Origin: Phaeobacter inhibens DSM 16374
Lineage (GTDB): Bacteria; Pseudomonadota; Alphaproteobacteria; Rhodobacterales; Rhodobacteraceae
DNA: 64,000 nucleotides
Direction of reading: 5' to 3'
NCBI RefSeq assembly: GCF_000473105.1
Contig: NZ_KI421498.1
Location: forward strand, 496,001-560,000
The notes below the pieces were generated by a model that ran no database searches, was not told the origin of the DNA, and was given only the letters and a program-made list of their open reading frames with translations. Made by a program: the position numbers and the translations under genes. Position 1 is the stretch's first letter. Each line of letters starts with the position of its first letter. This document shows positions 1 to 64,000 of the stretch, piece by piece.

Positions 1-1159
1 CGCGTTCAATGGGTTTCGCCTGACCGTGGGCCGGGGTGGCCCAGTGCATGTCGATGCCGAGCAAGGGCAAAACACCGATTGGATCGTCTTCCCGGACTTT
101 GAAACGGAACCGGGTTGGCGCGCCTGCTGTCATCCATTTGTTGGCAAATTCGCGCCCGTTGTCGAACAGGCATCGTTTTGGAATGCCCCAGTTGTCGACC
201 AATTCACCGAATGCCGCCATCACCATGACTTTGTTCGGGTCGTGATCCACGCGCCAGGACAAAAACTTGCCGGAATAGAGGTCTTGAAACGCAACGATTT
301 GGGGGCGGTTGACGGTGCCGTCGGGCCATTCGACAAAGACGTCGATCTTGTGACAATCGGCGTTGACAGCTTCCAGCGCATGGAGGCTCGACCGGTCGCG
401 AGTTTGGGCGGGGTAGCAGCGCATCAGGCCATTAACGCCCTCGCGGAGATAGACTTGCGTTGTGCGTGGCACCTCGGCATCTACCCAGCGCTTTGCGGTC
501 TTCTCAATCGGGATGGGCCATCCCATCTGGCCCGCTTGGCGCTCGGCCATGCGGAAGCATTGCGCAAACGTTGGGCGTTCAGGACGCAGCCAGGCGCTCT
601 TGAGCCAATCCATAAACGGCTGATAGGCGGCACGATTTGCCTGTTGGGTGCGTTTCTTTGGCGCTTTGGGCGCGACGAATGCAAGCCGGTCCTCTGATGC
701 TGCACCGGCGACAAGGTCGATCCAGTTATAGATCGTCCGGGTACTGGACCCGATTTCTGCGGCGACAGTGTCGACGGCGTGGACATGGCCCGCACCGCTG
801 GTGTGAAGCAATTCAACCTTGGTGATCGCATCCAGGCGGCGCGCGGCCTCGTCTTTGGATTTCTGGGGCAGGGCTGCATAGGCGGCCCAGGCGCTGTTAC
901 GGTCGAGCTTTTTGACCGGGCGGCTGGCGTCATGCTTGATCAGCTTAGTACGTGCGGCCAGCGGCAGCACAGACCAATGATAGAGCAAACCACCACCGCG
1001 ACCGACCTTGCGTTTGATCGCACCGGACACGTCCCGCCAGCCTTCACGGTCGGCTTTTGCAGTCACCCCCCGTGCAGTGCCAGGAATGCCGGGCAGGCGG
1101 GCCGCAGCCAGCTCAGCCACAGACCACCATTCCTGTTTGGGCGAGACGGGCGTTGTCAT
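1..1159 (-). CDS. Mu-like phage transposase A (MuA), C-terminus beyond window
   Basis: This is a DDE recombinase that would catalyse replicative transposition of a Mu-like phage. The reading frame is open from ATG 1159 to the left edge (386 codons seen). The N-terminus (about residues 1-70) resembles the winged-helix end-binding domain of MuA, beginning MTTPVSPKQEWWSVAELAAA. The catalytic core shows the first Asp in NADCHKID, the second in FDNGREFANKW (compare DNTRGAANKW in Mu) and the region of the third residue in AKPIER, where the window ends. The start overlaps the stop of the ParB-like gene as ATGA, so the two are probably translated together. The true length cannot be seen; the family is about 650-700 residues. 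A Mu-family relationship is clear from the core motifs; activity is not shown. Confidence 0.88.
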   Translation of the reverse strand, partial: MTTPVSPKQEWWSVAELAAARLPGIPGTARGVTAKADREGWRDVSGAIKRKVGRGGGLLYHWSVLPLAARTKLIKHDASRPVKKLDRNSAWAAYAALPQKSKDEAARRLDAITKVELLHTSGAGHVHAVDTVAAEIGSSTRTIYNWIDLVAGAASEDRLAFVAPKAPKKRTQQANRAAYQPFMDWLKSAWLRPERPTFAQCFRMAERQAGQMGWPIPIEKTAKRWVDAEVPRTTQVYLREGVNGLMRCYPAQTRDRSSLHALEAVNADCHKIDVFVEWPDGTVNRPQIVAFQDLYSGKFLSWRVDHDPNKVMVMAAFGELVDNWGIPKRCLFDNGREFANKWMTAGAPTRFRFKVREDDPIGVLPLLGIDMHWATPAHGQAKPIER

Positions 1160-2004
1160 ACCTGTGCCCCGCCTTTGGTATCTTCGATCAACTCGACCAA
1201 GACGTCGCCATACTGCGCGACAAACTGGCGGCGCGCTTCTTTGCTGGCGCGGATGAACGCGTCTGCCAGCTTTGAAAACTGTTGCTCAACAGGTGTTTTG
1301 AGCGCGGCACCGGGGGCTTTTTTCCGGCCCAAAACCTCTTTAGCGGATTTGGCAGTCCCATCGCCTAAAGCAGCGCAGATGGCGGTCCTGTCCGCTTGTT
1401 CGCCGCATTTGGCGATGTGCTCTAAGTCTTTGAATTGGACCTTTTGCGGGGCGTCCCGGAGCTGGGCGATTTCACTAGGTGAGAGTTTTTCGCCGACGCT
1501 GATCAGGCGAAAAATCTGGCGTTCACCCTTGCCGAACACCTCGGCGGCGTTGGCGGCGAATGATCGTACTGACATTTTGTCAGTATGATCAGACAGGCGG
1601 GCTTGCCTCGCTTTGTGTGCTCTGGTCGCTTCGGGATTTTCGCGCTCGTATAGCTCTTTGTGTGCGGCCAGAAACACCGCCATATCCAGCGGCGTCAAAG
1701 GCGCGCCGGCCACATTGGCGTCCACCTCAATACGGATCGCCTGATCGTTGGTGCATTCGCTGACTTTGACCGGCACCTCGGCCAATCCTGCTTCTTTTGC
1801 GGCAGTTAAGCGATGCAGGCCATCCAGTAGGCGATAGCCGTCTTTGACCCGCCGGACCAAGAGTGGTTGCAGGATGCTGCCAACCTCTTGAATAGAGGAT
1901 ACAATGCTTGCAACCGCTGTTTCAGAGGCGGTGCGCAACCGTTCCTCTACCTGAATATCTTCCACGGGCAGGGTTTGGATTTGTTGCCAGACGGGTGGGG
2001 TCAT
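1156..2004 (-). CDS. ParB N-terminal domain protein of Mu-like phage
   Basis: About 282 residues. The N-terminal third carries a ParB/Sulfiredoxin-like domain: a PVEDIQVEERLR start, then QPLLVRR, YRLLDGLHRLTAAKEAG and a charged helix-rich C-terminal half. Related proteins occur just upstream of transposase A in Mu-like phages of Rhodobacteraceae, which fits the position here; their job is not established. ATG 2004 is chosen because GGAG lies about 8 bases upstream. The frame stays open to an earlier ATG at 2130, but that part overlaps the upstream gene and lacks a good ribosome binding site. The stop overlaps the transposase start by four bases. It could bind phage DNA or have a nuclease or CTPase role; neither is shown. 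Confidence 0.75.
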   Translation of the reverse strand: MTPPVWQQIQTLPVEDIQVEERLRTASETAVASIVSSIQEVGSILQPLLVRRVKDGYRLLDGLHRLTAAKEAGLAEVPVKVSECTNDQAIRIEVDANVAGAPLTPLDMAVFLAAHKELYERENPEATRAHKARQARLSDHTDKMSVRSFAANAAEVFGKGERQIFRLISVGEKLSPSEIAQLRDAPQKVQFKDLEHIAKCGEQADRTAICAALGDGTAKSAKEVLGRKKAPGAALKTPVEQQFSKLADAFIRASKEARRQFVAQYGDVLVELIEDTKGGAQV

Positions 2005-2111
2005 TGGGGATGCTCCATCGTAACTGAGGGTCGTATTTGTTGGCCTGCCGTTCTGTGCGACATGGCAGATGAGGTTGCGGCGCTTCACCTGGGCCGCATG
2101 GCCTGCGTGGG

Positions 2112-2699
2112 TCAGCGCGCCGGGCACCACGGACGCCCGCTTGTTTCGAGTTTCAGAAGGTCGGCGAGGCAGTCCAATGAACCGCGACCATTTAGGTGGG
2201 CGACAAGATCGGCGACGCGTTCTTGGGCCGCGCCAACCGCCTCAGCGGCGCTATCCACGGCGTCGGCCAAAGTACCGCAGTCACGGCTTCCAAGGGTTCG
2301 GGCCTCTTGATGGGCCGTAATCGCTTGTTGCAGTGCTGCCCGGCATCGCGCGTAGTTGGCGGCGTGTTTTGTCAGCTCACCCGCAAGCCGGTGCTGGGGG
2401 AATTGGATCAATTCAAAGTCAGTCGCGCTCATTGCAAAAGGCTCCAAAGCAGGGGGGGCGATGGGCAGGACGAAGACGCAAACAGCGCCAACAAGATCGC
2501 CCCAGAAGTCAGCGGGGGTGGGGAAATAGTATTTGAAACCATCGCGCAACCTTCGCCGCACGGCTGCTGGGGCGCGCTGAAAAGCCCCCAGCGGCGCATC
2601 CCCATGGCCGCTGGGGTAGTTACCCGACTTAGCGGCGAGGACATTGTCGCCGCAGGCTATCGGGAAAAGAACCTCAGGCGTTCTCATGTCGGCGCACAT
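2112..2699 (-). CDS. Hypothetical phage early protein with one predicted membrane segment
   Basis: Up to 195 residues, not recognised. Residues about 64-85 (around GDLVGAVCVFVLPI) are hydrophobic and could span the membrane once. The part after Met90 is an Ala-, Glu- and Leu-rich helical region, probably coiled coil. Two starts are possible. ATG 2699 overlaps the stop of the upstream HTH gene by 16 bases. ATG 2432 has GGAG nine bases upstream and would give a soluble helical protein of about 106 residues. The gene lies between the Ner-like gene and the ParB-like gene, so it belongs to the phage early operon. I cannot assign a function. Confidence 0.5.
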   Translation of the reverse strand: MCADMRTPEVLFPIACGDNVLAAKSGNYPSGHGDAPLGAFQRAPAAVRRRLRDGFKYYFPTPADFWGDLVGAVCVFVLPIAPPALEPFAMSATDFELIQFPQHRLAGELTKHAANYARCRAALQQAITAHQEARTLGSRDCGTLADAVDSAAEAVGAAQERVADLVAHLNGRGSLDCLADLLKLETSGRPWCPAR

Positions 2700-3052
2700 G
2701 CGCTCTCGGCGCTTAACGTAATGTCGTTTGCCGTGAGTTGCTTACGGGGGCGATTTGGACTGTGCAGTGCATCAATGTAACAATTTTTGCCTTGCAGGTG
2801 AGGAACAACATCTTCCTCAGGTCCATCGACCTCATAGCCCAAGGTGTAGAGCACCAGTCGTATGGTCAGGGTTGAAGGCGTACCTTGCTGCTCGGCAAGC
2901 TTGCGTAGCCACTTACCTGTCACACCACATGAGCGGCCCAGCTCGGCATAAGAGAGTTTTCCCAACCCACGGTTTGCGGCTGTAAACTCTCTGTTCAAGA
3001 GTTTGGCAAACTGTCGCCCGCTCATCTGTGAAATAATCGTGTTCGGCGTCAT
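2684..3052 (-). CDS. Ner-like HTH regulator of Mu-like phage
   Basis: 122 residues. A helix-turn-helix is suggested by LSYAELGRSCGVTGKWLRKL at about residues 32-51, followed by a second helical segment. It is the first gene of the leftward early operon (HTH, unknown, ParB-like, transposase). In Mu the equivalent place is held by Ner, the negative regulator of early transcription, which supports a similar role by position. ATG 3052 is preceded by a strong AGGAGG. The promoter region holds the GATAGAA palindrome at 3076-3095. The C-terminal 40 residues are basic and without a recognised domain. Assignment as Ner-like is inference from HTH and gene order. Confidence 0.62.
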   Translation of the reverse strand: MTPNTIISQMSGRQFAKLLNREFTAANRGLGKLSYAELGRSCGVTGKWLRKLAEQQGTPSTLTIRLVLYTLGYEVDGPEEDVVPHLQGKNCYIDALHSPNRPRKQLTANDITLSAESACAPT

Positions 3053-3075
3053 CGCATCCTCCTGTAGTTCGGTAG

Positions 3076-3095
3076 GATAGAACTAAACTTCTATC
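3076..3095. promoter_or_regulatory. Palindromic operator GATAGAA-N6-TTCTATC
   Basis: A perfect 7-6-7 inverted repeat lies 24 bases upstream of the leftward HTH gene. A third half-site GATAGAA is at 3119-3125. The placement fits an operator for one of the two divergent regulators. The palindrome is seen; the binding protein is inferred. Confidence 0.6.
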
Positions 3096-3171
3096 AACTC
3101 AACACAAGAAGTCGATTAGATAGAATTATAGGGCGATTTATTGTGGCCAGACGTACTCCAAGGGATTTATA

Positions 3172-3200
3172 TTCCCGATTGCGGGAACTATAATTCCCTG
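3172..3200. promoter_or_regulatory. Palindromic operator TTCCCG-N4-CGGGAA plus extra half-site
   Basis: A perfect 6-4-6 inverted repeat occupies 3172-3187, and a further TTCCC half-site is at 3194-3198, just ahead of the repressor start at 3213. Its sequence differs from the GATAGAA family, so the region probably holds operators for two different proteins, as in a lysis-lysogeny switch. Confidence 0.58.
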
Positions 3201-3212
3201 TATGATGCAATC

Positions 3213-3557
3213 ATGGTTGGACCGATTGATAGAAGCCAAGCGGTGAGTGGTGCCGACACTGAGATTTGGCGCAAACGCCTAAGACAGGCGTTGGATGACC
3301 GCGGCTTGGACTACGGAGAGGTCTCAGTAGCGGCGGGTAATAACGACGAGTACGTCAGCAAGATCCTGAATGGTCGCTTCAATCCAACGGTGGCAAGAAT
3401 TCTGAGAATCTGCGAAGTCGCAAATATAGAGATGGCCTATCTTTTTTCAGATAGCCCCTCCGCTGGCGAGCGCGAGGTTATATCAAAGTCGAGTGACCTT
3501 ACTGAGAGTGATGCCGACTTAGTCAGTCGGTTGGTCGCAAGCTCCCGATCTCTCTGA
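3213..3557 (+). CDS. XRE-family phage repressor-like protein
   Basis: 114 residues from ATG 3213. The HTH covers about residues 14-60 (WRKRLRQALDDRGLDYGEVS, then NDEYVSKILNGRFNPT), typical of XRE/Cro-CI regulators. There is no LexA-type peptidase domain: the C-terminus is a short Ser-, Asp- and Glu-rich tail. It is transcribed away from the phage early operon, as the c repressor of Mu is. The frame is open to an upstream ATG at 3141, but that extension would run through the operator palindrome at 3172-3187, so the later start is preferred. The probable role is maintenance of lysogeny by repressing the early promoter, by position. Confidence 0.7.
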   Translation: MVGPIDRSQAVSGADTEIWRKRLRQALDDRGLDYGEVSVAAGNNDEYVSKILNGRFNPTVARILRICEVANIEMAYLFSDSPSAGEREVISKSSDLTESDADLVSRLVASSRSL

Positions 3558-3680
3558 CAGAGCGGTTTCTATCGCGTCTCTAAACGCCTGTATTCCTTTT
3601 CCTGGCTTGGCCGCATTCTGCTCGGCTACGCGCTTAAGAATGAGTTCGAGGGTGCGAGCCGTTATTCCGTTGCTGTTCAT
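3519..3680 (-). CDS. Possible small protein of 53 residues
   Basis: A short open frame reads MNSNGITARTLELILKRVAE at the start, then a basic linker and another helix ending in ALSERSGACDQPTD. It has a balanced amino-acid make-up and amphipathic helices. A GGCGAG stretch lies a few bases upstream of the ATG. It converges with and overlaps the last 39 bases of the repressor gene. It is not recognised and could be a phage or host regulatory peptide; coding status rests on composition only. Confidence 0.4.
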   Translation of the reverse strand: MNSNGITARTLELILKRVAEQNAAKPGKGIQAFRDAIETALSERSGACDQPTD

Positions 3681-3702
3681 TGTCTCGCCTGGTCCAGAAA
3701 AG

Positions 3703-3734
3703 TATTACTTGTGATAATACCGTAATGCGGTATT
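3703..3734. promoter_or_regulatory. Inverted repeats upstream of the luxR-type gene
   Basis: AATACCG-TAATG-CGGTATT is a perfect 7-5-7 inverted repeat at 3716-3734, ending four bases before the luxR-type ATG. It overlaps TATTA-N7-TAATA at 3703-3719. At 19 bases the first is close in size to known lux boxes (about 18-20) and may be a binding site for the LuxR-type protein or another regulator. Binding is inferred. Confidence 0.5.
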
Positions 3735-3738
3735 AAGT

Positions 3739-4389
3739 ATGGTCATTACATATGTAGCGTGTGTGTCCAATATGATTAATGATATAATGAGGGTGCATTT
3801 GCGTACCCTGGAGGAGATTTCGGACAAAGGCTTCTCGCTCGGTGTTGGCTTCGACGGCGCAGAACCTGTGTTCATGAAGTCTACTTACTCAAGGGAGTGG
3901 ATCGATCACTATCTAGTGCAACGATATTTCGACCTAGACCCCACCATCCACTTTGGCAAATCTGCAACTGGCTTCACAACTTGGGGCGATCTGAGACGAC
4001 ATTACCCAACTTCCAACAAGTTTTTCGATGATGCGGCTCGTTTCGGCCTGGACTACGGTAATACACTGTCCATCCACGTCGATGGTCAGGTATCCATATT
4101 AAGTTGTTCAGGGTCGAAATGGGGAGATACGGAGCGTCGGTTGGCGAAAGCGGCGCTCTATTCGATCCATGCCGTCCACCATCGTGAGTCCTGCCGGTAT
4201 ACGATCAAAGAGAAGTCAAAAGATGTTATCAGACTGATGTGTACAGGATACCAGGACCGGGAAATTGCAGAGAGGCTAGGGGTCAAGCTTGAGACAGTTC
4301 GGCAACGACGGCAAACTGCGATGCAGGCGGTCGAAGCGACATCCACCGCTCAGCTTATATCACTTGTGATAAAATATGGCTTGATTTAG
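3739..4389 (+). CDS. LuxR-family quorum-sensing regulator
   Basis: 216 residues with the standard two-part layout. Residues about 20-140 form the autoinducer-binding domain, with STYSREWIDHYLVQRYFDLD matching the ligand-pocket motif W..hY....f...DP, followed by TTWGDL. Residues about 150-215 form the LuxR-type HTH (SKDVIRLMCTGYQDREIAER, then LGVKLETVRQRR). In this family an acyl-homoserine lactone controls DNA binding. The cognate synthase gene follows 61 bases downstream on the same strand. ATG 3739 is taken as start; Met12 and Met17 are alternatives and no strong ribosome binding site separates them. AT content is higher than in the core genes of this window, in line with horizontal transfer. 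Confidence 0.88.
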   Translation: MVITYVACVSNMINDIMRVHLRTLEEISDKGFSLGVGFDGAEPVFMKSTYSREWIDHYLVQRYFDLDPTIHFGKSATGFTTWGDLRRHYPTSNKFFDDAARFGLDYGNTLSIHVDGQVSILSCSGSKWGDTERRLAKAALYSIHAVHHRESCRYTIKEKSKDVIRLMCTGYQDREIAERLGVKLETVRQRRQTAMQAVEATSTAQLISLVIKYGLI

Positions 4390-4450
4390 CGCTTATCGAT
4401 TCACAAGATTGTCGACCGGATGAACATGGCGTTTCTATTAGGAGAGCGCC

Positions 4451-5158
4451 ATGAAGCTACATGTTTTTTCATTTGCACAGAGATCGAGTTATTCAGGGGT
4501 TCTAGAGGGTTTTTATGCCCTTAGGAAGCGCAAGCTGGTTGACGAGCTGGGTTGGGCGTTAGCGCACGACGGCGGGCTGGAGAGCGACCAGTATGACAGG
4601 CCGGGTGCTGTGTACTCTATTGTCACCAATGACGATTGTGTTGTCGCCGGTGCGCGGGCGTTGTCCTGTGGCGCAGCGTATGGCCATTGGACCTACATGT
4701 TGAAAGATGCAGCCGATGGGAAGCTGGAGGGTATTCCTGACGGGTTGATGGACGTTTACCCGACGGATCATTCCGCGTGGGAATGTACACGCTTTGTCAC
4801 CGACGACAGATTGGCGGAAAACTCTCCTTATAGCGTCGAAGCCAAGTTGGTTGTGGCTGGTTTGTGTCGGGGCGCACATTGGCTCGGGGCTACTAGGCTA
4901 CTGTCACTTTCGCCCCGAGCACTTGGCGTACTGCTTAAAAGGTTTGGATATAGGGTTCAAAGGCAGGCGAACCGCTACTTGTGCGAAGATGATCAGCGTG
5001 AGTACTGGGCATTTGTGATGGGCTGCGATCCTGCTGTGAATGAAAAGCTATTCCTCACGTATGCTACGCCCGCAGCGCTTGCCAATTCATCGGGGCGGCA
5101 TAATTCGCGTGTACAGCCTCTGACTCGTTGTCACCATGAGCGAGCCGATGTGGTCTAG
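4451..5158 (+). CDS. LuxI-family acyl-homoserine-lactone synthase
   Basis: 235 residues. LuxI enzymes join the acyl group of acyl-ACP to S-adenosylmethionine and release an acyl-homoserine lactone. Conserved positions are visible: Arg25 and Trp35 in LRKRKLVDELGW, Asp46 and Asp49 in ESDQYDRPGAVY, Arg69 in AGARAL, Glu111 and Arg114 in WECTRFV. The usual Phe at about 28 is Leu29 here. The acyl chain made cannot be predicted from sequence. The start has AGGAGAG upstream (4440-4446). A C-terminal tail of about 25 residues runs past the usual family end. It pairs with the upstream LuxR-type gene and lies next to phage control genes. Confidence 0.88.
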   Translation: MKLHVFSFAQRSSYSGVLEGFYALRKRKLVDELGWALAHDGGLESDQYDRPGAVYSIVTNDDCVVAGARALSCGAAYGHWTYMLKDAADGKLEGIPDGLMDVYPTDHSAWECTRFVTDDRLAENSPYSVEAKLVVAGLCRGAHWLGATRLLSLSPRALGVLLKRFGYRVQRQANRYLCEDDQREYWAFVMGCDPAVNEKLFLTYATPAALANSSGRHNSRVQPLTRCHHERADVV

Positions 5159-5469
5159 GTCGCGGCGAAAACTGCTCTCAGGTTCGGCGAAGCTGTCGCT
5201 GATCGAAAACTTGACATAATGGCGCTTATTATGAGGGGGGATGTGAAAGGCAGCCGCCAGCCCAAAGCGGAACTTGGACCAGGGCGCGATGCTGCACAGG
5301 TCCCTCGAAAGTGGAGCGGGAGAGCAGCCGTTCGTTGCGCGGAGCGCGAATGGCCGCTTGTGTTTCGATCCCCCTAAACGGCACACGCCAGATCACAGTC
5401 CGGGTGACACGATATGTGGACATGCCACAACAGATAGGTAAAAGTCTAGTCTAACTCACTAGACGGCGA
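5159..5469. other. Gene-free stretch with degenerate repeats
   Basis: No convincing gene is seen. The stretch contains the first copy of a 24-bp direct repeat (5208-5231) and, at about 5310-5365, GC-rich text (AGCAGCCGTTCGTTGCGCGG) of the kind found in degraded intergenic repeats of Roseobacter genomes. The promoter of the restriction-modification genes should lie near 5420-5465. Confidence 0.5.
5208..5231 (+). repeat. Direct repeat 1 flanking the restriction-modification cassette
   Basis: The sequence AACTTGACATAATGGCGCTT followed by ATTA matches AACTTAACATAAGTGCGCTT plus ATTG at 7847-7870 at 20 of 24 positions, in the same orientation. The second copy contains an ATAAG-N4-CTTAT dyad, which fits a recombinase crossover site. 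The role is inferred. Confidence 0.6.
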
Positions 5470-6111
5470 ATGATGGAAAACATGACGATTGAGCAAGAGA
5501 TACGCCGACTGGCGGATAAGTATGCCGACAACCTCAAAGCCAGAGTTGACGAACGGGTCGAGGAGATGGAGGCGGACGACAACAGCCACTACATGATCTA
5601 TAAGGTTTTAGGCATAACAAATGAAGAAGGCCGCCTTATCGACGTCTACCAAAATAAAGGCCGATTTCTGTATAAGTATGCTGGCTCATTCTTGGAAGAA
5701 GCCGCCAAAGCCTGCTTTCTTGAAAAGTTTCCCGAATCGGGTTCGGTCAAGATTCCTAACACTATAGGTCAACGTCCCAAAACATTTGAAATAGACTGTC
5801 TGGTAGAGGGACGGGATGCCATCGAAATTAAGTGGCGTGACGCTACAACTGACGGCGATCATATTACAAAAGAACACACCCGTATGCAAAACATCAAAGA
5901 CGCTGGCTACAAGCCAATTCGAGTGATGTTCTACTATCCCAACCGCACCCAAGCACAGCGCATCCAAAAGACGCTAGAAACGCTCTATGCTGGTGCAGAT
6001 GGCGAGTACCACTATGGCGATAACGCTTGGGAATATGTCGAGCAGTGCACCGGAATAGCCTTGAAGAGGATTCTAGAAGCCATAGCGACAGAGCGAACCA
6101 ATGGAAGTTAA
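5470..6111 (+). CDS. ApaLI-like type II restriction endonuclease
   Basis: 213 residues. The protein fits the RE_ApaLI family of type II endonucleases, which cut DNA at GTGCAC in the founding member. A PD-(D/E)xK active site is visible as Asp109 in FEIDCLVEG and Glu119-x-Lys121 in AIEIKWRDAT. The N-terminal helix (ADKYADNL) and the block YQNKGRFLYKYAGSFLEEAA are also family-like. The 3' end overlaps the methyltransferase gene by 11 bases, so the pair is co-translated. Cutting specificity in this strain is not known. Lower GC and codon use unlike the core genes suggest recent gain, and the pair is bracketed by direct repeats. ATG 5482 is an alternative start. Confidence 0.78.
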   Translation: MMENMTIEQEIRRLADKYADNLKARVDERVEEMEADDNSHYMIYKVLGITNEEGRLIDVYQNKGRFLYKYAGSFLEEAAKACFLEKFPESGSVKIPNTIGQRPKTFEIDCLVEGRDAIEIKWRDATTDGDHITKEHTRMQNIKDAGYKPIRVMFYYPNRTQAQRIQKTLETLYAGADGEYHYGDNAWEYVEQCTGIALKRILEAIATERTNGS

Positions 6112-7312
6112 AGCCAAAACATATACAGGCGACTGTCTAGATCTCTTGCTTGACATGCCTCGTGAGTCTGTCGATTTAATTTATGTCGATCCGCCTTTCT
6201 TCACCCAGAAAGTGCATAACTTGGCAACAAGAGACGGCTCACATTCATTCAGCTTCCGCGATATTTGGGACAATGATAACTCATATGCGGACTTCGTATA
6301 TCAGCGTGTCGCCAGAATGCGCGACGTTCTAAGGGGATCTGGAAGCATCTTCTTCCATTGTGACAAGTCTGCCTCTCACATTGTTCGGTTGATGCTGGAT
6401 AGCGTATTCTCACCAGAAAATTTCAGGTCAGAGATAATCTGGTACTATAAGCGATGGTCTAACTCAAAAAAGGGTCTTCTCCCAGCGCACCAAACAATAT
6501 TTTTCTATTCCAAGACGCCTGACTTCAAGTTCAAGACAGCCTTTCAGGAGTATTCACCCTCCACCAACATAGATCAGATCATGCAAAAGCGCGCTCGTGA
6601 TGAGCGAAACAAATCTGTTTATGCGCGAAGCGATGACGGGGCAATAATTGGAAGCGGAAACAAGAAGGGTGTTCCACTCTCGGACGTTTGGGAAATTCCG
6701 TTTTTAAATCCAAAAGCCAAAGAGCGCGTTGGATATCCGACGCAGAAACCCGTGCTACTTCTAAATCAGATCATAAAACTTACAACGGACGAGGGCGACG
6801 TTGTACTTGATCCATTTTGCGGAAGCGGCACGACCCTTGTTGCAGCTCAACTTCTAAAACGAAATTCGATAGGCATCGACATTTCCAGTGAAGCTATCGA
6901 GTTGACAAAAGACAGGCTCAAAAACCCTGTTGTCACAAGCTCAGCGCTTCTTGCGAAGGGCGCTGACTCCTATCGTCAACATGACGCGGATGCATCAAAG
7001 CATCTCGTCGGTATCGACTATCTACCTGTACACCGAAACAAGGGCATAGACGGTTTGCTCAAGCAGGAGCTAAATGGCCTCCCTACGTTTGTCCGCGTCC
7101 AGCGAGATTGCGAAACCCTTCACGAGACAATAGCTGCAATACAAAAAGCGGCGAAGAACAAAGGCGCTTGCAGCTTGGTTGTCATCGCAACCAACAGCGA
7201 TCTGTTAGGTAATAGCTCAAGTTCTGACGTGCTGGTAATACCCTCAACTGCGTTGTCTCTCTCTGGGCATTTGACCGCCAGCAAAAAGCGAAATGCAGCA
7301 CTGACAGGATAG
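6101..7312 (+). CDS. Beta-class DNA amino-methyltransferase with C-terminal extension
   Basis: 403 residues. The enzyme would methylate adenine N6 or cytosine N4 and protect host DNA from the adjacent endonuclease. Motif IV is DPPF at residues 30-33. Motif I is DPFCGSGTT from residue 237, near the C-terminal side, so the order is that of beta-class enzymes with the target-recognition part between them. The segment after about residue 290 is not part of the catalytic fold. It contains GIDGLL (about 317) and later FVRVQRD, which recalls the core pattern of Mrr-like nuclease domains, although the lysine expected in (D/E/Q)xK is Arg here. ApaLI itself is paired with a C5-cytosine methylase, so this pairing differs. 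Confidence 0.85.
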   Translation: MEVKAKTYTGDCLDLLLDMPRESVDLIYVDPPFFTQKVHNLATRDGSHSFSFRDIWDNDNSYADFVYQRVARMRDVLRGSGSIFFHCDKSASHIVRLMLDSVFSPENFRSEIIWYYKRWSNSKKGLLPAHQTIFFYSKTPDFKFKTAFQEYSPSTNIDQIMQKRARDERNKSVYARSDDGAIIGSGNKKGVPLSDVWEIPFLNPKAKERVGYPTQKPVLLLNQIIKLTTDEGDVVLDPFCGSGTTLVAAQLLKRNSIGIDISSEAIELTKDRLKNPVVTSSALLAKGADSYRQHDADASKHLVGIDYLPVHRNKGIDGLLKQELNGLPTFVRVQRDCETLHETIAAIQKAAKNKGACSLVVIATNSDLLGNSSSSDVLVIPSTALSLSGHLTASKKRNAALTG

Positions 7313-7610
7313 ACGTTGCGCCAGTCAACTAGTCGGCCAAGCGCTGCGCCCTTTTCTAGGTCGTGATCCTGACGGCTTTGTGGCTGCGTCCCTTCTTCCA
7401 ATTCGAATCTCTGAACCTTGATGATGGCCTCCCGCAAGCGATGGTGGTAGCGCCGGAGCATTGCGTGCTCTTGGATTGAATGGCCAACCTCCGTTAATCT
7501 CGCGATGTTTTGGATCGAATGGGCTCACTGGTGTCGAAGCCGACGTCCGCCGGAACGCAGTGCACAGGCCGCTATGGGCCGTCCGGTCGATCCCGAACGC
7601 CTTGTGGCCC

Positions 7611-7652
7611 CGACTTTGCAAAGGTCACTAACTGCGCAGTACTGACGTTGGG
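7611..7652. repeat. Dispersed degenerate intergenic repeat, copy 1
   Basis: GACTTTGCAAAGGTC followed by a diverged tail matches 15573-15613. The shared 15-base core is identical and the rest is about 60 percent alike. It resembles non-coding remnants seen between genes in Roseobacter genomes; function unknown. Confidence 0.45.
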
Positions 7653-7846
7653 GGCTACAAAACTGCACTTACGAAGAACTTCGGCGAAGTGTGCAAGTCT
7701 GTCAAAATCAGTTCCAAGTTAAGGGCGATGGATAAGATAGTCGTATTCGGTTATCTGTTTGATTTTATGTCACTAATCTCGTTCTCGGAACTGACCCTTC
7801 CGATAGCGCGCTAATTCCAAGTTCGGTGGACCACATGGCGGTTAGG

Positions 7847-7870
7847 AACTTAACATAAGTGCGCTTATTG
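7847..7870 (+). repeat. Direct repeat 2 flanking the restriction-modification cassette
   Basis: Second copy of the 24-base repeat, same orientation as 5208-5231. It includes the dyad ATAAG-TGCG-CTTAT. Together the copies bound a segment of about 2.64 kb that holds the endonuclease and methyltransferase genes plus about 530 bases of gene-free DNA. Confidence 0.6.
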
Positions 7871-8181
7871 GGTTCTTGCGGCGCTGCTGTGGTGGCGCCG
7901 CTTTGGCTGGGGGGCTGTGCCCTCTCAGCCTTATAATAATGGCCAGCAGGGCAGGCGGGCGCAGTCGTGTAAGGCAGCGGGGACTTGGGCGGGACCGAGG
8001 CGGGCAGCCCCGGATAATTTGAAACTTGAACTGTCTCAGTTTTCGTCACCGGCCCAATATTCTCCCCATTTTCGAGTTGTGCAAGACAAGCGCCATTTTG
8101 GGCCGTGTCCTTGAAGCCTGCTTGAAAACCCAATTTTTTATGGCTCATCCGGGTTTGTCCGGCTTCTCCCGGCTTCTTCCG

Positions 8182-8381
8182 GTTACTGCAATATAAAGTG
8201 TCTCCTAACAGTAGCTGTAGCGGGACACTTCCGTTTGCAAACTCGGACACTTCAAGTTGCAGCAACTCATTTTCATGATTTCCCTGCTTTTTAGGCCAAA
8301 TCCCGGTGCCCAGCCAGCTCCGAGAGCTTCGGCTTCCCCGATCCGGCGCTGCGGTTTTGGGACACTTCCCATTGCAAACTT
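8182..8381. repeat. Cluster of four GACACTT-N4-TTGCA repeats
   Basis: Copies with GACACTT, four variable bases and TTGCA, then AAC, start at 8224, 8246 and 8361 on the plus strand; one inverted copy ends at 8202. Each unit is about 22 bases. Spaced repeats of this size are typical of transposase-binding ends of IS21, Tn7 or Mu-type elements, so this may be the remaining end of such an element. No transposase gene is adjacent. Confidence 0.55.
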
Positions 8382-8918
8382 GAACGTTCGCCGCCCAAAC
8401 CGTTAAAGAACGGCGGGGCGGCAGAGAGTTTTAAAGGGCGTTAAAAGGGTCATCTAAAGAGCTGGAACGCTGGAACCGAACCGACACAGCGATTGCGGAC
8501 CATGTTGGCAGTGACCCAGAAGGCAACAACGCGGACAATGCGGTCACTCGCCTTTTTGAGGGCAAGGAACGCAGGCAGCCCAATCACGACATTCGCACGA
8601 GGCCTGCGACGCCCTCGCTGCAGACGCGAAGGATCCCGCCAGACTTCCCGAGAGCGGACCTTCAGGCTAGCTCAGCTGGCCAGGTCGATGCTGCACCCCG
8701 CTCGAAGGTTAGAGATGCGCAGGTTGCGGACTTCGCAAAGCCGGAGCGGCTAGCCAGGCCCGAAGACGTGACCGGCCCAGAGCCGACATCCAGCGGCGAA
8801 CTCGGATGCTGCGCTCGCAGCCCGCATTGCTGACATTCGAGTGCTTGCACCCTGCAAGCATCAAGTATTTAAGCTCGACTGGTTCGCAACAGTCTACTTT
8901 GAGCATGGGAGACGCAAA

Positions 8919-9167
8919 ATGGTGACTCGAATCGAGAAAATCGAACACGGAAAAAAAGTTCAAACAGCTGAACGCGGCACCGATGGTTGCTACCACTGCT
9001 ACCCGGAAGGCCAGACAATGTCGAAGTATATGACCCGCTTCTCAAATCTGGATGAAGCCGCTAAATTTCTTATCGACAACCAGAGGGGCCGTATTCGAAT
9101 GAACCCAGATTGGTCCTTGATTGTCGACAATATTCACATCGACGGCAGACCGCGCGAAAGCTTCTAA
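8919..9167 (+). CDS. Small hypothetical protein
   Basis: 82 residues, not recognised. The protein is soluble with mixed charge. It starts MVTRIEKIEHGKKVQ, has a Cys-x2-Tyr pattern (CYHCYPEG) and a segment RFSNLDEAAKFLIDNQRGR likely to be helical, ending in a beta-rich part DWSLIVDNIHIDG. ATG 8919 is preferred because GGGAGA lies about 6 bases upstream. An upstream in-frame ATG at 8841 lacks such a site. It stands alone between gene-poor stretches and the divergent membrane protein gene. Confidence 0.6.
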   Translation: MVTRIEKIEHGKKVQTAERGTDGCYHCYPEGQTMSKYMTRFSNLDEAAKFLIDNQRGRIRMNPDWSLIVDNIHIDGRPRESF

Positions 9168-9293
9168 CTTTCGGCCCGTTGCGGACATTCGTTCCTGTAT
9201 TAGAATGCTGCAGTGCAGTTCGTTAAAGCTGCCCTCCGCAGCACGTGTCAATTTATCCAGCGCCCGCGAAGTGAAAAGGCCGTAGGGGGGATG

Positions 9294-10235
9294 TCAATCA
9301 TGAAGACTTATCCAGCCGCGAATACTGGCGCTATTTCTTCTCCAAGCATCTTTGAAGTTTACCCATTCTATAGATTCCCGTTTAGGATGCTCAAATTTCT
9401 TAATATGCGTTCGCGTAGCTTGCATAAGCAACTTTCCGCCGTTGGACGGCGGCGGAATTAGAAAAGTGGATCCAGTTGGCGAAGCCTCGTCGCCGACCCG
9501 CTCAATTGCGACGCCAATGAATTGGTCATTATACGTACCTATGATTGCAACCTCTGTGTTGTGAAATTCCAGTAGCATGAAGTTTCTTTCGCGGAAAGCG
9601 GTTCGATTTCCCGCCCAATGCCCAAGCAAGGACGTAGCGCCTATTAGAAGCATAGCCAGAAGGAAGACGCCACCAAAACGGCTATCGGTAATTACGGCTC
9701 CCAGCAAATGGGTGCGAAATTTATCATCTTGGTCAACGGATTCTTGGAGAACTTCCCGCCATAGAGTTCCGCTTCGAAACTTTCGGCGCAGCCAAGTCCC
9801 AGCTAACAGCCCAGTAACAAGTAGATAAACTGCCAGAGCTTGCGAGGTGTAAGAATACCCAGAGATCCATATCGAAAATATCAAAAATATTAGCGGAAAA
9901 AATATATACGGGAAGACAAAGCTAGCTTCCAGAAATCTGCCGAGAACTGGCAGCGGCAACATCGATGTCATTTGATAGATGAATAGCGACAGAAAAATCA
10001 CACCGGCTGCGGAGGCGATAACTTTCGATAAGCCCAAATCCACAAATGTTTCAGAGACGCCAAAGTAACTCAAATATGATGAATGGAAGCTATATGTTAA
10101 ATAATAGCTAAGTCCCGTAACTAGGGCGATAAGAACAGATTCCTTCTTTATGAATTCCGCGAGAGAATTAGTAATTAAACCGAGTGGAGGGTCTCTTTCT
10201 TGTTTCGGGGCATCGAAATCGTTATCCTGCTGCAC
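9294..10235 (-). CDS. Membrane protein of unknown function
   Basis: 313 residues with about five predicted membrane segments in the N-terminal two thirds: near residues 33-52, 68-92, 104-128, 130-147 and 188-205. A soluble C-terminal part of about 100 residues follows (LLEFHNTEVAIIGTYNDQF and on), probably beta-rich. No family is recognised. The gene is AT-richer than the core genome and stands alone, without an operon partner. The start at 10235 gives an N-terminal charged tail of about 25 residues before the first membrane segment. Confidence 0.65.
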   Translation of the reverse strand: MQQDNDFDAPKQERDPPLGLITNSLAEFIKKESVLIALVTGLSYYLTYSFHSSYLSYFGVSETFVDLGLSKVIASAAGVIFLSLFIYQMTSMLPLPVLGRFLEASFVFPYIFFPLIFLIFSIWISGYSYTSQALAVYLLVTGLLAGTWLRRKFRSGTLWREVLQESVDQDDKFRTHLLGAVITDSRFGGVFLLAMLLIGATSLLGHWAGNRTAFRERNFMLLEFHNTEVAIIGTYNDQFIGVAIERVGDEASPTGSTFLIPPPSNGGKLLMQATRTHIKKFEHPKRESIEWVNFKDAWRRNSASIRGWISLHD

Positions 10236-10754
10236 AGTGATCTATCCTCAAAATTCTATCTTCCTCCGACATTCCCCAAGTGGCATGCCGTTTGACAGCA
10301 AGATCTCTCGATTGGGCCAGTCGATCAAGTTTTTTCCCGATCCGTTGCAGGCGGTCGCGAAAACACCCGGAGTTGGCCAGATTGGGCCGATATTATTGCA
10401 GCGCAGCTTCGCTACCACAGCGAACTCATTTCGCCTGACCAAAGTTAATATGGTCTCGGTGACATCATGCGGCGATACAGCACAGACCTCGATCTTGGTC
10501 CGCTCTGAATGTCGGCTTCCATTTTAGTTGGGTGATCCGATTGCCCGCGCAGCAAAGGTCCGCTCCCCGCCCGACGTGCTAGGGGCTTCCTGTCAAGCGG
10601 CATCGAACGAATGTCTGCTTTGGGCTGCCTGCGGTGATCCCATGATAGGCGTAGGTACGGGATCTACTGCAACTTTGGTGCTGCAACGCCGCAAGTCGGC
10701 AGTGAGCCCAATTTGACCAATGCTGCATCAACCACGAATGACCGCTGATCACCT
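10236..10754. other. Gene-free stretch
   Basis: No gene is supported. At about 10590-10740 there is text that reads on the minus strand like the degraded intergenic repeats also seen at 7611 and 15573 (pieces such as GCAGACATTCGTTCGATGCC). The stretch separates the orphan membrane protein gene from the LysR gene. Confidence 0.4.
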
Positions 10755-11657
10755 TTAAATCCATACCGGTGCCTTTCCGACATGCTCGATGAGGAAGTCC
10801 ATAAAGACGCGTACTTTGGCGGATACGACGTTGCTTTTGGGGTAGATCAACCAGAGGGCGGGTTGTTCTGCCAATGCGTAGTCGGGCAGCACGTGCATCA
10901 GCGCGCCGCTTTTGATCTCCTCATGGACCAACCAAAGCGAATTCACAGAAATACCTGCGCCGTCCAATGTCGCGCGCTTTTGTGTCAGTCCGTCATTCAA
11001 AACCAACGGATGTGCGGACTGTTTAGGGTCCAATTCTGCCCGCTTGCCATCTTTCGATAACAAGCGGCGCGGTTCTAGGTTGCGGAACGCGATCACGCGA
11101 TGCGACTTCAGATCATCTAAGTCTTCTGGCGCGCCGTACTCTTCGATATAGCCTGGCGATGCACATAAGATGCGCGTGTCGTCGGCCAGTTTTCGGGCTG
11201 TTAGACTGCTGCTTTCAAGGACCGCGTTTCGCAGGGCAAGATCGTAGCTTCCTTCGATCAGATCAAATTGCGCATCCGACAGATGCATGTCCAACGTCAG
11301 GTCGGGATAGGCGTCTATGAACTTTGGCAACAATGGCGCGATGTACATCTGCGCGAACGTGCTAGAGGCGGCGAAGCGCAACGTCCCGCTGATCTTTGTC
11401 TGCCCTTGGCCAAGCGCCGCCAAAGCTGCCTCTTCCTGGGCAATCATTTCACGGGCGTAAGGCAGAAAATCCTGACCCTCCGACGACAGTGAAATTTTCC
11501 GCGTTGAACGATGCAGCAACTCTGCACCCAACAGGCGCTCCAGTTTGGCGATCCGCGTGCTTGCGACGGCGGGGGCCATCCCTAGCGTACGCCCCGCTGC
11601 GCTGATGTTCAGTGTCTCGCTGGCGAGAACGAAGAGGCGGAGGCTCTGTGTGTCCAT
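10755..11657 (-). CDS. LysR-family transcriptional regulator
   Basis: 300 residues. The N-terminal winged HTH is plain: MDTQSLRLFVLASETLNISA, then AVASTRIAKLERLLGAELLHRSTRK at about residues 30-55. The rest is the two-lobed effector-binding domain. It is divergent from the oxidoreductase gene at 11754, with 96 bases between the starts. LysR proteins commonly control the divergent operon next to them, so it most likely governs the four-gene cluster 11754-15320 in response to a pathway compound. The inducer is unknown. Confidence 0.88.
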   Translation of the reverse strand: MDTQSLRLFVLASETLNISAAGRTLGMAPAVASTRIAKLERLLGAELLHRSTRKISLSSEGQDFLPYAREMIAQEEAALAALGQGQTKISGTLRFAASSTFAQMYIAPLLPKFIDAYPDLTLDMHLSDAQFDLIEGSYDLALRNAVLESSSLTARKLADDTRILCASPGYIEEYGAPEDLDDLKSHRVIAFRNLEPRRLLSKDGKRAELDPKQSAHPLVLNDGLTQKRATLDGAGISVNSLWLVHEEIKSGALMHVLPDYALAEQPALWLIYPKSNVVSAKVRVFMDFLIEHVGKAPVWI

Positions 11658-11667
11658 TTTATACTTT

Positions 11668-11681
11668 TTCGGAATAGTGAA
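11668..11681. promoter_or_regulatory. Candidate LysR binding site
   Basis: TTC-N8-GAA dyad (TTCGGAATAGTGAA) in the spacer between the divergent LysR and oxidoreductase genes. It lies 11-24 bases upstream of the LysR start. The spacer is AT-rich and must hold both promoters. Assignment is by position and the dyad only. Confidence 0.4.
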
Positions 11682-11753
11682 ATCATATTCTGCTAGTTTT
11701 TATATTTATTGCGGGGTGTATCTACAAGCGCAAGAGACAGAAAGGACCACCCG

Positions 11754-12533
11754 ATGACACAGACAGCGGCAGTCAACTACCACGTACACAAACCCGAGCG
11801 TCAGGCGTTTGAGCTGGATGCGGGTGGCATAGTCGGCAATCTCATCGCGCCGGAACTTGCACCCACGCAGGTCGCTGTCACAGATGTCCGCAGCGCAGGT
11901 GTCGCACCGCGCTTTGCGGATGCGTCCGTGGGTTTCGCCGCAGTCCCCACCGAAGTTCAGGCGTTCGATGCGAATGACGACTGGCAGCCTGCTTATGATG
12001 CCGAAATCACAAAGCTGCTGGCCGACAAGATCGGTGCGCAAGAAGTTATCGTGTTCGACCACACCGTGCGCGTCGATGATTCAGATGCGGTCCGTAAACC
12101 GGCGCGCAATGTTCACAGCGACTACAGCGCTGAAGGGGCCGAGCAACGGTTGATCGACATTCTGGGCGATGACAAAGCTGCTGAATGGCGCAAAGGGCAT
12201 TACGCCTTTATCAATGTCTGGCGTCCGATAGGGGCAGCGATTAACTCGGCACCCTTGGGGTTCATCCGACCGGATAGCGTTGCAGCAGAAGACTGGATCC
12301 TGCTCGACCTGATCTATCCAGATCGCAAAGGACAGATCATGGGGCTGGCGGCAAACCCCGATCATGAGTGGGTCTACATGTCCAGGATGACGCCCGACGA
12401 GGTGGCTTTCTTCAACATCTACGACAATCAGAACCGACCTTCGATCGCACACAGCGCGCTGGATATGGTCGAAGACCCGACACTTCAAACCATCCGCAAA
12501 AGCATCGAGAGCCGGACGCTCGTCCGCTACTAA
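11754..12533 (+). CDS. CmcJ/NvfI/AsaB-family oxidoreductase
   Basis: 259 residues. The protein follows the CmcJ/AsaB pattern: VIVFDHTVR, then NVHSDYSAEGAEQRL (probable His-x-Asp metal pair), FINVWRPIG, and a C-terminal MSRMTPDEVAFFNIYD block followed by AHSALD. Members act in secondary metabolism (cephamycin 7-alpha-methoxylation partner CmcJ, fungal AsaB and NvfI), and some are Fe(II)/2-oxoglutarate dependent. ATG 11754 is used since AAAGGA lies eight bases upstream; an upstream in-frame ATG at 11709 is less likely. It is the first gene after the LysR promoter and is followed by an SDR, a crotonase and a second oxygenase, so it probably opens a dedicated catabolic or biosynthetic route. Substrate unknown. 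Confidence 0.78.
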   Translation: MTQTAAVNYHVHKPERQAFELDAGGIVGNLIAPELAPTQVAVTDVRSAGVAPRFADASVGFAAVPTEVQAFDANDDWQPAYDAEITKLLADKIGAQEVIVFDHTVRVDDSDAVRKPARNVHSDYSAEGAEQRLIDILGDDKAAEWRKGHYAFINVWRPIGAAINSAPLGFIRPDSVAAEDWILLDLIYPDRKGQIMGLAANPDHEWVYMSRMTPDEVAFFNIYDNQNRPSIAHSALDMVEDPTLQTIRKSIESRTLVRY

Positions 12534-12599
12534 CTACCTAATCCTTCGAACGGAACCCTCAGCGATCCGTTCCCCACACAACAGATGAAAGGGACCACC

Positions 12600-13388
12600 A
12601 TGACCAAGACGATCCTTATCACAGGTGCTACTGATGGTATCGGCCAATTGACCGCCAAGACGCTGGCCGCCGAAGGACATACGATCCTGATCCACGGTCG
12701 GACTACCGAAAAGCTGGAGAAAGCCGCTAAGGAAATCGGCGGGACAACCGAAAGCTATGCGGCCGATCTGACGCATATGGACCAAATCCATGCGATGGCG
12801 GCAGACATCCGCAAAGCCCACGACAGCCTTGATGTCATCATCAACAATGCGGGTGTGCTTAAGCTGCGCGATACGATGACAGATGACGGTTATGATGTGC
12901 GCTTTGTGGTCAACACCGTTGCGCCCTACGTCTTGACGCAGGCGTTGCTGCCGATCCTTGCGGAGGATGGCCGTATCGTGAACCTGTCCTCAGCCGCACA
13001 AGCCCCGGTTGATATTGAGGCGCTGCACGGGCGCAGACAACTTGATCACAACCCAGCCTATGCCCAAAGCAAACTGGCGCTGACAATCTGGACCCGTGAA
13101 TTGGCGAAAACCCTGCCCGCCGGACAGGTTGCCGTTGCCGTCAATCCCGGATCACTGTTGGCGTCGAAAATGGTCAAAGAGGGCTACGGCATGGAAGGGA
13201 ACGACTTGCAGATTGGTGCAGACATTCTGCGCGAAGCCGCCCTTGGCGCGTCGTTTACAGATGCCAACGGCAAATACTTCGACAATGACAACCGGGTGTT
13301 TGCCAACCCCCACGCCGCTGCGCTTGATGCGGACCACTCCGCGCAAGTGATGCAGGGGATCAAGGACGTCATCGCCAAAATCGGGTGA
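12600..13388 (+). CDS. Short-chain dehydrogenase/reductase
   Basis: 262 residues. The Rossmann motif TGATDGIG is at about residues 8-15, NNAG at about 83, the catalytic Ser within NLSSAAQ, and the Tyr-x3-Lys pair in YAQSK. It is a classical SDR that would oxidise a secondary alcohol or reduce a ketone with NAD(P)H. The preferred start is ATG 12600 with GGGACC-type spacing similar to the upstream gene; ATG 12585 is in frame. It lies 66 bases after the CmcJ-like gene and shares its direction, so it probably handles a hydroxyl made by one of the two oxygenases in the cluster. Substrate unknown. Confidence 0.85.
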   Translation: MTKTILITGATDGIGQLTAKTLAAEGHTILIHGRTTEKLEKAAKEIGGTTESYAADLTHMDQIHAMAADIRKAHDSLDVIINNAGVLKLRDTMTDDGYDVRFVVNTVAPYVLTQALLPILAEDGRIVNLSSAAQAPVDIEALHGRRQLDHNPAYAQSKLALTIWTRELAKTLPAGQVAVAVNPGSLLASKMVKEGYGMEGNDLQIGADILREAALGASFTDANGKYFDNDNRVFANPHAAALDADHSAQVMQGIKDVIAKIG

Positions 13389-13488
13389 CGCAAACGCCCG
13401 CAAGACAACGGGCGTTAAAATAAAACGAACCACGCAACCAAAGCAATCCGGCAGACCCCTCTGCAGGAAACAGGAAAGGACTGTTCAA

Positions 13489-14334
13489 ATGAAGTACGAA
13501 AATTTCTCCACCTTTGACGTTAAAGTCGAAGACGCCATCGCGACTGTTACATTCGATTTTGGCACTGTGAACGTGCAGGGTCAGGAAATGCTGGCCGACC
13601 TCAATAGCCTCGCTATGCGCCTTGAGATGGACCGCGACGTAAAGGTCGTTGTGTTTGAATCGGCCAACCCCGAAGTTTGGGTCTGCCACTACGACACCGA
13701 ATTGCTGCAACATCTCAGCACTGAAGAGGTGTCCCGCGACGAAGCACAGCTTCTCGACCTTCAGGCCGTTTGCGAACGCATTTCTAAAGTCCCACAAGCG
13801 ACCATCGCCAAACTCGAAGGCTTTGCACGCGGCGGCGGTCACGAGTTGGCGCTTGCGCTCGACATGCGCTTTGCCGTGCGTGGCAAGTTCAAGTTTATGC
13901 AGATGGAAGTCGGCATGGGTATTCTGCCTTGCGGTGGCGGTGCGTCGCGTATGGCCCGCCAGACAGGTCTGGGCCGCGCCTTGGAAATCATCCTCAGCGC
14001 GCGGGACTTTGATGCGGATGAGGCCGAAGCCATGGGAACAATCAACAAGGCGTTCGAGGCAGAGGAGATTGACGCCTATGTCGACACCCTCGCCAAGCGG
14101 ATCGCCAGCTTTCCGGCGGAGTCCATCAATGCCTGCAAACAGATGGTGTACGAATCCATCGACAAGCCGATTGATGACGCGCTCAAGGCCGAAGCCTATT
14201 GGCTGTATCAGGCGACCAGTAAGACGCCAGCCGTCAAGCGGTTTACCGTTGCTGAAGAACAAGGGCTGCAACACGACATGGAAAATCAACGCAACTGGGA
14301 AAAAATGGTCATGGATGTGCAAGAGATCAACTGA
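13489..14334 (+). CDS. Enoyl-CoA hydratase/isomerase-family (crotonase) protein
   Basis: 281 residues. The crotonase fold is shown by FARGGGHELALALDMRFA (oxyanion-hole helix) and MEVGMGILPCGGG. These enzymes act on acyl-CoA thioesters (hydration, isomerisation, C-C cleavage). The first oxyanion segment, usually rich in Gly and Ala, reads NPEVWVCHYDTE here, which is somewhat unusual. Third gene of the LysR-controlled cluster, about 100 bases after the SDR. AGGAAAGGA lies upstream of the ATG. No acyl-CoA ligase is visible nearby, so the thioester would have to be made elsewhere, or the protein may use a non-CoA substrate. Confidence 0.82.
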   Translation: MKYENFSTFDVKVEDAIATVTFDFGTVNVQGQEMLADLNSLAMRLEMDRDVKVVVFESANPEVWVCHYDTELLQHLSTEEVSRDEAQLLDLQAVCERISKVPQATIAKLEGFARGGGHELALALDMRFAVRGKFKFMQMEVGMGILPCGGGASRMARQTGLGRALEIILSARDFDADEAEAMGTINKAFEAEEIDAYVDTLAKRIASFPAESINACKQMVYESIDKPIDDALKAEAYWLYQATSKTPAVKRFTVAEEQGLQHDMENQRNWEKMVMDVQEIN

Positions 14335-14408
14335 CCCTGTGATCCCAAGAATGACGAAATCTGTTTCGGCGTCACAGACGCCGGAACCATTTTGAATGGA
14401 AAACAATC

Positions 14409-15320
14409 ATGCAAGCAAACGCACTCGAAACTGCCCGCGCTGTGGACCGTCCATCGCGTGAGGCCATGCTGCAACGCCATCCGTCAGTCAACACGTTCTG
14501 GAACCAGAACAGCGACCTGTTCGCTCAGGCTTGGGTAGACTGGGAGAAGACAGGCGATGGCGCGGACCTGACACTCGATAGCGCCCTATACGACGCAAAA
14601 CTGCGTACTGCGGTCGAGGCCGCATGGGACGACCCCACCAAGGAAGACGCGGTGCGCGATCTTTGGGAAGAGGTGTTTCCGGGCGTCTACAAGACCCAGT
14701 TCTTTGACCCACAAAAACTTTCCGCGCTGCGCGCATACCTCGAAGCGGCGGCTGATGCCGACATCCCATTGCGTCCACCTTATGGGATTTCCTTGAACCG
14801 TGGTGGTGCGATGCTCGATAGCCGGTCCGAAGGGTATCTCGCTGCACCCAGCTTTCAGAATTTCTACAAAGGCCTGATGGACCGCTACATGCGTCCGGTG
14901 TCGCGGATGCTGTTCCCGGATGTGATGGGCTATGACACGCAAACCTTCGGGTTCTCGATCCAGTGGCAGGCGGATGCAGACACTTCGCTGCGCGCCCACA
15001 CGGATGCGTCGTCGGTCACGCTAAATATCAACCTCAACCTGCCGGGTGAGGGCTTCTCAGGCTCCGGCGTGCGGTTCTTCGACCCCGCAACAAGGCAAGT
15101 GAGCGAGCTGTTCTTCGAGCCGGGCACTGCGCTGATCCACCACGGCACTGTACCGCATGAATCTATGCCTATTACAGAAGGTGAGCGGTCCAACTTTGTG
15201 CTGTGGCTATATGGCGAGAACGGTCAGATCCCACAGCCGAACGCGGCCCCAAAAACGGTCAGTGCAGCAGAACGGTGGACGATACCATCAGCGGCAAGCG
15301 ATGGGTTTGCACCGTTCTAA
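14409..15320 (+). CDS. 2-oxoglutarate/Fe(II)-dependent oxygenase
   Basis: 303 residues. The iron triad is visible: His-x-Asp in RAHTDASSVTLNINLN, the distal His in ALIHHGTVPHES, and the 2-oxoglutarate-binding Arg in GERSNFVLWLYG. The layout resembles prolyl-4-hydroxylase-type oxygenases. These couple oxidation of 2-oxoglutarate to hydroxylation of a substrate. Last gene of the cluster, 74 bases after the crotonase gene, followed by a gene-free repeat-rich stretch. Substrate unknown; a small molecule is more likely than a protein, given the neighbours. Confidence 0.8.
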   Translation: MQANALETARAVDRPSREAMLQRHPSVNTFWNQNSDLFAQAWVDWEKTGDGADLTLDSALYDAKLRTAVEAAWDDPTKEDAVRDLWEEVFPGVYKTQFFDPQKLSALRAYLEAAADADIPLRPPYGISLNRGGAMLDSRSEGYLAAPSFQNFYKGLMDRYMRPVSRMLFPDVMGYDTQTFGFSIQWQADADTSLRAHTDASSVTLNINLNLPGEGFSGSGVRFFDPATRQVSELFFEPGTALIHHGTVPHESMPITEGERSNFVLWLYGENGQIPQPNAAPKTVSAAERWTIPSAASDGFAPF

Positions 15321-15713
15321 AAGGGCTGAGCACTGAAGACCAAATCTATGGGTAGCTTTAGACGGGGGCTGCCCATAGGTCGCAAATAACGCCAAAGGAC
15401 CTCATAATGTGGGCCTCACAGGCATAAAGCAGACATCGAGATGACTGATGCGTAGGTCGGGTTTGTCCGCTCTGCCGCCCTCCAACCCCAAAATTTCGCT
15501 CCACCTCTGATCAATGACCGCTTTTCACGCGGCATCGCAGCGGTCACAGGCTGTGTTCCGAGGTCGAAAGGCGGACTTTGCAAAGGTCGCTTCCTGCGCA
15601 TTGCTGTCGCTGAGCCAAGGGGGCGGCCATAAGCTTGAGCTGGTCGGCGGGGGCAAGTGTCAAAGCTGGACCCCGTGCAAAAGGATGCGTCAGCGCCCTT
15701 TTGCCTCCCGGTT
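15321..15713. other. Gene-free stretch with degenerate repeat
   Basis: No gene is supported between the oxygenase and the phage remnant. It carries copy 2 of the dispersed repeat (15573-15613). Another text match to such repeats is the pair CGGCATCGCAGCGG near 15530. Confidence 0.45.
15573..15613. repeat. Dispersed degenerate intergenic repeat, copy 2
   Basis: Shares GACTTTGCAAAGGTC exactly with 7612-7626 and remains partly alike for about 25 more bases. It probably derives from an old element spread between genes. Confidence 0.45.
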
Positions 15714-16085
15714 TCATGCGGGAATACGTAGTGCCCATTTCCAGAACCGACGGGCGCGCATGGCGCCGTAGGCGGCCCAGGTGCGCAGGGCGGGGGCGTG
15801 TTCGCTTAGTGCTGCCTCAAACCACTGGCTGTCGGCAAAGGCCACGCGATAGCCTTCTTCCAGCAGTGTGTCGTGGATGACGGCGGATTTTAGGAAATAG
15901 GGATCGTCAGGGGAAAACAGCCAGTGCAGCCAGGCGGGAACCGAGCTTTCAAACTCCCGGCCTGCCGGGATGGTCAGGAGCCAGCCGCTGTCTTTCTTGC
16001 CAATGCTCCAGGTCAGATCGCGCGTGGTGACATAGCCGCGTATGCCGCCCCGGCGATACCATTCGGTGTCCAGATTTACGTTCAT
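15714..16085 (-). CDS. DUF1353-family protein, phage remnant
   Basis: 123 residues matching the DUF1353 family, which is common in tail or lysis regions of prophages. Typical pieces are LTWSIGKKDSGWLLTIPAGREFESSVPAW, SAVIHDTLLEEGY (a His-Asp pair) and a C-terminal helix. It was the downstream partner of a tail protein D gene. Before the IS insertion the D stop (TGA) overlapped this ATG as ATGA, which can still be read by joining the two sides of the IS. Function in phages unknown. The IS now separates it from its former upstream gene, so expression is doubtful. Confidence 0.7.
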   Translation of the reverse strand: MNVNLDTEWYRRGGIRGYVTTRDLTWSIGKKDSGWLLTIPAGREFESSVPAWLHWLFSPDDPYFLKSAVIHDTLLEEGYRVAFADSQWFEAALSEHAPALRTWAAYGAMRARRFWKWALRIPA

Positions 16086-16174
16086 GTCTTACCCTTCTCG
16101 TTGTCGCGTTCTGGACCTGTCGCGGTTTGATGCCGCTCCTTTGATAGCATTTACTGCACCAAAGGAGATGAACT

Positions 16175-16450
16175 ATGGGACTAAAACGGACGGACGAATT
16201 TCGCCAAGATGCGGTGCGGATTGCGTTAACCAGCGGGCTAACGCGTAAGCAGGTGGCGGATGATCTTGGCGTCGGTATGTCGACGCTGAACAAATGGATC
16301 ACCGCGCACAGAGATACAGACGTGGTGTCGAAAGAAGATTTGAGCCTTGCTCAAGAGAATGACCGGCTTAGGCGTGAGAACCGCATTCTCAAGGAGGAGC
16401 GGGACATCCTAAAAAAAGCAACGCAGTTCTTCGCGAGCCAAAAGCCATGA
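16175..16450 (+). CDS. IS3-family transposase OrfA
   Basis: 91 residues. It has a helix-turn-helix (TRKQVADDLGVGMSTLNKWI) and a leucine-zipper-like helix at the C-terminus (ENDRLRRENRILKEERDIL). OrfA binds the IS ends and regulates OrfB activity. A slippery run of seven A followed by G at 16411-16418 lies near the end. A -1 shift there continues, without a stop, into the orfB frame, so an OrfAB fusion transposase can be made as in other IS3 elements. The stop overlaps the orfB ATG as ATGA. Confidence 0.9.
   Translation: MGLKRTDEFRQDAVRIALTSGLTRKQVADDLGVGMSTLNKWITAHRDTDVVSKEDLSLAQENDRLRRENRILKEERDILKKATQFFASQKP
16411..16418 (+). promoter_or_regulatory. Programmed -1 frameshift site
   Basis: AAAAAAAG in orfA. 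The -1 frame is open from here through 16447 into orfB, giving the OrfAB fusion. IS3 elements commonly use A6G for this. Confidence 0.7.
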
Positions 16451-17304
16451 GGTTTAGGTTCATCGAAGAACACCGGGATGCGTTTCCGGCAGCGCGCCTG
16501 TGTCAGGTTATGGATGTCAGCCTGCGCGGTTTGCGTGCGTTCCGCAGTCGGCCAGCCAGCCGCAGACAGCGATCTGACCTGGTCACGCTGGCGCATATCA
16601 AAGAACAGTCGCGTCTCAGTTTAGGCAGTTATGGCAGGCCGCGTATGACCGAAGAGCTGAAGGAGATCGGCTTGGATGTTGGCCATCGCCGTGTGGGCAG
16701 ATTGATGCGTCAGAACGGCATATCTGTTGTTCGGACCCGCAAACACAAGGTGACCACTGACAGCGATCATAAGCTCAATATAGCACCCAACCTGCTGGAT
16801 CGTGACTTCAACGCTGATAAACAAAACCAGAAATGGGCGGGTGACATCAGCTATGTCTGGACGCGCGAAGGCTGGTTGTATTTGGCTGTTATCCTGGACC
16901 TACATTCCAGGCGGGTAATCGGTTGGGCCGTTAGCAACCGCATGAAACGCGACTTGGCAATCCGAGCGTTGAACATGGCCATCGCGTTCCGGCAACCGCC
17001 CAAGGACTGCATCCACCACACCGATCGCGGATCGCAATATTGTTCTCATGATTATCAGAAGATCCTGCGCCAGCACGGCTTTAAGGTGTCCATGAGCGGC
17101 AAGGGTAATTGTTACGACAATGCTGCCGTCGAAACCTTCTTTAAGACGATCAAGGCGGAGCTGATCTGGCGGCATCCTTGGGAGACACGGCGGAAGGCTG
17201 AGATGGCAATCTTCGAATACATCAACGGGTTCTACAATCCACGACGCCGTCACTCAGCACTGGGCTGGATAAGCCCGGTCGCTTTCGAACGGAAGGTGGC
17301 TTAA
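16447..17304 (+). CDS. IS3-family transposase OrfB (DDE integrase)
   Basis: 285 residues with the retroviral-integrase-type catalytic core. The three acidic residues sit in WAGDISYVW (Asp), HHTDRGSQYCS (Asp) and NAAVETFFKTIKAE (Glu), with the downstream Lys of the DDE(K) pattern. The N-terminal part holds the HTH_21-type region LGSYGRPRMTEEL. The gene is intact and overlaps orfA by four bases. Active alone or as OrfAB it would cut and join the IS ends. Confidence 0.93.
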   Translation: MRFRFIEEHRDAFPAARLCQVMDVSLRGLRAFRSRPASRRQRSDLVTLAHIKEQSRLSLGSYGRPRMTEELKEIGLDVGHRRVGRLMRQNGISVVRTRKHKVTTDSDHKLNIAPNLLDRDFNADKQNQKWAGDISYVWTREGWLYLAVILDLHSRRVIGWAVSNRMKRDLAIRALNMAIAFRQPPKDCIHHTDRGSQYCSHDYQKILRQHGFKVSMSGKGNCYDNAAVETFFKTIKAELIWRHPWETRRKAEMAIFEYINGFYNPRRRHSALGWISPVAFERKVA

Positions 17305-17498
17305 ACGAGCACTTGGAGCGGCACGAAAGCGTGACAAGACCATTCTGCTTTGAAACTGGTTGTGAGTGTGGTGTCGAGGCAGTGGGTGACGCTGGTGGTC
17401 AACCATTCGCCTTCCAGTTCGGGCTTGATGCCGGTCAGGTTCACCTTGGCCTCGGCCATCAGGTCGCCCCCAAAAGCCGCCGAGCTGAACATTGACTG

Positions 17499-18287
17499 AC
17501 CCGCTGGCGCGGGCAGCGCGGGGTACCAGAACCGAGCTAAAACAGCGGCCGATGCGTGCACCGCGATCCATTGTCGAGGCGAGATCATATACCGCCTCTC
17601 GCCTTTCTGAAAATGGGACTGCGGGGTTCCGAGAATACCTTGATTGCCTCGAAGAAGTTTGTGCATTTGTACCGCCCCAAGAGCTGGCGAATTCTGGAAG
17701 CTGACATTCTGATGTGTTACTTTCGGCGGCTTCTTTTGCGTATGCTCTTTTTTGATACGCTGGTCATATGGCCATCGCTCCGAAGTCGATCCTCTTTTCC
17801 AAATCGACATCGAACCGGCCATACGGGTTAGTGTGGGAATACGCCGCTGACCTGCACAAGTTTACTGATGCGACACGTCATATCAATGGATGCAGGTCTT
17901 AGCGCAGGAGATCGCCCCTATACGCAACTGGTCTCGGTGACCGATGACGCAGCGAAGCTCGTCGAGCTGGCTATTCCTTTGCTCTATTGCCAGAGCGATG
18001 ACCACGGAGAAGCCACTGGCGCAGAGTTAGCTGCATGCGCGGTCTAAGGGCGTTCTTGTTCACATCAGTAAACTTTGTCACGACAGAGCCATCCTGAATT
18101 ACTGATAGTAGGCTCATCAAACGACGACTTTAGACGAATTTTTTACGATTTCCTCCTAGGAAGAAGACCTAGTTGTAGCCACACGATTTACTCTCAGATC
18201 CGCAAGGCCCGGCAGCGCCTTTCAGGCTTGCCGAGCTACCTATACTAAAAATCTATCAAGTTTCAAAATGAGTGGAGGAGCCCCCCT
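17499..18287. other. Gene-free stretch beyond the phage remnant
   Basis: No gene is supported over about 790 bases. Short open frames exist but have no recognisable content. AT content rises toward 18100-18280, which holds the promoter of the glycosyltransferase gene. Confidence 0.4.
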
Positions 18288-19163
18288 GTGAAGATATGTA
18301 TCGTCATCCCGACATATAGGCGGAATGTTCAACTCGTGCGTTTATTGTCTCAGCTTGCGGAACTGCGCGAAACATACATGGGACAAGCAGAGTACAGCGT
18401 TTTCGTTACGGACTCCGACCTGAATAACCCTGCTAGTGACATCATCCAACAGCTTTGCGACCGTTACATCCTGAACAAGGGAACAGGTTTCGACGACAAC
18501 CTGTTCTACTTCTACAAGGATTATGCTGGGGCTTTTGATTTTGTGTTTAGCTGCAGCGACGACGACCTATTTAACTGCGGGCCGGTCAATGTGCTGGATC
18601 TTCTCGAAGTCGCGGTGCGGCAAGACAAGGCAGCTGTTCATTTTAATCACTTCGAATACAAAACCGACTGCCCAGACAGTATGGATATGTCATACACGCT
18701 TAGCCCGGCGGCCTACCACCTACCCGCCTTAAGCGATGACCCGGAAAAATTCCGGGCAAGGTTCCTGTGGGGGCCGCCCAGACATGTCGGGCTCCTCTAT
18801 AAATCCAGCCACATCGCTGGTCTGCTGGACACAATGACTACGTTCAGGGGAACATTGCACCTTTATGCTGTGCCCTTCATGTGCGCTCTGGAAAGCGAGG
18901 ATGCCTCTTTTTTTGATTACCCTCTCAACTATTTTTCGGCTGCAGTAGCAAAAGACGGTGCATGGGAGAACACAGCAAACGTGTTTCACGGCTTATTACA
19001 GTACCTTATCGCATCCAAACAGCTGTTAAATCCGGAGAGCTTCGAGATAGCGCAAAGAGGCTTTATGAGAACCTACTTCGGAAAATCTGCCTGGTTGAGG
19101 AAAATGATTTCTGCCCCCTTGCCGACCGAGACAGAGGTGCTGGCCAGCATTGAGCAGGCTTAG
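18288..19163 (+). CDS. Glycosyltransferase family 2-like protein
   Basis: 291 residues. A GT-A fold start is seen in MKICIVIPTYRRNVQLVRLL, and a metal-binding Asp run in FSCSDDDLFN at about residues 87-96. It should transfer a sugar from a nucleotide donor during surface-glycan assembly in the cytoplasm. The start is GTG 18288 with GGAGGAG eight bases upstream. It lies upstream of the dideoxyhexose genes on the same strand, so it may place that sugar. Donor and acceptor unknown. Confidence 0.75.
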   Translation: MKICIVIPTYRRNVQLVRLLSQLAELRETYMGQAEYSVFVTDSDLNNPASDIIQQLCDRYILNKGTGFDDNLFYFYKDYAGAFDFVFSCSDDDLFNCGPVNVLDLLEVAVRQDKAAVHFNHFEYKTDCPDSMDMSYTLSPAAYHLPALSDDPEKFRARFLWGPPRHVGLLYKSSHIAGLLDTMTTFRGTLHLYAVPFMCALESEDASFFDYPLNYFSAAVAKDGAWENTANVFHGLLQYLIASKQLLNPESFEIAQRGFMRTYFGKSAWLRKMISAPLPTETEVLASIEQA

Positions 19164-19263
19164 TTAATACCCACGAATATAGTGTACAATCAGCCTACAT
19201 TTGAGCTTTCGCGAAAGGATGTATTAACCAAATTTGGATTACGAATGTTCGAACATAAATGCA

Positions 19264-19279
19264 GCGGGCTGAAGCCCGC
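19264..19279 (+). promoter_or_regulatory. Hairpin in the leader of rfbH
   Basis: GCGGGCT-GA-AGCCCGC, a perfect 7-base stem 15 bases before the rfbH ATG. No T tract follows, so an ordinary terminator is unlikely; it may affect translation. Confidence 0.4.
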
Positions 19280-19293
19280 ATGTTGCAACTAAG

Positions 19294-20694
19294 ATGACAA
19301 GTCTCTCAACCTGTGCAGCATCAGCCAGAAGGTCAGTGAATGTGAACGTTAGATCCCGCGAACAAATCGTCGCAGATGCCAAGGCCTATTTTGAGGCTCA
19401 GCCGCTGCCTGAATTCCAGCCCGGTGAGACTTACATTCCACCGTCAGGGAAAGTACTGGACGGAGAAGATTGTGCTAGCCTGATAGACGCCGGCTTGGAC
19501 ATGTGGCTGACAGCGGGACGTTATGCTGACAGTTTCGAAGATCGCCTGGCAGCCAAATTTGGTACGAAGCTTTCTAAACTCACGGTGTCCGGCTCGGCTG
19601 CGAACCTGCTGGCCTTCTCGACGCTGACATCATGGAAACTTGGATCAAAGCGGATCGAGCCAGGATCGGAAGTCATCACTGTTGCAGCCGGCTTTCCGAC
19701 AACTGTGACTCCGATCATCCAGAACGGCTGCATACCCGTTTTTGTGGATGTCGATCTTGAGACGCACAATGTGAATGTCGATCTAGTGGAAGCGGCAATT
19801 ACCTCTAATACACGCGCAATCATGATTGCACACAGCCTTGGCAACCCATTCGATGTCATCCGGATCTCAGAGCTTTGCAAAGCGCATGACCTTTACCTGA
19901 TCGAAGATTGCTGCGACGCCTTTGGCGCCAGCGTTCTGATGCCGGACGGCTCCGAAAAGGGGGTCGGCACCTTTGGAGACCTAGCGACACTCAGCTTTTA
20001 TCCCGCACATCATATCACTATGGGTGAAGGCGGAGCCATATTGATGAACAGCATCCGCCTAGCCCGCATTTGCGAAAGCTTCCGCGATTGGGGGCGGGAC
20101 TGCTATTGCGCGCCTGGGAAGGATAATACCTGTGGCAAACGGTTTGATTGGCAACTCGGGGACCTGCCGGACGGTTACGACCACAAGTATATTTACAGCC
20201 ACATTGGGTACAATTTGAAAGTTTCCGACATGCAGGCGGCCGTCGGGCTAAGCCAGCTTGGGAAATTGGACAATTTCGTTGAAATAAGGCGGAAGAATTT
20301 CATTGGTCTAACCGAGCGGATGAAACGAGCTGGCCTGGATGAATATTACCACCTGCCTCAGTCGACCCCCGGTACAAATCCATCGTGGTTCGGATTCCTG
20401 CTGACGATACGGGATGGGGTACCGCTGCTACGGCGCGATGTAACCGCCGCATTAGAGGACCAGAAGGTCGGGACACGGATGCTTTTTGCCGGCAATCTGA
20501 TCCGCCAGCCTGCTTTCGCACGGGCCAACTACCGCGTGAGCGGGCCGTTGGACGTGACGGATAAGGTCATGGCGGACGCGTTCTGGATCGGTGTCTGGCC
20601 GGGCCTGTCCGGTGACCATTTAGACTACATGGTGGATACACTCGCAAAGGTCACAAAAAGCCAACTTCAATCTGCAAAGGTTGCCGTAGAATGA
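19294..20694 (+). CDS. rfbH: CDP-4-keto-6-deoxy-D-glucose-3-dehydrase
   Basis: 466 residues, DegT/StrS fold. This is the PMP- and [2Fe-2S]-dependent enzyme (E1) that removes the 3-hydroxyl on the way to CDP-3,6-dideoxyhexoses. Two features separate it from aminotransferases. The usual PLP lysine is replaced by His in LSFYPAHHITMGEGG. Iron-sulfur cysteines are present in RDCYCAPGKDNTCGKRF. The C-terminus overlaps rfbF as ATGA. The start is uncertain: ATG 19294 has a weak ribosome binding site, while GTG 19336 or 19342 has AGAAGG upstream and would remove about 15 residues. Full activity normally needs a reductase (E3), which is not in the window. Confidence 0.9.
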   Translation: MTSLSTCAASARRSVNVNVRSREQIVADAKAYFEAQPLPEFQPGETYIPPSGKVLDGEDCASLIDAGLDMWLTAGRYADSFEDRLAAKFGTKLSKLTVSGSAANLLAFSTLTSWKLGSKRIEPGSEVITVAAGFPTTVTPIIQNGCIPVFVDVDLETHNVNVDLVEAAITSNTRAIMIAHSLGNPFDVIRISELCKAHDLYLIEDCCDAFGASVLMPDGSEKGVGTFGDLATLSFYPAHHITMGEGGAILMNSIRLARICESFRDWGRDCYCAPGKDNTCGKRFDWQLGDLPDGYDHKYIYSHIGYNLKVSDMQAAVGLSQLGKLDNFVEIRRKNFIGLTERMKRAGLDEYYHLPQSTPGTNPSWFGFLLTIRDGVPLLRRDVTAALEDQKVGTRMLFAGNLIRQPAFARANYRVSGPLDVTDKVMADAFWIGVWPGLSGDHLDYMVDTLAKVTKSQLQSAKVAVE

Positions 20695-21518
20695 AAGCCG
20701 TCATCCTCGCGGGCGGGCTGGGCACCCGTCTCTCAGAAGAAACCAGCCTGAAACCAAAGCCTATGGTCGAAATCGGCGGCCGTCCGATCCTGTGGCATAT
20801 CATGAAAATTTACACATCCTTTGGTATCACGGATTTTGTGATCTGCCTCGGCTACAAAGGATACGTCATCAAGGAGTTTTTTGCCAATTACGCTCTACAG
20901 ACCTCCGACGTTACTATTGATATGTCATCCGGCTCTGTCGAAGTACACCGCGCAGCGGTAGAGCCTTGGCGCATCAGCCTGATTGACACCGGCGAGCACA
21001 CAATGACCGGCGGCCGCCTGAAGAAAATATCCCATTTGATCGATGGCACATTTTGTATGACCTACGGCGACGGGGTCGGGGATATCAACATCGAGGAATT
21101 GGTTTCCTTCCATCGCTCTCACGGCCTGAAGTCGACAGTTACAGCGGTTGCTCCTCCGGGCAGGTTTGGACTGCTTGATTTGGACGACACCCGGGTCGCC
21201 GGTTTTGTCGAGAAACCGAAAGGGGAAGGCGGACGGATCAATGGCGGTTTTTTCGTGCTCGAACCGGAAGCCTTGGATGTGATCGATGGAGACGCTGACA
21301 TGTGGGAGGATAATCCTATGCGGCGGCTTGTTTCGCAGGGGCAGATGGCGGCTTTTCATCATGACGGATTCTGGCAACCCATGGACACCCTAAGAGATAA
21401 GAATCACCTAGAACAACTCTGGAACGAAGGCCGGGCCGCCTGGAAAACTTGGGATCCGCACCCTGTGAAGCCGGCGACCGGTAGTACGCTGATCCGCCCA
21501 TCGCTCAGCTTGCATTGA
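20691..21518 (+). CDS. rfbF: Glucose-1-phosphate cytidylyltransferase
   Basis: 275 residues. It joins CTP and glucose-1-phosphate to CDP-glucose, the first step to CDP-dideoxysugars. The nucleotidyltransferase signature AVILAGGLGTRLSEETSLKP is at the N-terminus with KPKPMVEIGGRPILWHIM; TYGDGVGDI follows at about residue 122 and GFVEKPKG later. The gene overlaps rfbH by four bases, and rfbG starts 15 bases after its stop with AAGGAG between, so the three are one operon. Confidence 0.92.
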   Translation: MKAVILAGGLGTRLSEETSLKPKPMVEIGGRPILWHIMKIYTSFGITDFVICLGYKGYVIKEFFANYALQTSDVTIDMSSGSVEVHRAAVEPWRISLIDTGEHTMTGGRLKKISHLIDGTFCMTYGDGVGDINIEELVSFHRSHGLKSTVTAVAPPGRFGLLDLDDTRVAGFVEKPKGEGGRINGGFFVLEPEALDVIDGDADMWEDNPMRRLVSQGQMAAFHHDGFWQPMDTLRDKNHLEQLWNEGRAAWKTWDPHPVKPATGSTLIRPSLSLH

Positions 21519-21532
21519 AGGAGCCTGCTGTT

Positions 21533-22636
21533 ATGAGCTGGGAGACACAAAGTGCGTTCTGGAAAGGGCGCAGAGTTTTTCTGACCGGGCACACAGGGTT
21601 TAAGGGAAGTTGGCTTGCCCATTGGCTTCTTATGCTCGGTGCGGAAGTCCGAGGGTTTTCTTTAGCGCCCGAGAGTGGCCAGGTGCCCGACGGGTTCAAG
21701 CCTTTGTTTGAAGAACTGGGCCTAGGCGCCAGGCTTGATCATCTCATCGGAGATGTCCGGGACGAGGAAACCCTCAAGAGATCCCTGCGGGCCTTCAATC
21801 CTGAGGTTGTTTTGCACCTTGCTGCACAGCCTTTGGTTCGCGCCTCCTACCAAAACCCGGTTGAAACCTACGCGACGAATGTCATGGGAACGGCACATCT
21901 ATTGAATGCTTGTCGTTCTGTAGCTGATCTGCGGAGCATTGTGGTTGTTAGCAGCGACAAATGTTATGAAAACCGTGAACAGCTTTGGGCCTACCGCGAA
22001 ATTGATCCGATGGGTGGACATGATCCATATTCGAGCAGCAAAGGCTGCGCGGAGCTGGTTACTAGCGCGTTTCGAGATTCCTATTTTCCCACAGAGCGCG
22101 CGGACGAGCATGGCGTGTCCATCAGCAGCGCACGGGCGGGGAATGTGATCGGTGGCGGAGATTGGAGTGAAGACCGGTTGATCCCAGATGCCATGCGGTC
22201 AATGCTGGCCGGATCACCTCTGGAGATTAGGAATCCACGGGCTGTACGCCCTTGGCAGCATGTCCTCGAGCCCCTTCAAGGATACTTGAAACTGGCGTAC
22301 AAAGGCGCAGAGGATCCGGCTCTCTTTTCAAAGGGGTGGAATTTCGGTCCCGTGGATGGAGACGCCCTTCCCGTCGGCGACTTGGCAGACCGCCTTGCAG
22401 CCAAAATGCATGGGAAGTTTTCCTGGAAAACAGCTGCAGAGAGCGGGCCGCATGAAGCCCAGCTCTTGGCGCTGGACAGCACGGCCGCCCGTGCGCTGTT
22501 GGATTGGAAACCGGCACTATCCTTACAAGGCATGATGGACTTCACAGCAAGCTGGTACAGTTGCCGCAGCCTGGAGCAGCGGGTAGAAATGGTGTCTGGG
22601 CAGATAACCCAGTACACCCGAAGACTGAAGCTATGA
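21533..22636 (+). CDS. rfbG: CDP-glucose 4,6-dehydratase
   Basis: 367 residues. It oxidises C4 and dehydrates across C5-C6 of CDP-glucose to give CDP-4-keto-6-deoxyglucose. The NAD-binding motif is TGHTGFKGSW at residues 17-26. The SSDKCYE block and the Tyr-x3-Lys pair (in DPYSSSKGCAE) are those of RfbG. ATG 21533 is chosen for its AAGGAG. The stop overlaps the next gene as ATGA. The product feeds RfbH. Confidence 0.92.
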   Translation: MSWETQSAFWKGRRVFLTGHTGFKGSWLAHWLLMLGAEVRGFSLAPESGQVPDGFKPLFEELGLGARLDHLIGDVRDEETLKRSLRAFNPEVVLHLAAQPLVRASYQNPVETYATNVMGTAHLLNACRSVADLRSIVVVSSDKCYENREQLWAYREIDPMGGHDPYSSSKGCAELVTSAFRDSYFPTERADEHGVSISSARAGNVIGGGDWSEDRLIPDAMRSMLAGSPLEIRNPRAVRPWQHVLEPLQGYLKLAYKGAEDPALFSKGWNFGPVDGDALPVGDLADRLAAKMHGKFSWKTAAESGPHEAQLLALDSTAARALLDWKPALSLQGMMDFTASWYSCRSLEQRVEMVSGQITQYTRRLKL

Positions 22637-23538
22637 ATGCGCTTGAAGGAAAGAGGGTTTTGCTGACAGGGGCAACAGGTTTCCTGGGCGGCAAACTTCT
22701 TGAGCGTTTGTGCCGTATAAATGCCGTAACTGGCTGTTTGATGCGAAATAACCGGAACATAGCGCTTTGCGTAGGAGCTGAGCGACTGGAAACAACTGGT
22801 TGTGCGGCTGACACTATTGAAACAATCTGTCAATTCCGCCCGGACGTAATGATCCATTGCGCTGGCTTGGTTCAAACAACACACGGTCCAGACGACATCG
22901 ATACGATGCTGCAAAGCAATGTTCAACTGGCTGCAGCATTGTTTGAGGCTGGACGGCAGCTTGGAGAGCTTCGCATCGTTAACCTTGGAACTTACCTAGA
23001 GTACAGCAGCGACGGAAAGATCGCACCAACCAGTCTTTATGCCGCGAGCAAGCGTGCTGTGACTGAACTGCTGAACTATTACACTCATGCGGTGCCTACC
23101 CGTGCAATCTCAATCAAACCGTCCGTAATTTACGGAGCTGGAGATCCGCGTCCGAGATTGCTGCCGTCGTTGGCTAAGGCTATTGCCAATGGACAGACGC
23201 TTTGCCTTTCAGAAGGGCTGCAGAAACTGGACCTGATTCACATTGATGATGTTGTCGAGGCCTTGATTCAGGCATCGGTTCACCTGCTATCATCTGAATC
23301 AAAGACCGGGCACCAAGAGTACTTTGCTGTCTCCGGCAACAGATTGAGTATTCGTGAGCTGGCCCAGAAGCTTGAGCAGATTGTCGGCCGGGAAGCTGAT
23401 TTGCACTGGGGCGCACATTCTTACAGACCTGAAGAGGTTATGGAGCCATTTTCTGGCGGTACCCCTTTACCGGGATGGTCTCCGGTAGTCCCCTTGGAAC
23501 TAGGATTAGCTGAGCTAGTTTTTCAGCAAGGCAATTAA
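22633..23538 (+). CDS. NAD(P)-dependent epimerase/reductase of CDP-dideoxysugar pathway
   Basis: 301 residues of the extended SDR type. TGATGFLGGKLLERL is the nucleotide-binding motif; the catalytic Tyr-x3-Lys is in SLYAASKRAV. By position at the end of rfbHFG it should be the last enzyme, a C4 ketoreductase like abequose (RfbJ) or paratose (RfbS) synthase, and would set which 3,6-dideoxyhexose is made. The sequence alone does not tell which one. It overlaps rfbG by four bases and ends the operon. Confidence 0.75.
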   Translation: MNALEGKRVLLTGATGFLGGKLLERLCRINAVTGCLMRNNRNIALCVGAERLETTGCAADTIETICQFRPDVMIHCAGLVQTTHGPDDIDTMLQSNVQLAAALFEAGRQLGELRIVNLGTYLEYSSDGKIAPTSLYAASKRAVTELLNYYTHAVPTRAISIKPSVIYGAGDPRPRLLPSLAKAIANGQTLCLSEGLQKLDLIHIDDVVEALIQASVHLLSSESKTGHQEYFAVSGNRLSIRELAQKLEQIVGREADLHWGAHSYRPEEVMEPFSGGTPLPGWSPVVPLELGLAELVFQQGN

Positions 23539-24019
23539 GAGGAGTTGCGAAGGGGCATCGGGTCACTGAGACTGGACGCTTAAGTTCTAAAACATACCCT
23601 GCCTAACAAAAGTAGTTCTGGCATTCATCTGGCGTGTAAAGGTCGCAAATTTTACTGATTGCTTCAAAGAGGCTGAGTTGCTGCCGGTCAACGGACCGTG
23701 CGGTGGGGCTGATCTCCATAGAGTAAGTGTCAGTCACAGAACGGATCTCGATAAGGCAGCTTCGGCTGTGTGGCGGCTAGCAGAAGTTGAAGCCCGGGAA
23801 GCTGCTGACTTTTTTGGTATTTTCCGGGTGGATTACAGGCTGACGGGTCGGCACTGTCGCGAAGTCACTCCCCGGATCAGCTCAAAACCACGTGGCGACG
23901 GTGCTGGCTAGCCCATCCATGACCTGCACCTCTCTACTTCCGACAAAAAGCACAGCTGCGGGCCAGTGATTGTAAGAAGGGCCATCCCGACGTTGCGGCG
24001 GTAGCGTGCGGGAAAAGGG
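23539..24019. other. Gene-free stretch
   Basis: No supported gene. It joins the polysaccharide operon to the rpoN relic and appears to be degenerate coding DNA. Confidence 0.4.
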
Positions 24020-24200
24020 GTAGTTGGTGAAATCGTGGAACGCAAGGGCTCCTATTTCCGTCTTGGCGACCGCGCTCTTGCTCCGATGACACTGTCTGAG
24101 ATTGCGCGTGAAACTGGATTTCACCTGAGTACCGTCAGTCGGATTCTGAATGGTTTGCTGATCGAAGGACCGAACGGCATTGTGCTTGCGCGTATCCGGG
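24020..24200 (+). pseudogene. Fragment of an rpoN-like (sigma-54) gene
   Basis: The frame from about 24020 reads VGEIVERKGSYFRLGDRALA followed by PMTLSEIARETGFHLSTVSR and ILNGLLIEGPNGI. This matches the core-binding/HTH boundary of sigma-54, where consensus text is PLTL.(D/E)(I/V)A...G.H.STVSR. No start, no upstream activator-interacting region and no RpoN box (ARRTVAKYRE) are present. The flanks are out of frame. A relic, likely left by a rearrangement at the edge of the polysaccharide region. Confidence 0.6.
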
Positions 24201-24235
24201 CATCTGACATTTGGCGAGTATTCAGACTGGTCAAA

Positions 24236-25651
24236 TCACACATCCTCCTTCGAGAGGGCGAGGCAGGGCAGATCATCAAACACTTTGGAGGGGTTGAGCG
24301 TAGATTGGGGGTCAAACGCTGTCTTTAGCTGTCGCATGGCCGCGAGAGCCGGTGTGGGGCGGCTAAGCGGCAGATGCATGCGTTTTTCGAGTCCTATGCC
24401 GTGTTCTGCCGAAACGGTCGTGCCTGTGAATTGCTGCAGCACGCCGTAGACAGCGCCGTCAATTGTGGCGTGACTAGCGGGGTCATGGGCAGGCCCTACC
24501 ATGATGTGCAAGTTGCCGTCGCCCATGTGGCCGAAAACGTAGCAGGTGACTCCCTTGCAATCCTTTGCGATCCGCATTTGCAGCTGTTCAACATAACCGG
24601 GGATATCGTGAAGGCGCAGGCCGACGTCGTAGGACAGGCAGGGGCCGTTCGGACTTTCTATCACGTCTGCGTCCTCGCGCAGCTGCCAGATGGTGCGGCG
24701 CTGTGTTTCGGACTGGGCGAGGGTGCCGTCCTGCAGAAGGCCATCCTCGAAACATCCGGCCAGAAAGGTCGTCAGAGCATCCTCGTGCTCTTTGTCGCCC
24801 CAGTGGCCGGTCTCGATCACCCCGTAGATACCGCAATCGGGTGACACCAAGCTGCTGCCCAAATGCGTGGCGATTTGGATGAAGAACTCCGGCCACATGG
24901 CTTCAAATGACAAGAGGCTGCCTCCAAAGGCTTTGCGGGCGCTGGCCAGCACTTGGAACAGATCTTCGGTTCCGGCGCAGCCGATCAGCGCAGTTTGCAC
25001 CGAGGACGGGCGGCTGTGCAGGCGCAGGGTGAGTTTGGTGATGATGCCAAGCGTGCCTTCGGAGCCGATGAACAGCTGCTTCAGGTCATAGCCTGCGTTG
25101 TTCTTGAGCAGAGTGTTGTTCAGATCCAGGATCGTACCGTCCGCGAGCACCGCTTCCAGCCCCAAAATGTTGTCGCGCGCCATGCCGTAACGGATCGCCT
25201 GGATGCCGCCAGCATTGGTCGAGGCGAGGCCACCCAGGGTGCAGCTGCCGCGCGACGGCAGGTCGACACCGGGGGCGAGGCCGAGGGGCTCGGCGGCGTC
25301 GATTACCTGCTGCAGGGTGACGCCGGCCTCAGCGGTGATAATGCCCTGCACCGGATCGAGCTCCAGAATCCGGGTCATCTTCTCTAGCGACAAGGCCACC
25401 TGCCCGGGGGCCGTGGCAGTGCCCTGCACCAGCCCGGTCAACCCGCCTTGCGGAACAATTGCCAGTCCATGTTCGGCAGCCAACCAGCAAATTTTGCTAA
25501 CGTCCTGCGCCGAGCCGGGAGTCAGCAGCACGCCACCGTCATAGCTCGCGGCGCAATAGCCGGTGTTGCGCAAGGCGAGCCGCTCGCCGGTGATCACATT
25601 CTGCGTGCCGATCACCGGAGCGAATAGAGCGGAAATCTGACTGATATCCAT
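24236..25651 (-). CDS. FAD-linked oxidase (GlcD / D-2-hydroxyacid dehydrogenase family)
   Basis: 471 residues. The PCMH-type FAD-binding domain lies at about residues 30-210, with VPQGGLTGLVQGTA, DLPSRGSCTLGGLASTNAGG and LFIGSEGTLGIIT. The C-terminal FAD-oxidase domain has HMGDGNLHIMV and SAEHGIGLEKR, with the conserved His residues. Such enzymes oxidise D-2-hydroxy acids (D-lactate, glycolate, D-2-hydroxyglutarate) and pass electrons to the respiratory chain or an ETF. It follows the permease gene by 27 bases, so it is likely co-transcribed with the importer and acts on the imported compound or a breakdown product. Confidence 0.87.
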   Translation of the reverse strand: MDISQISALFAPVIGTQNVITGERLALRNTGYCAASYDGGVLLTPGSAQDVSKICWLAAEHGLAIVPQGGLTGLVQGTATAPGQVALSLEKMTRILELDPVQGIITAEAGVTLQQVIDAAEPLGLAPGVDLPSRGSCTLGGLASTNAGGIQAIRYGMARDNILGLEAVLADGTILDLNNTLLKNNAGYDLKQLFIGSEGTLGIITKLTLRLHSRPSSVQTALIGCAGTEDLFQVLASARKAFGGSLLSFEAMWPEFFIQIATHLGSSLVSPDCGIYGVIETGHWGDKEHEDALTTFLAGCFEDGLLQDGTLAQSETQRRTIWQLREDADVIESPNGPCLSYDVGLRLHDIPGYVEQLQMRIAKDCKGVTCYVFGHMGDGNLHIMVGPAHDPASHATIDGAVYGVLQQFTGTTVSAEHGIGLEKRMHLPLSRPTPALAAMRQLKTAFDPQSTLNPSKVFDDLPCLALSKEDV

Positions 25652-25678
25652 TGGATGTGCTTTCGATTGTGCCTGATC

Positions 25679-26482
25679 TCAACTGCCGGACTTGTCTTTA
25701 CGGTGCTCGTACAGGGCCTTGGCGACGATGGCGATGGTGGTCAGCACCATCAGGATCACCGAGACCGCAGCGATGATCGGGTCAACGTTGAGGCGCAGCC
25801 CATCCCAGATCCGTTTCGGCAGGGTGATCACGTCGATGCCACTGACAAACAAGGTGACGGCGATCTCTTCCCAGGACAGAACCAAGCTAAGGAACCAGGC
25901 CGAGAACAGCCCGAATTTGAGGTTCGGCAGCACCACCCAGAAGGTGGTTTGCAATCGCGAGGCGCCAAGGTTGCGCGAGGCAAGCTCCAGCGATTTGTCC
26001 AGCCGTGAGGTGGCGGTCAGCATCACGATCACCGCAAAGGGCGTCACCATGATCACATGGGTCAGGATCAGCCCCGCATAGGTATCGATCAGGCCGATGC
26101 GCGCTTGCAGGAAGTAGATGATTACCGCCGAGACCACCGGAGGCACCGCCATCGGCAACAGCGCCAGTCCCACCAGCGCCCCGCCATAGCGCGGCTGGCG
26201 GAACCAAAGGCCCAAGGCAAAAGCGGTGGCTAGAACCGTGGCGATCACGCTGCTGGCCATAGCCACCAGCACGCTGTCGGATATGCTGGCCAGCCAGGCC
26301 TCGTCTGTCAGCAGCGGCCGATAGTGGCGCAGGGACCAGTCGCCCTTTGGCAGAGACAGGAACCGCTTGGGGGTGAAGGTGACCGGGATCACAGCCAGCA
26401 GCGGCATCAGCAAGAAGAGGCCGGTGAGGATGGCGGCAAGTTTCAGCAGCCAGCCTTGCAGGTTCCGGGGCTTGCGCATCAT
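25679..26482 (-). CDS. ABC transporter permease, PotC-like
   Basis: 267 residues with six predicted membrane segments and the BPD_transp_1 region. The EAA-type loop is at about residues 165-190 (LDKSLELASRNLGASRLQTT). In the importer it pairs with the permease encoded just upstream. Its start overlaps the upstream permease stop by four bases. Confidence 0.87.
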   Translation of the reverse strand: MMRKPRNLQGWLLKLAAILTGLFLLMPLLAVIPVTFTPKRFLSLPKGDWSLRHYRPLLTDEAWLASISDSVLVAMASSVIATVLATAFALGLWFRQPRYGGALVGLALLPMAVPPVVSAVIIYFLQARIGLIDTYAGLILTHVIMVTPFAVIVMLTATSRLDKSLELASRNLGASRLQTTFWVVLPNLKFGLFSAWFLSLVLSWEEIAVTLFVSGIDVITLPKRIWDGLRLNVDPIIAAVSVILMVLTTIAIVAKALYEHRKDKSGS

Positions 26483-27306
26483 TTGACCAGCCTTTCCGGA
26501 TGGATGACCCTGAACAGCAGGCCCGCCATTGCCGCGACCACGGCCAGCACCCCGATGCTGAGCGCGGCGCCAAAGCCCCAGTTCGATGTCTGGAACATCT
26601 GGATGTAGATGTATTCCGCAATCATCACGATTTTACCGCCACCGAGGATCGCCGGGGTGATGAAGAAGCCAAGGGCAAAGACAAAGACGATGATCACCGA
26701 GGCTAGGATGCCGGATACCGTGAGTGGTAGGAACACATTCCAAAAGGTGAAGGCCGGGCTGGCACCCATACCGCGCGAGGCCAAGAGCACCCGAGAGTCG
26801 ATCTGGCGCATGATCGAGGCAATCGGGAAGACTGCAAAGGGCACCAGAAAATGCACCATGCCTAGGACCACGGAAAATTCAGTGCGCACCAGCGTCAGCG
26901 GTTCGGCGATGGCGCCAATGGACAGCAGGGTCTCGTTCAGGATGCCCTTGTTGCGCAGGATCACCACCCAGCCGAAGGCGCGGATCAGCACTGAGATCCA
27001 GAAGGGGATGAAGATGCAAAGCTCCATGAACAGCTTGCGCGCGGGTGAGCCGAAGACCCAGTGATAGGCCAGAAGGTAGGCCATCAGCACTGAGGTAAGG
27101 GTGACCAGAATGCAGACCCGCGCGGTGCGCAGCATTATGTTGAGCGCATCCGCATCAGTCAGCATCCGCACATAGTTCTGGGCTCCGGGCTCAGGCCGAG
27201 AGACAGACCAGCCAAAGATGCCCAAGAGCGGTGCCAGATAGACCGCCAGGAAAAGGGCGGGCAGCAGCCACATGGCTATGGTGTGTATATTGAGCCGTGC
27301 GGCCAT
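26479..27306 (-). CDS. ABC transporter permease, PotB-like
   Basis: 275 residues with six predicted membrane segments. The first runs from about residue 9 (TIAMWLLPALFLAVYLAPLL) and the EAA loop is RVLLASRGMGASPAFTFW. ATG 27306 is chosen because GGGGAGG...AGG lies directly upstream; longer in-frame versions would run into the solute-binding protein gene. With the ATPase and binding protein it forms a spermidine/putrescine-type importer. Confidence 0.87.
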   Translation of the reverse strand: MAARLNIHTIAMWLLPALFLAVYLAPLLGIFGWSVSRPEPGAQNYVRMLTDADALNIMLRTARVCILVTLTSVLMAYLLAYHWVFGSPARKLFMELCIFIPFWISVLIRAFGWVVILRNKGILNETLLSIGAIAEPLTLVRTEFSVVLGMVHFLVPFAVFPIASIMRQIDSRVLLASRGMGASPAFTFWNVFLPLTVSGILASVIIVFVFALGFFITPAILGGGKIVMIAEYIYIQMFQTSNWGFGAALSIGVLAVVAAMAGLLFRVIHPERLVK

Positions 27307-27328
27307 CCTGCTGCCCCTCCCCGAGTGC

Positions 27329-28432
27329 TTAGCTGCTGACCAGGGCCAGATATTTATCCAGCGCGGTGCCGTAGTGGTCGGCGTACCATTCCGCCTGCAG
27401 CGCGATCTGCCGCTCCAGGTTCTCTTTGGAGCTCGCATCCACCGGCTTCATTTCTTCCGAAACCAGCGCATGGGCGGCAGGGTTGGCTGGGCCGTTACCC
27501 AGCTCGTTCAGCAGGGTCACCTGATTGTCCGGATTTTGAGCCAGGGCGATGAACTCCATTGCAGCCTTTAGCCCGGCCGGGTTGCCCTTGATCACAGTCC
27601 AGCCGGAAGGCGACACCAGACCCTGATCAAAGGTCCAGTCGACCTCGCCTTCGGTGTCCTGCTTGGTCAGGTTGGCGCGGGTGTGCCACAGCAGGCCCAT
27701 CGAGGCCTCGCCGTCGCGCAACAGCTGCTGACTTTCGGCGCCGGAGGACCAGAAGCTGACGATATGCGGCTTCAGCACCTCGATCTTGGCCAGCGCGCGG
27801 TCCACATCCAGCGGATAAAGCTCAGCAGGCGCCACGCCATCGGCCAGCAGCGCGGCCTCCAGTACGCCGGTCATCCATTTGTAGAGGGTGCGTTTGCCCG
27901 GGTACTTCGCGACATTCCAGAAATCGGCCCAGGTGCTGGGCGCGTCATCGCCGAAGCGGGCGGCGTCATAGGCGATGACATTGCTGTAGAAATAGGAGGG
28001 AACGTAGAATTCGCCGTCGAAGCCGGGCTCGATCTTGCTGCGGTCGACGATGGAATAGTCGATTTTCTCCATCATGCCTTCGCGGCCCAGGCGGATCGCG
28101 GAATAGGGTTCGGCGTCGCAGACGTCCCAGCGGACCGAGTTGCTTTCGAATTGGGTCTTCATCGAGCCTTCGAGAGGTCCGGAGCCGTCGATCTTCAGCT
28201 TGTTGCCAGTGGCGGCCTCGTAAGCCTCGGCAAAGGCGGCGGAGTAGGCGTCAATCGCATCCCCGCCCCAGTTGACCACGACCAGCTCCTGGCCTGCGGC
28301 CCGGGCACCCGGCGCGGCCATAGTCGCTGCCCCCAAGGCAACCAGCCCGGTCAGAAAGCCGCGACGGTCCAGCTTGCCACTCCGGAAGCGCTCAGCCAAT
28401 AGCTCGCAGCAGTCTCGTTGAAAGTTGCTCAT
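27329..28432 (-). CDS. Periplasmic polyamine-type solute-binding protein
   Basis: 367 residues, PotD/PotF-like. A twin-arginine signal is seen near residues 24-50 (KLDRRGFLTGLVALGAATMAA, cleaved after about GARAA), so the protein is probably exported folded. The mature part begins GQELVVVNWGGDAIDAYSAA, as in SBP_bac_8/PotD proteins. The substrate may be a polyamine, opine or related amine. The start ATG 28432 has GGGAGA upstream. Confidence 0.85.
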   Translation of the reverse strand: MSNFQRDCCELLAERFRSGKLDRRGFLTGLVALGAATMAAPGARAAGQELVVVNWGGDAIDAYSAAFAEAYEAATGNKLKIDGSGPLEGSMKTQFESNSVRWDVCDAEPYSAIRLGREGMMEKIDYSIVDRSKIEPGFDGEFYVPSYFYSNVIAYDAARFGDDAPSTWADFWNVAKYPGKRTLYKWMTGVLEAALLADGVAPAELYPLDVDRALAKIEVLKPHIVSFWSSGAESQQLLRDGEASMGLLWHTRANLTKQDTEGEVDWTFDQGLVSPSGWTVIKGNPAGLKAAMEFIALAQNPDNQVTLLNELGNGPANPAAHALVSEEMKPVDASSKENLERQIALQAEWYADHYGTALDKYLALVSS

Positions 28433-28492
28433 TGTTTTCTCCCTGGTCATGTCGCGCCGACTGCCGCTTCGGGCAGCGCAGTCCTGGTCCTG

Positions 28493-29575
28493 TTAGTCGG
28501 CAATCACGATGCTGTTTTCGGGGGACCAGCTGACCCACAGTTCACTGCCAACACTGGGCAGCGTGCCATTGGCGCTGTGGGTGGAGGCACTGATGGTGCG
28601 GCCCTGCGGCGTCTGCAGCATCAGGTCGCTATGCGAGCCCTGATAGGTGGTCTGGACCACCCGGGCGGGCAGTATATTGGTCTGATCTGCAGGGTGCTCG
28701 GAGCTGAGTGTCATGTGTTCAGGCCGCACGGCGATGTTGACGGTGCTGTTCACGCGGTTTCCCGGATTGGCGGCCGAAAGCGTCGTGCCGTCCAGATTAG
28801 CGCGCAAGAGGTCGCCATCCATGCCGGGGCTCGTTACCGGGAAGATATTGATCTGGCCCAGGAATTCTGCGACAAAGCGCGAGTCCGGCGCGCTATAGAT
28901 CCGGTCAGGCGAGTCCAGTTGCATCAGTCGACCCTTGTTGAAAATGGCCACCTTGTCGGACATCGCCAGCGCCTCACCCTGGTCGTGGGTGACAAAGACA
29001 AAGGTGGTTCCGGTTTCCTCATGCACCCGCTTCAGTTCGCTCTGCATCTGTTCGCGCAGATTGCGGTCGAGCGCCGACAGCGGCTCATCCAGCAGCAACA
29101 CATCCGGCTGGAACACCAATGAGCGCGCCAGGGCCACCCGCTGCTGCTGCCCTCCGCTGAGTTGCGAGGGTTTCTTGTGATCATGTTCAGTAAGGCCAAC
29201 GGTTTCGATGATCCGCCCAACCTTCTGCTTGCGTTCGGCGCTGCCCATCTTACGCACCCGCAGAGGGTAATCGACATTCTGCCAGACCGTCATATGAGGA
29301 AACAGCGCATAGCCCTGAAACACCATGCCAAAGTTTCGCTCTTCTGCCACCAGTGCGCTGATGTCCCGGCCGTCTTTCATCAATTGGCCGGATGTTTGTT
29401 CGGTAAAGCCTGCAAGAATCATCAGAAAAGTGATCTTGCCGGAACCGGAGGGGCCGAGAAAGGTCAGGAACTCGCCTTTGTTGATCTCCATGCTGACATC
29501 ATGAAGAGCCTTGAAGTTGCCATATGACTTGCAGGTGCTGCTGGCCGCGATTTGTGACACTGACTGGTTCCCCAT
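28493..29575 (-). CDS. ABC transporter ATPase, PotA-like, with abnormal Walker A
   Basis: 360 residues. Q-loop (MVFQGYALFPHM), signature LSGGQQQRVALARSL, Walker B VLLLDEPLSALD and the H-loop (FVTHDQ) are normal. TOBE-type sequence lies at the C-terminus. Walker A reads GPSGSGKIT at residues 41-49, so the Ser/Thr that follows the invariant Lys and binds magnesium is Ile48. A single C-to-T change (ACC to ATC, plus-strand 29432-29434) would explain it. Either a sequencing error, or a defective importer. First gene of the transporter operon; ATG 29575 preferred, with CCAGGAACG upstream; 29635 is an earlier in-frame start. Confidence 0.87.
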   Translation of the reverse strand: MGNQSVSQIAASSTCKSYGNFKALHDVSMEINKGEFLTFLGPSGSGKITFLMILAGFTEQTSGQLMKDGRDISALVAEERNFGMVFQGYALFPHMTVWQNVDYPLRVRKMGSAERKQKVGRIIETVGLTEHDHKKPSQLSGGQQQRVALARSLVFQPDVLLLDEPLSALDRNLREQMQSELKRVHEETGTTFVFVTHDQGEALAMSDKVAIFNKGRLMQLDSPDRIYSAPDSRFVAEFLGQINIFPVTSPGMDGDLLRANLDGTTLSAANPGNRVNSTVNIAVRPEHMTLSSEHPADQTNILPARVVQTTYQGSHSDLMLQTPQGRTISASTHSANGTLPSVGSELWVSWSPENSIVIAD

Positions 29576-29631
29576 CGTTCCTGGCCCCGGTAAGGCCCTG
29601 AGCATTGGCGAAAGGACTGCAGTCAGTTTTT

Positions 29632-29650
29632 TCACGTCAAATGAAAGAAA
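29632..29650. promoter_or_regulatory. 19-bp operator element A of the transporter promoter
   Basis: TCACGTCAAATGAAAGAAA lies upstream of the transporter ATPase gene, between it and the LysR gene. It is identical to the reverse complement of 30697-30715. The centre TTTCA-N7-TGAAA (29630-29646) is a dyad of LysR type. It probably binds the LysR protein encoded at 29693-30631. Confidence 0.65.
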
Positions 29651-29692
29651 CTTCCGTATTTACTTGAGATTTTTTCATGAATTTGCGTATTA

Positions 29693-30631
29693 CTAACTCT
29701 GCGTTTGCAGTGTGTATTCCTGGAACCAGCGCGACAGCCAGTCGATCGCCAGCTGGCAAACCCGGCGTTCCATCCGCTCTTTCTGGGTAACGATGTAATA
29801 GGCGTGGGGGCCGCGAATATCGGTGTCAAACAGGCGTACCAGCTTACCCTCGCGCAGCGCGTGGCGGCCCAGGATGTCGTCCCCGATTGCTATCCCGGCT
29901 CCGGCAATAGCTGCGTTGATATTTTGGGTCACGTCCGAAAACATGATGCCCTTGCTCAACTCAAAGCTCTTCTTGCTGGCGGCAGACAGCCAGACCACCC
30001 AATCGCTTTGATTGCGGTGGTGCAGTAGCGGCAGTTTCACTAGATCCTCGGGCGTACGGATGCGGCCGTGGCGCTCTAGGAAGGCGGGCGAACAGACTGG
30101 GAAAGCGCGTGGGGTGAACAGGTGCTGGACGTGCTTGCCCGGCCAGGCGCCGTCGCCGTAGATGATCGAGAAATCAGTTTGATCGTTGAGGATATCGCTG
30201 CGATCGGTCTCGTTGGTGATTTCCAGGTCTATGTTGGGAAAGAGGTCCAGGAACTCGGTGATGTGGTACGCGAGCCAATAGCTGCCCAAGCCTGACGCAC
30301 AGTTGATCCGCAAGGGTCCGAAGGGTTCGCTGCCGCCCAGTGGAGCGTTGGCGCGTTCGACGATCTCCAGCGCCTTGCGGATGTCCTGCACATAGCGGTT
30401 GCCGGCTGAGGTCAGCTCCACTTTGCGGCCCGCACGGCTGATCAGTTTGACACCCAGCATTTGCTCCAGATTTCGCAGCTGATGCGAAACCGCGCTGGGG
30501 GTCACGAACATCGCCTCTGACGCCTTGTGCAGGCTGCCCAGCCGCGACACCGCCTCCAGCATCCTGAGCGCGGTCATCGACGGGTAGACCCGGCGCGCAT
30601 CGCTTGCGTCTCTTTCGGCCATGCTACCCAT
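29693..30631 (-). CDS. LysR-family regulator, GcvA-like
   Basis: 312 residues. HTH motif at about residues 14-45 (MTALRMLEAVSRLGSLHKAS, then FVTPSAVSHQLRNLEQMLG) and a substrate-binding domain (FGPLRINCASGLGSYWLAYH). The sequence pattern is that of GcvA-like regulators of amino-acid and amine metabolism. ATG 30631 is preferred, having GGAGAG ten bases upstream. It stands between the transporter operon and the divergent amidohydrolase-CobW operon, both preceded by the same 19-bp element, so it most likely controls both. Inducer unknown. Confidence 0.88.
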   Translation of the reverse strand: MGSMAERDASDARRVYPSMTALRMLEAVSRLGSLHKASEAMFVTPSAVSHQLRNLEQMLGVKLISRAGRKVELTSAGNRYVQDIRKALEIVERANAPLGGSEPFGPLRINCASGLGSYWLAYHITEFLDLFPNIDLEITNETDRSDILNDQTDFSIIYGDGAWPGKHVQHLFTPRAFPVCSPAFLERHGRIRTPEDLVKLPLLHHRNQSDWVVWLSAASKKSFELSKGIMFSDVTQNINAAIAGAGIAIGDDILGRHALREGKLVRLFDTDIRGPHAYYIVTQKERMERRVCQLAIDWLSRWFQEYTLQTQS

Positions 30632-30696
30632 GTTCGGGATCTCTCCATGCAGGGTTTCGGGCATATTGCATGAGAAAAATTTTAAATGCAGCGGAA

Positions 30697-30715
30697 TTTC
30701 TTTCATTTGACGTGA
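30697..30715. promoter_or_regulatory. 19-bp operator element B of the amidohydrolase promoter
   Basis: TTTCTTTCATTTGACGTGA, the exact reverse complement of 29632-29650. It lies between the LysR start (30631) and the amidohydrolase start (30800). The match continues partly outside the 19 bases. Confidence 0.65.
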
Positions 30716-30799
30716 GAAATCCTGCGTTCTTACTGTGCCCGGACAGGGCAGCCGCATGCCGGTGTGGTGCGGGCCCAGGACAGAAAAAGGACAACTAGC

Positions 30800-32548
30800 A
30801 TGGTTTCGAGCGCCGGAATCCGGTCGACCAACACGCCTGAAGGGCTGCCTGCGGCGGATATGGTGCTGCGGAACGGGCGGATTTACACCGTTGATCAGGA
30901 TCAGCCCTGGGCCGAGGCGGTGGCAATCAAACACGGGCGGTTCATGGCGGTTGGCAGCAATGCCGAGATAGAGCCGCTGATTGCCGATTACACCCATGTG
31001 CATGATCTGAACGGCGCCTTTGCGATGCCGGGGCTGTACGATATGCACACCCATCCGGATCTGGCTCTGGGGCCGAAATACTCCGACTATCTGGACGTGG
31101 GACTGGAGACGCCCTCCCTGGATCAGGTGCGCGAGGCGACCCTGCGCTATGCAACCGAAAACCCCGACCGCGAGTGGATTTTCGGCAAGCATTTCGTCCA
31201 CTACGCCTTCCGCAAGGCGGGGCTGAAGCCGGGGCGCGACTGGCTCGACAGTTTTATCCCCGACCGGCCGGTTGCGATCATGGACCGGATGTGGGGCAGC
31301 TGCATGGCCAACTCAAAGGCGCTGGAGCTGGCAGGCGTCAGCAAGGACACAGTCGATCCCAACAACGGCTACATCGTGCGCGATCCGCTGACCGGCGAGC
31401 CGGACGGCATTCTGGTCGATGGCGCCTATGCGCTGATCATGGCGGCGATGCCGCCGCCGCCGATGCATGCGCTGACCCGCGCCTACCGCGAGGGCGCGCG
31501 GTTCCAGTCTGCCCGCGGGGTGGTGGCAACGAAATACGTGCATGTGTGCGAGCAGCGTCTGGATGCGCTGCGTGCTATCGACCTCGCGGGTGAGCTGCCG
31601 GTGCGGGTTGAGGCCGCGATCAGCTGGCAGGACGACATCTTCCCGGTGTGCCGCCGTTGGGAGCTGCTGGCGGGCGAGCGGCATTACTACCGCTCCAAGC
31701 GTCTGAACGCGAATGCCGTAAAGTTCCACTTTGACGGCACCGCCGAGCCGCGCACCTCTTACCTGATCACCCCATGGCCGAACGAAAAGACCTGGCAGGG
31801 CTCGCTGAACCTGACGCCTGAACATATCTACGACATGGTGGCAGAGATGGACCGCAAGCGGATCCTGGTAATCGCCCATTGTACCGGTGATGGCGCCTCG
31901 GACATTTTTCTGGATGCAGTAGCTGAATGCCGCCGCCGCAACGGTCCCGGTGGCATGCGCCACCAATGCGCCCATTCCACCCTGCTGGACGAGGGCAATC
32001 TGGCCCGTTTTGCTGAGCTGGACGTGATTGCCGAGTTCTCGCCGGTGGGCTGGTTCCCGTCGGAGTTCACCATCGGTGCGCGCTCGTCTTTCGGGGAGCG
32101 ACTGCAGGAGGCCTATAACGTGCGCGGCGTGCTGGATGCGGGCGGAGTTACCGTAATGGGCACCGATTGGCCGGTCAGCAGCATCGACCCTTGGTTCGGG
32201 TTCGAAACGCTTGTCACCCGCGAAAACCCGCGCGGGGAGATGGAGGGCAAACTGGGCCGGTCGATCACCCCGCAAGAGGCGATCCGGATGCTGACCCTCA
32301 ACGGCGCCTATGCGATGGGCTGCGAGGATGTGTCCGGTTCGATCACCGCAGGCAAGACCGCCGATCTGATCGTCCTGGACCGCAACCTGTTGGAGATTGA
32401 CGCCAAGGGCAACTGGCACAAATCGCAGGTGCATCTGACAATGGTGGATGGCGAGATTGTGCATGACCCAAAGGGCTGGATGCAAGGCACAGATTTTGAA
32501 AGCCGCATCACCTCTCCGGTGCCTGATTTCACTCCGGTGGACATCTGA
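30800..32548 (+). CDS. Amidohydrolase (YtcJ-like, amidohydrolase 3 family)
   Basis: 582 residues. The metal site is seen in DMHTHPDL at about residues 80-87, HCTGDGASDIF, HQCAHSTLLDEG and GTDWPVSS. YtcJ-like members hydrolyse amide or related bonds of small molecules with bound zinc or similar metals. The start ATG 30800 follows a short A-rich leader. The stop overlaps the CobW-like gene as ATGA. Divergent from LysR and probably induced with the importer, it would hydrolyse the imported amide, with the FAD oxidase acting further on. Confidence 0.82.
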   Translation: MVSSAGIRSTNTPEGLPAADMVLRNGRIYTVDQDQPWAEAVAIKHGRFMAVGSNAEIEPLIADYTHVHDLNGAFAMPGLYDMHTHPDLALGPKYSDYLDVGLETPSLDQVREATLRYATENPDREWIFGKHFVHYAFRKAGLKPGRDWLDSFIPDRPVAIMDRMWGSCMANSKALELAGVSKDTVDPNNGYIVRDPLTGEPDGILVDGAYALIMAAMPPPPMHALTRAYREGARFQSARGVVATKYVHVCEQRLDALRAIDLAGELPVRVEAAISWQDDIFPVCRRWELLAGERHYYRSKRLNANAVKFHFDGTAEPRTSYLITPWPNEKTWQGSLNLTPEHIYDMVAEMDRKRILVIAHCTGDGASDIFLDAVAECRRRNGPGGMRHQCAHSTLLDEGNLARFAELDVIAEFSPVGWFPSEFTIGARSSFGERLQEAYNVRGVLDAGGVTVMGTDWPVSSIDPWFGFETLVTRENPRGEMEGKLGRSITPQEAIRMLTLNGAYAMGCEDVSGSITAGKTADLIVLDRNLLEIDAKGNWHKSQVHLTMVDGEIVHDPKGWMQGTDFESRITSPVPDFTPVDI

Positions 32549-33477
32549 TGGACACGCGCGTTCCGGTGACCATCGTCGCGGGCTTCCTCGGCTCTGGCAA
32601 AACCACTCTGATCAACACCCTGCTGCAGGGGGATCACGGGCTGAACATCACCGTGCTGGTCAATGATTTCGGCGCGGTCAATATCGACTCCGACCTGATC
32701 CTGAAGCGCGAGCGCGAGGTGATGGAGCTGTCGAACGGCTGCGTTTGCTGCTCGATCCAAAGTGATCTGGTGGCGCAGCTCCAGGCCCTGTTCCGCTCAG
32801 GCAACTCGCCTGAGTATCTGCTGATCGAGGCCAGCGGGGTTTCTCAGCCCGGCCGCATCGCGTCTGTCTTCGGCTATCCCCAGCTGCGGAACTATGCACG
32901 GCTCGACGCGGTCGTAACTTTGCTGGACGCCGAAAACACCGACATGCTGTCGGACAACTGCCAGCAACTGGTACAGGCGCAGATTGAGGCGGCGGATATC
33001 GCGGTGCTGACCAAGACAGATCTTGTCGACGCGCAAAGGGTCGGAGATTTCCGCGAGCGGTGGCTGTTCCCGGATTTGCCCAGCTATGAGGCCCGTGATG
33101 GACATGTTCCCCTGCAGTATCTGTTGGACACCGGCCTGCATGACCCAAGCAGTGCGGCCCTGCTGCAATCCAACCCGGCGGCCGGATTTTACTCGCAAAG
33201 CTGGTCATCGCAGAAGCCGTTTAGCTACGCCAGCTTCAAATCTGCGCTGGGTGCCTTGCCCGCTTCGGTGTTCCGGGCAAAGGGCGTGCTTTATTGCATA
33301 GACTTCCCCGACACTCGGATTGTGTTCCAGAAGGTTGGTTCCCGTTTGGAATTCCGCCACGACGGCCCATGGCGCGGGACCCCGGAAACCCGGCTGGTTA
33401 TCATAGGTGAAGACGGACTTGACCAGGACGGTTTCCTGCAAAAGCAAATGGAACAATCCCTGGCCGCCCGCTCTTAA
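32548..33477 (+). CDS. G3E-family GTPase, CobW/COG0523-like
   Basis: 309 residues. The P-loop GFLGSGKTTL is at residues 11-20 and the CxCC metal motif (GCVCCS) at about 65; Walker-type ESLIEASG (seen as LLIEASGVSQP) follows. This class delivers metals (zinc, cobalt, nickel) to client enzymes or senses metal. Overlap with the amidohydrolase gene suggests that this metal enzyme is the client. No cobalamin gene is near, so a CobW role in B12 synthesis is unlikely. Start ATG 32548 overlaps the upstream stop. Confidence 0.85.
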   Translation: MDTRVPVTIVAGFLGSGKTTLINTLLQGDHGLNITVLVNDFGAVNIDSDLILKREREVMELSNGCVCCSIQSDLVAQLQALFRSGNSPEYLLIEASGVSQPGRIASVFGYPQLRNYARLDAVVTLLDAENTDMLSDNCQQLVQAQIEAADIAVLTKTDLVDAQRVGDFRERWLFPDLPSYEARDGHVPLQYLLDTGLHDPSSAALLQSNPAAGFYSQSWSSQKPFSYASFKSALGALPASVFRAKGVLYCIDFPDTRIVFQKVGSRLEFRHDGPWRGTPETRLVIIGEDGLDQDGFLQKQMEQSLAARS

Positions 33478-34141
33478 GTTTATGCGGGGCTCTGCCGGAC
33501 GAACGGCTGGAACAGGGCCAAGGAGATAACGACTTCATCTTGCGGGGCGGGGATATTTAACCGCCCTTGGTCCGGGGGTGTTGCACGATGGTGTGGCGTG
33601 TTTTCCCTTGGCAATGTCCATCCCTCGGCTGGTCGCCGTGGCGGTGCGGAACGTCGCAATATTGGTGACAGTTACCAAACTGTGTTCCGCGAACAGTTGC
33701 AGGCTGGTCGTCTTGCAACCGCTGGACGCGGGAATAGACGGTCACAGCGCCTCAGGATCCTGGCGGTCTGGCCGGTGATCTTGGATGCACGCGAGGAAGA
33801 TTCTGCCGATCTGGTCAAGGGGGGTGGCCCAAAGAGAGGAGGAGAAAGCATACGGCTGCGCTTTGCCGTCAGACGATGTGAAATATACCTGATGAGGGCG
33901 ACAGGACGGTGCCGTCCGATTCTGGACGTCTGCGTGCCGCTGATCACCGTATCACTCGTTACTACAAAGCTGTCTGACAGGCCCCCGGAACGTGAGCGCA
34001 GCCGCAGAAACAGCATTAACCTATCGTTAACCAGGGGGCTATTCCGGTATTCCTTACCTTACGTCATCCTTTGCTATATGGCAGCGCGTTAGTGTGGTTT
34101 CGCCGATTGACGGCGACTACATCTGATCGCAGTGTCACCAC
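33478..34141. other. Gene-free stretch before glnE
   Basis: No supported gene over about 660 bases. A plus-strand open frame at 33598-34092 has Arg-rich, uneven composition and no recognised domain. AT-rich text at about 34010-34090 would hold the glnE promoter. Confidence 0.4.
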
Positions 34142-36958
34142 ATGGGACAGTCAATTGAAATTCAGCGCCTTCCACGGGCATTTGATGCAGATCTGGGACA
34201 GGATGCGCTGGCACTTGTGCCTGCTCTTCACGGTGATCAGGCCCGTCTGGTGGCCGGTGCGGCAGGGTCCAGCCCTTATCTGAAGGAGTTGATTAGCCGC
34301 GAGGCGGATTGGCTGGCGCCCGCGCTGGCGGACCCGCAGACAGCTCTTGCAGGCATTTTTGCGGATGTGCGGGCTTTGGCGCCAGACCAGCTGAAGCCGG
34401 GGCTGCGGCGGGCCAAGCGCCAGCTGGCGTTGCTGAGCGGGTTATGTGATCTGGCCGGGGCCTGGGATCTCATGCAGGTGACCACCGCGCTGACACAGTT
34501 TGCAGAGCTTTGCGCAGATGTTGCCATCAAGGCCGAGATCGCCGCCCTCATCCGCCGTAAGAAATTGCCGGGACTGACAGAAGCGGATGTTGACACAGCG
34601 GGCGGGCTGACTCTTTTGGCGATGGGCAAAATGGGCGCCTATGAGCTGAACTACAGCTCGGACATCGACATGATCTGCCTCTTTGATGAGACACGGTTTG
34701 ACCCTGATGATTTCTATGAGGCGCGTCAGGGCATGGTTCGGGCCACCCGCAATATGTGTACGGTGCTCAGTGAGCGCACCGCTGATGGCTATGTGTTCCG
34801 CACCGACCTGCGGCTGCGGCCCGACCCGTCGGTGACGCCGGTTGCCATGGCGATGGAGGCGGCGGAGCGCTACTATGAGAGCCTTGGTCGCACTTGGGAA
34901 CGGGCGGCCTACATCAAGGCGCGCCCCTGCGCCGGTGATCTGAAGGCGGGCGCGGATTTCTTGCAGACGCTGCGCCCCTTCGTCTGGCGGCGGCATTTGG
35001 ATTTCGCAGCCATTCAGGATGCCCATGATATGCGTCTGCGGATCCGCGAGAACAAAGGCACCGGTGGCCCGCTGACTGTGCCCGGCCATGATATGAAGCT
35101 GGGGCGTGGTGGCATTCGCGAGATTGAGTTTTTCACCCAGACCCGGCAGCTGATCGCGGGTGGGCGTGATGAAAGCCTGCGTCCGCGCGGCACTCTGGAC
35201 GGGCTGCGGGCGTTGGCCGCAAAGGATTGGGTGCCACAGGATGTCTGCGACCAGCTTGGCGCGCATTATGTCGCCCACCGAGAGGTGGAGCACCGGATCC
35301 AGATGGTGCATGACGCCCAGACTCACCGGATGCCACAGTCTGAGGATGGCATCGCCCGGATTGCCTGCCTGATGGACCGTGACCCGGCGGCGCTGCTGGC
35401 GCAGACCAAGGCGCGGTTGCAGGAGGTGCATGAGTTGAGCGAAGGGTTTTTCGCGCCGGATGCACCGCCGGAGGTTGCGCCTCAAACCCTGCCGGATGCA
35501 TTGGACAGCGATATCCTGGCCCGTTGGCCCACCTATCCGGCGCTGCGCTCGGCGCGGGGGGCGCAGATCTTTGAGCGGCTGAAGCCAGAACTGCTGGCGC
35601 GGTTGTCGCGCACCGCCCAACCGGCAGAGGCCTTGGTGGCGCTGGACGGGTTTCTGGCCGGGCTGCCTGCGGGGGTGCAGCTGTTTTCGCTGTTTGAGGC
35701 CAATCCGCAGCTGATTGATCTGCTGATTGATATTGTTGGCACCTCTGGCACGCTGGCGAGCTATCTGTCGCGCAATTCCAGCGTATTTGACGCGGTGATC
35801 GGAGGGTCGTTTTTTGATGACTGGCCCGGACGTGAGGCGTTGGGTCAGTTGCTGGCGGCGGTGCTGGCGCAGGAAGAGGATTATGAGACGCAGCTGGATG
35901 CGACCAGACGCTGGTGTAAGGAATGGCATTTCCGCATCGGCGTGCACCACCTGCGCGGGTTGATTGATGCCGCAACAGCCGGGGCGCAATATGCTGAACT
36001 GGCAGAGGTTGTGATTGCTGGGCTGGCGCCGGTGGTGGTGCAGCAGTTCGCGCAAAAGCACGGCCCCCCGCCGGGGCGCGGCGCAGCCGTTCTTGGAATG
36101 GGGTCGCTGGGCGCGGGGCGGATCAATGCGCTGTCAGATCTGGACGTCATTGTGATCTATGATCCGGGAACGGCAGAGGCTTCGGACGGGCCGCGACCAC
36201 TGGCGACGCGCCCCTATTATGCGCGGCTGACGCAGGCGCTGATCACGGCGCTGACGGCGCGGATGTCGCAGGGCCAGCTCTATGAGGTGGACATGCGGCT
36301 GCGCCCCTCGGGCACGCAGGGGCCGGTGGCCACCAGTCTGGAGAGCTTCTGCCAGTATCAACGCAATGACGCCTGGGTCTGGGAGCATCTGGCACTGACC
36401 CGGGCACGTGTGGTCGCAATCGCACCGCTGCCTGCGGCCGCTGGTCTGGCGCAGGATATCGCTGCGTTTCGCCGTACATTTCTAGCAGCCCCTCGCAGTC
36501 GGGATGCGATCCTGCCGGATGTCGCGAAGATGCGGGCGCGTCTCGCTGCTGCCAAGGCGCCAAGCGGCCCCTGGGACGCCAAGACTGGCGCGGGGCGGAT
36601 GATGGACATCGAGCTGATCGCTCAGGCAGGGGTCTTGCTCAGCGAGGCGACCGGACAGGATGTGGCCGCTGGTCTGGAGGGCGCTGTCGCCTGTGGCTGG
36701 CTGGATGCCGCAGATGCGGCTGAATTGCAGCGCGGCTATGATCTATTCTGGTCGGTGCAGACAGCGGCGCGACTGGTTTCGGGCAAGGCCATTGATGCGC
36801 AGACCCTGGGAGAGGGCGGTGCGTTGTTTCTTTGCCGCAGCACCGGCTACGCGGATCTTGCCGCATTGGAAGCGGATTTGACGGCGCGCTACGCGCGGTG
36901 CGGTGATATCATCGCCGCCGCATTGGAGAGAGAAGGGGCCAGCGGCCATGACGACTGA
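34142..36958 (+). CDS. glnE: Bifunctional glutamine-synthetase adenylyltransferase/deadenylase
   Basis: 938 residues, near the usual 940. It adds AMP to, or removes AMP from, glutamine synthetase in response to PII and glutamine, and so tunes nitrogen assimilation. Two nucleotidyltransferase-like domains are visible: the first with GKMGAYELNYSSDIDMICLF at about residues 160-180, the second with GMGSLGAGRINALSDLDVIV at about 650. The short downstream gene overlaps by 11 bases. The start ATG 34142 lacks a clear strong ribosome binding site, so the first residues are uncertain. Confidence 0.93.
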   Translation: MGQSIEIQRLPRAFDADLGQDALALVPALHGDQARLVAGAAGSSPYLKELISREADWLAPALADPQTALAGIFADVRALAPDQLKPGLRRAKRQLALLSGLCDLAGAWDLMQVTTALTQFAELCADVAIKAEIAALIRRKKLPGLTEADVDTAGGLTLLAMGKMGAYELNYSSDIDMICLFDETRFDPDDFYEARQGMVRATRNMCTVLSERTADGYVFRTDLRLRPDPSVTPVAMAMEAAERYYESLGRTWERAAYIKARPCAGDLKAGADFLQTLRPFVWRRHLDFAAIQDAHDMRLRIRENKGTGGPLTVPGHDMKLGRGGIREIEFFTQTRQLIAGGRDESLRPRGTLDGLRALAAKDWVPQDVCDQLGAHYVAHREVEHRIQMVHDAQTHRMPQSEDGIARIACLMDRDPAALLAQTKARLQEVHELSEGFFAPDAPPEVAPQTLPDALDSDILARWPTYPALRSARGAQIFERLKPELLARLSRTAQPAEALVALDGFLAGLPAGVQLFSLFEANPQLIDLLIDIVGTSGTLASYLSRNSSVFDAVIGGSFFDDWPGREALGQLLAAVLAQEEDYETQLDATRRWCKEWHFRIGVHHLRGLIDAATAGAQYAELAEVVIAGLAPVVVQQFAQKHGPPPGRGAAVLGMGSLGAGRINALSDLDVIVIYDPGTAEASDGPRPLATRPYYARLTQALITALTARMSQGQLYEVDMRLRPSGTQGPVATSLESFCQYQRNDAWVWEHLALTRARVVAIAPLPAAAGLAQDIAAFRRTFLAAPRSRDAILPDVAKMRARLAAAKAPSGPWDAKTGAGRMMDIELIAQAGVLLSEATGQDVAAGLEGAVACGWLDAADAAELQRGYDLFWSVQTAARLVSGKAIDAQTLGEGGALFLCRSTGYADLAALEADLTARYARCGDIIAAALEREGASGHDD

Positions 36959-37238
36959 GGCGACACCACATGCACCGCTTGCCCAGCTTGATCCCAAGGG
37001 GCTGATCCGGGAGAGTTTTTGCATCGACGGGATTCAGAACGGGGAATGCCGCAGCATTTTTCTGGATTGGGCGCTGAGCCTGCCCGATGGGGTTGATAGC
37101 CGTCAGGCAATGTCAGCCCTGCTTGAACAGGTGGCAGCGGATCACCCGGATCATCCGATGACGGCGGTGCTGCGCGAGGGACTGCAGAGCGCCGCCAAAC
37201 CCCGCAGGCGCGGCGGCTGGCGGTCGCGCGCGCGGTAA
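36948..37238 (+). CDS. Small conserved-looking protein after glnE
   Basis: 96 residues, no domain recognised. Acidic and helical in the middle (RQAMSALLEQVAADHPDHPM), with an Arg-rich end. It overlaps glnE by 11 bases, hence probably translated with it. GGAGAGAGAAGGGG lies upstream of the ATG. I know similar short genes after glnE in Rhodobacteraceae but no function. Confidence 0.7.
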   Translation: MTTEATPHAPLAQLDPKGLIRESFCIDGIQNGECRSIFLDWALSLPDGVDSRQAMSALLEQVAADHPDHPMTAVLREGLQSAAKPRRRGGWRSRAR

Positions 37239-37359
37239 CCGGACGGGCGCCGCGCAGGTGCCGACCGCAACGCGTGCCGCAAGGCCCTGCGACGCAGGTG
37301 ATCTGCGCCTGATCCAACACGCTCTTTCAACGGGCAGAGGTTGGGGGTAAGAGGGGCAT

Positions 37360-38574
37360 ATGACAGCTTCTCCCTCCGCGCCCGAGCGCGCCCGCGTAAA
37401 ACTGAAACCCAAAGCCAATGCCCGCGCTCTGCGTCACGGCTTCCCATGGGTCTATGCCAATGAGCTGGTCACCGACCGGCGTACCCGCAAGCTGGCCCCC
37501 GGCACGCTCGCGGTGCTGGAAGATGACGGCATGACGTCGATGGGTCTGGTCGCGATCAACCCCGAGAGCAAGATCATCGCGCGCATGCTGGACACGGATC
37601 CGGCGGCTGAGATCAACCAGGATTGGTTCGAGACCCGCCTGAGCCGCGCACTGGCGTTGCGCGAACAGCTTTATGATGCGCCCTATTACCGGCTGGCCCA
37701 TGCCGAATCCGACGGCTTGCCCGGCGTGGTGATCGACCGGTTTGGCGATACCTGCGTGGTGCAGCCCAATGCAGCCTGGGCCGAGGCCCATCTCGATGCG
37801 CTGACCGACGCGCTGGTTGCGGTCACCGGGGTCACCACCGTTCTGAAAAACGCCTCCGGCAGGGCGCGCAGCCTGGAAGGGCTGGATGATGTCAGCACAA
37901 CCCTGCGCGGCACGACCCCGGAGGCCCCGGTGCAGGTCACGATGAATGGCGCGACCTATATGGCGGATCTGACCGGCGGGCAGAAAACCGGGTTGTTCTA
38001 CGACCAGCGCGACAACCACGCCTTTGCTGCGAAACTGGTGAAACCCGGTGCCAAGGTGCTCGACGTGTTTTCCCACGTGGGTGGCTTTGGTCTGGCGATG
38101 CTGGCTGCGGGTGCTGCAGAGGCAACCTGCGTTGATGGCTCCGCCCCGGCGCTGGACCTGGCTCGCGAAGGGGCTGCGGCCAGTGATTTTGCGGATCGGT
38201 TCGCGGCGCGGCAGGGCGATGCCTTTGAGGTGTTGACACAGCTGGCCGAGGAAGGCGTGCAGTTTGACGTGGTGATTTGTGATCCGCCCGCCTTTGCCCC
38301 GTCGAAACAAGCACTTGAGGCGGGCCTGCGCGCCTATGAGCGGATTGCCAAACTGGCTGCGCCGCTGGTGGCTCCGGGTGGGTATCTGGGCCTCTGCTCT
38401 TGTTCCCATGCCGCTGATCTTAGCCGCTTCCGCAATGCTTCTGCGCGCGGGATCGGGCGCGGTGGGCGGCGCAGCCAGCTGCTGCACACCGGATATGCGG
38501 GTGCAGATCATCCGCAGCTGCCTCAACTGGCTGAAAGCGGCTATCTGAAGGCCGTTTTCTTCCGGCTCGACTGA
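37360..38574 (+). CDS. Class I SAM-dependent rRNA methyltransferase, RlmI-like
   Basis: 404 residues. N-terminal PUA-like part (RHGFPWVYANEL), then an RSmI-type methyltransferase domain: GGQKTGLFYDQRDNHAF, DVFSHVGGFGLAMLAAG (SAM site), CDPPAFAPSKQ (catalytic DPPxF) and CSCSH with the likely catalytic Cys. The family makes 5-methylcytosine in 23S rRNA (RlmI at C1962). Substrate position in this species is inferred. It lies alone with a PIN gene just downstream. Confidence 0.83.
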   Translation: MTASPSAPERARVKLKPKANARALRHGFPWVYANELVTDRRTRKLAPGTLAVLEDDGMTSMGLVAINPESKIIARMLDTDPAAEINQDWFETRLSRALALREQLYDAPYYRLAHAESDGLPGVVIDRFGDTCVVQPNAAWAEAHLDALTDALVAVTGVTTVLKNASGRARSLEGLDDVSTTLRGTTPEAPVQVTMNGATYMADLTGGQKTGLFYDQRDNHAFAAKLVKPGAKVLDVFSHVGGFGLAMLAAGAAEATCVDGSAPALDLAREGAAASDFADRFAARQGDAFEVLTQLAEEGVQFDVVICDPPAFAPSKQALEAGLRAYERIAKLAAPLVAPGGYLGLCSCSHAADLSRFRNASARGIGRGGRRSQLLHTGYAGADHPQLPQLAESGYLKAVFFRLD

Positions 38575-38595
38575 TCTGGCGCGGGTGTTCTGGCG

Positions 38596-39138
38596 ATGAA
38601 ACTGCTTCTGGATGCCTGCGTGCTCTATCCGACGGTGATGCGGGAGATGCTGCTGGGCACGGCCCGGATCGGCCATTTCACCCCGCTGTGGTCGCCGCGT
38701 ATCCTGGAAGAATGGGCGCGGGCCGCGCGCAAGATCGGCCCCACGGGCGAGGCGCAGGCGCGGGGTGAAATCGCCCTGATTACCGCCGCTTGGCCGAGAG
38801 CAGCCATCACCCCCACACCCGCAGTAGAGGCGCGGCTCTGGTTGCCGGATCTGGCGGATATTCACGTGCTGGCGGCGGCGATTGTTGGCCATGCGGATGC
38901 GGTCGTGACGGTCAACAACAAGGATTTTCCCCGCCACACACTGGCTGAGGAAGGGCTGGAGCGGATTGGCCCAGATCAGCTGCTTTATGATCTTTGGCTG
39001 AAGGATCCCAACGGTCTGTCAGAGGTGGCAACCTCGGTGCTTGCCGAGGCCAACCGGCTCTCTGGTGGCGGCTGGGAGCTGCGTCCGCTGCTGAAAAAAG
39101 CGCGCTTGCCGCGGCTGGCCAAGGCTTTGACGCGCTGA
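38596..39138 (+). CDS. PIN-domain protein (RSP_2980-like)
   Basis: 180 residues. Acidic PIN residues are visible: Asp in LLLDACVLYP at the N-terminus, Glu in ILEEWARA, Asp in LPDLADIHVLAAA and Asp in VNNKDFP, so a metal-dependent ribonuclease fold is likely. No antitoxin gene lies upstream; the preceding gene is the RlmI-like methyltransferase 21 bases away, so it may be a solitary nuclease and not a toxin-antitoxin pair. Confidence 0.75.
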   Translation: MKLLLDACVLYPTVMREMLLGTARIGHFTPLWSPRILEEWARAARKIGPTGEAQARGEIALITAAWPRAAITPTPAVEARLWLPDLADIHVLAAAIVGHADAVVTVNNKDFPRHTLAEEGLERIGPDQLLYDLWLKDPNGLSEVATSVLAEANRLSGGGWELRPLLKKARLPRLAKALTR

Positions 39139-39146
39139 CGACAGCT

Positions 39147-40142
39147 TTAAACGCTGCTCAGGATGTCAGCGGCAATTTCAAAGGATCTGAGCCGTGCCGC
39201 ATGGTCATGGATCTGCCCCGTGATGATCACCTCATCGGGGCGATAGCGCTCAAGAATGGATGAGAGTTCTGCGCGCACGGTGTCCTTGCTCCCCGTGGCT
39301 GAAATGCGCAGCGCCTCATTCACGCCTGAGAGCACCGGCGCGGGGATGTGGTCAGTGATGTCATCCACCGGCGCGGGCAATTTGCCTGGCTTTCCAAGAC
39401 GCAACCGGGCGAAGGCCTGCTGCATCGTGGTTCGCAGGCGGCGGCCCTCGTCGTCGCTCTCGGCGGCAAAGACATTGATCGCCATCATCGTATGGGGGGC
39501 AGAGAGGTTGGCAGAGGGCTGGAACTGGCGGCGGTAGACCTCCAGCGCCTCTTCCAGCGCCGCAGGGGCGAAATGCGAGGCAAAAGCATAGGGCAGCCCG
39601 AGATGCGCCGCCAGCTGCGCGCCATAGAGGCTGGAGCCGAGCATCCAGACCGGCACATGGGTGTCCTGTCCCGGGAAGGCGCGCACCGCGCGCGATGGAT
39701 CATCAGCGCCCAGAAAACCCATCAGATCAATGACATCCTGCGGGAAGCTGTCACCGGAGGCATGGTCATGGGCCATGCCCCGGCGCAAGGCGCGCGCCGT
39801 CTGCATATCAGTTCCGGGCGCGCGGCCTAATCCCAGATCAATCCGGTCGCCATGCAGGCTTGCCAGCGTGCCAAAGGCCTCCGCGACCATATAGGGTGCA
39901 TGATTGGGCAGCATGATGCCGCCAGCCCCGACCCGGATTGAGCGGGTCTGCGCGGCGATATGGCCAATCAGCACTGCCGTCGCGGCACTTGCGATGCCCG
40001 GCATGTTGTGATGTTCGGCCAGCCAATAGCGGTGATAGCCCCAGCTTTCAGCCCGCTGGGCCAGCTCGGTGCTATTGCGCAAGGACTGGGCAATCGTCTG
40101 GCCTTCGGGCACGGGAGCAAGGTCAAGAACAGAGTAGCGCAT
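39147..40142 (-). CDS. Luciferase-like (LLM class) flavin-dependent oxidoreductase
   Basis: 331 residues, TIM-barrel flavin enzyme of the MsnO8 type. Typical blocks are [34 protein letters not shown] and [13 protein letters not shown]. It uses reduced flavin and oxygen; substrate unknown. ATG 40142 is set by AGGAG seven bases upstream. It converges with the PIN gene at its end. Confidence 0.86.
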
Positions 40143-40326
40143 GGGGGCTCCTATGAATTCCCAGTGCCGTTGCTTAGGGGGAGCTGGCAATGTGACTGAA
40201 TGGGGCAGAAGGATAACTGTTACCTTCCCATGTGGGGAAGGTTTCCCGCCTTGGCAAGAGGCAGGGATCTACTGGGATCTGTTACCTCTCATTAACCATA
40301 TCTTGCAGGTGGTTACAGGGGGAAGC

Positions 40327-41019
40327 TTATGCTTTGGGGCCGTCCCACTTTGCTTCCAACCGGTCGAGGGCGGCGATGCGCTCCTCGGTCTTCGGGTGGC
40401 TCATCAGCCAGGCGGGAGCCATGCCGCTGCGGGCCTGTGTCAGATCTTCCAGCTTACGAAACAGGCTCTTTTGCGGCGCGATTCCAATGCCGGATTTGGT
40501 CAGCAAGGCGGCCGCATATTCGTCAGCCTCATACTCATCGCTGCGCGACAACCGGGCGGCCAAAAGCGAGGTGAGCACATTGGCGATCCACGGCCCGACA
40601 AAGGGCACAAAGCGACCGATGATCAGCATCAGGGCGGTGCGCAGAGCGTTCTGTCCAGAGAAATCGATCATGCGCTTTTTGGCGTGTCCCAGTGCCACAT
40701 GGCCCAGCTCATGGGCGATGACCGAGGCCAGTTCGGCGTCGCTGACCTCGCCACTGCGGTATTTGCGATAAAACCCGCGGGTGATGAAAATCCGGCCATC
40801 AGGTGCGGCCAGCCCGTTTACCGGATCGACCTCGTAGATATAGACCGGGATATGAGTGATCCCGAGAGCCGCTGCCATGCGGTCGGTCAACTGACGCAGG
40901 CGGGCGTCGGCTAACTCGGTGGATTGCTGGTCAAGGGCGCGATGGGTGCGCCAGACCGACAGGCGATACATCACCAACCCGTAGATCACGGCCAGAAGGA
41001 TGGGGGTCAAACGCAACAT
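40327..41019 (-). CDS. M48-family metalloprotease (HtpX-like)
   Basis: 230 residues. N-terminal membrane segment (LTPILLAVIYGLVMYRL), zinc motif HELGH at about residues 105-109, third ligand in SDEYEADEYAA, and a hydrophobic stretch at about 125-155. Faces the cytoplasm or periplasm; it probably degrades misfolded membrane proteins. No partner gene; mazG lies upstream on the same strand. Confidence 0.85.
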   Translation of the reverse strand: MLRLTPILLAVIYGLVMYRLSVWRTHRALDQQSTELADARLRQLTDRMAAALGITHIPVYIYEVDPVNGLAAPDGRIFITRGFYRKYRSGEVSDAELASVIAHELGHVALGHAKKRMIDFSGQNALRTALMLIIGRFVPFVGPWIANVLTSLLAARLSRSDEYEADEYAAALLTKSGIGIAPQKSLFRKLEDLTQARSGMAPAWLMSHPKTEERIAALDRLEAKWDGPKA

Positions 41020-41065
41020 GATTCAGGATATGGGGCTGTGACAGGGCAGGGACAAGGCGTGGGGG

Positions 41066-41902
41066 TCAGCTGTCGCTGGTGCGATTGGCGGCGCGGCTCT
41101 CGGCCTTCACCTCATCCCAAAGCGCATCCATTTCGGCCAGATCGCTGTTTTCGGGGCGTTTGCCACGGGCGGCCAGCTTGGCTTCGACGCCCTCAAACCG
41201 GCGGGTGAACTTGGCATTGGCAGCCCGGAGCGCTGCCTCCGGTTCTACACCCAGATGGCGGCCCAGATTGGCCATCACAAACATCAGGTCTCCAAACTCT
41301 TCCTCCACCTCGGCCTGGCTCAGGCTGTCGCGCGCCTCGACCAGTTCGGCAGATTCTTCGGCGATCTTGTCGATCACATTCGCTGCTGAGGGCCAGTCGA
41401 AGCCGACACGCGCGGCGCGTTTTTGCAGCTTATAAGCGCGCAGAAGGGCGGGCAGGCCGACCGCAACGCCATCCAAGGTGCCCTGTTGTGCCTTGTCAGC
41501 GCGTTCCGCCGCCTTGATTGCCTCCCAGTCGGCGGTCTGCTGGTCAGCGGATTTTTCGCGGCTCTCATCGCCAAAGACATGCGGATGGCGCGACACCATC
41601 TTGTTGGACATGGTGGTGACCACATCCTGAAAGGTGAAATGACCGGCCTCTGCCGCCATTTGGGCATGAAACACCGATTGAAACAGCAGATCGCCCAACT
41701 CCCCCTTCAGCTCATCCCAGGCTTCACGCTCAATCGCGTCGGCAACTTCGTAAGCTTCTTCAATGGTATAGGGTGCGATGCTGGTAAAATCCTGCTCGAT
41801 ATCCCAGGGGCAGCCGCCCTTTGGATCCCGCAAGCGGCGCATGATTTCCAACAGCCGTTCGATGCCGGCAGTTTCATTGTGGATGAGATTGGTTTCGGGC
41901 AT
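41066..41902 (-). CDS. mazG: Nucleoside triphosphate pyrophosphohydrolase MazG
   Basis: 278 residues with two MazG domains. GGCPWDIEQDFTSIAPYTIE EA in the first and EESAELVEARDS...EEEFGDLMFVMANL in the second hold the Glu and Asp residues that bind magnesium. It removes pyrophosphate from abnormal or signalling NTPs. ATG 41902 is used; 41962 is in frame but extends into the divergent promoter. It faces the M20 hydrolase gene across 64 bases. Confidence 0.9.
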   Translation of the reverse strand: MPETNLIHNETAGIERLLEIMRRLRDPKGGCPWDIEQDFTSIAPYTIEEAYEVADAIEREAWDELKGELGDLLFQSVFHAQMAAEAGHFTFQDVVTTMSNKMVSRHPHVFGDESREKSADQQTADWEAIKAAERADKAQQGTLDGVAVGLPALLRAYKLQKRAARVGFDWPSAANVIDKIAEESAELVEARDSLSQAEVEEEFGDLMFVMANLGRHLGVEPEAALRAANAKFTRRFEGVEAKLAARGKRPENSDLAEMDALWDEVKAESRAANRTSDS

Positions 41903-41966
41903 TGCGGCGGCTCTTGTTCCAGTGTCAGATGCATCAATCCCGAGTCTGACCAAGGAGTCCACCCCA

Positions 41967-43160
41967 ATGCCGGTTGTGAACCGAATTGCCGACTATGCCG
42001 AAGAGATGAAGACCTGGCGCCGGCATCTGCATCAAATCCCCGAACTGGCGCTGGACCTGCCGAAAACCGCGGCCTTTGTGGCTGAGAGGCTACGCGAATT
42101 TGGTGTGGATGAATTGCATGAGGGGATCGCGACTAGCGGTATGGTGGCGATCATCAACGGACAGGGAGACGAGGTGGGCGAGGGGCCGACCATTGGTTTG
42201 CGCGCCGACATGGACGCGCTGCCCATCCCCGAGGAAACGGGGGTAGACTATGTCTCGGGTCATGATGGCAACATGCACGCCTGTGGTCACGACGGTCACA
42301 CCACCATGCTTTTGGGGGCCGCGAAATACCTCGCGGAGACGCGGAATTTCAAAGGTCGCGTGGCGCTGATCTTCCAGCCTGCGGAGGAGGCCATCGGCGG
42401 TGCCCGCATTATGGTCGAAGAGGGCATCATGGAGCGTTTCAACATTGGTGAGGTCTATGCGCTGCATAATGCGCCGGGTCTGCCTGTGGGCGCCTTTGCA
42501 ACCACGCCGGGGCCGCTGATGGCGGCCGTGGATACATTCCACATCAATATTCAGGGTGTTGGCGGCCATGGCGCGATGCCGCATGAAACCCGCGATCCGG
42601 TGATGGCGGCCTGCGGCATGGCGCAGGCGATTCAGACAATTGTATCGCGCAACCACTATGCGCTGGATGATCTCGTGGTTTCTGTCACCCAGATCCACAC
42701 TGGCACCGTCGATAACGTGATCCCCGACACCGCCTATATCAACGGTACCGTGCGCACCTTCGATCCGCGTGTGCAGGAGATGGTGATGCGGCGGATGAAG
42801 GAAATCGTCGCCGGGCAGGCGGCCAGCTATGGGGTTGAGGCTGAGCTGGACTATGAGGTGGGCTACCCTGCCACCATCAACGACGCGGCCAAGACCGGTT
42901 TCGCTGCCACCGTCGCGGGTGAAATCGCAGGCCGTGAGAATGTCGAGGCGGAGGCCGGGCGCGAAATGGGGGCAGAGGATTTCTCCTACATGCTGCAGGC
43001 CCGCCCCGGCGCCTATCTATTTTTGGGGCAGGGAGACAGCGCCGGGCTGCATCATCCCAAATATGATTTCAACGATGAGATCGCGCCGATTGGAGCGTCA
43101 TTTTTTGCCCGTCTGGTCGAGAGAGCACAGCCCATGGTCAACGCATCCAACGACGGGTGA
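41967..43160 (+). CDS. M20-family amidohydrolase (hippurate-hydrolase type)
   Basis: 397 residues. Metal ligands include MHACGHDGHT at about residues 103-112, EEAIGGARIMVEEG, and the later EAGREMGAEDFSYML. The family hydrolyses N-acyl amino acids (aminoacylase/hippuricase type). ATG 41967 follows AAGGAG. The ureohydrolase pair follows about 60 bases later in the same direction, so amino-acid and amine catabolism may be joined here. Confidence 0.87.
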   Translation: MPVVNRIADYAEEMKTWRRHLHQIPELALDLPKTAAFVAERLREFGVDELHEGIATSGMVAIINGQGDEVGEGPTIGLRADMDALPIPEETGVDYVSGHDGNMHACGHDGHTTMLLGAAKYLAETRNFKGRVALIFQPAEEAIGGARIMVEEGIMERFNIGEVYALHNAPGLPVGAFATTPGPLMAAVDTFHINIQGVGGHGAMPHETRDPVMAACGMAQAIQTIVSRNHYALDDLVVSVTQIHTGTVDNVIPDTAYINGTVRTFDPRVQEMVMRRMKEIVAGQAASYGVEAELDYEVGYPATINDAAKTGFAATVAGEIAGRENVEAEAGREMGAEDFSYMLQARPGAYLFLGQGDSAGLHHPKYDFNDEIAPIGASFFARLVERAQPMVNASNDG

Positions 43161-43219
43161 CAAGGACAATGTGACCCGCTATTTGATCAAACAGCAGGTG
43201 CATCACAAGGAGGCGCAGA

Positions 43220-44188
43220 ATGGCGCTAGAAGACGCAAAGCACATGATCGATCACGCCTTTACGCGTGAGGATATGAAAGGTCTCAGCTTTGAGATCACC
43301 TTTGGTGGGGCGACCTCTTTCCTGCGACGCAAATATACCAAGGATCTGACCGGGGTGGATATCGCGGTTACGGGCGTGCCGTTTGATCAGGCGGTGACCA
43401 ATCGGCCCGGAACACGGCTGGGCCCCCGCGCCATCCGCGAGGCGTCTTGTTTGCAAAGCCCGGATGAACCCTATGGCTGGCCCCATAGCCCGCTCAGCAC
43501 GCTGGCCATCGCCGACTATGGCGATCTGGCCTTTGACCACGCCGATGTTCCGGCTTTTCCCGCCGCGCTGACGGAGCATATCCGTGGTATTCTGGCCTCC
43601 GATACGGCCTCGGTCGTCTTGGGTGGCGATCACTATATCAGCTTTCCGATCCTGAAGGCCTATGCAGAGAAATACGGCCCTATCTCGCTGCTGCAGTTTG
43701 ATGCCCATACCGACACTTGGCCCGATGACAATATGGACCGGATCGACCATGGGACCATGTTCTACAAAGCGGTGAAAATGGGCCTTGTGGACCCCAAAAC
43801 ATCCGTTCAGGTCGGGATCCGCACCACCAATGACGACACATTGGGCGTGAACATCATCGATGCGCCCACCGTGCATGAAATCGGCCCGGTTGAGACCGCA
43901 AAGCGGATCAAGGCGATCCTTGGCGACCGGCCGACCTATCTGACCTTCGATATCGACTGTCTTGATCCGGCCTATGCGCCGGGCACCGGCACGCCGGTCT
44001 GGGGTGGGCTGACCTCGGCGCAGGCGGCCCGTATCCTGCGCGAGATTGCAGGCATCAATATCAAAGGCGGCGACGTGGTGGAGGTTTCCCCTCCGTTTGA
44101 CACCACCGGCGCCACCGCCATCGCAGGTGCCCATGTGGCGACCGAAATTATCTGCCTTCTTGGCTGGAATATGAGAGACAATGACTGA
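43220..44188 (+). CDS. speB: Agmatinase-family ureohydrolase 1
   Basis: 322 residues. The arginase fold carries all manganese ligands: LGGDHYIS, DAHTDTW and FDIDCLDPAYAPGTGTP. Agmatinase cleaves agmatine to putrescine and urea. Related guanidino-hydrolases have the same core, so the exact substrate is not certain. The start has AGGAGG-type spacing. It overlaps the second ureohydrolase gene by eight bases (ATGACTGA). Confidence 0.85.
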   Translation: MALEDAKHMIDHAFTREDMKGLSFEITFGGATSFLRRKYTKDLTGVDIAVTGVPFDQAVTNRPGTRLGPRAIREASCLQSPDEPYGWPHSPLSTLAIADYGDLAFDHADVPAFPAALTEHIRGILASDTASVVLGGDHYISFPILKAYAEKYGPISLLQFDAHTDTWPDDNMDRIDHGTMFYKAVKMGLVDPKTSVQVGIRTTNDDTLGVNIIDAPTVHEIGPVETAKRIKAILGDRPTYLTFDIDCLDPAYAPGTGTPVWGGLTSAQAARILREIAGINIKGGDVVEVSPPFDTTGATAIAGAHVATEIICLLGWNMRDND

Positions 44189-45128
44189 TTTCAATCAACC
44201 GATCAGCGGCAATGATCTGGCGCGGTTTTCCGGTCCGAACACTTTTATGCGGCTGCCGCAGGCGACGTCGCTTGACGGGCTGGATGTGGCCATTCTGGGT
44301 GTGCCGATGGATATCGGCACCTCCTGGCGCTCCGGCACCCGCTTTGGCCCCAAGCAGATCCGCGCCGAAAGCGCGATGATCCGCCCCTACAACATGACCT
44401 CCGGCGCGGCACCGTTTGACAGCCTGAATATCGGCGATATCGGCGATCTGGCGATCAATACGTTCTCCCTGTCCGACAGCCTGCGCATCATTCAGGAAAG
44501 CTACAGTGCAATCCTGTCCAGCGGGGTGACACCTGTCGCGATGGGCGGGGATCATTCAATTACCCTGCCGATCCTGCGCGCCATTGCTGAAAAATACGGA
44601 CCTGTTGCGCTGGTCCATGTCGATGCCCACGCGGATGTGAACGACGATATGTTCGGCGAGCGTGAAACCCATGGCACCGTGTTCCGCCGCGCCTATGAGG
44701 AGGGTCTGATCGTCGCCGACAAGACCTATCAGATCGGGCTGCGCGGTACCGGCTATGGCGCTGACGACTTCAAGGAGGCGCAGCGCTGGGGCTTCCAGCA
44801 CTTCCCGGCCAGCGAATTGTGGAACCGCTCCCTGCACGGCATGGGTGCGGAAATTCGTCGCGATATCGGCAATAGGCCGGTCTATGTCTCCTATGATATT
44901 GATAGTCTTGACCCGGCTTATGCGCCGGGCACCGGCACGCCGGAAATCGGCGGGCTGACAACGCCGCAGGCACTGGAGTTGATCCGGGCCTTGCGGGGGC
45001 TGAACATTGTGGGTTGCGACATGGTCGAAGTGTCGCCGCCTTATGACACATCGGGCAATACGGCGCTGACAGCGGCCAACCTGCTGTATGAGCTGCTCTG
45101 TGTGCTGCCGGGTGTGACAACAAAATAA
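44181..45128 (+). CDS. Agmatinase-family ureohydrolase 2
   Basis: 315 residues, a second, diverged member in tandem with the first. Ligands GGDHSITL, VDAHADVND and YDIDSLDPAYAPGTGTP are complete. The N-terminus (FMRLPQATSL, DIGTSWRSGTRFGP) recalls guanidinobutyrase or guanidinopropionase-type enzymes. The two may use different guanidino compounds, or form one complex. Translation is probably coupled with the first by the eight-base overlap. Confidence 0.83.
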   Translation: MTDFNQPISGNDLARFSGPNTFMRLPQATSLDGLDVAILGVPMDIGTSWRSGTRFGPKQIRAESAMIRPYNMTSGAAPFDSLNIGDIGDLAINTFSLSDSLRIIQESYSAILSSGVTPVAMGGDHSITLPILRAIAEKYGPVALVHVDAHADVNDDMFGERETHGTVFRRAYEEGLIVADKTYQIGLRGTGYGADDFKEAQRWGFQHFPASELWNRSLHGMGAEIRRDIGNRPVYVSYDIDSLDPAYAPGTGTPEIGGLTTPQALELIRALRGLNIVGCDMVEVSPPYDTSGNTALTAANLLYELLCVLPGVTTK

Positions 45129-45172
45129 GGCAGGCTGTCCAGTGGCAGCTGCCACCAGGGAGAGCGGACCAT

Positions 45173-45595
45173 ATGGGTCGAGTGATGATATTTGTCTGGT
45201 TGAGCATTGCGGCACTTGTCGTGGTGCTCGGCTTTATCCGGCTGGCGCCCAGCGACCCGCTGGACTGGAACACGCAGCCGGAGTTCAGCGAGGACAAGAC
45301 CTTTCGCGGGGGGGTGTTTCGGGTGCTGCGCAGCGGCGAGGACGGGCTAGAGCGGTTTCACGCGGTCGCCAGCAACGCACCGCGCACCCGTGTTCTGGCA
45401 GGCTCGGTCGAGGATGCGATGGTTACCTATGTGACCCGCACCCGGTTTCTGGGGTTTCCCGATTACACCACGGCGCGGCAGCATGGCGAATTGCTGAAGG
45501 TCTATGCGCGGCTGCGTTTTGGCCGCTCTGATCTGGGCGCGAATAACGACCGGATCAACAGTTGGATCGCGCAGATGGAGCCCGCGCCGCAATAG
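45173..45595 (+). CDS. DUF1499 protein with membrane anchor
   Basis: 140 residues. A signal-anchor (MIFVWLSIAALVVVLGFIRL) is followed by a DUF1499 domain (SVEDAMVTYVTRTRFLGFPDYTT). Found in many alphaproteobacteria and plastids; function unknown. Stands between the ureohydrolase genes and a convergent secreted protein gene. Confidence 0.72.
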   Translation: MGRVMIFVWLSIAALVVVLGFIRLAPSDPLDWNTQPEFSEDKTFRGGVFRVLRSGEDGLERFHAVASNAPRTRVLAGSVEDAMVTYVTRTRFLGFPDYTTARQHGELLKVYARLRFGRSDLGANNDRINSWIAQMEPAPQ

Positions 45596-45637
45596 TTCTA
45601 AGGCAGGGGTAGGTTGGCAAAGCGATTGTCTGCAGGG

Positions 45638-45931
45638 TCAGATCCGGGGCAGGGGAGCGGTCGCAACCGACAGGCCGGGTGCCGGATCGGCCTCAGCCGC
45701 AAGGCAACCTTTCTGCACCTCGCGCCACATCGGCACATTCAGCGACATCTGGCATTGCGCCGTGAACATGCGCCCATCAACCTGAAGGCAGATAAATTCA
45801 CCCAGTTCGATCCGGCTGCCGCTCTTGTCGGTGCAATAGCAGTCAATCGTGCGCCCGTTCGGGGCGGTAACATCTGCTTGGACCGTGGTCGCGGCAGCAT
45901 AAGACAGCAGCACAAGACCAAGAAGCCGCAT
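45638..45931 (-). CDS. Small exported protein with Cys pairs
   Basis: 97 residues. ATG 45931 gives a short signal peptide (MRLLGLVLLSYAAATTVQA) and a mature part with Cys at IDCYC, FICLQV, AQCQM and KGCLA, which likely form two disulfides. Not recognised; typical of small periplasmic proteins. A longer in-frame start at 46036 would spoil the signal. Confidence 0.6.
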   Translation of the reverse strand: MRLLGLVLLSYAAATTVQADVTAPNGRTIDCYCTDKSGSRIELGEFICLQVDGRMFTAQCQMSLNVPMWREVQKGCLAAEADPAPGLSVATAPLPRI

Positions 45932-46098
45932 CAGCTGCCGACCCGGCGGCACAACAGTGTGTTCCGGGGGAGTAACGGCAAGGGCGCAGCGCTGCAGGCG
46001 GCCCGTTCCCACGATATGAGGACTGGCATGTTGCATGACCCTAGCATATCACAAGGGCAGCTTTCCGCCAAAGACAGATCAACACGGACATTGCACGC

Positions 46099-47154
46099 AT
46101 GATCCCCGAAGACCGCCTTGAACAGATTTTGCAACGGTTCCAGTATCTTGAGGCCGCAATGGCCGAGGGTGTTGCCGGTGCGGATATCGCGGCTTTGGCC
46201 AAGGAATATTCCGATCTGCGCCCGGTTGCGGAGCAGATCACCGCCTATCGCCGCTTGCTCTCCGATCTGGATGAGGCCGAACAGATGCTGGCTGATCCCG
46301 ATATGGCAGAGCTGGCCGAAGAGGAGCTGCCGCAGCTGCGCGCCGCCCTGCCTGAGGCGGAACACGCGCTGCAACTGGCGCTTCTGCCCCGCGATGAGGC
46401 GGACGCGCGCCCGGCTATGCTGGAAATCCGCCCCGGCACCGGCGGCGATGAGGCAGCCCTTTTTGCCGGTGATCTCCTACGCATGTATCAGCGCTACGCC
46501 GAGGCACGGGGCTGGGGGTTTGAGATCATTGAAGAGCAGACCACCGAATTGGGCGGGCTGAAAGAAGTGGTGGCCCATGTGAAGGGCGAAAACGTCTTTG
46601 CCCGGCTGAAGTATGAATCCGGTGTCCACCGCGTGCAACGGGTGCCCGTGACAGAATCCGGGGGCCGCATTCACACCTCCGCTGCTACCGTCGCCGTGTT
46701 GCCCGAGGCGGAAGATGTGGATCTGCGCATTGATCCCGGCGACCTGCGGATCGACACCATGCGGGCCTCCGGCGCCGGCGGTCAGCATGTGAACACCACC
46801 GATTCTGCCGTGCGGATCACCCATATTCCGACCGGCATCATCGTTGTCAGCTCTGAGAAATCCCAGCACCGCAACCGCGAGATTGCCATGCAGGTGATGC
46901 GGACGCGGCTCTATGATCTGGAACGGCAGCGGATTGACAGCGAACGCTCAGCGGATCGCGCCAGTCAGGTCGGTTCCGGGGATCGCTCCGAACGGATCCG
47001 GACCTATAACTTTCCGCAGGGGCGGATGTCGGATCACCGCATCAATCTGACGCTCTATAAACTGGATCAGATCATGCAGGGCGATCTGGATGAAATCATC
47101 GACGCGCTGACGGCGGATGATCAGGCGCGGCTTCTGGCCGAGATGGGCCAATGA
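46099..47154 (+). CDS. prfA: Peptide chain release factor 1
   Basis: 351 residues. The peptidyl-tRNA hydrolysis motif is GGQ within [18 protein letters not shown]. The tripeptide region RVPVTES has the Pro-x-Thr pattern of RF1 and not the SPF of RF2, so it reads UAA and UAG. The prmC gene that follows overlaps by four bases, the classic pair. Confidence 0.95.
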
Positions 47155-48008
47155 ACGCGCCGCAGACAGCCGCTCAGGCGATGGCCGCTGCGGCTGCACG
47201 ACTGCGCGCGGCTGGCGTTCCGGATCCCGCGCGTGATGCGCGTGTTCTACTCGCCCACGCCGCCCGGATCGAGGCCAGCCGTGTCACGTTGATTGCACCC
47301 GAAGATCTGGCGCCGGAGATTGCCGAACGCTATGAGCAGCTGATTGCCCTGCGCGCCATCCGGGTCCCGGTCTCGCATCTGATCGGCGAGCGGGAATTCT
47401 ACGGGCGACGGTTCAAGGTCTCCGGCGATGTGCTGGATCCGCGCCCGGAAACCGAATGCCTGATCGAGGCGGCACTGGCCGAACCCTTCTCGCGGGTTCT
47501 GGACCTTGGCCTCGGATCCGGGTGCATTCTGGTCACCCTGCTGGCAGAGCAGGCCAACGCAACCGGTGTCGGCGTGGACCTGAGCGAGGCCGCCTGTCTG
47601 CAGGCTAGCGCCAATGCGGTGCTGCACAGGGTCGAGCCGCGCGCCGAAGTCCTGCAATCAGACTGGTTTTCGGCGGTGGACGGCCAATTTGATCTGATCG
47701 TCTCCAACCCGCCCTATATTGCGCTGGATGAAATGTCCGACCTGTCAGATGAAGTGCGCGGGCATGAGCCTGAGATGGCGCTGACCGATGGTGGCGACGG
47801 GCTTGCGGCCTATCGCGTCATCGCGGCGGAGCTTGGCGGCTATCTGGCGCCGCAGGGGCGGGTGTTTTTGGAAATCGGCCCGACACAAGGCGCCGCCGTG
47901 AGCGATCTTCTGTTGTCGGCAGGGCTAAAAGAGGTCCGTATCATCCAGGATCTCGATGGGCGCGATCGGGTGGTTTGTGGCCGCGGCTGTGGCGAAAACA
48001 CCTCCTAA
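47151..48008 (+). CDS. prmC: Release factor glutamine methyltransferase
   Basis: 285 residues. It methylates the Gln of the GGQ motif in release factors. SAM site [16 protein letters not shown] and catalytic NPPYI at about residue 185 are clear. ATGA overlap with prfA. Confidence 0.93.
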
Positions 48009-48232
48009 ATTCGTGAAAATGGCCAGAATTCGCAGTTTCGTAAGAAAAAGCACGGATAATAGCGCCTAACCCCTTGTCTGAACGGGCGTAACATGATTAC
48101 TCAAAGAGGTCGCCTTCGGGCGAGGTCAAGAATACCTCCCGGCGACATCAAGCCCAAAATGGTCGATGATCCGGCGCAGAGGCGCGCCGATATGGGTCCA
48201 CGACAAATACAATCAAGGCTGACGTTAGGCAT

Positions 48233-48952
48233 ATGAGATCGTCCAAATCACGTTCGCGTTCCAAGTCGAACCGGAATCGCCCAGCAGGCGCAAATGTTGT
48301 CAACCGTGTGTTCGACAGCTCTGGCCCTGAGGGTAAGGTTCGCGGAACGCCGCAACAGATCATCGATAAATACAATCAACTGGCGCGCGATGCCCAGTTG
48401 AGCAATGATCGTGTTGCCACCGAGAATTTTCAACAGCACGCCGAACATTACCTGCGCATGCTAAATGAAGCCCAACGCGAAATCGATGCGCGCCGTGAAG
48501 AGCAGGAGCGGCAAAACCGCGAGCGCCAGGCAGAGCGTGATCGCGAACGCGCCGAGCGGCTGGAGCGTCAGGAGCGCGAGGCGGGCAGCCGCAGCGATGA
48601 TCCGGCAGCAGCCCCTCAGCCAGAAGTCATGGACCCGCGCGACAGCAACGGTGACAGCGGTCTGGTGGAAACCCCCGAGAGCCGCGATCAGGCCGCAGCG
48701 GAGGGTGACAGCAAGCCGCAAAAGCCTCAGGTCCGCAAACCGCGCAGCCGCAAGCCCAAGGCAGAGGGCGGCAAGGCTGAAGGTGGAAAAGCAGACGAGT
48801 CCAAAGGCGATGACACTGCAGAAACTGCAAGCACGCAGAGCGCGCCAGCAGACGCAGGCGAGGCTGCCCCGGCACCGGAGCGCAAACCTGCGCCTCGTCG
48901 CAAGCCGAAGCCGAAACCCTCGGCCGAGGATGCGCCTGAGGCCGCAGAATAA
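48233..48952 (+). CDS. DUF4167 protein
   Basis: 239 residues. The conserved block at the N-terminus (KVRGTPQQIIDKYNQLARDA, then NFQQHAEHYLRML) is DUF4167 of alphaproteobacteria. The rest is a charged, low-complexity tail rich in Arg, Glu, Lys, Ala and Pro, with repeated KAEGGKAEGGKADE text and PKPKPS at the end; it is likely disordered. May bind nucleic acid; function unknown. Followed by a strong terminator. Confidence 0.85.
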   Translation: MRSSKSRSRSKSNRNRPAGANVVNRVFDSSGPEGKVRGTPQQIIDKYNQLARDAQLSNDRVATENFQQHAEHYLRMLNEAQREIDARREEQERQNRERQAERDRERAERLERQEREAGSRSDDPAAAPQPEVMDPRDSNGDSGLVETPESRDQAAAEGDSKPQKPQVRKPRSRKPKAEGGKAEGGKADESKGDDTAETASTQSAPADAGEAAPAPERKPAPRRKPKPKPSAEDAPEAAE

Positions 48953-48986
48953 CGCAGTGCGCATGGCCGCATTGCATGAGACAAAG

Positions 48987-49022
48987 AAAAACCCCCGGCC
49001 TGAGATCAGGCCGGGGGTTTTT
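48987..49022. terminator. Strong bidirectional terminator
   Basis: A perfect 17-2-17 inverted repeat, AAAAACCCCCGGCCTGA-GA-complement, ends with T5 on the right and begins with A5 on the left. It separates the convergent DUF4167 and rsmA genes and can stop transcription from both sides. Confidence 0.9.
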
Positions 49023-49093
49023 CTTTTTGATCATCTGTTCTGCTTGCCGATCAGCAGCACCGCGGCCAGCTGTTCAGCCCAGCCTATTAATCC

Positions 49094-49939
49094 CTAGTCC
49101 AGAGGCTTCAGGCTGCGGGCCAGAGCACAGAAGGCCTCCAGCCCGACCTGCTCGGCGCGCTCGGTTGGCGGAATACCAACGGCATTCAGGTGATCCTCGA
49201 TATCTGGGCTGACGCTCTTGAGACTGGCGCGCAGCATCTTGCGGCGCTGGTTGAAGGCTGCGGCCACCACCTTGTTCAGGGTTCCGGCATCTGCCGGATA
49301 GCGCGGCGCCTCAAGCGCTTTCAGATGCACCACCGCGCTATGGACCTTGGGCGGCGGGCTGAAGGCTTCGGGCGGCAGCGACAGTACGATACGGGCATCC
49401 GCGCGCCATTGCGCCAGCAACGCCAGTCGCCCATAGGCCTTGCTGCCCGGCACGGCCACGATCCGCTCCGCGACCTCACGCTGGAACATCAGGGTCAGGC
49501 TCTGCCAGAACGGCGGCCAGGCCTTCGGCGTCAGCCAGCGCACCAGCAGCTCGGTGCCGACGTTGTAGGGCAGATTGGCGGCGATGCGGATCGGCGGTGT
49601 CAGATGGGTAAGGGGGTTCACCTCCAGCGCGTCGCCCTCGATCACTTGTAACCGCCCGGGATAGGCGTCGGAAATCTCCGCCAGCGCGGGAATGCAGCGA
49701 CTGTCCTTCTCCACCGCCAATACGCGGCGCGCACCCTCTGCCAGCAGACCACGGGTCAGACCACCGGGACCAGGGCCGATTTCCAGCACATCACATTCGC
49801 TGAGATCGCCGGCCTGACGGGCGATTTTTGCGGTCAGGTTCAGATCCAGAAGAAAGTTCTGGCCCAGCGATTTGCGCGCCAGAAGCTGGTGAGTCTCGAT
49901 CACCTCACGCAGGGGAGGAAGGGAGTCGATAGCGCTCAT
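49094..49939 (-). CDS. rsmA: 16S rRNA dimethyladenosine transferase
   Basis: 281 residues. Dimethylates two adjacent adenines near the 3' end of 16S rRNA. SAM-binding [14 protein letters not shown] at about residues 51-64 and the catalytic NLPYNVGT at about 120 are typical of KsgA. It is the last of a leftward series lptF-lptG-lptD-surA-pdxA-rsmA. Confidence 0.94.
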
Positions 49940-50062
49940 ATCATCGGTACCTTGGGACGGGACGCAGCGGGCTGCGCCAGAGTGTTCATGCCTCCGGCGG
50001 GGATATTTCCGGCCAGAAGAAGTTGCAAGGGCCAGCGTTCAGTCTGCAGACCGTGCGCCGGG

Positions 50063-51040
50063 TCAACTGCACGCCATAGACTGTGCCAGCCGCAGCGCCT
50101 CGATCAGGCTGGAGGGGTTGGCAATGCCCTGTCCAGCGATATCGCAGGCGGTGCCATGGTCCGGCGAGGTGCGGATGAAGGGCAACCCCAGCGTGACATT
50201 GACGCCGCGGTCGAAATCCAGCGTCTTGATCGGGATCAGCGCCTGATCGTGATACATGCAGATCGCCGCGTCGTAGCGGGCGCGGGCCGCTGCATGGAAC
50301 ATCGTGTCGGCAGGGTGCGGCCCAGAGAGCGTATAGGCGCCGCCCTGCATATCGGCAATCAGCGTGCGCATCCAATCCAGTTCTTCGTGGCCCATGGCGC
50401 CCTCTTCGCCGGCATGGGGATTTAGGCCCGCAATTGCGATCCGGGGGTGCGCCAGGCCAAACTGATCGCGCAGCCCCTGGGCGGTGATTTCGATCGTGGC
50501 CCGCAGGCGGTCGGCGGTCAGCGCCTTTGGCACCTCCGCGAGGGCAATATGGATGGTGGCAGGCACCACCCGCAGCGCCGGGCTGGCCAGCATCATCACC
50601 ACATTCTGCACATTGCCGAGATGGGCAAGGAATTCGGTATGGCCGGGGAAGGGAAACTGCGCCCCATCCATCAGCGCCTTCTTGTGGATCGGCGCGGTAC
50701 AGAGCGCGCTGGCCTCGCCGGATTGCACCAGCGCGACACCGGCCTCAATAGCACGGATGACACCGGCGGCATTGTCGGGGTTGAGCTGTCCGGGCACGGT
50801 TGGGGCAGCAAAGTCGACCCGCAACACAGGCATAGCGCTGGCACTGACATCGACGGCCTCAGCGGCATTGTCGATCTCTTGCCAGTCTGTTCCCGTGGGC
50901 AGGTGTCGAGGATCGCCCAACCACAGGAACGGGCAACTGTCGCGCAAGTCCTGCCAGGCCTTCACCGCCAGTTCCGGGCCAATGCCCGCCGGTTCCCCAC
51001 AGCTGAGCGCGATGGGCAAGGGGCGGGCAGGGCGGCTCAT
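50063..51040 (-). CDS. pdxA: 4-hydroxythreonine-4-phosphate dehydrogenase
   Basis: 325 residues, of the pyridoxal phosphate pathway. Family text: PIALSCGEPAGIGPELAVKA at the start, FPGHTEFLAHL, GLNPHAGEEGAMGHEE and MYHDQALIPIKTLDFDRGVN with the metal-binding His. Overlaps surA by four bases. Confidence 0.93.
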   Translation of the reverse strand: MSRPARPLPIALSCGEPAGIGPELAVKAWQDLRDSCPFLWLGDPRHLPTGTDWQEIDNAAEAVDVSASAMPVLRVDFAAPTVPGQLNPDNAAGVIRAIEAGVALVQSGEASALCTAPIHKKALMDGAQFPFPGHTEFLAHLGNVQNVVMMLASPALRVVPATIHIALAEVPKALTADRLRATIEITAQGLRDQFGLAHPRIAIAGLNPHAGEEGAMGHEELDWMRTLIADMQGGAYTLSGPHPADTMFHAAARARYDAAICMYHDQALIPIKTLDFDRGVNVTLGLPFIRTSPDHGTACDIAGQGIANPSSLIEALRLAQSMACS

Positions 51041-52302
51041 TCGTCGCTGATCCGCGCGTCAGCTTTCAGCTGCTCCAGCAGGCTGTCGGCAAAGGCCCCC
51101 AGCCGCTGCTGGGTCAGCGCGTTGCCGACGCTTTCGCGGCTGGCTTCGGCGTTCACCTCTGCGGTGCGGCCACACAGCATCAGCAGCATCAGGGTCTGGC
51201 CATTGTTGCGGGTCAGCGCCAGCGAGGTCTCATTGGGATCCAGTTTGGCCAGTTCAATGGCGATATCCTGCGGGATCTCCGCAGGGGCCAGCGTTTCACG
51301 GTCCAGCACAGACGGATCCTGATCCTTGGCCACGCCGTAAAGATCGTCACAGGTGTCGATGGCGTTTGCAACCTTGGTGCCTGCGGCCAGCGCCTCGGGG
51401 GTGCGGCCTCCGGGCAGGTAGTAGGCTGCGTATTCGATAGCGGCGTAGCTGGGCGCTGCACCGCTGGTTTCGCGCAGATCACGCAACTGGAACAGGGCGA
51501 CGGCCCCATCCAGCGGCAGCGGGGCGGTCACCTCGCCCGGGCGCAGGCCCAGAACCACTTGTTGCAACTGCGGCGGCAGGTTGGTCAGCGGCATCCAGGG
51601 CAGCCGACCGCCGCTTTGCCGGGTGGCCGTTGCGGAATATTGCTGTGCTGCCTGTGAGAAGGCGCCGGTGGTGGTGATCCGGCTCACCTGTTGGGCGATT
51701 TCCTCAACCTGGGCTGCGTTCTGCGCGTTGATCGGCATGATCAGCTCAGACAGAAGCACCTCAACCCCGCCAGAGCCGGCCAGCCCCATGGCGCGGTCGA
51801 TCTCTTCCTCGCTGGGGCGGGCCTGTGCCAGATAGCGGGCGGCGACATATTCGCGCCATGCGATGCCCACGCGGGTGAAATCCCGCAGGGTTTCAGGTGC
51901 CACGCCGTTCTGACCCAGCACATTCAGGAATTCCTGCAGGCTGAGATTGGCACGCCCGGCCAGCTCGGTCATGCCTTCGACGATCTCTTCTTCCGTCGGT
52001 TCAATCCCGGCCTGCGCCAGCACATCCAGCTTCAGCCGGTCGAGGATCAGATCCTCGCGGGCCTTTTTCTGCGGATCGCCCGGATCGCGCAGCAGCGTCA
52101 GGAAGCGGGCGCGCTGCTGCAGCTCATAATTGGTGACCACTGCGTCGTTTACCGTCACAGCCGGGGCGAACAGCCCCTGCGCCGCCGCAGGCGCCGGGCC
52201 AAACATGACCGCCGTTGCCAAGGCAATGGCTGCTGCGCTCTGGGTCAGGCGCTGAACGAAGGGGGCCGAATCTTGGGGCCGGAAACTCAGGTGTTTTTGC
52301 AT
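51037..52302 (-). CDS. SurA-like periplasmic chaperone/peptidyl-prolyl isomerase
   Basis: 421 residues with an N-terminal signal (QSAAAIALATAVMFGPAPAAA). A SurA_N-type chaperone part is followed by one rotamase (PpiC) domain at about residues 190-300 (QSGGRLPWMPLTNLPPQLQQ, then LRPGEVTAPL). It would guide outer-membrane proteins such as the LptD product encoded upstream. Start overlaps the lptD stop by 16 bases. A C-terminal copy of the rotamase domain seems absent compared with E. coli SurA. Confidence 0.82.
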   Translation of the reverse strand: MQKHLSFRPQDSAPFVQRLTQSAAAIALATAVMFGPAPAAAQGLFAPAVTVNDAVVTNYELQQRARFLTLLRDPGDPQKKAREDLILDRLKLDVLAQAGIEPTEEEIVEGMTELAGRANLSLQEFLNVLGQNGVAPETLRDFTRVGIAWREYVAARYLAQARPSEEEIDRAMGLAGSGGVEVLLSELIMPINAQNAAQVEEIAQQVSRITTTGAFSQAAQQYSATATRQSGGRLPWMPLTNLPPQLQQVVLGLRPGEVTAPLPLDGAVALFQLRDLRETSGAAPSYAAIEYAAYYLPGGRTPEALAAGTKVANAIDTCDDLYGVAKDQDPSVLDRETLAPAEIPQDIAIELAKLDPNETSLALTRNNGQTLMLLMLCGRTAEVNAEASRESVGNALTQQRLGAFADSLLEQLKADARISDE

Positions 52303-54476
52303 GATCGCCTGTACTTCTTGCTGCCGCTGTCCACGGAAAACCCGTTTAACGCGATGGTAAAGCCGAAATCCGTTGTCGGCTCAACACTTGTTGTCGATGT
52401 ATAGCGCCGGTTGACCGAAAGATCGACCGTCACGCATTCATTGGAATAGACCAGTCCCAGCCCGGCGCGGGTGGCGCGGGCATCTGAGATGTCGTAGCGC
52501 AAACTGGCGCTGGCGGTCCAGCCGGGGGTGACCTCATAGGCGCCGTCGAACCAGAGTTCGGAGACCTCTTCGGAACGACCTTCGGCGGGGTCGGTCCCCA
52601 GCCACATATAGGTGCCGGTCAGGCGGCTGCGGTCAGTCATCCAGTCGCCGCGCACCTCTGCCTTGGAGAAGTTGAAAGACCCGTTGAGCAGCCCGCGCGT
52701 GGTGATCGCAAGGTCGTCGTTCAGCTTCAACTGCGCGGCCATCAACAGGTCGGAGGAGGTGCCGCCAAGGCCGGAACTCTTGGTGAACCGGCCATCGTCG
52801 CTGTCGCGGAACACCTGACCGATGGTGGCAGAGGCCTGCCAGCCACTGGGCGAGAACCGCGCCCAGTTCAGACCGTAGACCACGGTGACCCCGTCCTCGC
52901 GCGCATCCGTGGCCGGAAACCGTGAGAGTTCCAGCAGGTTGCCACGATCAAACTCGACAAAATTGCTCTCGTCGTTGGGCACAGCCGTGTCACCGGTATC
53001 GGTCCAGCCGATTTGCAGGATCGGTTCCAGATATTGTGTTGCGCCGGATTGTTCGCGCCGGGTCATCGGCAGCCGGAAGGTCAGAGCGCTGCGCGGGCTG
53101 AAGCGCGAAGTCTTATTGGCAAATACGCTATCATCATAAACCGCGAAAGCATCCGCCGCCGCCCCCAGCGACCATTCCGCGACCAGACCGCTGCCAAAGC
53201 GCCAGCTGCGCTGCCAATCCACGTCGAAGGTCGCCCGGCCAACATCCCGCCCGCCCGGATCGGTCAGGTTGCCCTTGATGTCCGAGGTCCGGTTGTGGCC
53301 ATGGGTTTCCAGTGACAGCCGTAGCTCGCCGCCGATCTGGGTCGGGAAAAACCGTCGCTCGTAGTAAAGATTGCCGATCGAGGAGGGGATCAGATCCTGA
53401 TTTTCACTATCCCGCAGGGTCTTGTAGGAAATGGCACTGGCGCGGAACAGGCTGTCGCGCTGCACTTTGGACACCACCACCTCAGAGCGCAGCCGGTCCA
53501 GATCGCGCAGGCCATAGTCCACCAGATAGGCGTCATCCGACACGGTCTTGAGGTCAAAGCGCAGTTTGAACTCATTGCGCAGATCAAATGTCCCCTCGGC
53601 AAAGACATAGCCGCGATCTTCGCCCCGGTAGAGCTCATCGCGGGTATAAGCGCCGTTGATCTCGATCTCACCGCGCCGGAATGCCTGCCGATAGCGCATG
53701 TCCAATGTCCGGGTGCGTGACGACAGATAGGGCGATAGCGTCAGATCGCGGTGGGGGCCGATGGTCAGGAAATATGGCACCTTCACCCCGGTGCCGAGGT
53801 TGGAGGTGGTGCGGATTGACGGGATCAGAAAGCCGTTGGCGCGCTCCAGCGTTGGGTCGGGCAGGCGGATGCCGGGAAAATAAAAGATCGGCGTATCCAG
53901 CACCCGTAGCTGGGCATTCTCAAGATAGAGCTGGCGCTCCTGCTGGTCGTGGGTGATCCGCTCGGCTCGGATCTGCCAGAGCGGCGGTCGCCCATCGTTG
54001 CAGACATGGCAGGAGGTGACAGCGGTTTTGTACAGTTGGGTGTAACGCCCGCCGACCCGTGTCATCTGCAGCGAGGCCAGTTGCAGCTGCTGCTGGAACA
54101 CCATTCGCGCGCCCACCAGCAGACCGTTGCGCAGGTCGCGGTCCAATTCGGCGGCATCCGCCAGAATGGTGATATCGCCGCCTTCGTCGATGCGGATAGG
54201 GCCCTCGATTTGCAAGGCGCCCTGCGTCTGGTCAAAGGTAATCTTTCGCGCCGTCAACCTGATGTCGCCCTGAAACGCCTCGACATTGCCCTCTGCCACC
54301 AGCGTACGGTCCGGGGTGATAAACAGCTGATCGGCGACAAGGATGGCCGGGGCCTGCGATGATTGTGCGCTGGCAGAACCCAGAGGCGCGCTCTGGGCGT
54401 GGGCCACATTGGTGGTGGCCAGCTGGGCAACCGCCAGCCAGGGCAAAACCGTCGAAAGCAACAGGGCGCGGCGCAT
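52287..54476 (-). CDS. lptD: LPS-assembly outer-membrane protein LptD
   Basis: 729 residues. After the signal peptide (ending around NVAHAQ) comes an OstA-like periplasmic domain (FQGDIRLTARKITFDQTQGA) and then a large beta-barrel with many alternating strands. It inserts LPS into the outer leaflet with LptE. ATG 54476 has GAGGAC upstream; 54494 is an alternative that overlaps lptG. Cys residues near SCHVC and the C-terminal RRSC may form the family disulfide. Confidence 0.9.
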   Translation of the reverse strand: MRRALLLSTVLPWLAVAQLATTNVAHAQSAPLGSASAQSSQAPAILVADQLFITPDRTLVAEGNVEAFQGDIRLTARKITFDQTQGALQIEGPIRIDEGGDITILADAAELDRDLRNGLLVGARMVFQQQLQLASLQMTRVGGRYTQLYKTAVTSCHVCNDGRPPLWQIRAERITHDQQERQLYLENAQLRVLDTPIFYFPGIRLPDPTLERANGFLIPSIRTTSNLGTGVKVPYFLTIGPHRDLTLSPYLSSRTRTLDMRYRQAFRRGEIEINGAYTRDELYRGEDRGYVFAEGTFDLRNEFKLRFDLKTVSDDAYLVDYGLRDLDRLRSEVVVSKVQRDSLFRASAISYKTLRDSENQDLIPSSIGNLYYERRFFPTQIGGELRLSLETHGHNRTSDIKGNLTDPGGRDVGRATFDVDWQRSWRFGSGLVAEWSLGAAADAFAVYDDSVFANKTSRFSPRSALTFRLPMTRREQSGATQYLEPILQIGWTDTGDTAVPNDESNFVEFDRGNLLELSRFPATDAREDGVTVVYGLNWARFSPSGWQASATIGQVFRDSDDGRFTKSSGLGGTSSDLLMAAQLKLNDDLAITTRGLLNGSFNFSKAEVRGDWMTDRSRLTGTYMWLGTDPAEGRSEEVSELWFDGAYEVTPGWTASASLRYDISDARATRAGLGLVYSNECVTVDLSVNRRYTSTTSVEPTTDFGFTIALNGFSVDSGSKKYRRSCKNT

Positions 54477-54477
54477 G

Positions 54478-55581
54478 TTATCCGTCCTCGGCATGTAAGA
54501 GTAACCCCATCGTCAGCAGGATCGCGGCCACCGGCGGTGCCCAGCCGGCCAGCGCCACGGGGATCTGACCATTCTCCCCCAGGATCTGCGCGAAATTGCG
54601 CAGGAAATAAAGCCCAAACCCCAACAGCACAGCTGTCAGCACCGCCAGTCCCGTGCCGCCAAACCGCGCATGGCGCATGGTGAAGGCCGCGCCGACAAGC
54701 GCCATGGCGATCAGGAACAAGGGCCGCGCCAGTTCGACTTGCAACCAGACCTCATAGCGTTTGGTGGAAAAGCCCGCCTCCGAGAGTTCGCGAATGGTGG
54801 CGGGCAGATCGTAGACTGAGATCCCAGTCGCAGTGCCCAGCGTGTCGCGGATCCGTTCCGAGGTCAGCGTGGTCGACAGGCGCAGGGTGGAGTGACGTTC
54901 GGCATTGGTCTCCGGGTTTACCCCCACGATCAGCGGCCAGACCTTGGCCTTGGTCAGAACCCAGTCACCGCCATCCAGCGCGGCCTCTTCCGCCAGCGTC
55001 TGACGGATCGGGCGGCCTTCCGGGCCGTAGGACAGGATCGTCAAATCAAAAAGTGTGATATCGTCGGTATCGCCGCTGTAGCCGGTGGCATGAATGACCG
55101 ATTGCCCCTGTGCGCCGCCCTGACGCAGCCACAGCCCCTCACCGGTGAGGGATAGCGCCGCCGGGCCGCCGTTGCGATAGGTCTCCGCTAGGTCGCGGTA
55201 GCGGTTGGAGGTCGCCGCCACAATCGGGTTCAACGTGCTGACCGCCAGCACACCGATCAGTGCTGCCAACAGGACAGGCGCCGCCAGCGCCCGGATGCCG
55301 GAGCGGCCAATGGCGCGGGTCACCACCAATTCGCTGCTGCGGGCAAGGCCGATGAACAGCACGATGGTGGTCAGGATCATGATCAGCGGCAAAAATTCAC
55401 TCAGCGCGGCGGGCGTGTTCAGCAACGTCAGGCCAAACAATTGGCCCAGAGACAGATCCTGAGCCTCAAACCGGCGAATTTGCTCGTTCAGGTCAATCAG
55501 CATCACAAGGGTCAACAGAACCCCGCAAATCACTGCAAACCATTGAAGAAACCGGCGCGCGTAATAGAAATCAAGGGTCAT
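54478..55581 (-). CDS. lptG: LPS export permease LptG
   Basis: 367 residues, YjgP/YjgQ family. Membrane segments near residues 12-33, 55-80, 95-120 and three more near the C-terminus, with a periplasmic beta-jellyroll between. With LptF and LptB it extracts LPS from the inner membrane. Overlaps lptF by four bases. Confidence 0.9.
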   Translation of the reverse strand: MTLDFYYARRFLQWFAVICGVLLTLVMLIDLNEQIRRFEAQDLSLGQLFGLTLLNTPAALSEFLPLIMILTTIVLFIGLARSSELVVTRAIGRSGIRALAAPVLLAALIGVLAVSTLNPIVAATSNRYRDLAETYRNGGPAALSLTGEGLWLRQGGAQGQSVIHATGYSGDTDDITLFDLTILSYGPEGRPIRQTLAEEAALDGGDWVLTKAKVWPLIVGVNPETNAERHSTLRLSTTLTSERIRDTLGTATGISVYDLPATIRELSEAGFSTKRYEVWLQVELARPLFLIAMALVGAAFTMRHARFGGTGLAVLTAVLLGFGLYFLRNFAQILGENGQIPVALAGWAPPVAAILLTMGLLLHAEDG

Positions 55582-56720
55582 GTCGCACGCTCCCTGCGGG
55601 TATGGCGGCTGCGAGCCAGAACTGGCCCCAGTGGCTTCGCTGCCAGTTGCAGGAAGACCAGCCCGACCAGCAGCCCGATCAGCGTTGGCAGGTAGATCAA
55701 CGGCCAGAGATCCGCGTTCTGTAGCACCGGTTCCGACACCACGCCGCGCAGCCCCTCAACGAAGATCAGCAGGACAAAGGCCAGCAAGGCCTGCCGCCAG
55801 ACCCCAAAGCGCGAGAACCCGCCCAGCATCAGCGCCGCAAACCCGATCAGCACAACCGCCACACAGACCAGCGCCCGCGCAAACCGAAGGTGTAATTCCT
55901 CTGCCAGCGCACCCGCACTGTAGGGACCATCGGCTACCAGCTTGGCCCGGTCACCCAGCAATTCCAGGCTGGGAATGGCACGGATATTGCGGGTTTTCTC
56001 TTCAGCTTTGTTGGCAAGGCTGCTGATATCATAGGAGAAGTCGGAGAATATGGTGGAGGAAAGTCGCTGCGTTTCCGTATTGATACGCTGTGACATGCCA
56101 TCGACCATCACCAGATGGGTCCTCTCGCCGTCGCGCACCAGATAAGCCTTGCCCCCGGTGTAGGTCACACTTTCGGCAGCGTTGCGGCGGTCAGATAGGA
56201 ACACGTCATTCAGGGTGCCATCGGGATCAATCCGACCGATGTAGAAGGTCACGCCGCGCGCAGGATGCAGGAAATCTCCTTCGCTCAGCAGCTTGGCGGT
56301 GACATTGCGGGCAACTTCGGATTCGCGCTGCTCCAGCGTGGCAATTGAGGCTGGCAGCAGCACATGGGTCAGGATCGACATCATCACCGCCGTGATGAGG
56401 CCAAAGACCATCGCCGGTTTCGCCATCTGCCAGGGGCTGGTGCCGGTGGCCCGCAGCACCGTCAGCTCACTCTCGCTGTTGAGCCGGTTGGTCACCCAGA
56501 CCGAGGCGGCAAAGGCCGCGACCGGCAGTACCATACGCACCAGATTCGGCAGCGCGAGCGCGGTAAATTCGAGGAAAACCAGAGCCGACTGTCCGTCACC
56601 TATCAACCGGTCAAACAGCACTACAGCGCGGTTGATCCAGAACACGGCCACCAGAATCAAGGCAAAGAACCCGAAGAACAGCAGGTATTGGGACAGCACA
56701 TATCTGTCGTATCGTGACAC
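55578..56720 (-). CDS. lptF: LPS export permease LptF
   Basis: 380 residues. Starts MSRYDRYVLSQYLLFFGFFA with the usual short cytoplasmic head, six membrane segments and a large periplasmic domain. First gene of the leftward operon; promoter lies in 56721-56946, which it shares with divergent pepA. Confidence 0.9.
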   Translation of the reverse strand: MSRYDRYVLSQYLLFFGFFALILVAVFWINRAVVLFDRLIGDGQSALVFLEFTALALPNLVRMVLPVAAFAASVWVTNRLNSESELTVLRATGTSPWQMAKPAMVFGLITAVMMSILTHVLLPASIATLEQRESEVARNVTAKLLSEGDFLHPARGVTFYIGRIDPDGTLNDVFLSDRRNAAESVTYTGGKAYLVRDGERTHLVMVDGMSQRINTETQRLSSTIFSDFSYDISSLANKAEEKTRNIRAIPSLELLGDRAKLVADGPYSAGALAEELHLRFARALVCVAVVLIGFAALMLGGFSRFGVWRQALLAFVLLIFVEGLRGVVSEPVLQNADLWPLIYLPTLIGLLVGLVFLQLAAKPLGPVLARSRHTRRERAT

Positions 56721-56946
56721 GCGATCCCCCCAGATCCTACTGCCCTTGTTTTGAGGTGACCTTAGAGGATTTGTTTGCCGGGGAAAACTGCATTCTGAGC
56801 ACGGGCGACAGTCGGCTGGTGATCGCAGAACCAGCCATGCCTTGTACTAGGGTCTCACGTCCAAAACACATCTGTCTCTAGTCATCGTCGCACAGGCAGG
56901 CTACCTGTTGGTGATTGAGGAATTGACCCTGACAGGAGCCCCGAAT

Positions 56947-58422
56947 ATGCGTCCGCTGACCCCTACACGTTTTGTCGAATTTGATCCCAAGACCCTCTCC
57001 GATATCGAGGGCCGCGTGGTGGTACAGATCACCCCCGAAGGGACATTGGGGCAGGCCGCGCGCACCGCAAACCGGCTGACCAAAGGCGCGCTGGCGCGTC
57101 TGGTGGAGGCCAAGAGCTTTGAGAAGGCCAAATCCGGCGATGTCATCTCTCTGGCCTGGCCCGCAGGTATGAAGGCCGAAGCGCTGGATATCCTCGTCAC
57201 CCCGCGCAAGATCAGCCCGATTGAGGCGCGCAAAGCGGGTGCCAAGCTGGCCGCGCGCAGCGGTGGCAAACCCGTGACCGTGATGGCGGGCTCCATGCCG
57301 CGCGCCGCAGATCTCGCTCTGGGGATGGCGCTGCGGGATTACCGCTTTGACGATCATAAAACCGGTGACAAGGACCCGTCCGAGGCCGAAGTGGTCATCG
57401 CCCATAAATCCCCTGCCGATATCGAGGCCAGCTACGGTCCGCTGGCAGCTGTGGCAGAGGGCGTGCATATGACCCGCGATCTGGTCAATGAGCCTGCGAA
57501 TGTTCTGACCACCACCGAATTCGCCAATCGTCTGGCCGAGATGGAGAGCCTCGGGCTCAAGGTTGAGGTGCTGGAAGAGGACCAGCTGGAAGAGCTGGGC
57601 ATGCGGACGCTGCTCTCGGTCGGGCAGGGCTCTGACAGCCCCTCCAAGGTGGTGGTGATGCAGTGGAACGGGGGCGAAGATGATGCCGCCCCGCTGGCGT
57701 TGGTGGGCAAGGGCGTTGTCTTTGACACCGGTGGCATCTCGCTGAAGCCTGCGGCGGGCATGGAAGATATGACCATGGATATGGGCGGCGCCGGCGTCGT
57801 TGCAGGCACCATGCGCGCCTTGGCCCTGCGCAAGGCGAAGGCCAATGTGGTTGGCCTTGTCGGGCTAGTGGAAAACATGCCGTCGGGCAACGCGACCCGT
57901 CCGGGCGATGTCATCAAATCCATGAAGGGCGACACGGTTGAGGTGATCAACACCGACGCCGAGGGCCGCTTGGTGCTCTGCGATGTGATGTGGTACGCGC
58001 AGGAGCGGTTCAAACCTGCCGGGATGATCGACCTCGCCACCCTGACCGGTGCGATCATCATTGGTCTCGGCCATGAAAATGCCGGTGTGTTCTCCAACGA
58101 TGATGCGCTCTGCAATGCATTCCTCAAGGCTGCCGAGGCCGAGGGCGAGGGAGCATGGCGCCTGCCGCTGGGCAAGGCCTATGATGATCTGCTGAAATCG
58201 CGCATCGCGGATATGAAGAACATCGGTGGCCGCGCCGCGGGGTCCATCACCGCAGCCCAGTTCCTGCAACGGTTTGTGCAGGACGACACCCCATGGATCC
58301 ATCTTGATATCGCCGGTGTGGCGTCCGTCAAAACTGATACTGATTATGCGCCCAAAGGCGCCACCGGCTGGGGCGTCATGGCGCTGAGCCGCCTGGTGCA
58401 GAACATGTTTGAAGCGGACTGA
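56947..58422 (+). CDS. pepA: Leucyl aminopeptidase (M17)
   Basis: 491 residues. Metal and active-site motifs are VGKGVVFDTGGISLKPAAGM, MDMGGAGVV and NTDAEGRLVLCD. Cytoplasmic hexameric aminopeptidase with two metals; in E. coli PepA also binds DNA. ATG 56947 is picked for AGGAG about ten bases upstream. holC follows. Confidence 0.94.
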   Translation: MRPLTPTRFVEFDPKTLSDIEGRVVVQITPEGTLGQAARTANRLTKGALARLVEAKSFEKAKSGDVISLAWPAGMKAEALDILVTPRKISPIEARKAGAKLAARSGGKPVTVMAGSMPRAADLALGMALRDYRFDDHKTGDKDPSEAEVVIAHKSPADIEASYGPLAAVAEGVHMTRDLVNEPANVLTTTEFANRLAEMESLGLKVEVLEEDQLEELGMRTLLSVGQGSDSPSKVVVMQWNGGEDDAAPLALVGKGVVFDTGGISLKPAAGMEDMTMDMGGAGVVAGTMRALALRKAKANVVGLVGLVENMPSGNATRPGDVIKSMKGDTVEVINTDAEGRLVLCDVMWYAQERFKPAGMIDLATLTGAIIIGLGHENAGVFSNDDALCNAFLKAAEAEGEGAWRLPLGKAYDDLLKSRIADMKNIGGRAAGSITAAQFLQRFVQDDTPWIHLDIAGVASVKTDTDYAPKGATGWGVMALSRLVQNMFEAD

Positions 58423-58442
58423 GGCAGGCTGAGACACAGACC

Positions 58443-58907
58443 ATGGGGGCGGCCTATTTCTATCACCTGACCCGGCGTTCGCTAGAAGAGACGCTGCCGG
58501 TTCTCCTCGACAAGGCGCTTGGCGCCGGGTGGCGCATTGTTGTGCGCGGGGTAGACCTGCCGCGGATCACGCGGTTGGACGAACGCTTGTGGCTGGGGGC
58601 GGAGGATCAGTTCCTGCCCCATGGTCTGGTCGGCGGCCCCCATGACGCGCTTCAGCCTGTCCTGCTCAGCCATGAGACCACGCCGGTGCCCGGCACAAGC
58701 TGCCTGATGACGGTGGATGGCGCGGAGGTCACGGCGGAAGAGGTAACAGCGCTGGAGCGTGTCTGCATCCTGTTTGACGGCACCAGCCCGGACGCAGTGG
58801 CCCGCGCACGGGTGCAGTGGAAATCGCTCACCGATGCGGGGTGTTCCGCGCAATATTGGTCCGAAGAGAGCGGGCGCTGGGAGAAAAAGGCCGAGAAAGC
58901 CACCTAA
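58443..58907 (+). CDS. holC: DNA polymerase III chi subunit
   Basis: 154 residues. HolC of the clamp loader, binds SSB and psi. Pattern: MGAAYFYHLTRRSLEETLPV, GAGWRIVVRG, LWLGAEDQFLPHG. pepA-holC is a common alphaproteobacterial pair. Only 20 bases separate the two. Confidence 0.9.
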   Translation: MGAAYFYHLTRRSLEETLPVLLDKALGAGWRIVVRGVDLPRITRLDERLWLGAEDQFLPHGLVGGPHDALQPVLLSHETTPVPGTSCLMTVDGAEVTAEEVTALERVCILFDGTSPDAVARARVQWKSLTDAGCSAQYWSEESGRWEKKAEKAT

Positions 58908-58940
58908 GGCACCAACCCGCGCAGGGCGGCGGCGCTGGCC

Positions 58941-59522
58941 TCAGCGGGTCAGGATCAGCGATCCGTTGCGGATCTCGATACTCGACCAGCGTTGCAGATA
59001 ATCCATGCCCAGCAGCGATTGGTCCATCTGCCCCTCGTTCACTGACAAGCTGATGTTGCGGTCTGTGATGCCGCCCAGTGACATGCTGTCCACCTTGGCC
59101 AAGGCGGTGCGCACCTCGCCATTGGCGGTCCGTGCGCGTCCCAGATAGGCCAGATCATCGGGGTTCAGGCCAACCCGTCGGGCATCTTCATCGTTCAGCA
59201 CCACGGCGCTGGCGCCGGTATCGACCAGAAACTGTACTGGCACGTCATTCACATCCACGGTCAGGTAATAATGTCCGTCGCGCGCGCGGGGCACATCGAC
59301 ACGGCCCGCGTCGCGCATAACCACCTGCTGCGGCTGAACCGTACTGCGGATATCTTCCCACAGGCCGTAACCGGCAATCACCCCAAGAAAGATGAACGCC
59401 CAGATCGCCAGCTGTTGCACGGTCTTGCCCAGCCCCTGCCGGTTCTGCACGAACACCCAGGAGCCAACCGCGACCAGCAGCAGCACCAGATATATCAGCC
59501 GTGGGGTTTCGATGCCGTCCAA
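58941..59522 (-). CDS. Retropepsin-like aspartic protease, TIGR02281 type
   Basis: 193 residues. Two N-terminal membrane segments (LIYLVLLLVAVGSWVFVQ and LAIWAFIFLGVIAGYGLW), then a single retropepsin-like domain with FLVDTGASAVVL. Needs to dimerise for activity. Role unknown; likely faces the periplasm. Convergent with holC. Confidence 0.83.
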   Translation of the reverse strand: MDGIETPRLIYLVLLLVAVGSWVFVQNRQGLGKTVQQLAIWAFIFLGVIAGYGLWEDIRSTVQPQQVVMRDAGRVDVPRARDGHYYLTVDVNDVPVQFLVDTGASAVVLNDEDARRVGLNPDDLAYLGRARTANGEVRTALAKVDSMSLGGITDRNISLSVNEGQMDQSLLGMDYLQRWSSIEIRNGSLILTR

Positions 59523-59589
59523 CTTGCTTCTCCTGCGCTATTCGGGCTTCACCGCCTAATATGGGAAGGAAATCACCTGTTACGAGGGG

Positions 59590-60213
59590 TTACCCCCCGG
59601 CAAAGCCAAAGGCCCGCAGACCGTCCAGCACAAACTGCACCGACAGCGCCGCCAGCAGCATCCCCAAGAGGCGGGTCACGACGGTAATGCCTGTCTTACC
59701 CAACAGTCGCTCAAACAGGCCCGAGAACAGGCACATGATCAGCAGGATACCCAGCACTGCAAAGACGACACCCATCACCATGGCAAACCCGGCAAAACCC
59801 GGCTGTTGGCCGGTCAGTAGGATCACCGTGGCGATGGAGCCGGGACCGGCAATCAGCGGGATGGCCAGCGGAAATACCGATGGGTCGTCGAAGTCATCTT
59901 CTTCGCTGCGGTCCTCGCGCCGCTTGTTGCGGCGCTCAAACAGCATGTCGAGGGCGGTCAGAAACAACAGAACGCCGCCCGCGATGCGGAATGCTGCCAT
60001 GGAAATCCCGGCAAATCCCAGCACCGCCTCACCAAAGGCAGCAAACACCGCCAGCAACACGGCGGCGGTCACGGTCGAGCGCAGGGCAATCGCCCGGCGC
60101 TGCGCCGGTGTCATACCCTGCGTCAGCGCCAGAAAGATGGGGGTCAGGCCAATCGGATCCACGATCACGAACAGCGTGACAAAGGAGGTGATCAGAAAGG
60201 CGGTGTCCATCAC
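59590..60213 (-). CDS. MarC-family integral membrane protein
   Basis: 207 residues with six membrane segments and the MarC signature FVIVDPIGLTPIFLALT near the N-terminus, plus DPSVFPLAIPLIAGPGSIAT. Function of the family unclear. Start overlaps the ABC-F stop by four bases. Confidence 0.87.
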   Translation of the reverse strand: MMDTAFLITSFVTLFVIVDPIGLTPIFLALTQGMTPAQRRAIALRSTVTAAVLLAVFAAFGEAVLGFAGISMAAFRIAGGVLLFLTALDMLFERRNKRREDRSEEDDFDDPSVFPLAIPLIAGPGSIATVILLTGQQPGFAGFAMVMGVVFAVLGILLIMCLFSGLFERLLGKTGITVVTRLLGMLLAALSVQFVLDGLRAFGFAGG

Positions 60214-62063
60214 AGGGCCTCCGCTTTCTCAAGCTTCTCCACCGCCTTCAACCACAGATCCTCTGCCCGGTCCTGCGCTTCCATCACTTCCGCGTATTTG
60301 CGTTGCCAGACCACGGCCTCATCCTTCCGCTCTTCGTCATAGAGGGCCGGATCGGCCAGCTTCTTGGCCAGTTTGTCACGCATTTCACTGACCTTCTCCA
60401 GCCGTGCCTCACCTTTGCGGACCTCGGCCCGCAACGCAAGCAGCGCATCGCGCGACGGGCGTTTGGGCTTTTCGGCTTTGGTCTTGGATTTGCCCGCCGG
60501 TTTGTCGCGCGTCAGCAGCAGATCACGATAGGAGGGCAGATCGCCCTCATAGGGTTTCACCGTGCCGCCGGAGACCAGCCACAACCGGTCCGCCACAAGG
60601 CTCAGCAGGTGCATATCGTGGCTGACCAGAATGACCGCACCAGAATAGGCGGTCAGGGCCTCCACCAGCGCCTCGCGGCTTTCGATGTCCAGGTGGTTGG
60701 TCGGCTCATCGAGGATCAGGAGGTGCGGCGCGGGCAGGGTGGCCAGCAGCAGCGACAGACGCGCCTTTTGCCCACCGGACAGCCGCCCCACCTCGGTATC
60801 GGCCTGATCCGACCCGAGACCAAAACCCGCCAGCCGCGCGCGCAAACGGGCCTGTCCCTCATTGGGGCGCTCGCGTTGCAGATGCTGCAACGGGGTTTCG
60901 TCAATATGCAGCTCATCCACCTGATGCTGCGCAAAAAAGCCGATCCGCAGCTTGCTGGACTGGGTCATCTTGCCGGTCATTACACCCAGACGCCCAGACA
61001 GCATCTTGGACAGAGTGGATTTGCCCTCGCCGTTCTTGCCAAGCAGCGCGATGCGGTCGTCCTGATCAATGCGCAGGTCCAGACGGCTCAGGATTGTGGT
61101 GCCGTCATAGCCCACCGATGCGCCTTCGGTGGCGATGATCGGCGGCGAGAGTTCTTCGGGTTCGGGGAAGGTGAAGACCGTGCGCGCAGCGTCTTCGGGC
61201 GCGCGGATGGTTTCCATTTTCTCCAGCATCTTAACCCGGCTTTGCGCCTGTTTGGCCTTGCTGGCCTTGGCTTTGAAACGGTCCACAAAGGCCTGCAGAT
61301 GGGCGCGGCGGGCGTCCTGTTTCTTGGCCTGAGCCGCCTGATTGGCGCGATTGGCGGCACGCTGACGGGCGAATTGATCGTAGTTGCCGGAATAATAGGT
61401 CAGGCCCAGCTCTTCGAGATGCAGGATGCCGTTCACTGACCGGTTCAGCAGCTCGCGGTCGTGGCTGATGATGATCACCGTGTGCGGGTATTTGACCAGA
61501 TAGGCCTCCAGCCACAACGCGCCTTCAAGGTCGAGATAGTTGGTCGGCTCATCGAGCAGCAACAGATCTGGTTGCGAAAACAGCACGGCTGCCAGTGCCA
61601 CCCGCATCCGCCAGCCGCCGGAAAAGTCCGAACAGGGGCGCTGCTGCGCTTCATAGTCAAACCCCAGCCCCTTCAGGATCGAGGCGGCGCGCGCCTCCGC
61701 CGACCAGGCGTCGATATCGCTCAGCCGCGTCTGGATTTCGGCGATCCGATTGGGATCCTGTGCCGTCTCGGACTCCGCCAGCAGCTCTGCCCGCTCGGTG
61801 TCCGCCGCCAGAACCGTCTCGATCAGCGACACATCAGAGGCCGGTGCCTCCTGCGCCACGCCGCCGATCCGTGAGCGACTGGGCAGGGAGATGCTGCCGG
61901 ATTCCAGAGACAGCTCATTGCGGATAAGGCGGAACAGGGTGGTCTTGCCGGTGCCGTTGCGGCCCACCAATCCGACCTTGTGGCCTGTGGGGATCGTGGC
62001 GCTGGCGCCATCGAAGAGAAGACGGCCTTCGACCGCATAGGAGATATCGCTGATACGTAACAT
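60210..62063 (-). CDS. ABC-F family ATPase
   Basis: 617 residues with two ABC domains: GRNGTGKTTLF and later GKNGEGKSTLSKM as Walker A, LSGGQKARLSL as signature, LLILDEPTNHLDIESREAL as Walker B. Linker of about 80 charged residues between domains and a coiled-coil C-terminus. No membrane part, so a soluble ribosome-associated factor of the YheS/Uup type. ATG 62063 is used; the longer open frame upstream lies in the divergent ndk leader. Confidence 0.9.
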   Translation of the reverse strand: MLRISDISYAVEGRLLFDGASATIPTGHKVGLVGRNGTGKTTLFRLIRNELSLESGSISLPSRSRIGGVAQEAPASDVSLIETVLAADTERAELLAESETAQDPNRIAEIQTRLSDIDAWSAEARAASILKGLGFDYEAQQRPCSDFSGGWRMRVALAAVLFSQPDLLLLDEPTNYLDLEGALWLEAYLVKYPHTVIIISHDRELLNRSVNGILHLEELGLTYYSGNYDQFARQRAANRANQAAQAKKQDARRAHLQAFVDRFKAKASKAKQAQSRVKMLEKMETIRAPEDAARTVFTFPEPEELSPPIIATEGASVGYDGTTILSRLDLRIDQDDRIALLGKNGEGKSTLSKMLSGRLGVMTGKMTQSSKLRIGFFAQHQVDELHIDETPLQHLQRERPNEGQARLRARLAGFGLGSDQADTEVGRLSGGQKARLSLLLATLPAPHLLILDEPTNHLDIESREALVEALTAYSGAVILVSHDMHLLSLVADRLWLVSGGTVKPYEGDLPSYRDLLLTRDKPAGKSKTKAEKPKRPSRDALLALRAEVRKGEARLEKVSEMRDKLAKKLADPALYDEERKDEAVVWQRKYAEVMEAQDRAEDLWLKAVEKLEKAEAL

Positions 62064-62306
62064 GGCAGCGGTGTGACCCAGTGACCCGGTGCTGTCAATT
62101 GGCCTCAGGGCGTCCAATGGGCCAAAGCGTGCCGCGATACGTCTGAGCGGGCATATATGTCGCGACTTTGGCCTGCGGATGGCCCGCGCCGGGCAGGGGG
62201 AGTGCAACAACCCCCTTCCCATGAGGCGCAAGCCATGTTAGGCGGCGCGCGAAGTTTCCGGCCCCGGGAGGTCCTTTCCGCGGCCCAATATGCAGGAGTA
62301 TGCCTA

Positions 62307-62729
62307 ATGGCTCTGGAACGTACCTTTTCGATCATCAAACCCGATGCAACCCGCCGCAACCTGACCGGCAAGATCAACGCCAAGTTCGAAGACGCAGGTC
62401 TGCGCATCGTTGCACAAAAGCGCATTCACCTGACCAAAGCACAAGCGGGCGAGTTCTACGCCGTACACGCTGAGCGTCCGTTCTACGACGAACTCTGCGA
62501 ATTCATGGCATCCGCGCCGATCGTTGCTCAGGTTCTGGAAGGCGAAAACGCCATCGCGAAAAACCGCGAAGTCATGGGCGCCACCAACCCGGCCGACGCA
62601 GCTGCGGGCACCATCCGCGCTGAGTTCGCCGAATCCGTTGGCGAAAACTCCGTTCACGGCTCCGACGCACCGGAAACCGCAGCGGTTGAGATCGCATATT
62701 TCTTCTCCGGTCTGGAGCTGGTCGGCTAA
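62307..62729 (+). CDS. ndk: Nucleoside diphosphate kinase
   Basis: 140 residues. Transfers the gamma phosphate among nucleotides by a phospho-His; active site is [20 protein letters not shown] with the catalytic His further upstream in ATNPADA/.. context. Start [19 protein letters not shown] is classic; CAGGAG lies 10 bases ahead. Terminator follows at once. Confidence 0.96.
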
Positions 62730-62760
62730 GCCACCGCTGTTTCAGCATGAGAACATGAAC

Positions 62761-62796
62761 AAAGGCCGCGCCGGAACATCCGGGGCGGCCTTTTTC
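62761..62796 (+). terminator. Rho-independent terminator of ndk
   Basis: AAAGGCCGC and GCGGCCTTT form a nine-base stem, extended by an inner GCCGG/CCGG pairing, followed by TT. It lies 31 bases after the ndk stop. Confidence 0.85.
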
Positions 62797-62833
62797 GTAA
62801 CGCGCCTCCGGGCGCGATCGCCGGTGATATCGG

Positions 62834-63358
62834 TCAGCTATGGCGCAGCCGTGCATCGGCTGGGCCGTTCGTGGATGCTCTGCCGCTGCGGCTGTGCAGG
62901 CGTTGCGGCAGATTACGGGCGGCCTTCAATGTCCTGCGGGTTGGGGCGTTGATATGCTCGAACCCCCTGCGGGCCAGCCGTTTGGCCAAGGGCTCGCCCG
63001 CCATCGTCTTTTTTTCGAGATGCCGCCTCAGGATGGCAACGTTGCGCAGATTGGCCTTCCAGCCGATGTCGAATAGGTCACCCACCAGGGGGATCGTACC
63101 GATCACAGCGTCAACGCCGATATTGCCAACCATCCGCGCCAGCGTGCCGGTTGAGGCGCCCATGCGGTAGCCGGATAGCACAATGTATCCCGCAGGCGCC
63201 AGCGCCAGCGCATCACCGACGCCCGGCACAAGTCCAAGGATACTGTCCCAGCCGACCCGCGCACCCAGAACAGGCAGGCGGAAGGCGCGGTCCATGCCAT
63301 GCGCCAGCCGCTCAAGCGACTGCAGGCGCTCCTCGTGCGGGGTGTCGACATTAGGCAT
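62834..63358 (-). CDS. DUF4112 membrane protein
   Basis: 174 residues. Core text GWDSILGLVPGVGDALALAP and IGTIPLVGDLFDIGWKANLRN is DUF4112. Two hydrophobic segments. Function unknown. Its start overlaps the stop of the YqaE-like gene by eight bases (ATGCCTAATG), so they are coupled. Confidence 0.85.
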   Translation of the reverse strand: MPNVDTPHEERLQSLERLAHGMDRAFRLPVLGARVGWDSILGLVPGVGDALALAPAGYIVLSGYRMGASTGTLARMVGNIGVDAVIGTIPLVGDLFDIGWKANLRNVAILRRHLEKKTMAGEPLAKRLARRGFEHINAPTRRTLKAARNLPQRLHSRSGRASTNGPADARLRHS

Positions 63359-63521
63359 GTTGGGGCTCCCGTGCGATGACCCAGACGGCGTGCACGATGC
63401 CGGGGATATAGCCGAGCAGGGTCAGCAGGATATTCAGCCAGAAATGTTTGCCCAGACCGACCTGAAGAAAAACGCCCAGCGGCGGCAGAATGACGGCGGC
63501 GATAATACGAATAAGATCCAT
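63351..63521 (-). CDS. YqaE/Pmp3-family small membrane peptide
   Basis: 56 residues: MDLIRIIAAVILPPLGVFLQ, then VGLGKHFWLNILLTLLGYIP and GIVHAVWVIAREPQHA. Two membrane segments and the PPLGVF and LGYIPG(I/V)xHA motifs define the Pmp3 family, which is linked to salt stress and membrane potential. Very short. Confidence 0.85.
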   Translation of the reverse strand: MDLIRIIAAVILPPLGVFLQVGLGKHFWLNILLTLLGYIPGIVHAVWVIAREPQHA

Positions 63522-63590
63522 GATAGCTCTCCCAAAGCGTTGGTTGCTGTTACAGATACAACTCGCAAAGCTCGGGAATGGTTCCCGTTC

Positions 63591-63920
63591 TCACCGCCGC
63601 TCGATCACCCCGATCTCATTGAGGGCGCGCTCGAATTCAGACCTGCCGGCATCAAAGCTGCCAGCTTTCAGCGCATCAAATCGTTTGCGCAGGGCCGCTT
63701 TCTCTGCGCCTTTGCAATCATTCCAAGGTCGCCCCTGCAGGGCCATCACCAAAACGTAATAGCCGATGAAATGCGGTCGGTTGCCCGCTTCAAGCAGTCG
63801 GGTATAGGCCGCATCCGCCCCCAGCGTGCGCAGCGCTTCGGCAGAGGGGATGCCCGCCTTGGTACAGGCCGCCTCAAAGGCGGGGCCAAGATTGCGGATG
63901 GAGGAAACAGGCGTGGACAT
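63591..63920 (-). CDS. TfoX C-terminal-domain protein
   Basis: 109 residues from ATG 63920. MSTPVSSIRNLGPAFEAACT and then KAGIPSAEALRTLGADAAYTRLLEAG is the TfoX C-terminal (helix-hairpin-helix-like) domain. The N-terminal TfoX domain is missing, as in many stand-alone versions. In gammaproteobacteria TfoX controls competence; here only the fold can be claimed. An in-frame ATG at 63983 is less likely. Confidence 0.75.
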   Translation of the reverse strand: MSTPVSSIRNLGPAFEAACTKAGIPSAEALRTLGADAAYTRLLEAGNRPHFIGYYVLVMALQGRPWNDCKGAEKAALRKRFDALKAGSFDAGRSEFERALNEIGVIERR

Positions 63921-64000
63921 ACCGGGAACATATCCGCCAAAAGCGCTGCTGTCACGGTAGGATTTTAGGGAAATTTGAACCACTTCTATGATGAATTGCA

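Follow-up and report, generated by a model that had tools for sequence, protein, structure and literature searches.

A LuxR–LuxI quorum-sensing pair carried with restriction–modification genes inside a Mu-like prophage of Phaeobacter inhibens

Introduction

Do the quorum-sensing genes found directly beside the control genes of a Mu-like phage in Phaeobacter inhibens DSM 16374 belong to the phage, or did the phage insert next to a host quorum-sensing locus, and what might such a pair do for its carrier? The question was raised by the original prediction, which was made from a 64,000-nucleotide stretch of the genome (the window). Coordinates given below are those of the window, except where the prefix C6 marks coordinates on contig NZ_KI421498.1 (window 8210 is C6:504210).

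The luxR–luxI pair and its Mu-like neighbourhood

The adjoining of a LuxR–LuxI pair and Mu-like control genes was borne out by Pfam domains and by gene order. The product of luxR (3739–4389, forward strand; by comparison with relatives, the start may be ATG 3775) is a predicted AHL receptor/regulator with an Autoind_bind domain (PF03472, 53.8 bits, cut-off 23). Its C-terminal helix-turn-helix (HTH) scores 22.5 bits against GerE (cut-off 23.5) and 25.3 bits against Sigma70_r4 (cut-off 24.1) over nearly the same residues, and the alignment with TraR from the PDB (E 8.1e-10) reaches residue 215 of 216. The luxI gene (4451–5158, forward strand) encodes a putative AHL synthase with an Autoind_synth domain (PF00765, 35.7 bits, cut-off 24), which also matches phrog_31881 (E 6.6e-18) and the PDB AHL synthase 3p2f (E 3.8e-16, profile A3). 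The LuxI residues R25, W35, D46, D49, R69, E111 and R114, which we take to be catalytic-site residues, are invariant in five relatives. As judged from their Pfam and PDB relatives, both proteins are members of the LuxR and LuxI families.

The leftmost part of the window is occupied by genes on the reverse strand. The first of these is the C-terminal part of a MuA transposase (1–1159), the gene for which extends left to C6:495021; the whole protein, of 712 amino acids, displays Pfam matches to DDE_2 (171 bits), to HTH_Tnp_Mu_1/2 (the Mu I-gamma HTH) and to Mu-transpos_C. A MuB-like AAA_22/TniB protein adjoins MuA, and the element thus carries both a MuA-family transposase and a MuB-like ATPase. 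Positioned between MuA and the regulators is a gene for a ParB-like protein (1156–2130, reverse strand; Pfam ParB_N, 44.6 bits; phrog_3264, E 9.6e-56), together with one for a 195-residue protein (2112–2699, reverse strand), which has homologues beside ParB in L119–L125 and no family match in Pfam, PHROG or NCBIfam.

The regulator genes hth and xre come next, and xre, luxR and luxI all run in one direction, opposite to that of hth and the ParB, MuA and MuB genes. The predicted spacing of about 180 bases from the repressor gene to luxR is indeed 181 bases, from the xre stop to the luxR start, and this gap holds no open reading frame of at least 60 amino acids, in keeping with the claim that no host gene intervenes.

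On the other side of luxI lie genes for an ApaLI-like restriction endonuclease (5470–6111, forward strand; Pfam RE_ApaLI, 321 bits; PADLOC REase_II, E 9.3e-102) and for the DNA methyltransferase of the same restriction–modification (R–M) pair (6101–7312, forward strand; Pfam N6_N4_Mtase, 184 bits; PADLOC MTase_II, E 4.1e-155), a pair that we infer to be defence cargo. The slot beside luxI that is filled by the ApaLI-like R–M system in the window phage contains an AriA/AriB (PARIS) pair in the IMG/VR record L124 and a 486-residue protein without assignment in genome G309. In genome G205 luxI is followed by a Dsr1-like SIR2 protein, which may be outside the phage, the G205 end not having been located. 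A PADLOC match was present in this slot in three of the four phages examined.

Ends of the prophage and its insertion site

In this family of Mu-like phages the termini are marked by a repeated motif, TGTNNNGRGACACTTNNNNTTGCA. When up to one mismatch was allowed, the whole 4.13-Mb genome gave four matches to this end motif, all at the prophage locus: three exact matches, at C6:464141 (forward), C6:504210 (reverse) and C6:504216 (forward), and one with a mismatch at C6:504353. A reversed-pattern control gave no match in the same genome, and a looser score gave none in 20 random 110-kb sequences with equal neighbour frequencies. Across 394 genomes of the bacterial family the motif was matched in 14, and lone one-mismatch matches in distant genomes may be due to chance because the control there had five matches.

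The prophage extends from C6:464141 to C6:504210 (window 8210), a length of 40,070 bp with TG...CA ends. The attL terminus, TGTTAGGAGACACTTTATATTGCA (8187–8210, reverse strand), was located by its match to the end motif and is followed by the 5-bp target duplication GTAGC (8211–8215), whose partner can be read directly at C6:464136–464140, immediately before attR at C6:464141. The two termini therefore face inwards and are both flanked by GTAGC. This right-hand copy of the duplication is in turn abutted by the R-type end (8216–8459, forward strand) of an element that is related but older; this end lies outside the prophage and is identical to attR over 50 bp. Because this abutting end makes the two sides share 55 bp, the register of the duplication rests on the TG...CA rule. 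The 55-bp direct repeat itself (C6:464136–464190 and window 8211–8265) was considered as a site-specific attachment site and rejected, since it consists of the 5-bp duplication plus the 50 bp common to two attR-type ends. A possible phage end at 7658 (reverse strand, TGTAGCCCCC) was also rejected, as it shares no duplication with attR and has no GGGACACTT core. Neither a tRNA or tmRNA gene nor any Rfam family was found at the insertion site.

The attL-side end region (7608–8210) is common to other end-bearing loci in the genus: sequence matches reach 96% over 7608–8265 in G005 and 85% over 7610–8210 in G002, and in G004 the match is split into 86% over 7612–7873 and 77% over 8009–8212. The 5-bp sequences that flank the G309 phage, AGTCT and GTCTG, match each other only after a shift by one, and for the G205 phage no match to the end motif was found.

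The original prediction placed the rest of the phage to the left of the window, where the other end was indeed found. It also held that a phage end between 3557 and 3739 would put luxR and luxI outside the element; the search for a 5-bp duplication and TG...CA ends placed the end at 8210 instead. With phage ends at C6:464141 and window 8210, luxR, luxI and the ApaLI-like R–M genes are therefore inside the phage, luxR and luxI lying some 3 kb from its end. The pair is part of the Mu-like prophage, and the ends show that the quorum-sensing module and the defence cargo travel together.

Comparison with other genomes and phages

Were luxR and luxI chromosomal, with the phage inserted beside a host quorum-sensing locus, they might be met at the same site in phage-free strains. 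They were not seen there in other genomes of the genus. DNA of window positions 3500–7600 has no match in six other genomes of the genus, and none of the LuxI matches of these six is at this site, which is readable in five of them, the contig of G006 ending short of it. The left flank is common to G001–G004 up to about C6:464080 and extends further in G005, and G006 matches only an earlier part of it. In G005 a single R-type end adjoins the left flank; the downstream sequence is as in window 8266–8459, and the 40-kb phage is absent.

Chromosomal LuxI types do exist in the bacterial family, and five Leisingera/MAG loci (L198–L202) carry relatives of xre-luxR-luxI with no match to MuA, MuB, ParB or hth in the available DNA, which for L199 is 3.1 kb only. 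A weak match to the 195-residue phage protein is nevertheless present beside each of these five loci. Moreover, three other Mu-like phages (G205, G309 and L124) have the module behind the phage regulator, and the phage terminus at 8210, 3 kb beyond luxI, refutes a chromosomal location of the pair, which we consider very improbable.

G309 and G205 contain Mu-like phages in which the order ParB-hth-xre-luxR-luxI recurs (G309: MuA 66% identical, LuxI 50%, LuxR 51%; G205: MuA 53%, LuxI 47%, LuxR 44%). The L124 record has the order hth-xre-luxR-luxI, with LuxI 60% and LuxR 70% identical to those of the window, and in both G309 and L124 an attL-type end is also present beyond luxI. In a further IMG/VR record, L122, related Mu genes are accompanied by a LuxR/LuxI pair that matches best, although weakly (28–29%), a second type, that of Phage B (see below). 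Among 21 loci found through MuA in viral contigs, LuxI was detectable in two (L122 and L124), several records ending before that point. Among the IMG/VR phages near-identical to that of the window (MuA 96–97%), L119 stops at window 3680, L127 starts inside MuA, and L120 becomes other sequence at window 2616, its last 797 bases having no match to hth, xre or the lux genes.

Searches with LuxI in viral contigs gave no locus with a single sequence and one with a profile, and the corresponding figures for genome contigs were zero and nine; a phage collection gave two records, in each case from Acinetobacter and about 128 kb long. At E 1e-16, LuxI was placed 115 times in 102 of the 394 family genomes, twice in the genome studied here. 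Forty of the other 113 LuxI regions were compared (the top-ranked regions, with one skipped and one lower match added). MuA, MuB, ParB, hth and xre accompany LuxI in two of the 40 (G205 and G309), luxR-luxI alone was matched in one (G345, L079) and luxI alone in one (L118). The remaining 36 have no match to the phage queries, and 35 of these have two divergent luxR genes, L097 being cut by the start of its contig.

Regulators, candidate operators and a probable role in lysogeny

The hth gene (2684–3052, reverse strand) encodes a small divergent regulator of the lytic side, called PLysis in the preprint PMC13345283. It has no match in Pfam, PHROG or NCBIfam, and homologues that are 45–97% identical occupy the equivalent position in G205, G309, L119 and L124. 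The xre gene (3213–3557, forward strand) encodes an HTH_3 regulator (Pfam, 28.8 bits, cut-off 23); its longest reading frame is 3141–3557, from TTG 3141, and in an alignment of related phages the shared start falls at ATG 3213. Matches of xre in Pfam, PHROG and NCBIfam are to general HTH families only. Neither hth nor xre is recognisable as a c/Ner repressor, and the main text of PMC13345283 likewise describes none for Phage A. The element is Mu-like by its transposition genes and its ends, not by its repressors.

Two groups of inverted repeats were found around these genes by inverted-repeat scan and alignment. The dyad GATAGAACTAAACTTCTATC (3076–3095), of the form TAGAA-N6-TTCTA, lies near the hth start; it is clear in the window and in L119, weaker in L081 and L080, and absent from L124. 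Overlapping GGGA..TCCC dyads (3162–3198) lie just 5' of xre, where XRE or LuxR might bind. Their half-sites line up with identical spacing in five phages, those of the window, L119, L081, L124 and L080, of which the last two show mismatches, and the dyads called by script in the region upstream of xre differ from phage to phage. Both are candidate operators only, at which we infer binding.

The best explanation of the locus, to which we assign a probability of roughly 95%, is that it is the quorum-sensing lysogeny module of the 40,070-bp Mu-like Phage A, in which a host signal triggers lysis. In this model luxI would direct the synthesis of long-chain AHLs, and luxR and xre together with AHL would activate the xre-luxR-luxI promoter and so keep the phage dormant, with the divergent hth as the lytic side. 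Host signal in excess of phage signal would lead, via the host receptor PgaR, to repression of the promoter and hence to lysis. The present analysis contributes gene order, domains, phage boundaries, synteny in relatives and the lack of this DNA at those empty sites that can be read; AHL structures, promoter activation and induction are taken from PMC13345283. According to the main text of that preprint, the Phage A AHLs are 3OH-C12:1(5Z)-HSL and C12:1(5Z)-HSL, the lysogeny promoter of Phage A requires xre, luxR and luxI and is activated in an AHL-dependent manner, and host signal, by way of PgaR, represses this promoter and triggers lysis. Lysogens are described there as making the phage signal, which is weighed against that of the host and so reflects how many cells are infected relative to those that are not, rather than host density alone. 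The expectation that the phage both makes and senses AHL in setting lysogeny is upheld by that account; the further suggestion that it does so by host density needs this correction. A phage able to produce and sense an AHL of its own provides a strong example of viral quorum sensing in the choice between dormancy and lysis.

That luxR and luxI are instead idle passengers in the cargo slot, like the R–M pair and without any role in lysogeny, is scarcely credible: they do lie on that side of the regulator where the cargo is found and are AT-richer (49% GC for luxR, 54% for luxI) than the phage as a whole (58%), but in each of the four phages compared they keep their place behind xre, next to cargo that varies, and the Phage A promoter is reported to need luxR, luxI and xre, with host signal inducing the phage (PMC13345283, main text).

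Ends abutting the ends of relatives

A scan for attL-type ends covered 14 sources, of which 13 gave one end and one (G192) gave none; eight further places with one mismatch were left out. At six of the 13 ends, an R-type end of a relative faces away 4–17 bp outside the attL-type end, always head to tail: at 5 bp in the genome studied here, at 4 bp in G309, and at 5, 14, 14 and 17 bp in G005. These six cases are not independent, because four come from one genome. The attL-type ends of L124 and G332 were judged by eye to be at or inside broken R-type arrays, and no abutting R-type end was present at the other five (G002 twice, G004, G006 and G345).

Such a pattern could arise if insertion beside relatives is favoured, if ends recombine with one another or if the elements share a hotspot. 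It is conceivable, though we think it rather doubtful, that this phage family preferentially inserts beside the right ends of its relatives, head to tail, contrary to what Mu target immunity predicts. For a Pseudomonas transposable phage, 0.4% of insertions are reported to escape target immunity (PMC5977238, in the text available). Were preferential insertion true, then with a quorum-sensing module and a swappable defence slot each site would build up into an ever larger array of prophages and remnants, resident together and in cross-talk. A literature search found no description of this insertion pattern.

Comparison with known systems

The presence of luxR and luxI in this Mu-like prophage is already known, having been recorded in 2013 and then elucidated by the July 2026 preprint PMC13345283. 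On the basis of host genome, Mu family and gene order, the prophage corresponds to Phage A as described in the main text of that preprint and to prophage 2, with quorum-sensing system II, in the available text of PMC4062626. The xre-luxR-luxI module of Phage A in P. inhibens T5T shares with the window the host genome, the Mu family, the four-gene order, the orientation and the presence of three LuxI systems, and no difference in kind from the element as the preprint's main text describes it was found. Indeed, gene order and ends place a divergent hth, facing a predicted xre-luxR-luxI operon, inside the prophage, as in the published module. The main text of PMC13345283 contains none of the words restriction, defense, methyltransferase or cargo.

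The 2013 paper on T5T placed a LuxR/LuxI pair, quorum-sensing system II (Inhi_0506/Inhi_0507), of then unknown function, in Mu-like prophage 2, which it gave as about 48 kb, as against the 40.07 kb obtained here from the ends (PMC4062626, available text). The same text credits DSM 24588 with orthologues of this pair, yet reports no prophage detected there; a degraded prophage remnant would explain them. The original prediction had called phage-carried quorum-sensing systems rare, which does not hold for this clade: such modules are common in Roseobacter prophages. They number 53 among the 93 prophages that the preprint assembled, in part through searches around luxI, and the main text of PMC13345283 describes them as exchanged among these prophages.

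A second module in the same genome (L047, C6:1864482–1866691; Phage B) has an HTH gene, luxR and luxI in this order (C6:1864912–1866691) and likewise a divergent HTH gene upstream. Its LuxI and LuxR are 33% and 24% identical to those of Phage A, and its neighbours, unlike those of Phage A, are not Mu-like (reading frames judged by eye). This second group belongs to another prophage according to the texts of both PMC13345283 and PMC4062626, and the former describes Phage B as myovirus-like. Phage B, unlike Phage A, is given recognisable attachment sites in the main text of the preprint, where its excision was followed, a contrast that is expected if Phage A transposes, and one that makes exact ends for Phage A useful.

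The Roseobacter-clade transposable phage vB_PeaS-P1 of Pelagibaca has the MuB, MuA, ParB order seen here, and its MuA-region DNA is 73% identical over about 420 bases. Unlike the window phage, its record has no LuxI or LuxR match at E 1e-3, and PMC5488378, which describes it, uses none of the words quorum, luxI or luxR in its main text. The exact prophage ends go beyond the earlier publications, and to the known system the present analysis further adds the varying defence systems beside luxI, the operator-like dyads and the ends that abut those of relatives.

Paired phage ends and the stretches that they bound

An R-type end of a relative lies 4–17 bp from the attL-type phage end, head to tail, in 6 of the 13 cases examined; two further attL-type ends look interrupted and five are without an adjoining R-type end. 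Such pairs are seen at window 8211-8265, in a family member with a related Mu-like phage (G309:C38:712-763), and in a genome of the same genus at G005:C1:1790337-1792444 (attL-type ends with adjoining R-type ends), G005:C1:2058335-2058396 and G005:C3:29513-29565.

Three stretches of G005:C1 are bounded by attL- and attR-type ends: 2.0 kb (1790375-1792403), 10.6 kb (1792421-1803028) and 7.0 kb (2058373-2065378). No matches to MuA or MuB were found inside them, and the 5-bp flanks agree (GCGGG) for the 7.0-kb stretch only. These stretches may be remnants or satellites.

A stretch of ∼170 bp at window 8569-8744 recurs on many Phaeobacter plasmids at 91–98% identity, and also elsewhere in the same genome. 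Among the matches listed, most plasmid copies have no annotated feature.

Defence genes beside luxI and candidate defence genes at the other phage end

Across related phages, three kinds of defence system adjoin luxI: an ApaLI-like R-M system (window 5470-7312), AriA/AriB (L124:3126-5593, an IMG/VR record) and Dsr1 (locus L080:11546-15151). The opposite end of the window prophage carries a gene pair, one member coding for a protein of 418 aa and the other for a DUF5131 protein, that matches the PADLOC candidate systems PDC-M30/M41 (L003:14559-16660; C6:464559-466660). Three near-identical IMG/VR phages have different sequence at this position.

Other luxI loci

Loci L082-L117 hold a separate LuxI type that shares ∼34–44% identity with either the window LuxI or the L047 one. 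Of these 36 regions, 35 carry two divergent luxR genes, and none matched the phage queries (MuA, MuB, ParB, hth and xre). Relatives of xre-luxR-luxI (LuxI 57–60%) occur in four Leisingera contigs and one Rhodobacteraceae MAG (L198-L202), where MuA, MuB, ParB and hth had no match within the examined DNA (just 3.1 kb for L199); these are perhaps orphan modules left by decayed prophages. The genome's own second HTH-luxR-luxI group, with a divergent HTH gene (L047:12482-14691; C6:1864482-1866691), is the Phage B module of preprint PMC13345283.
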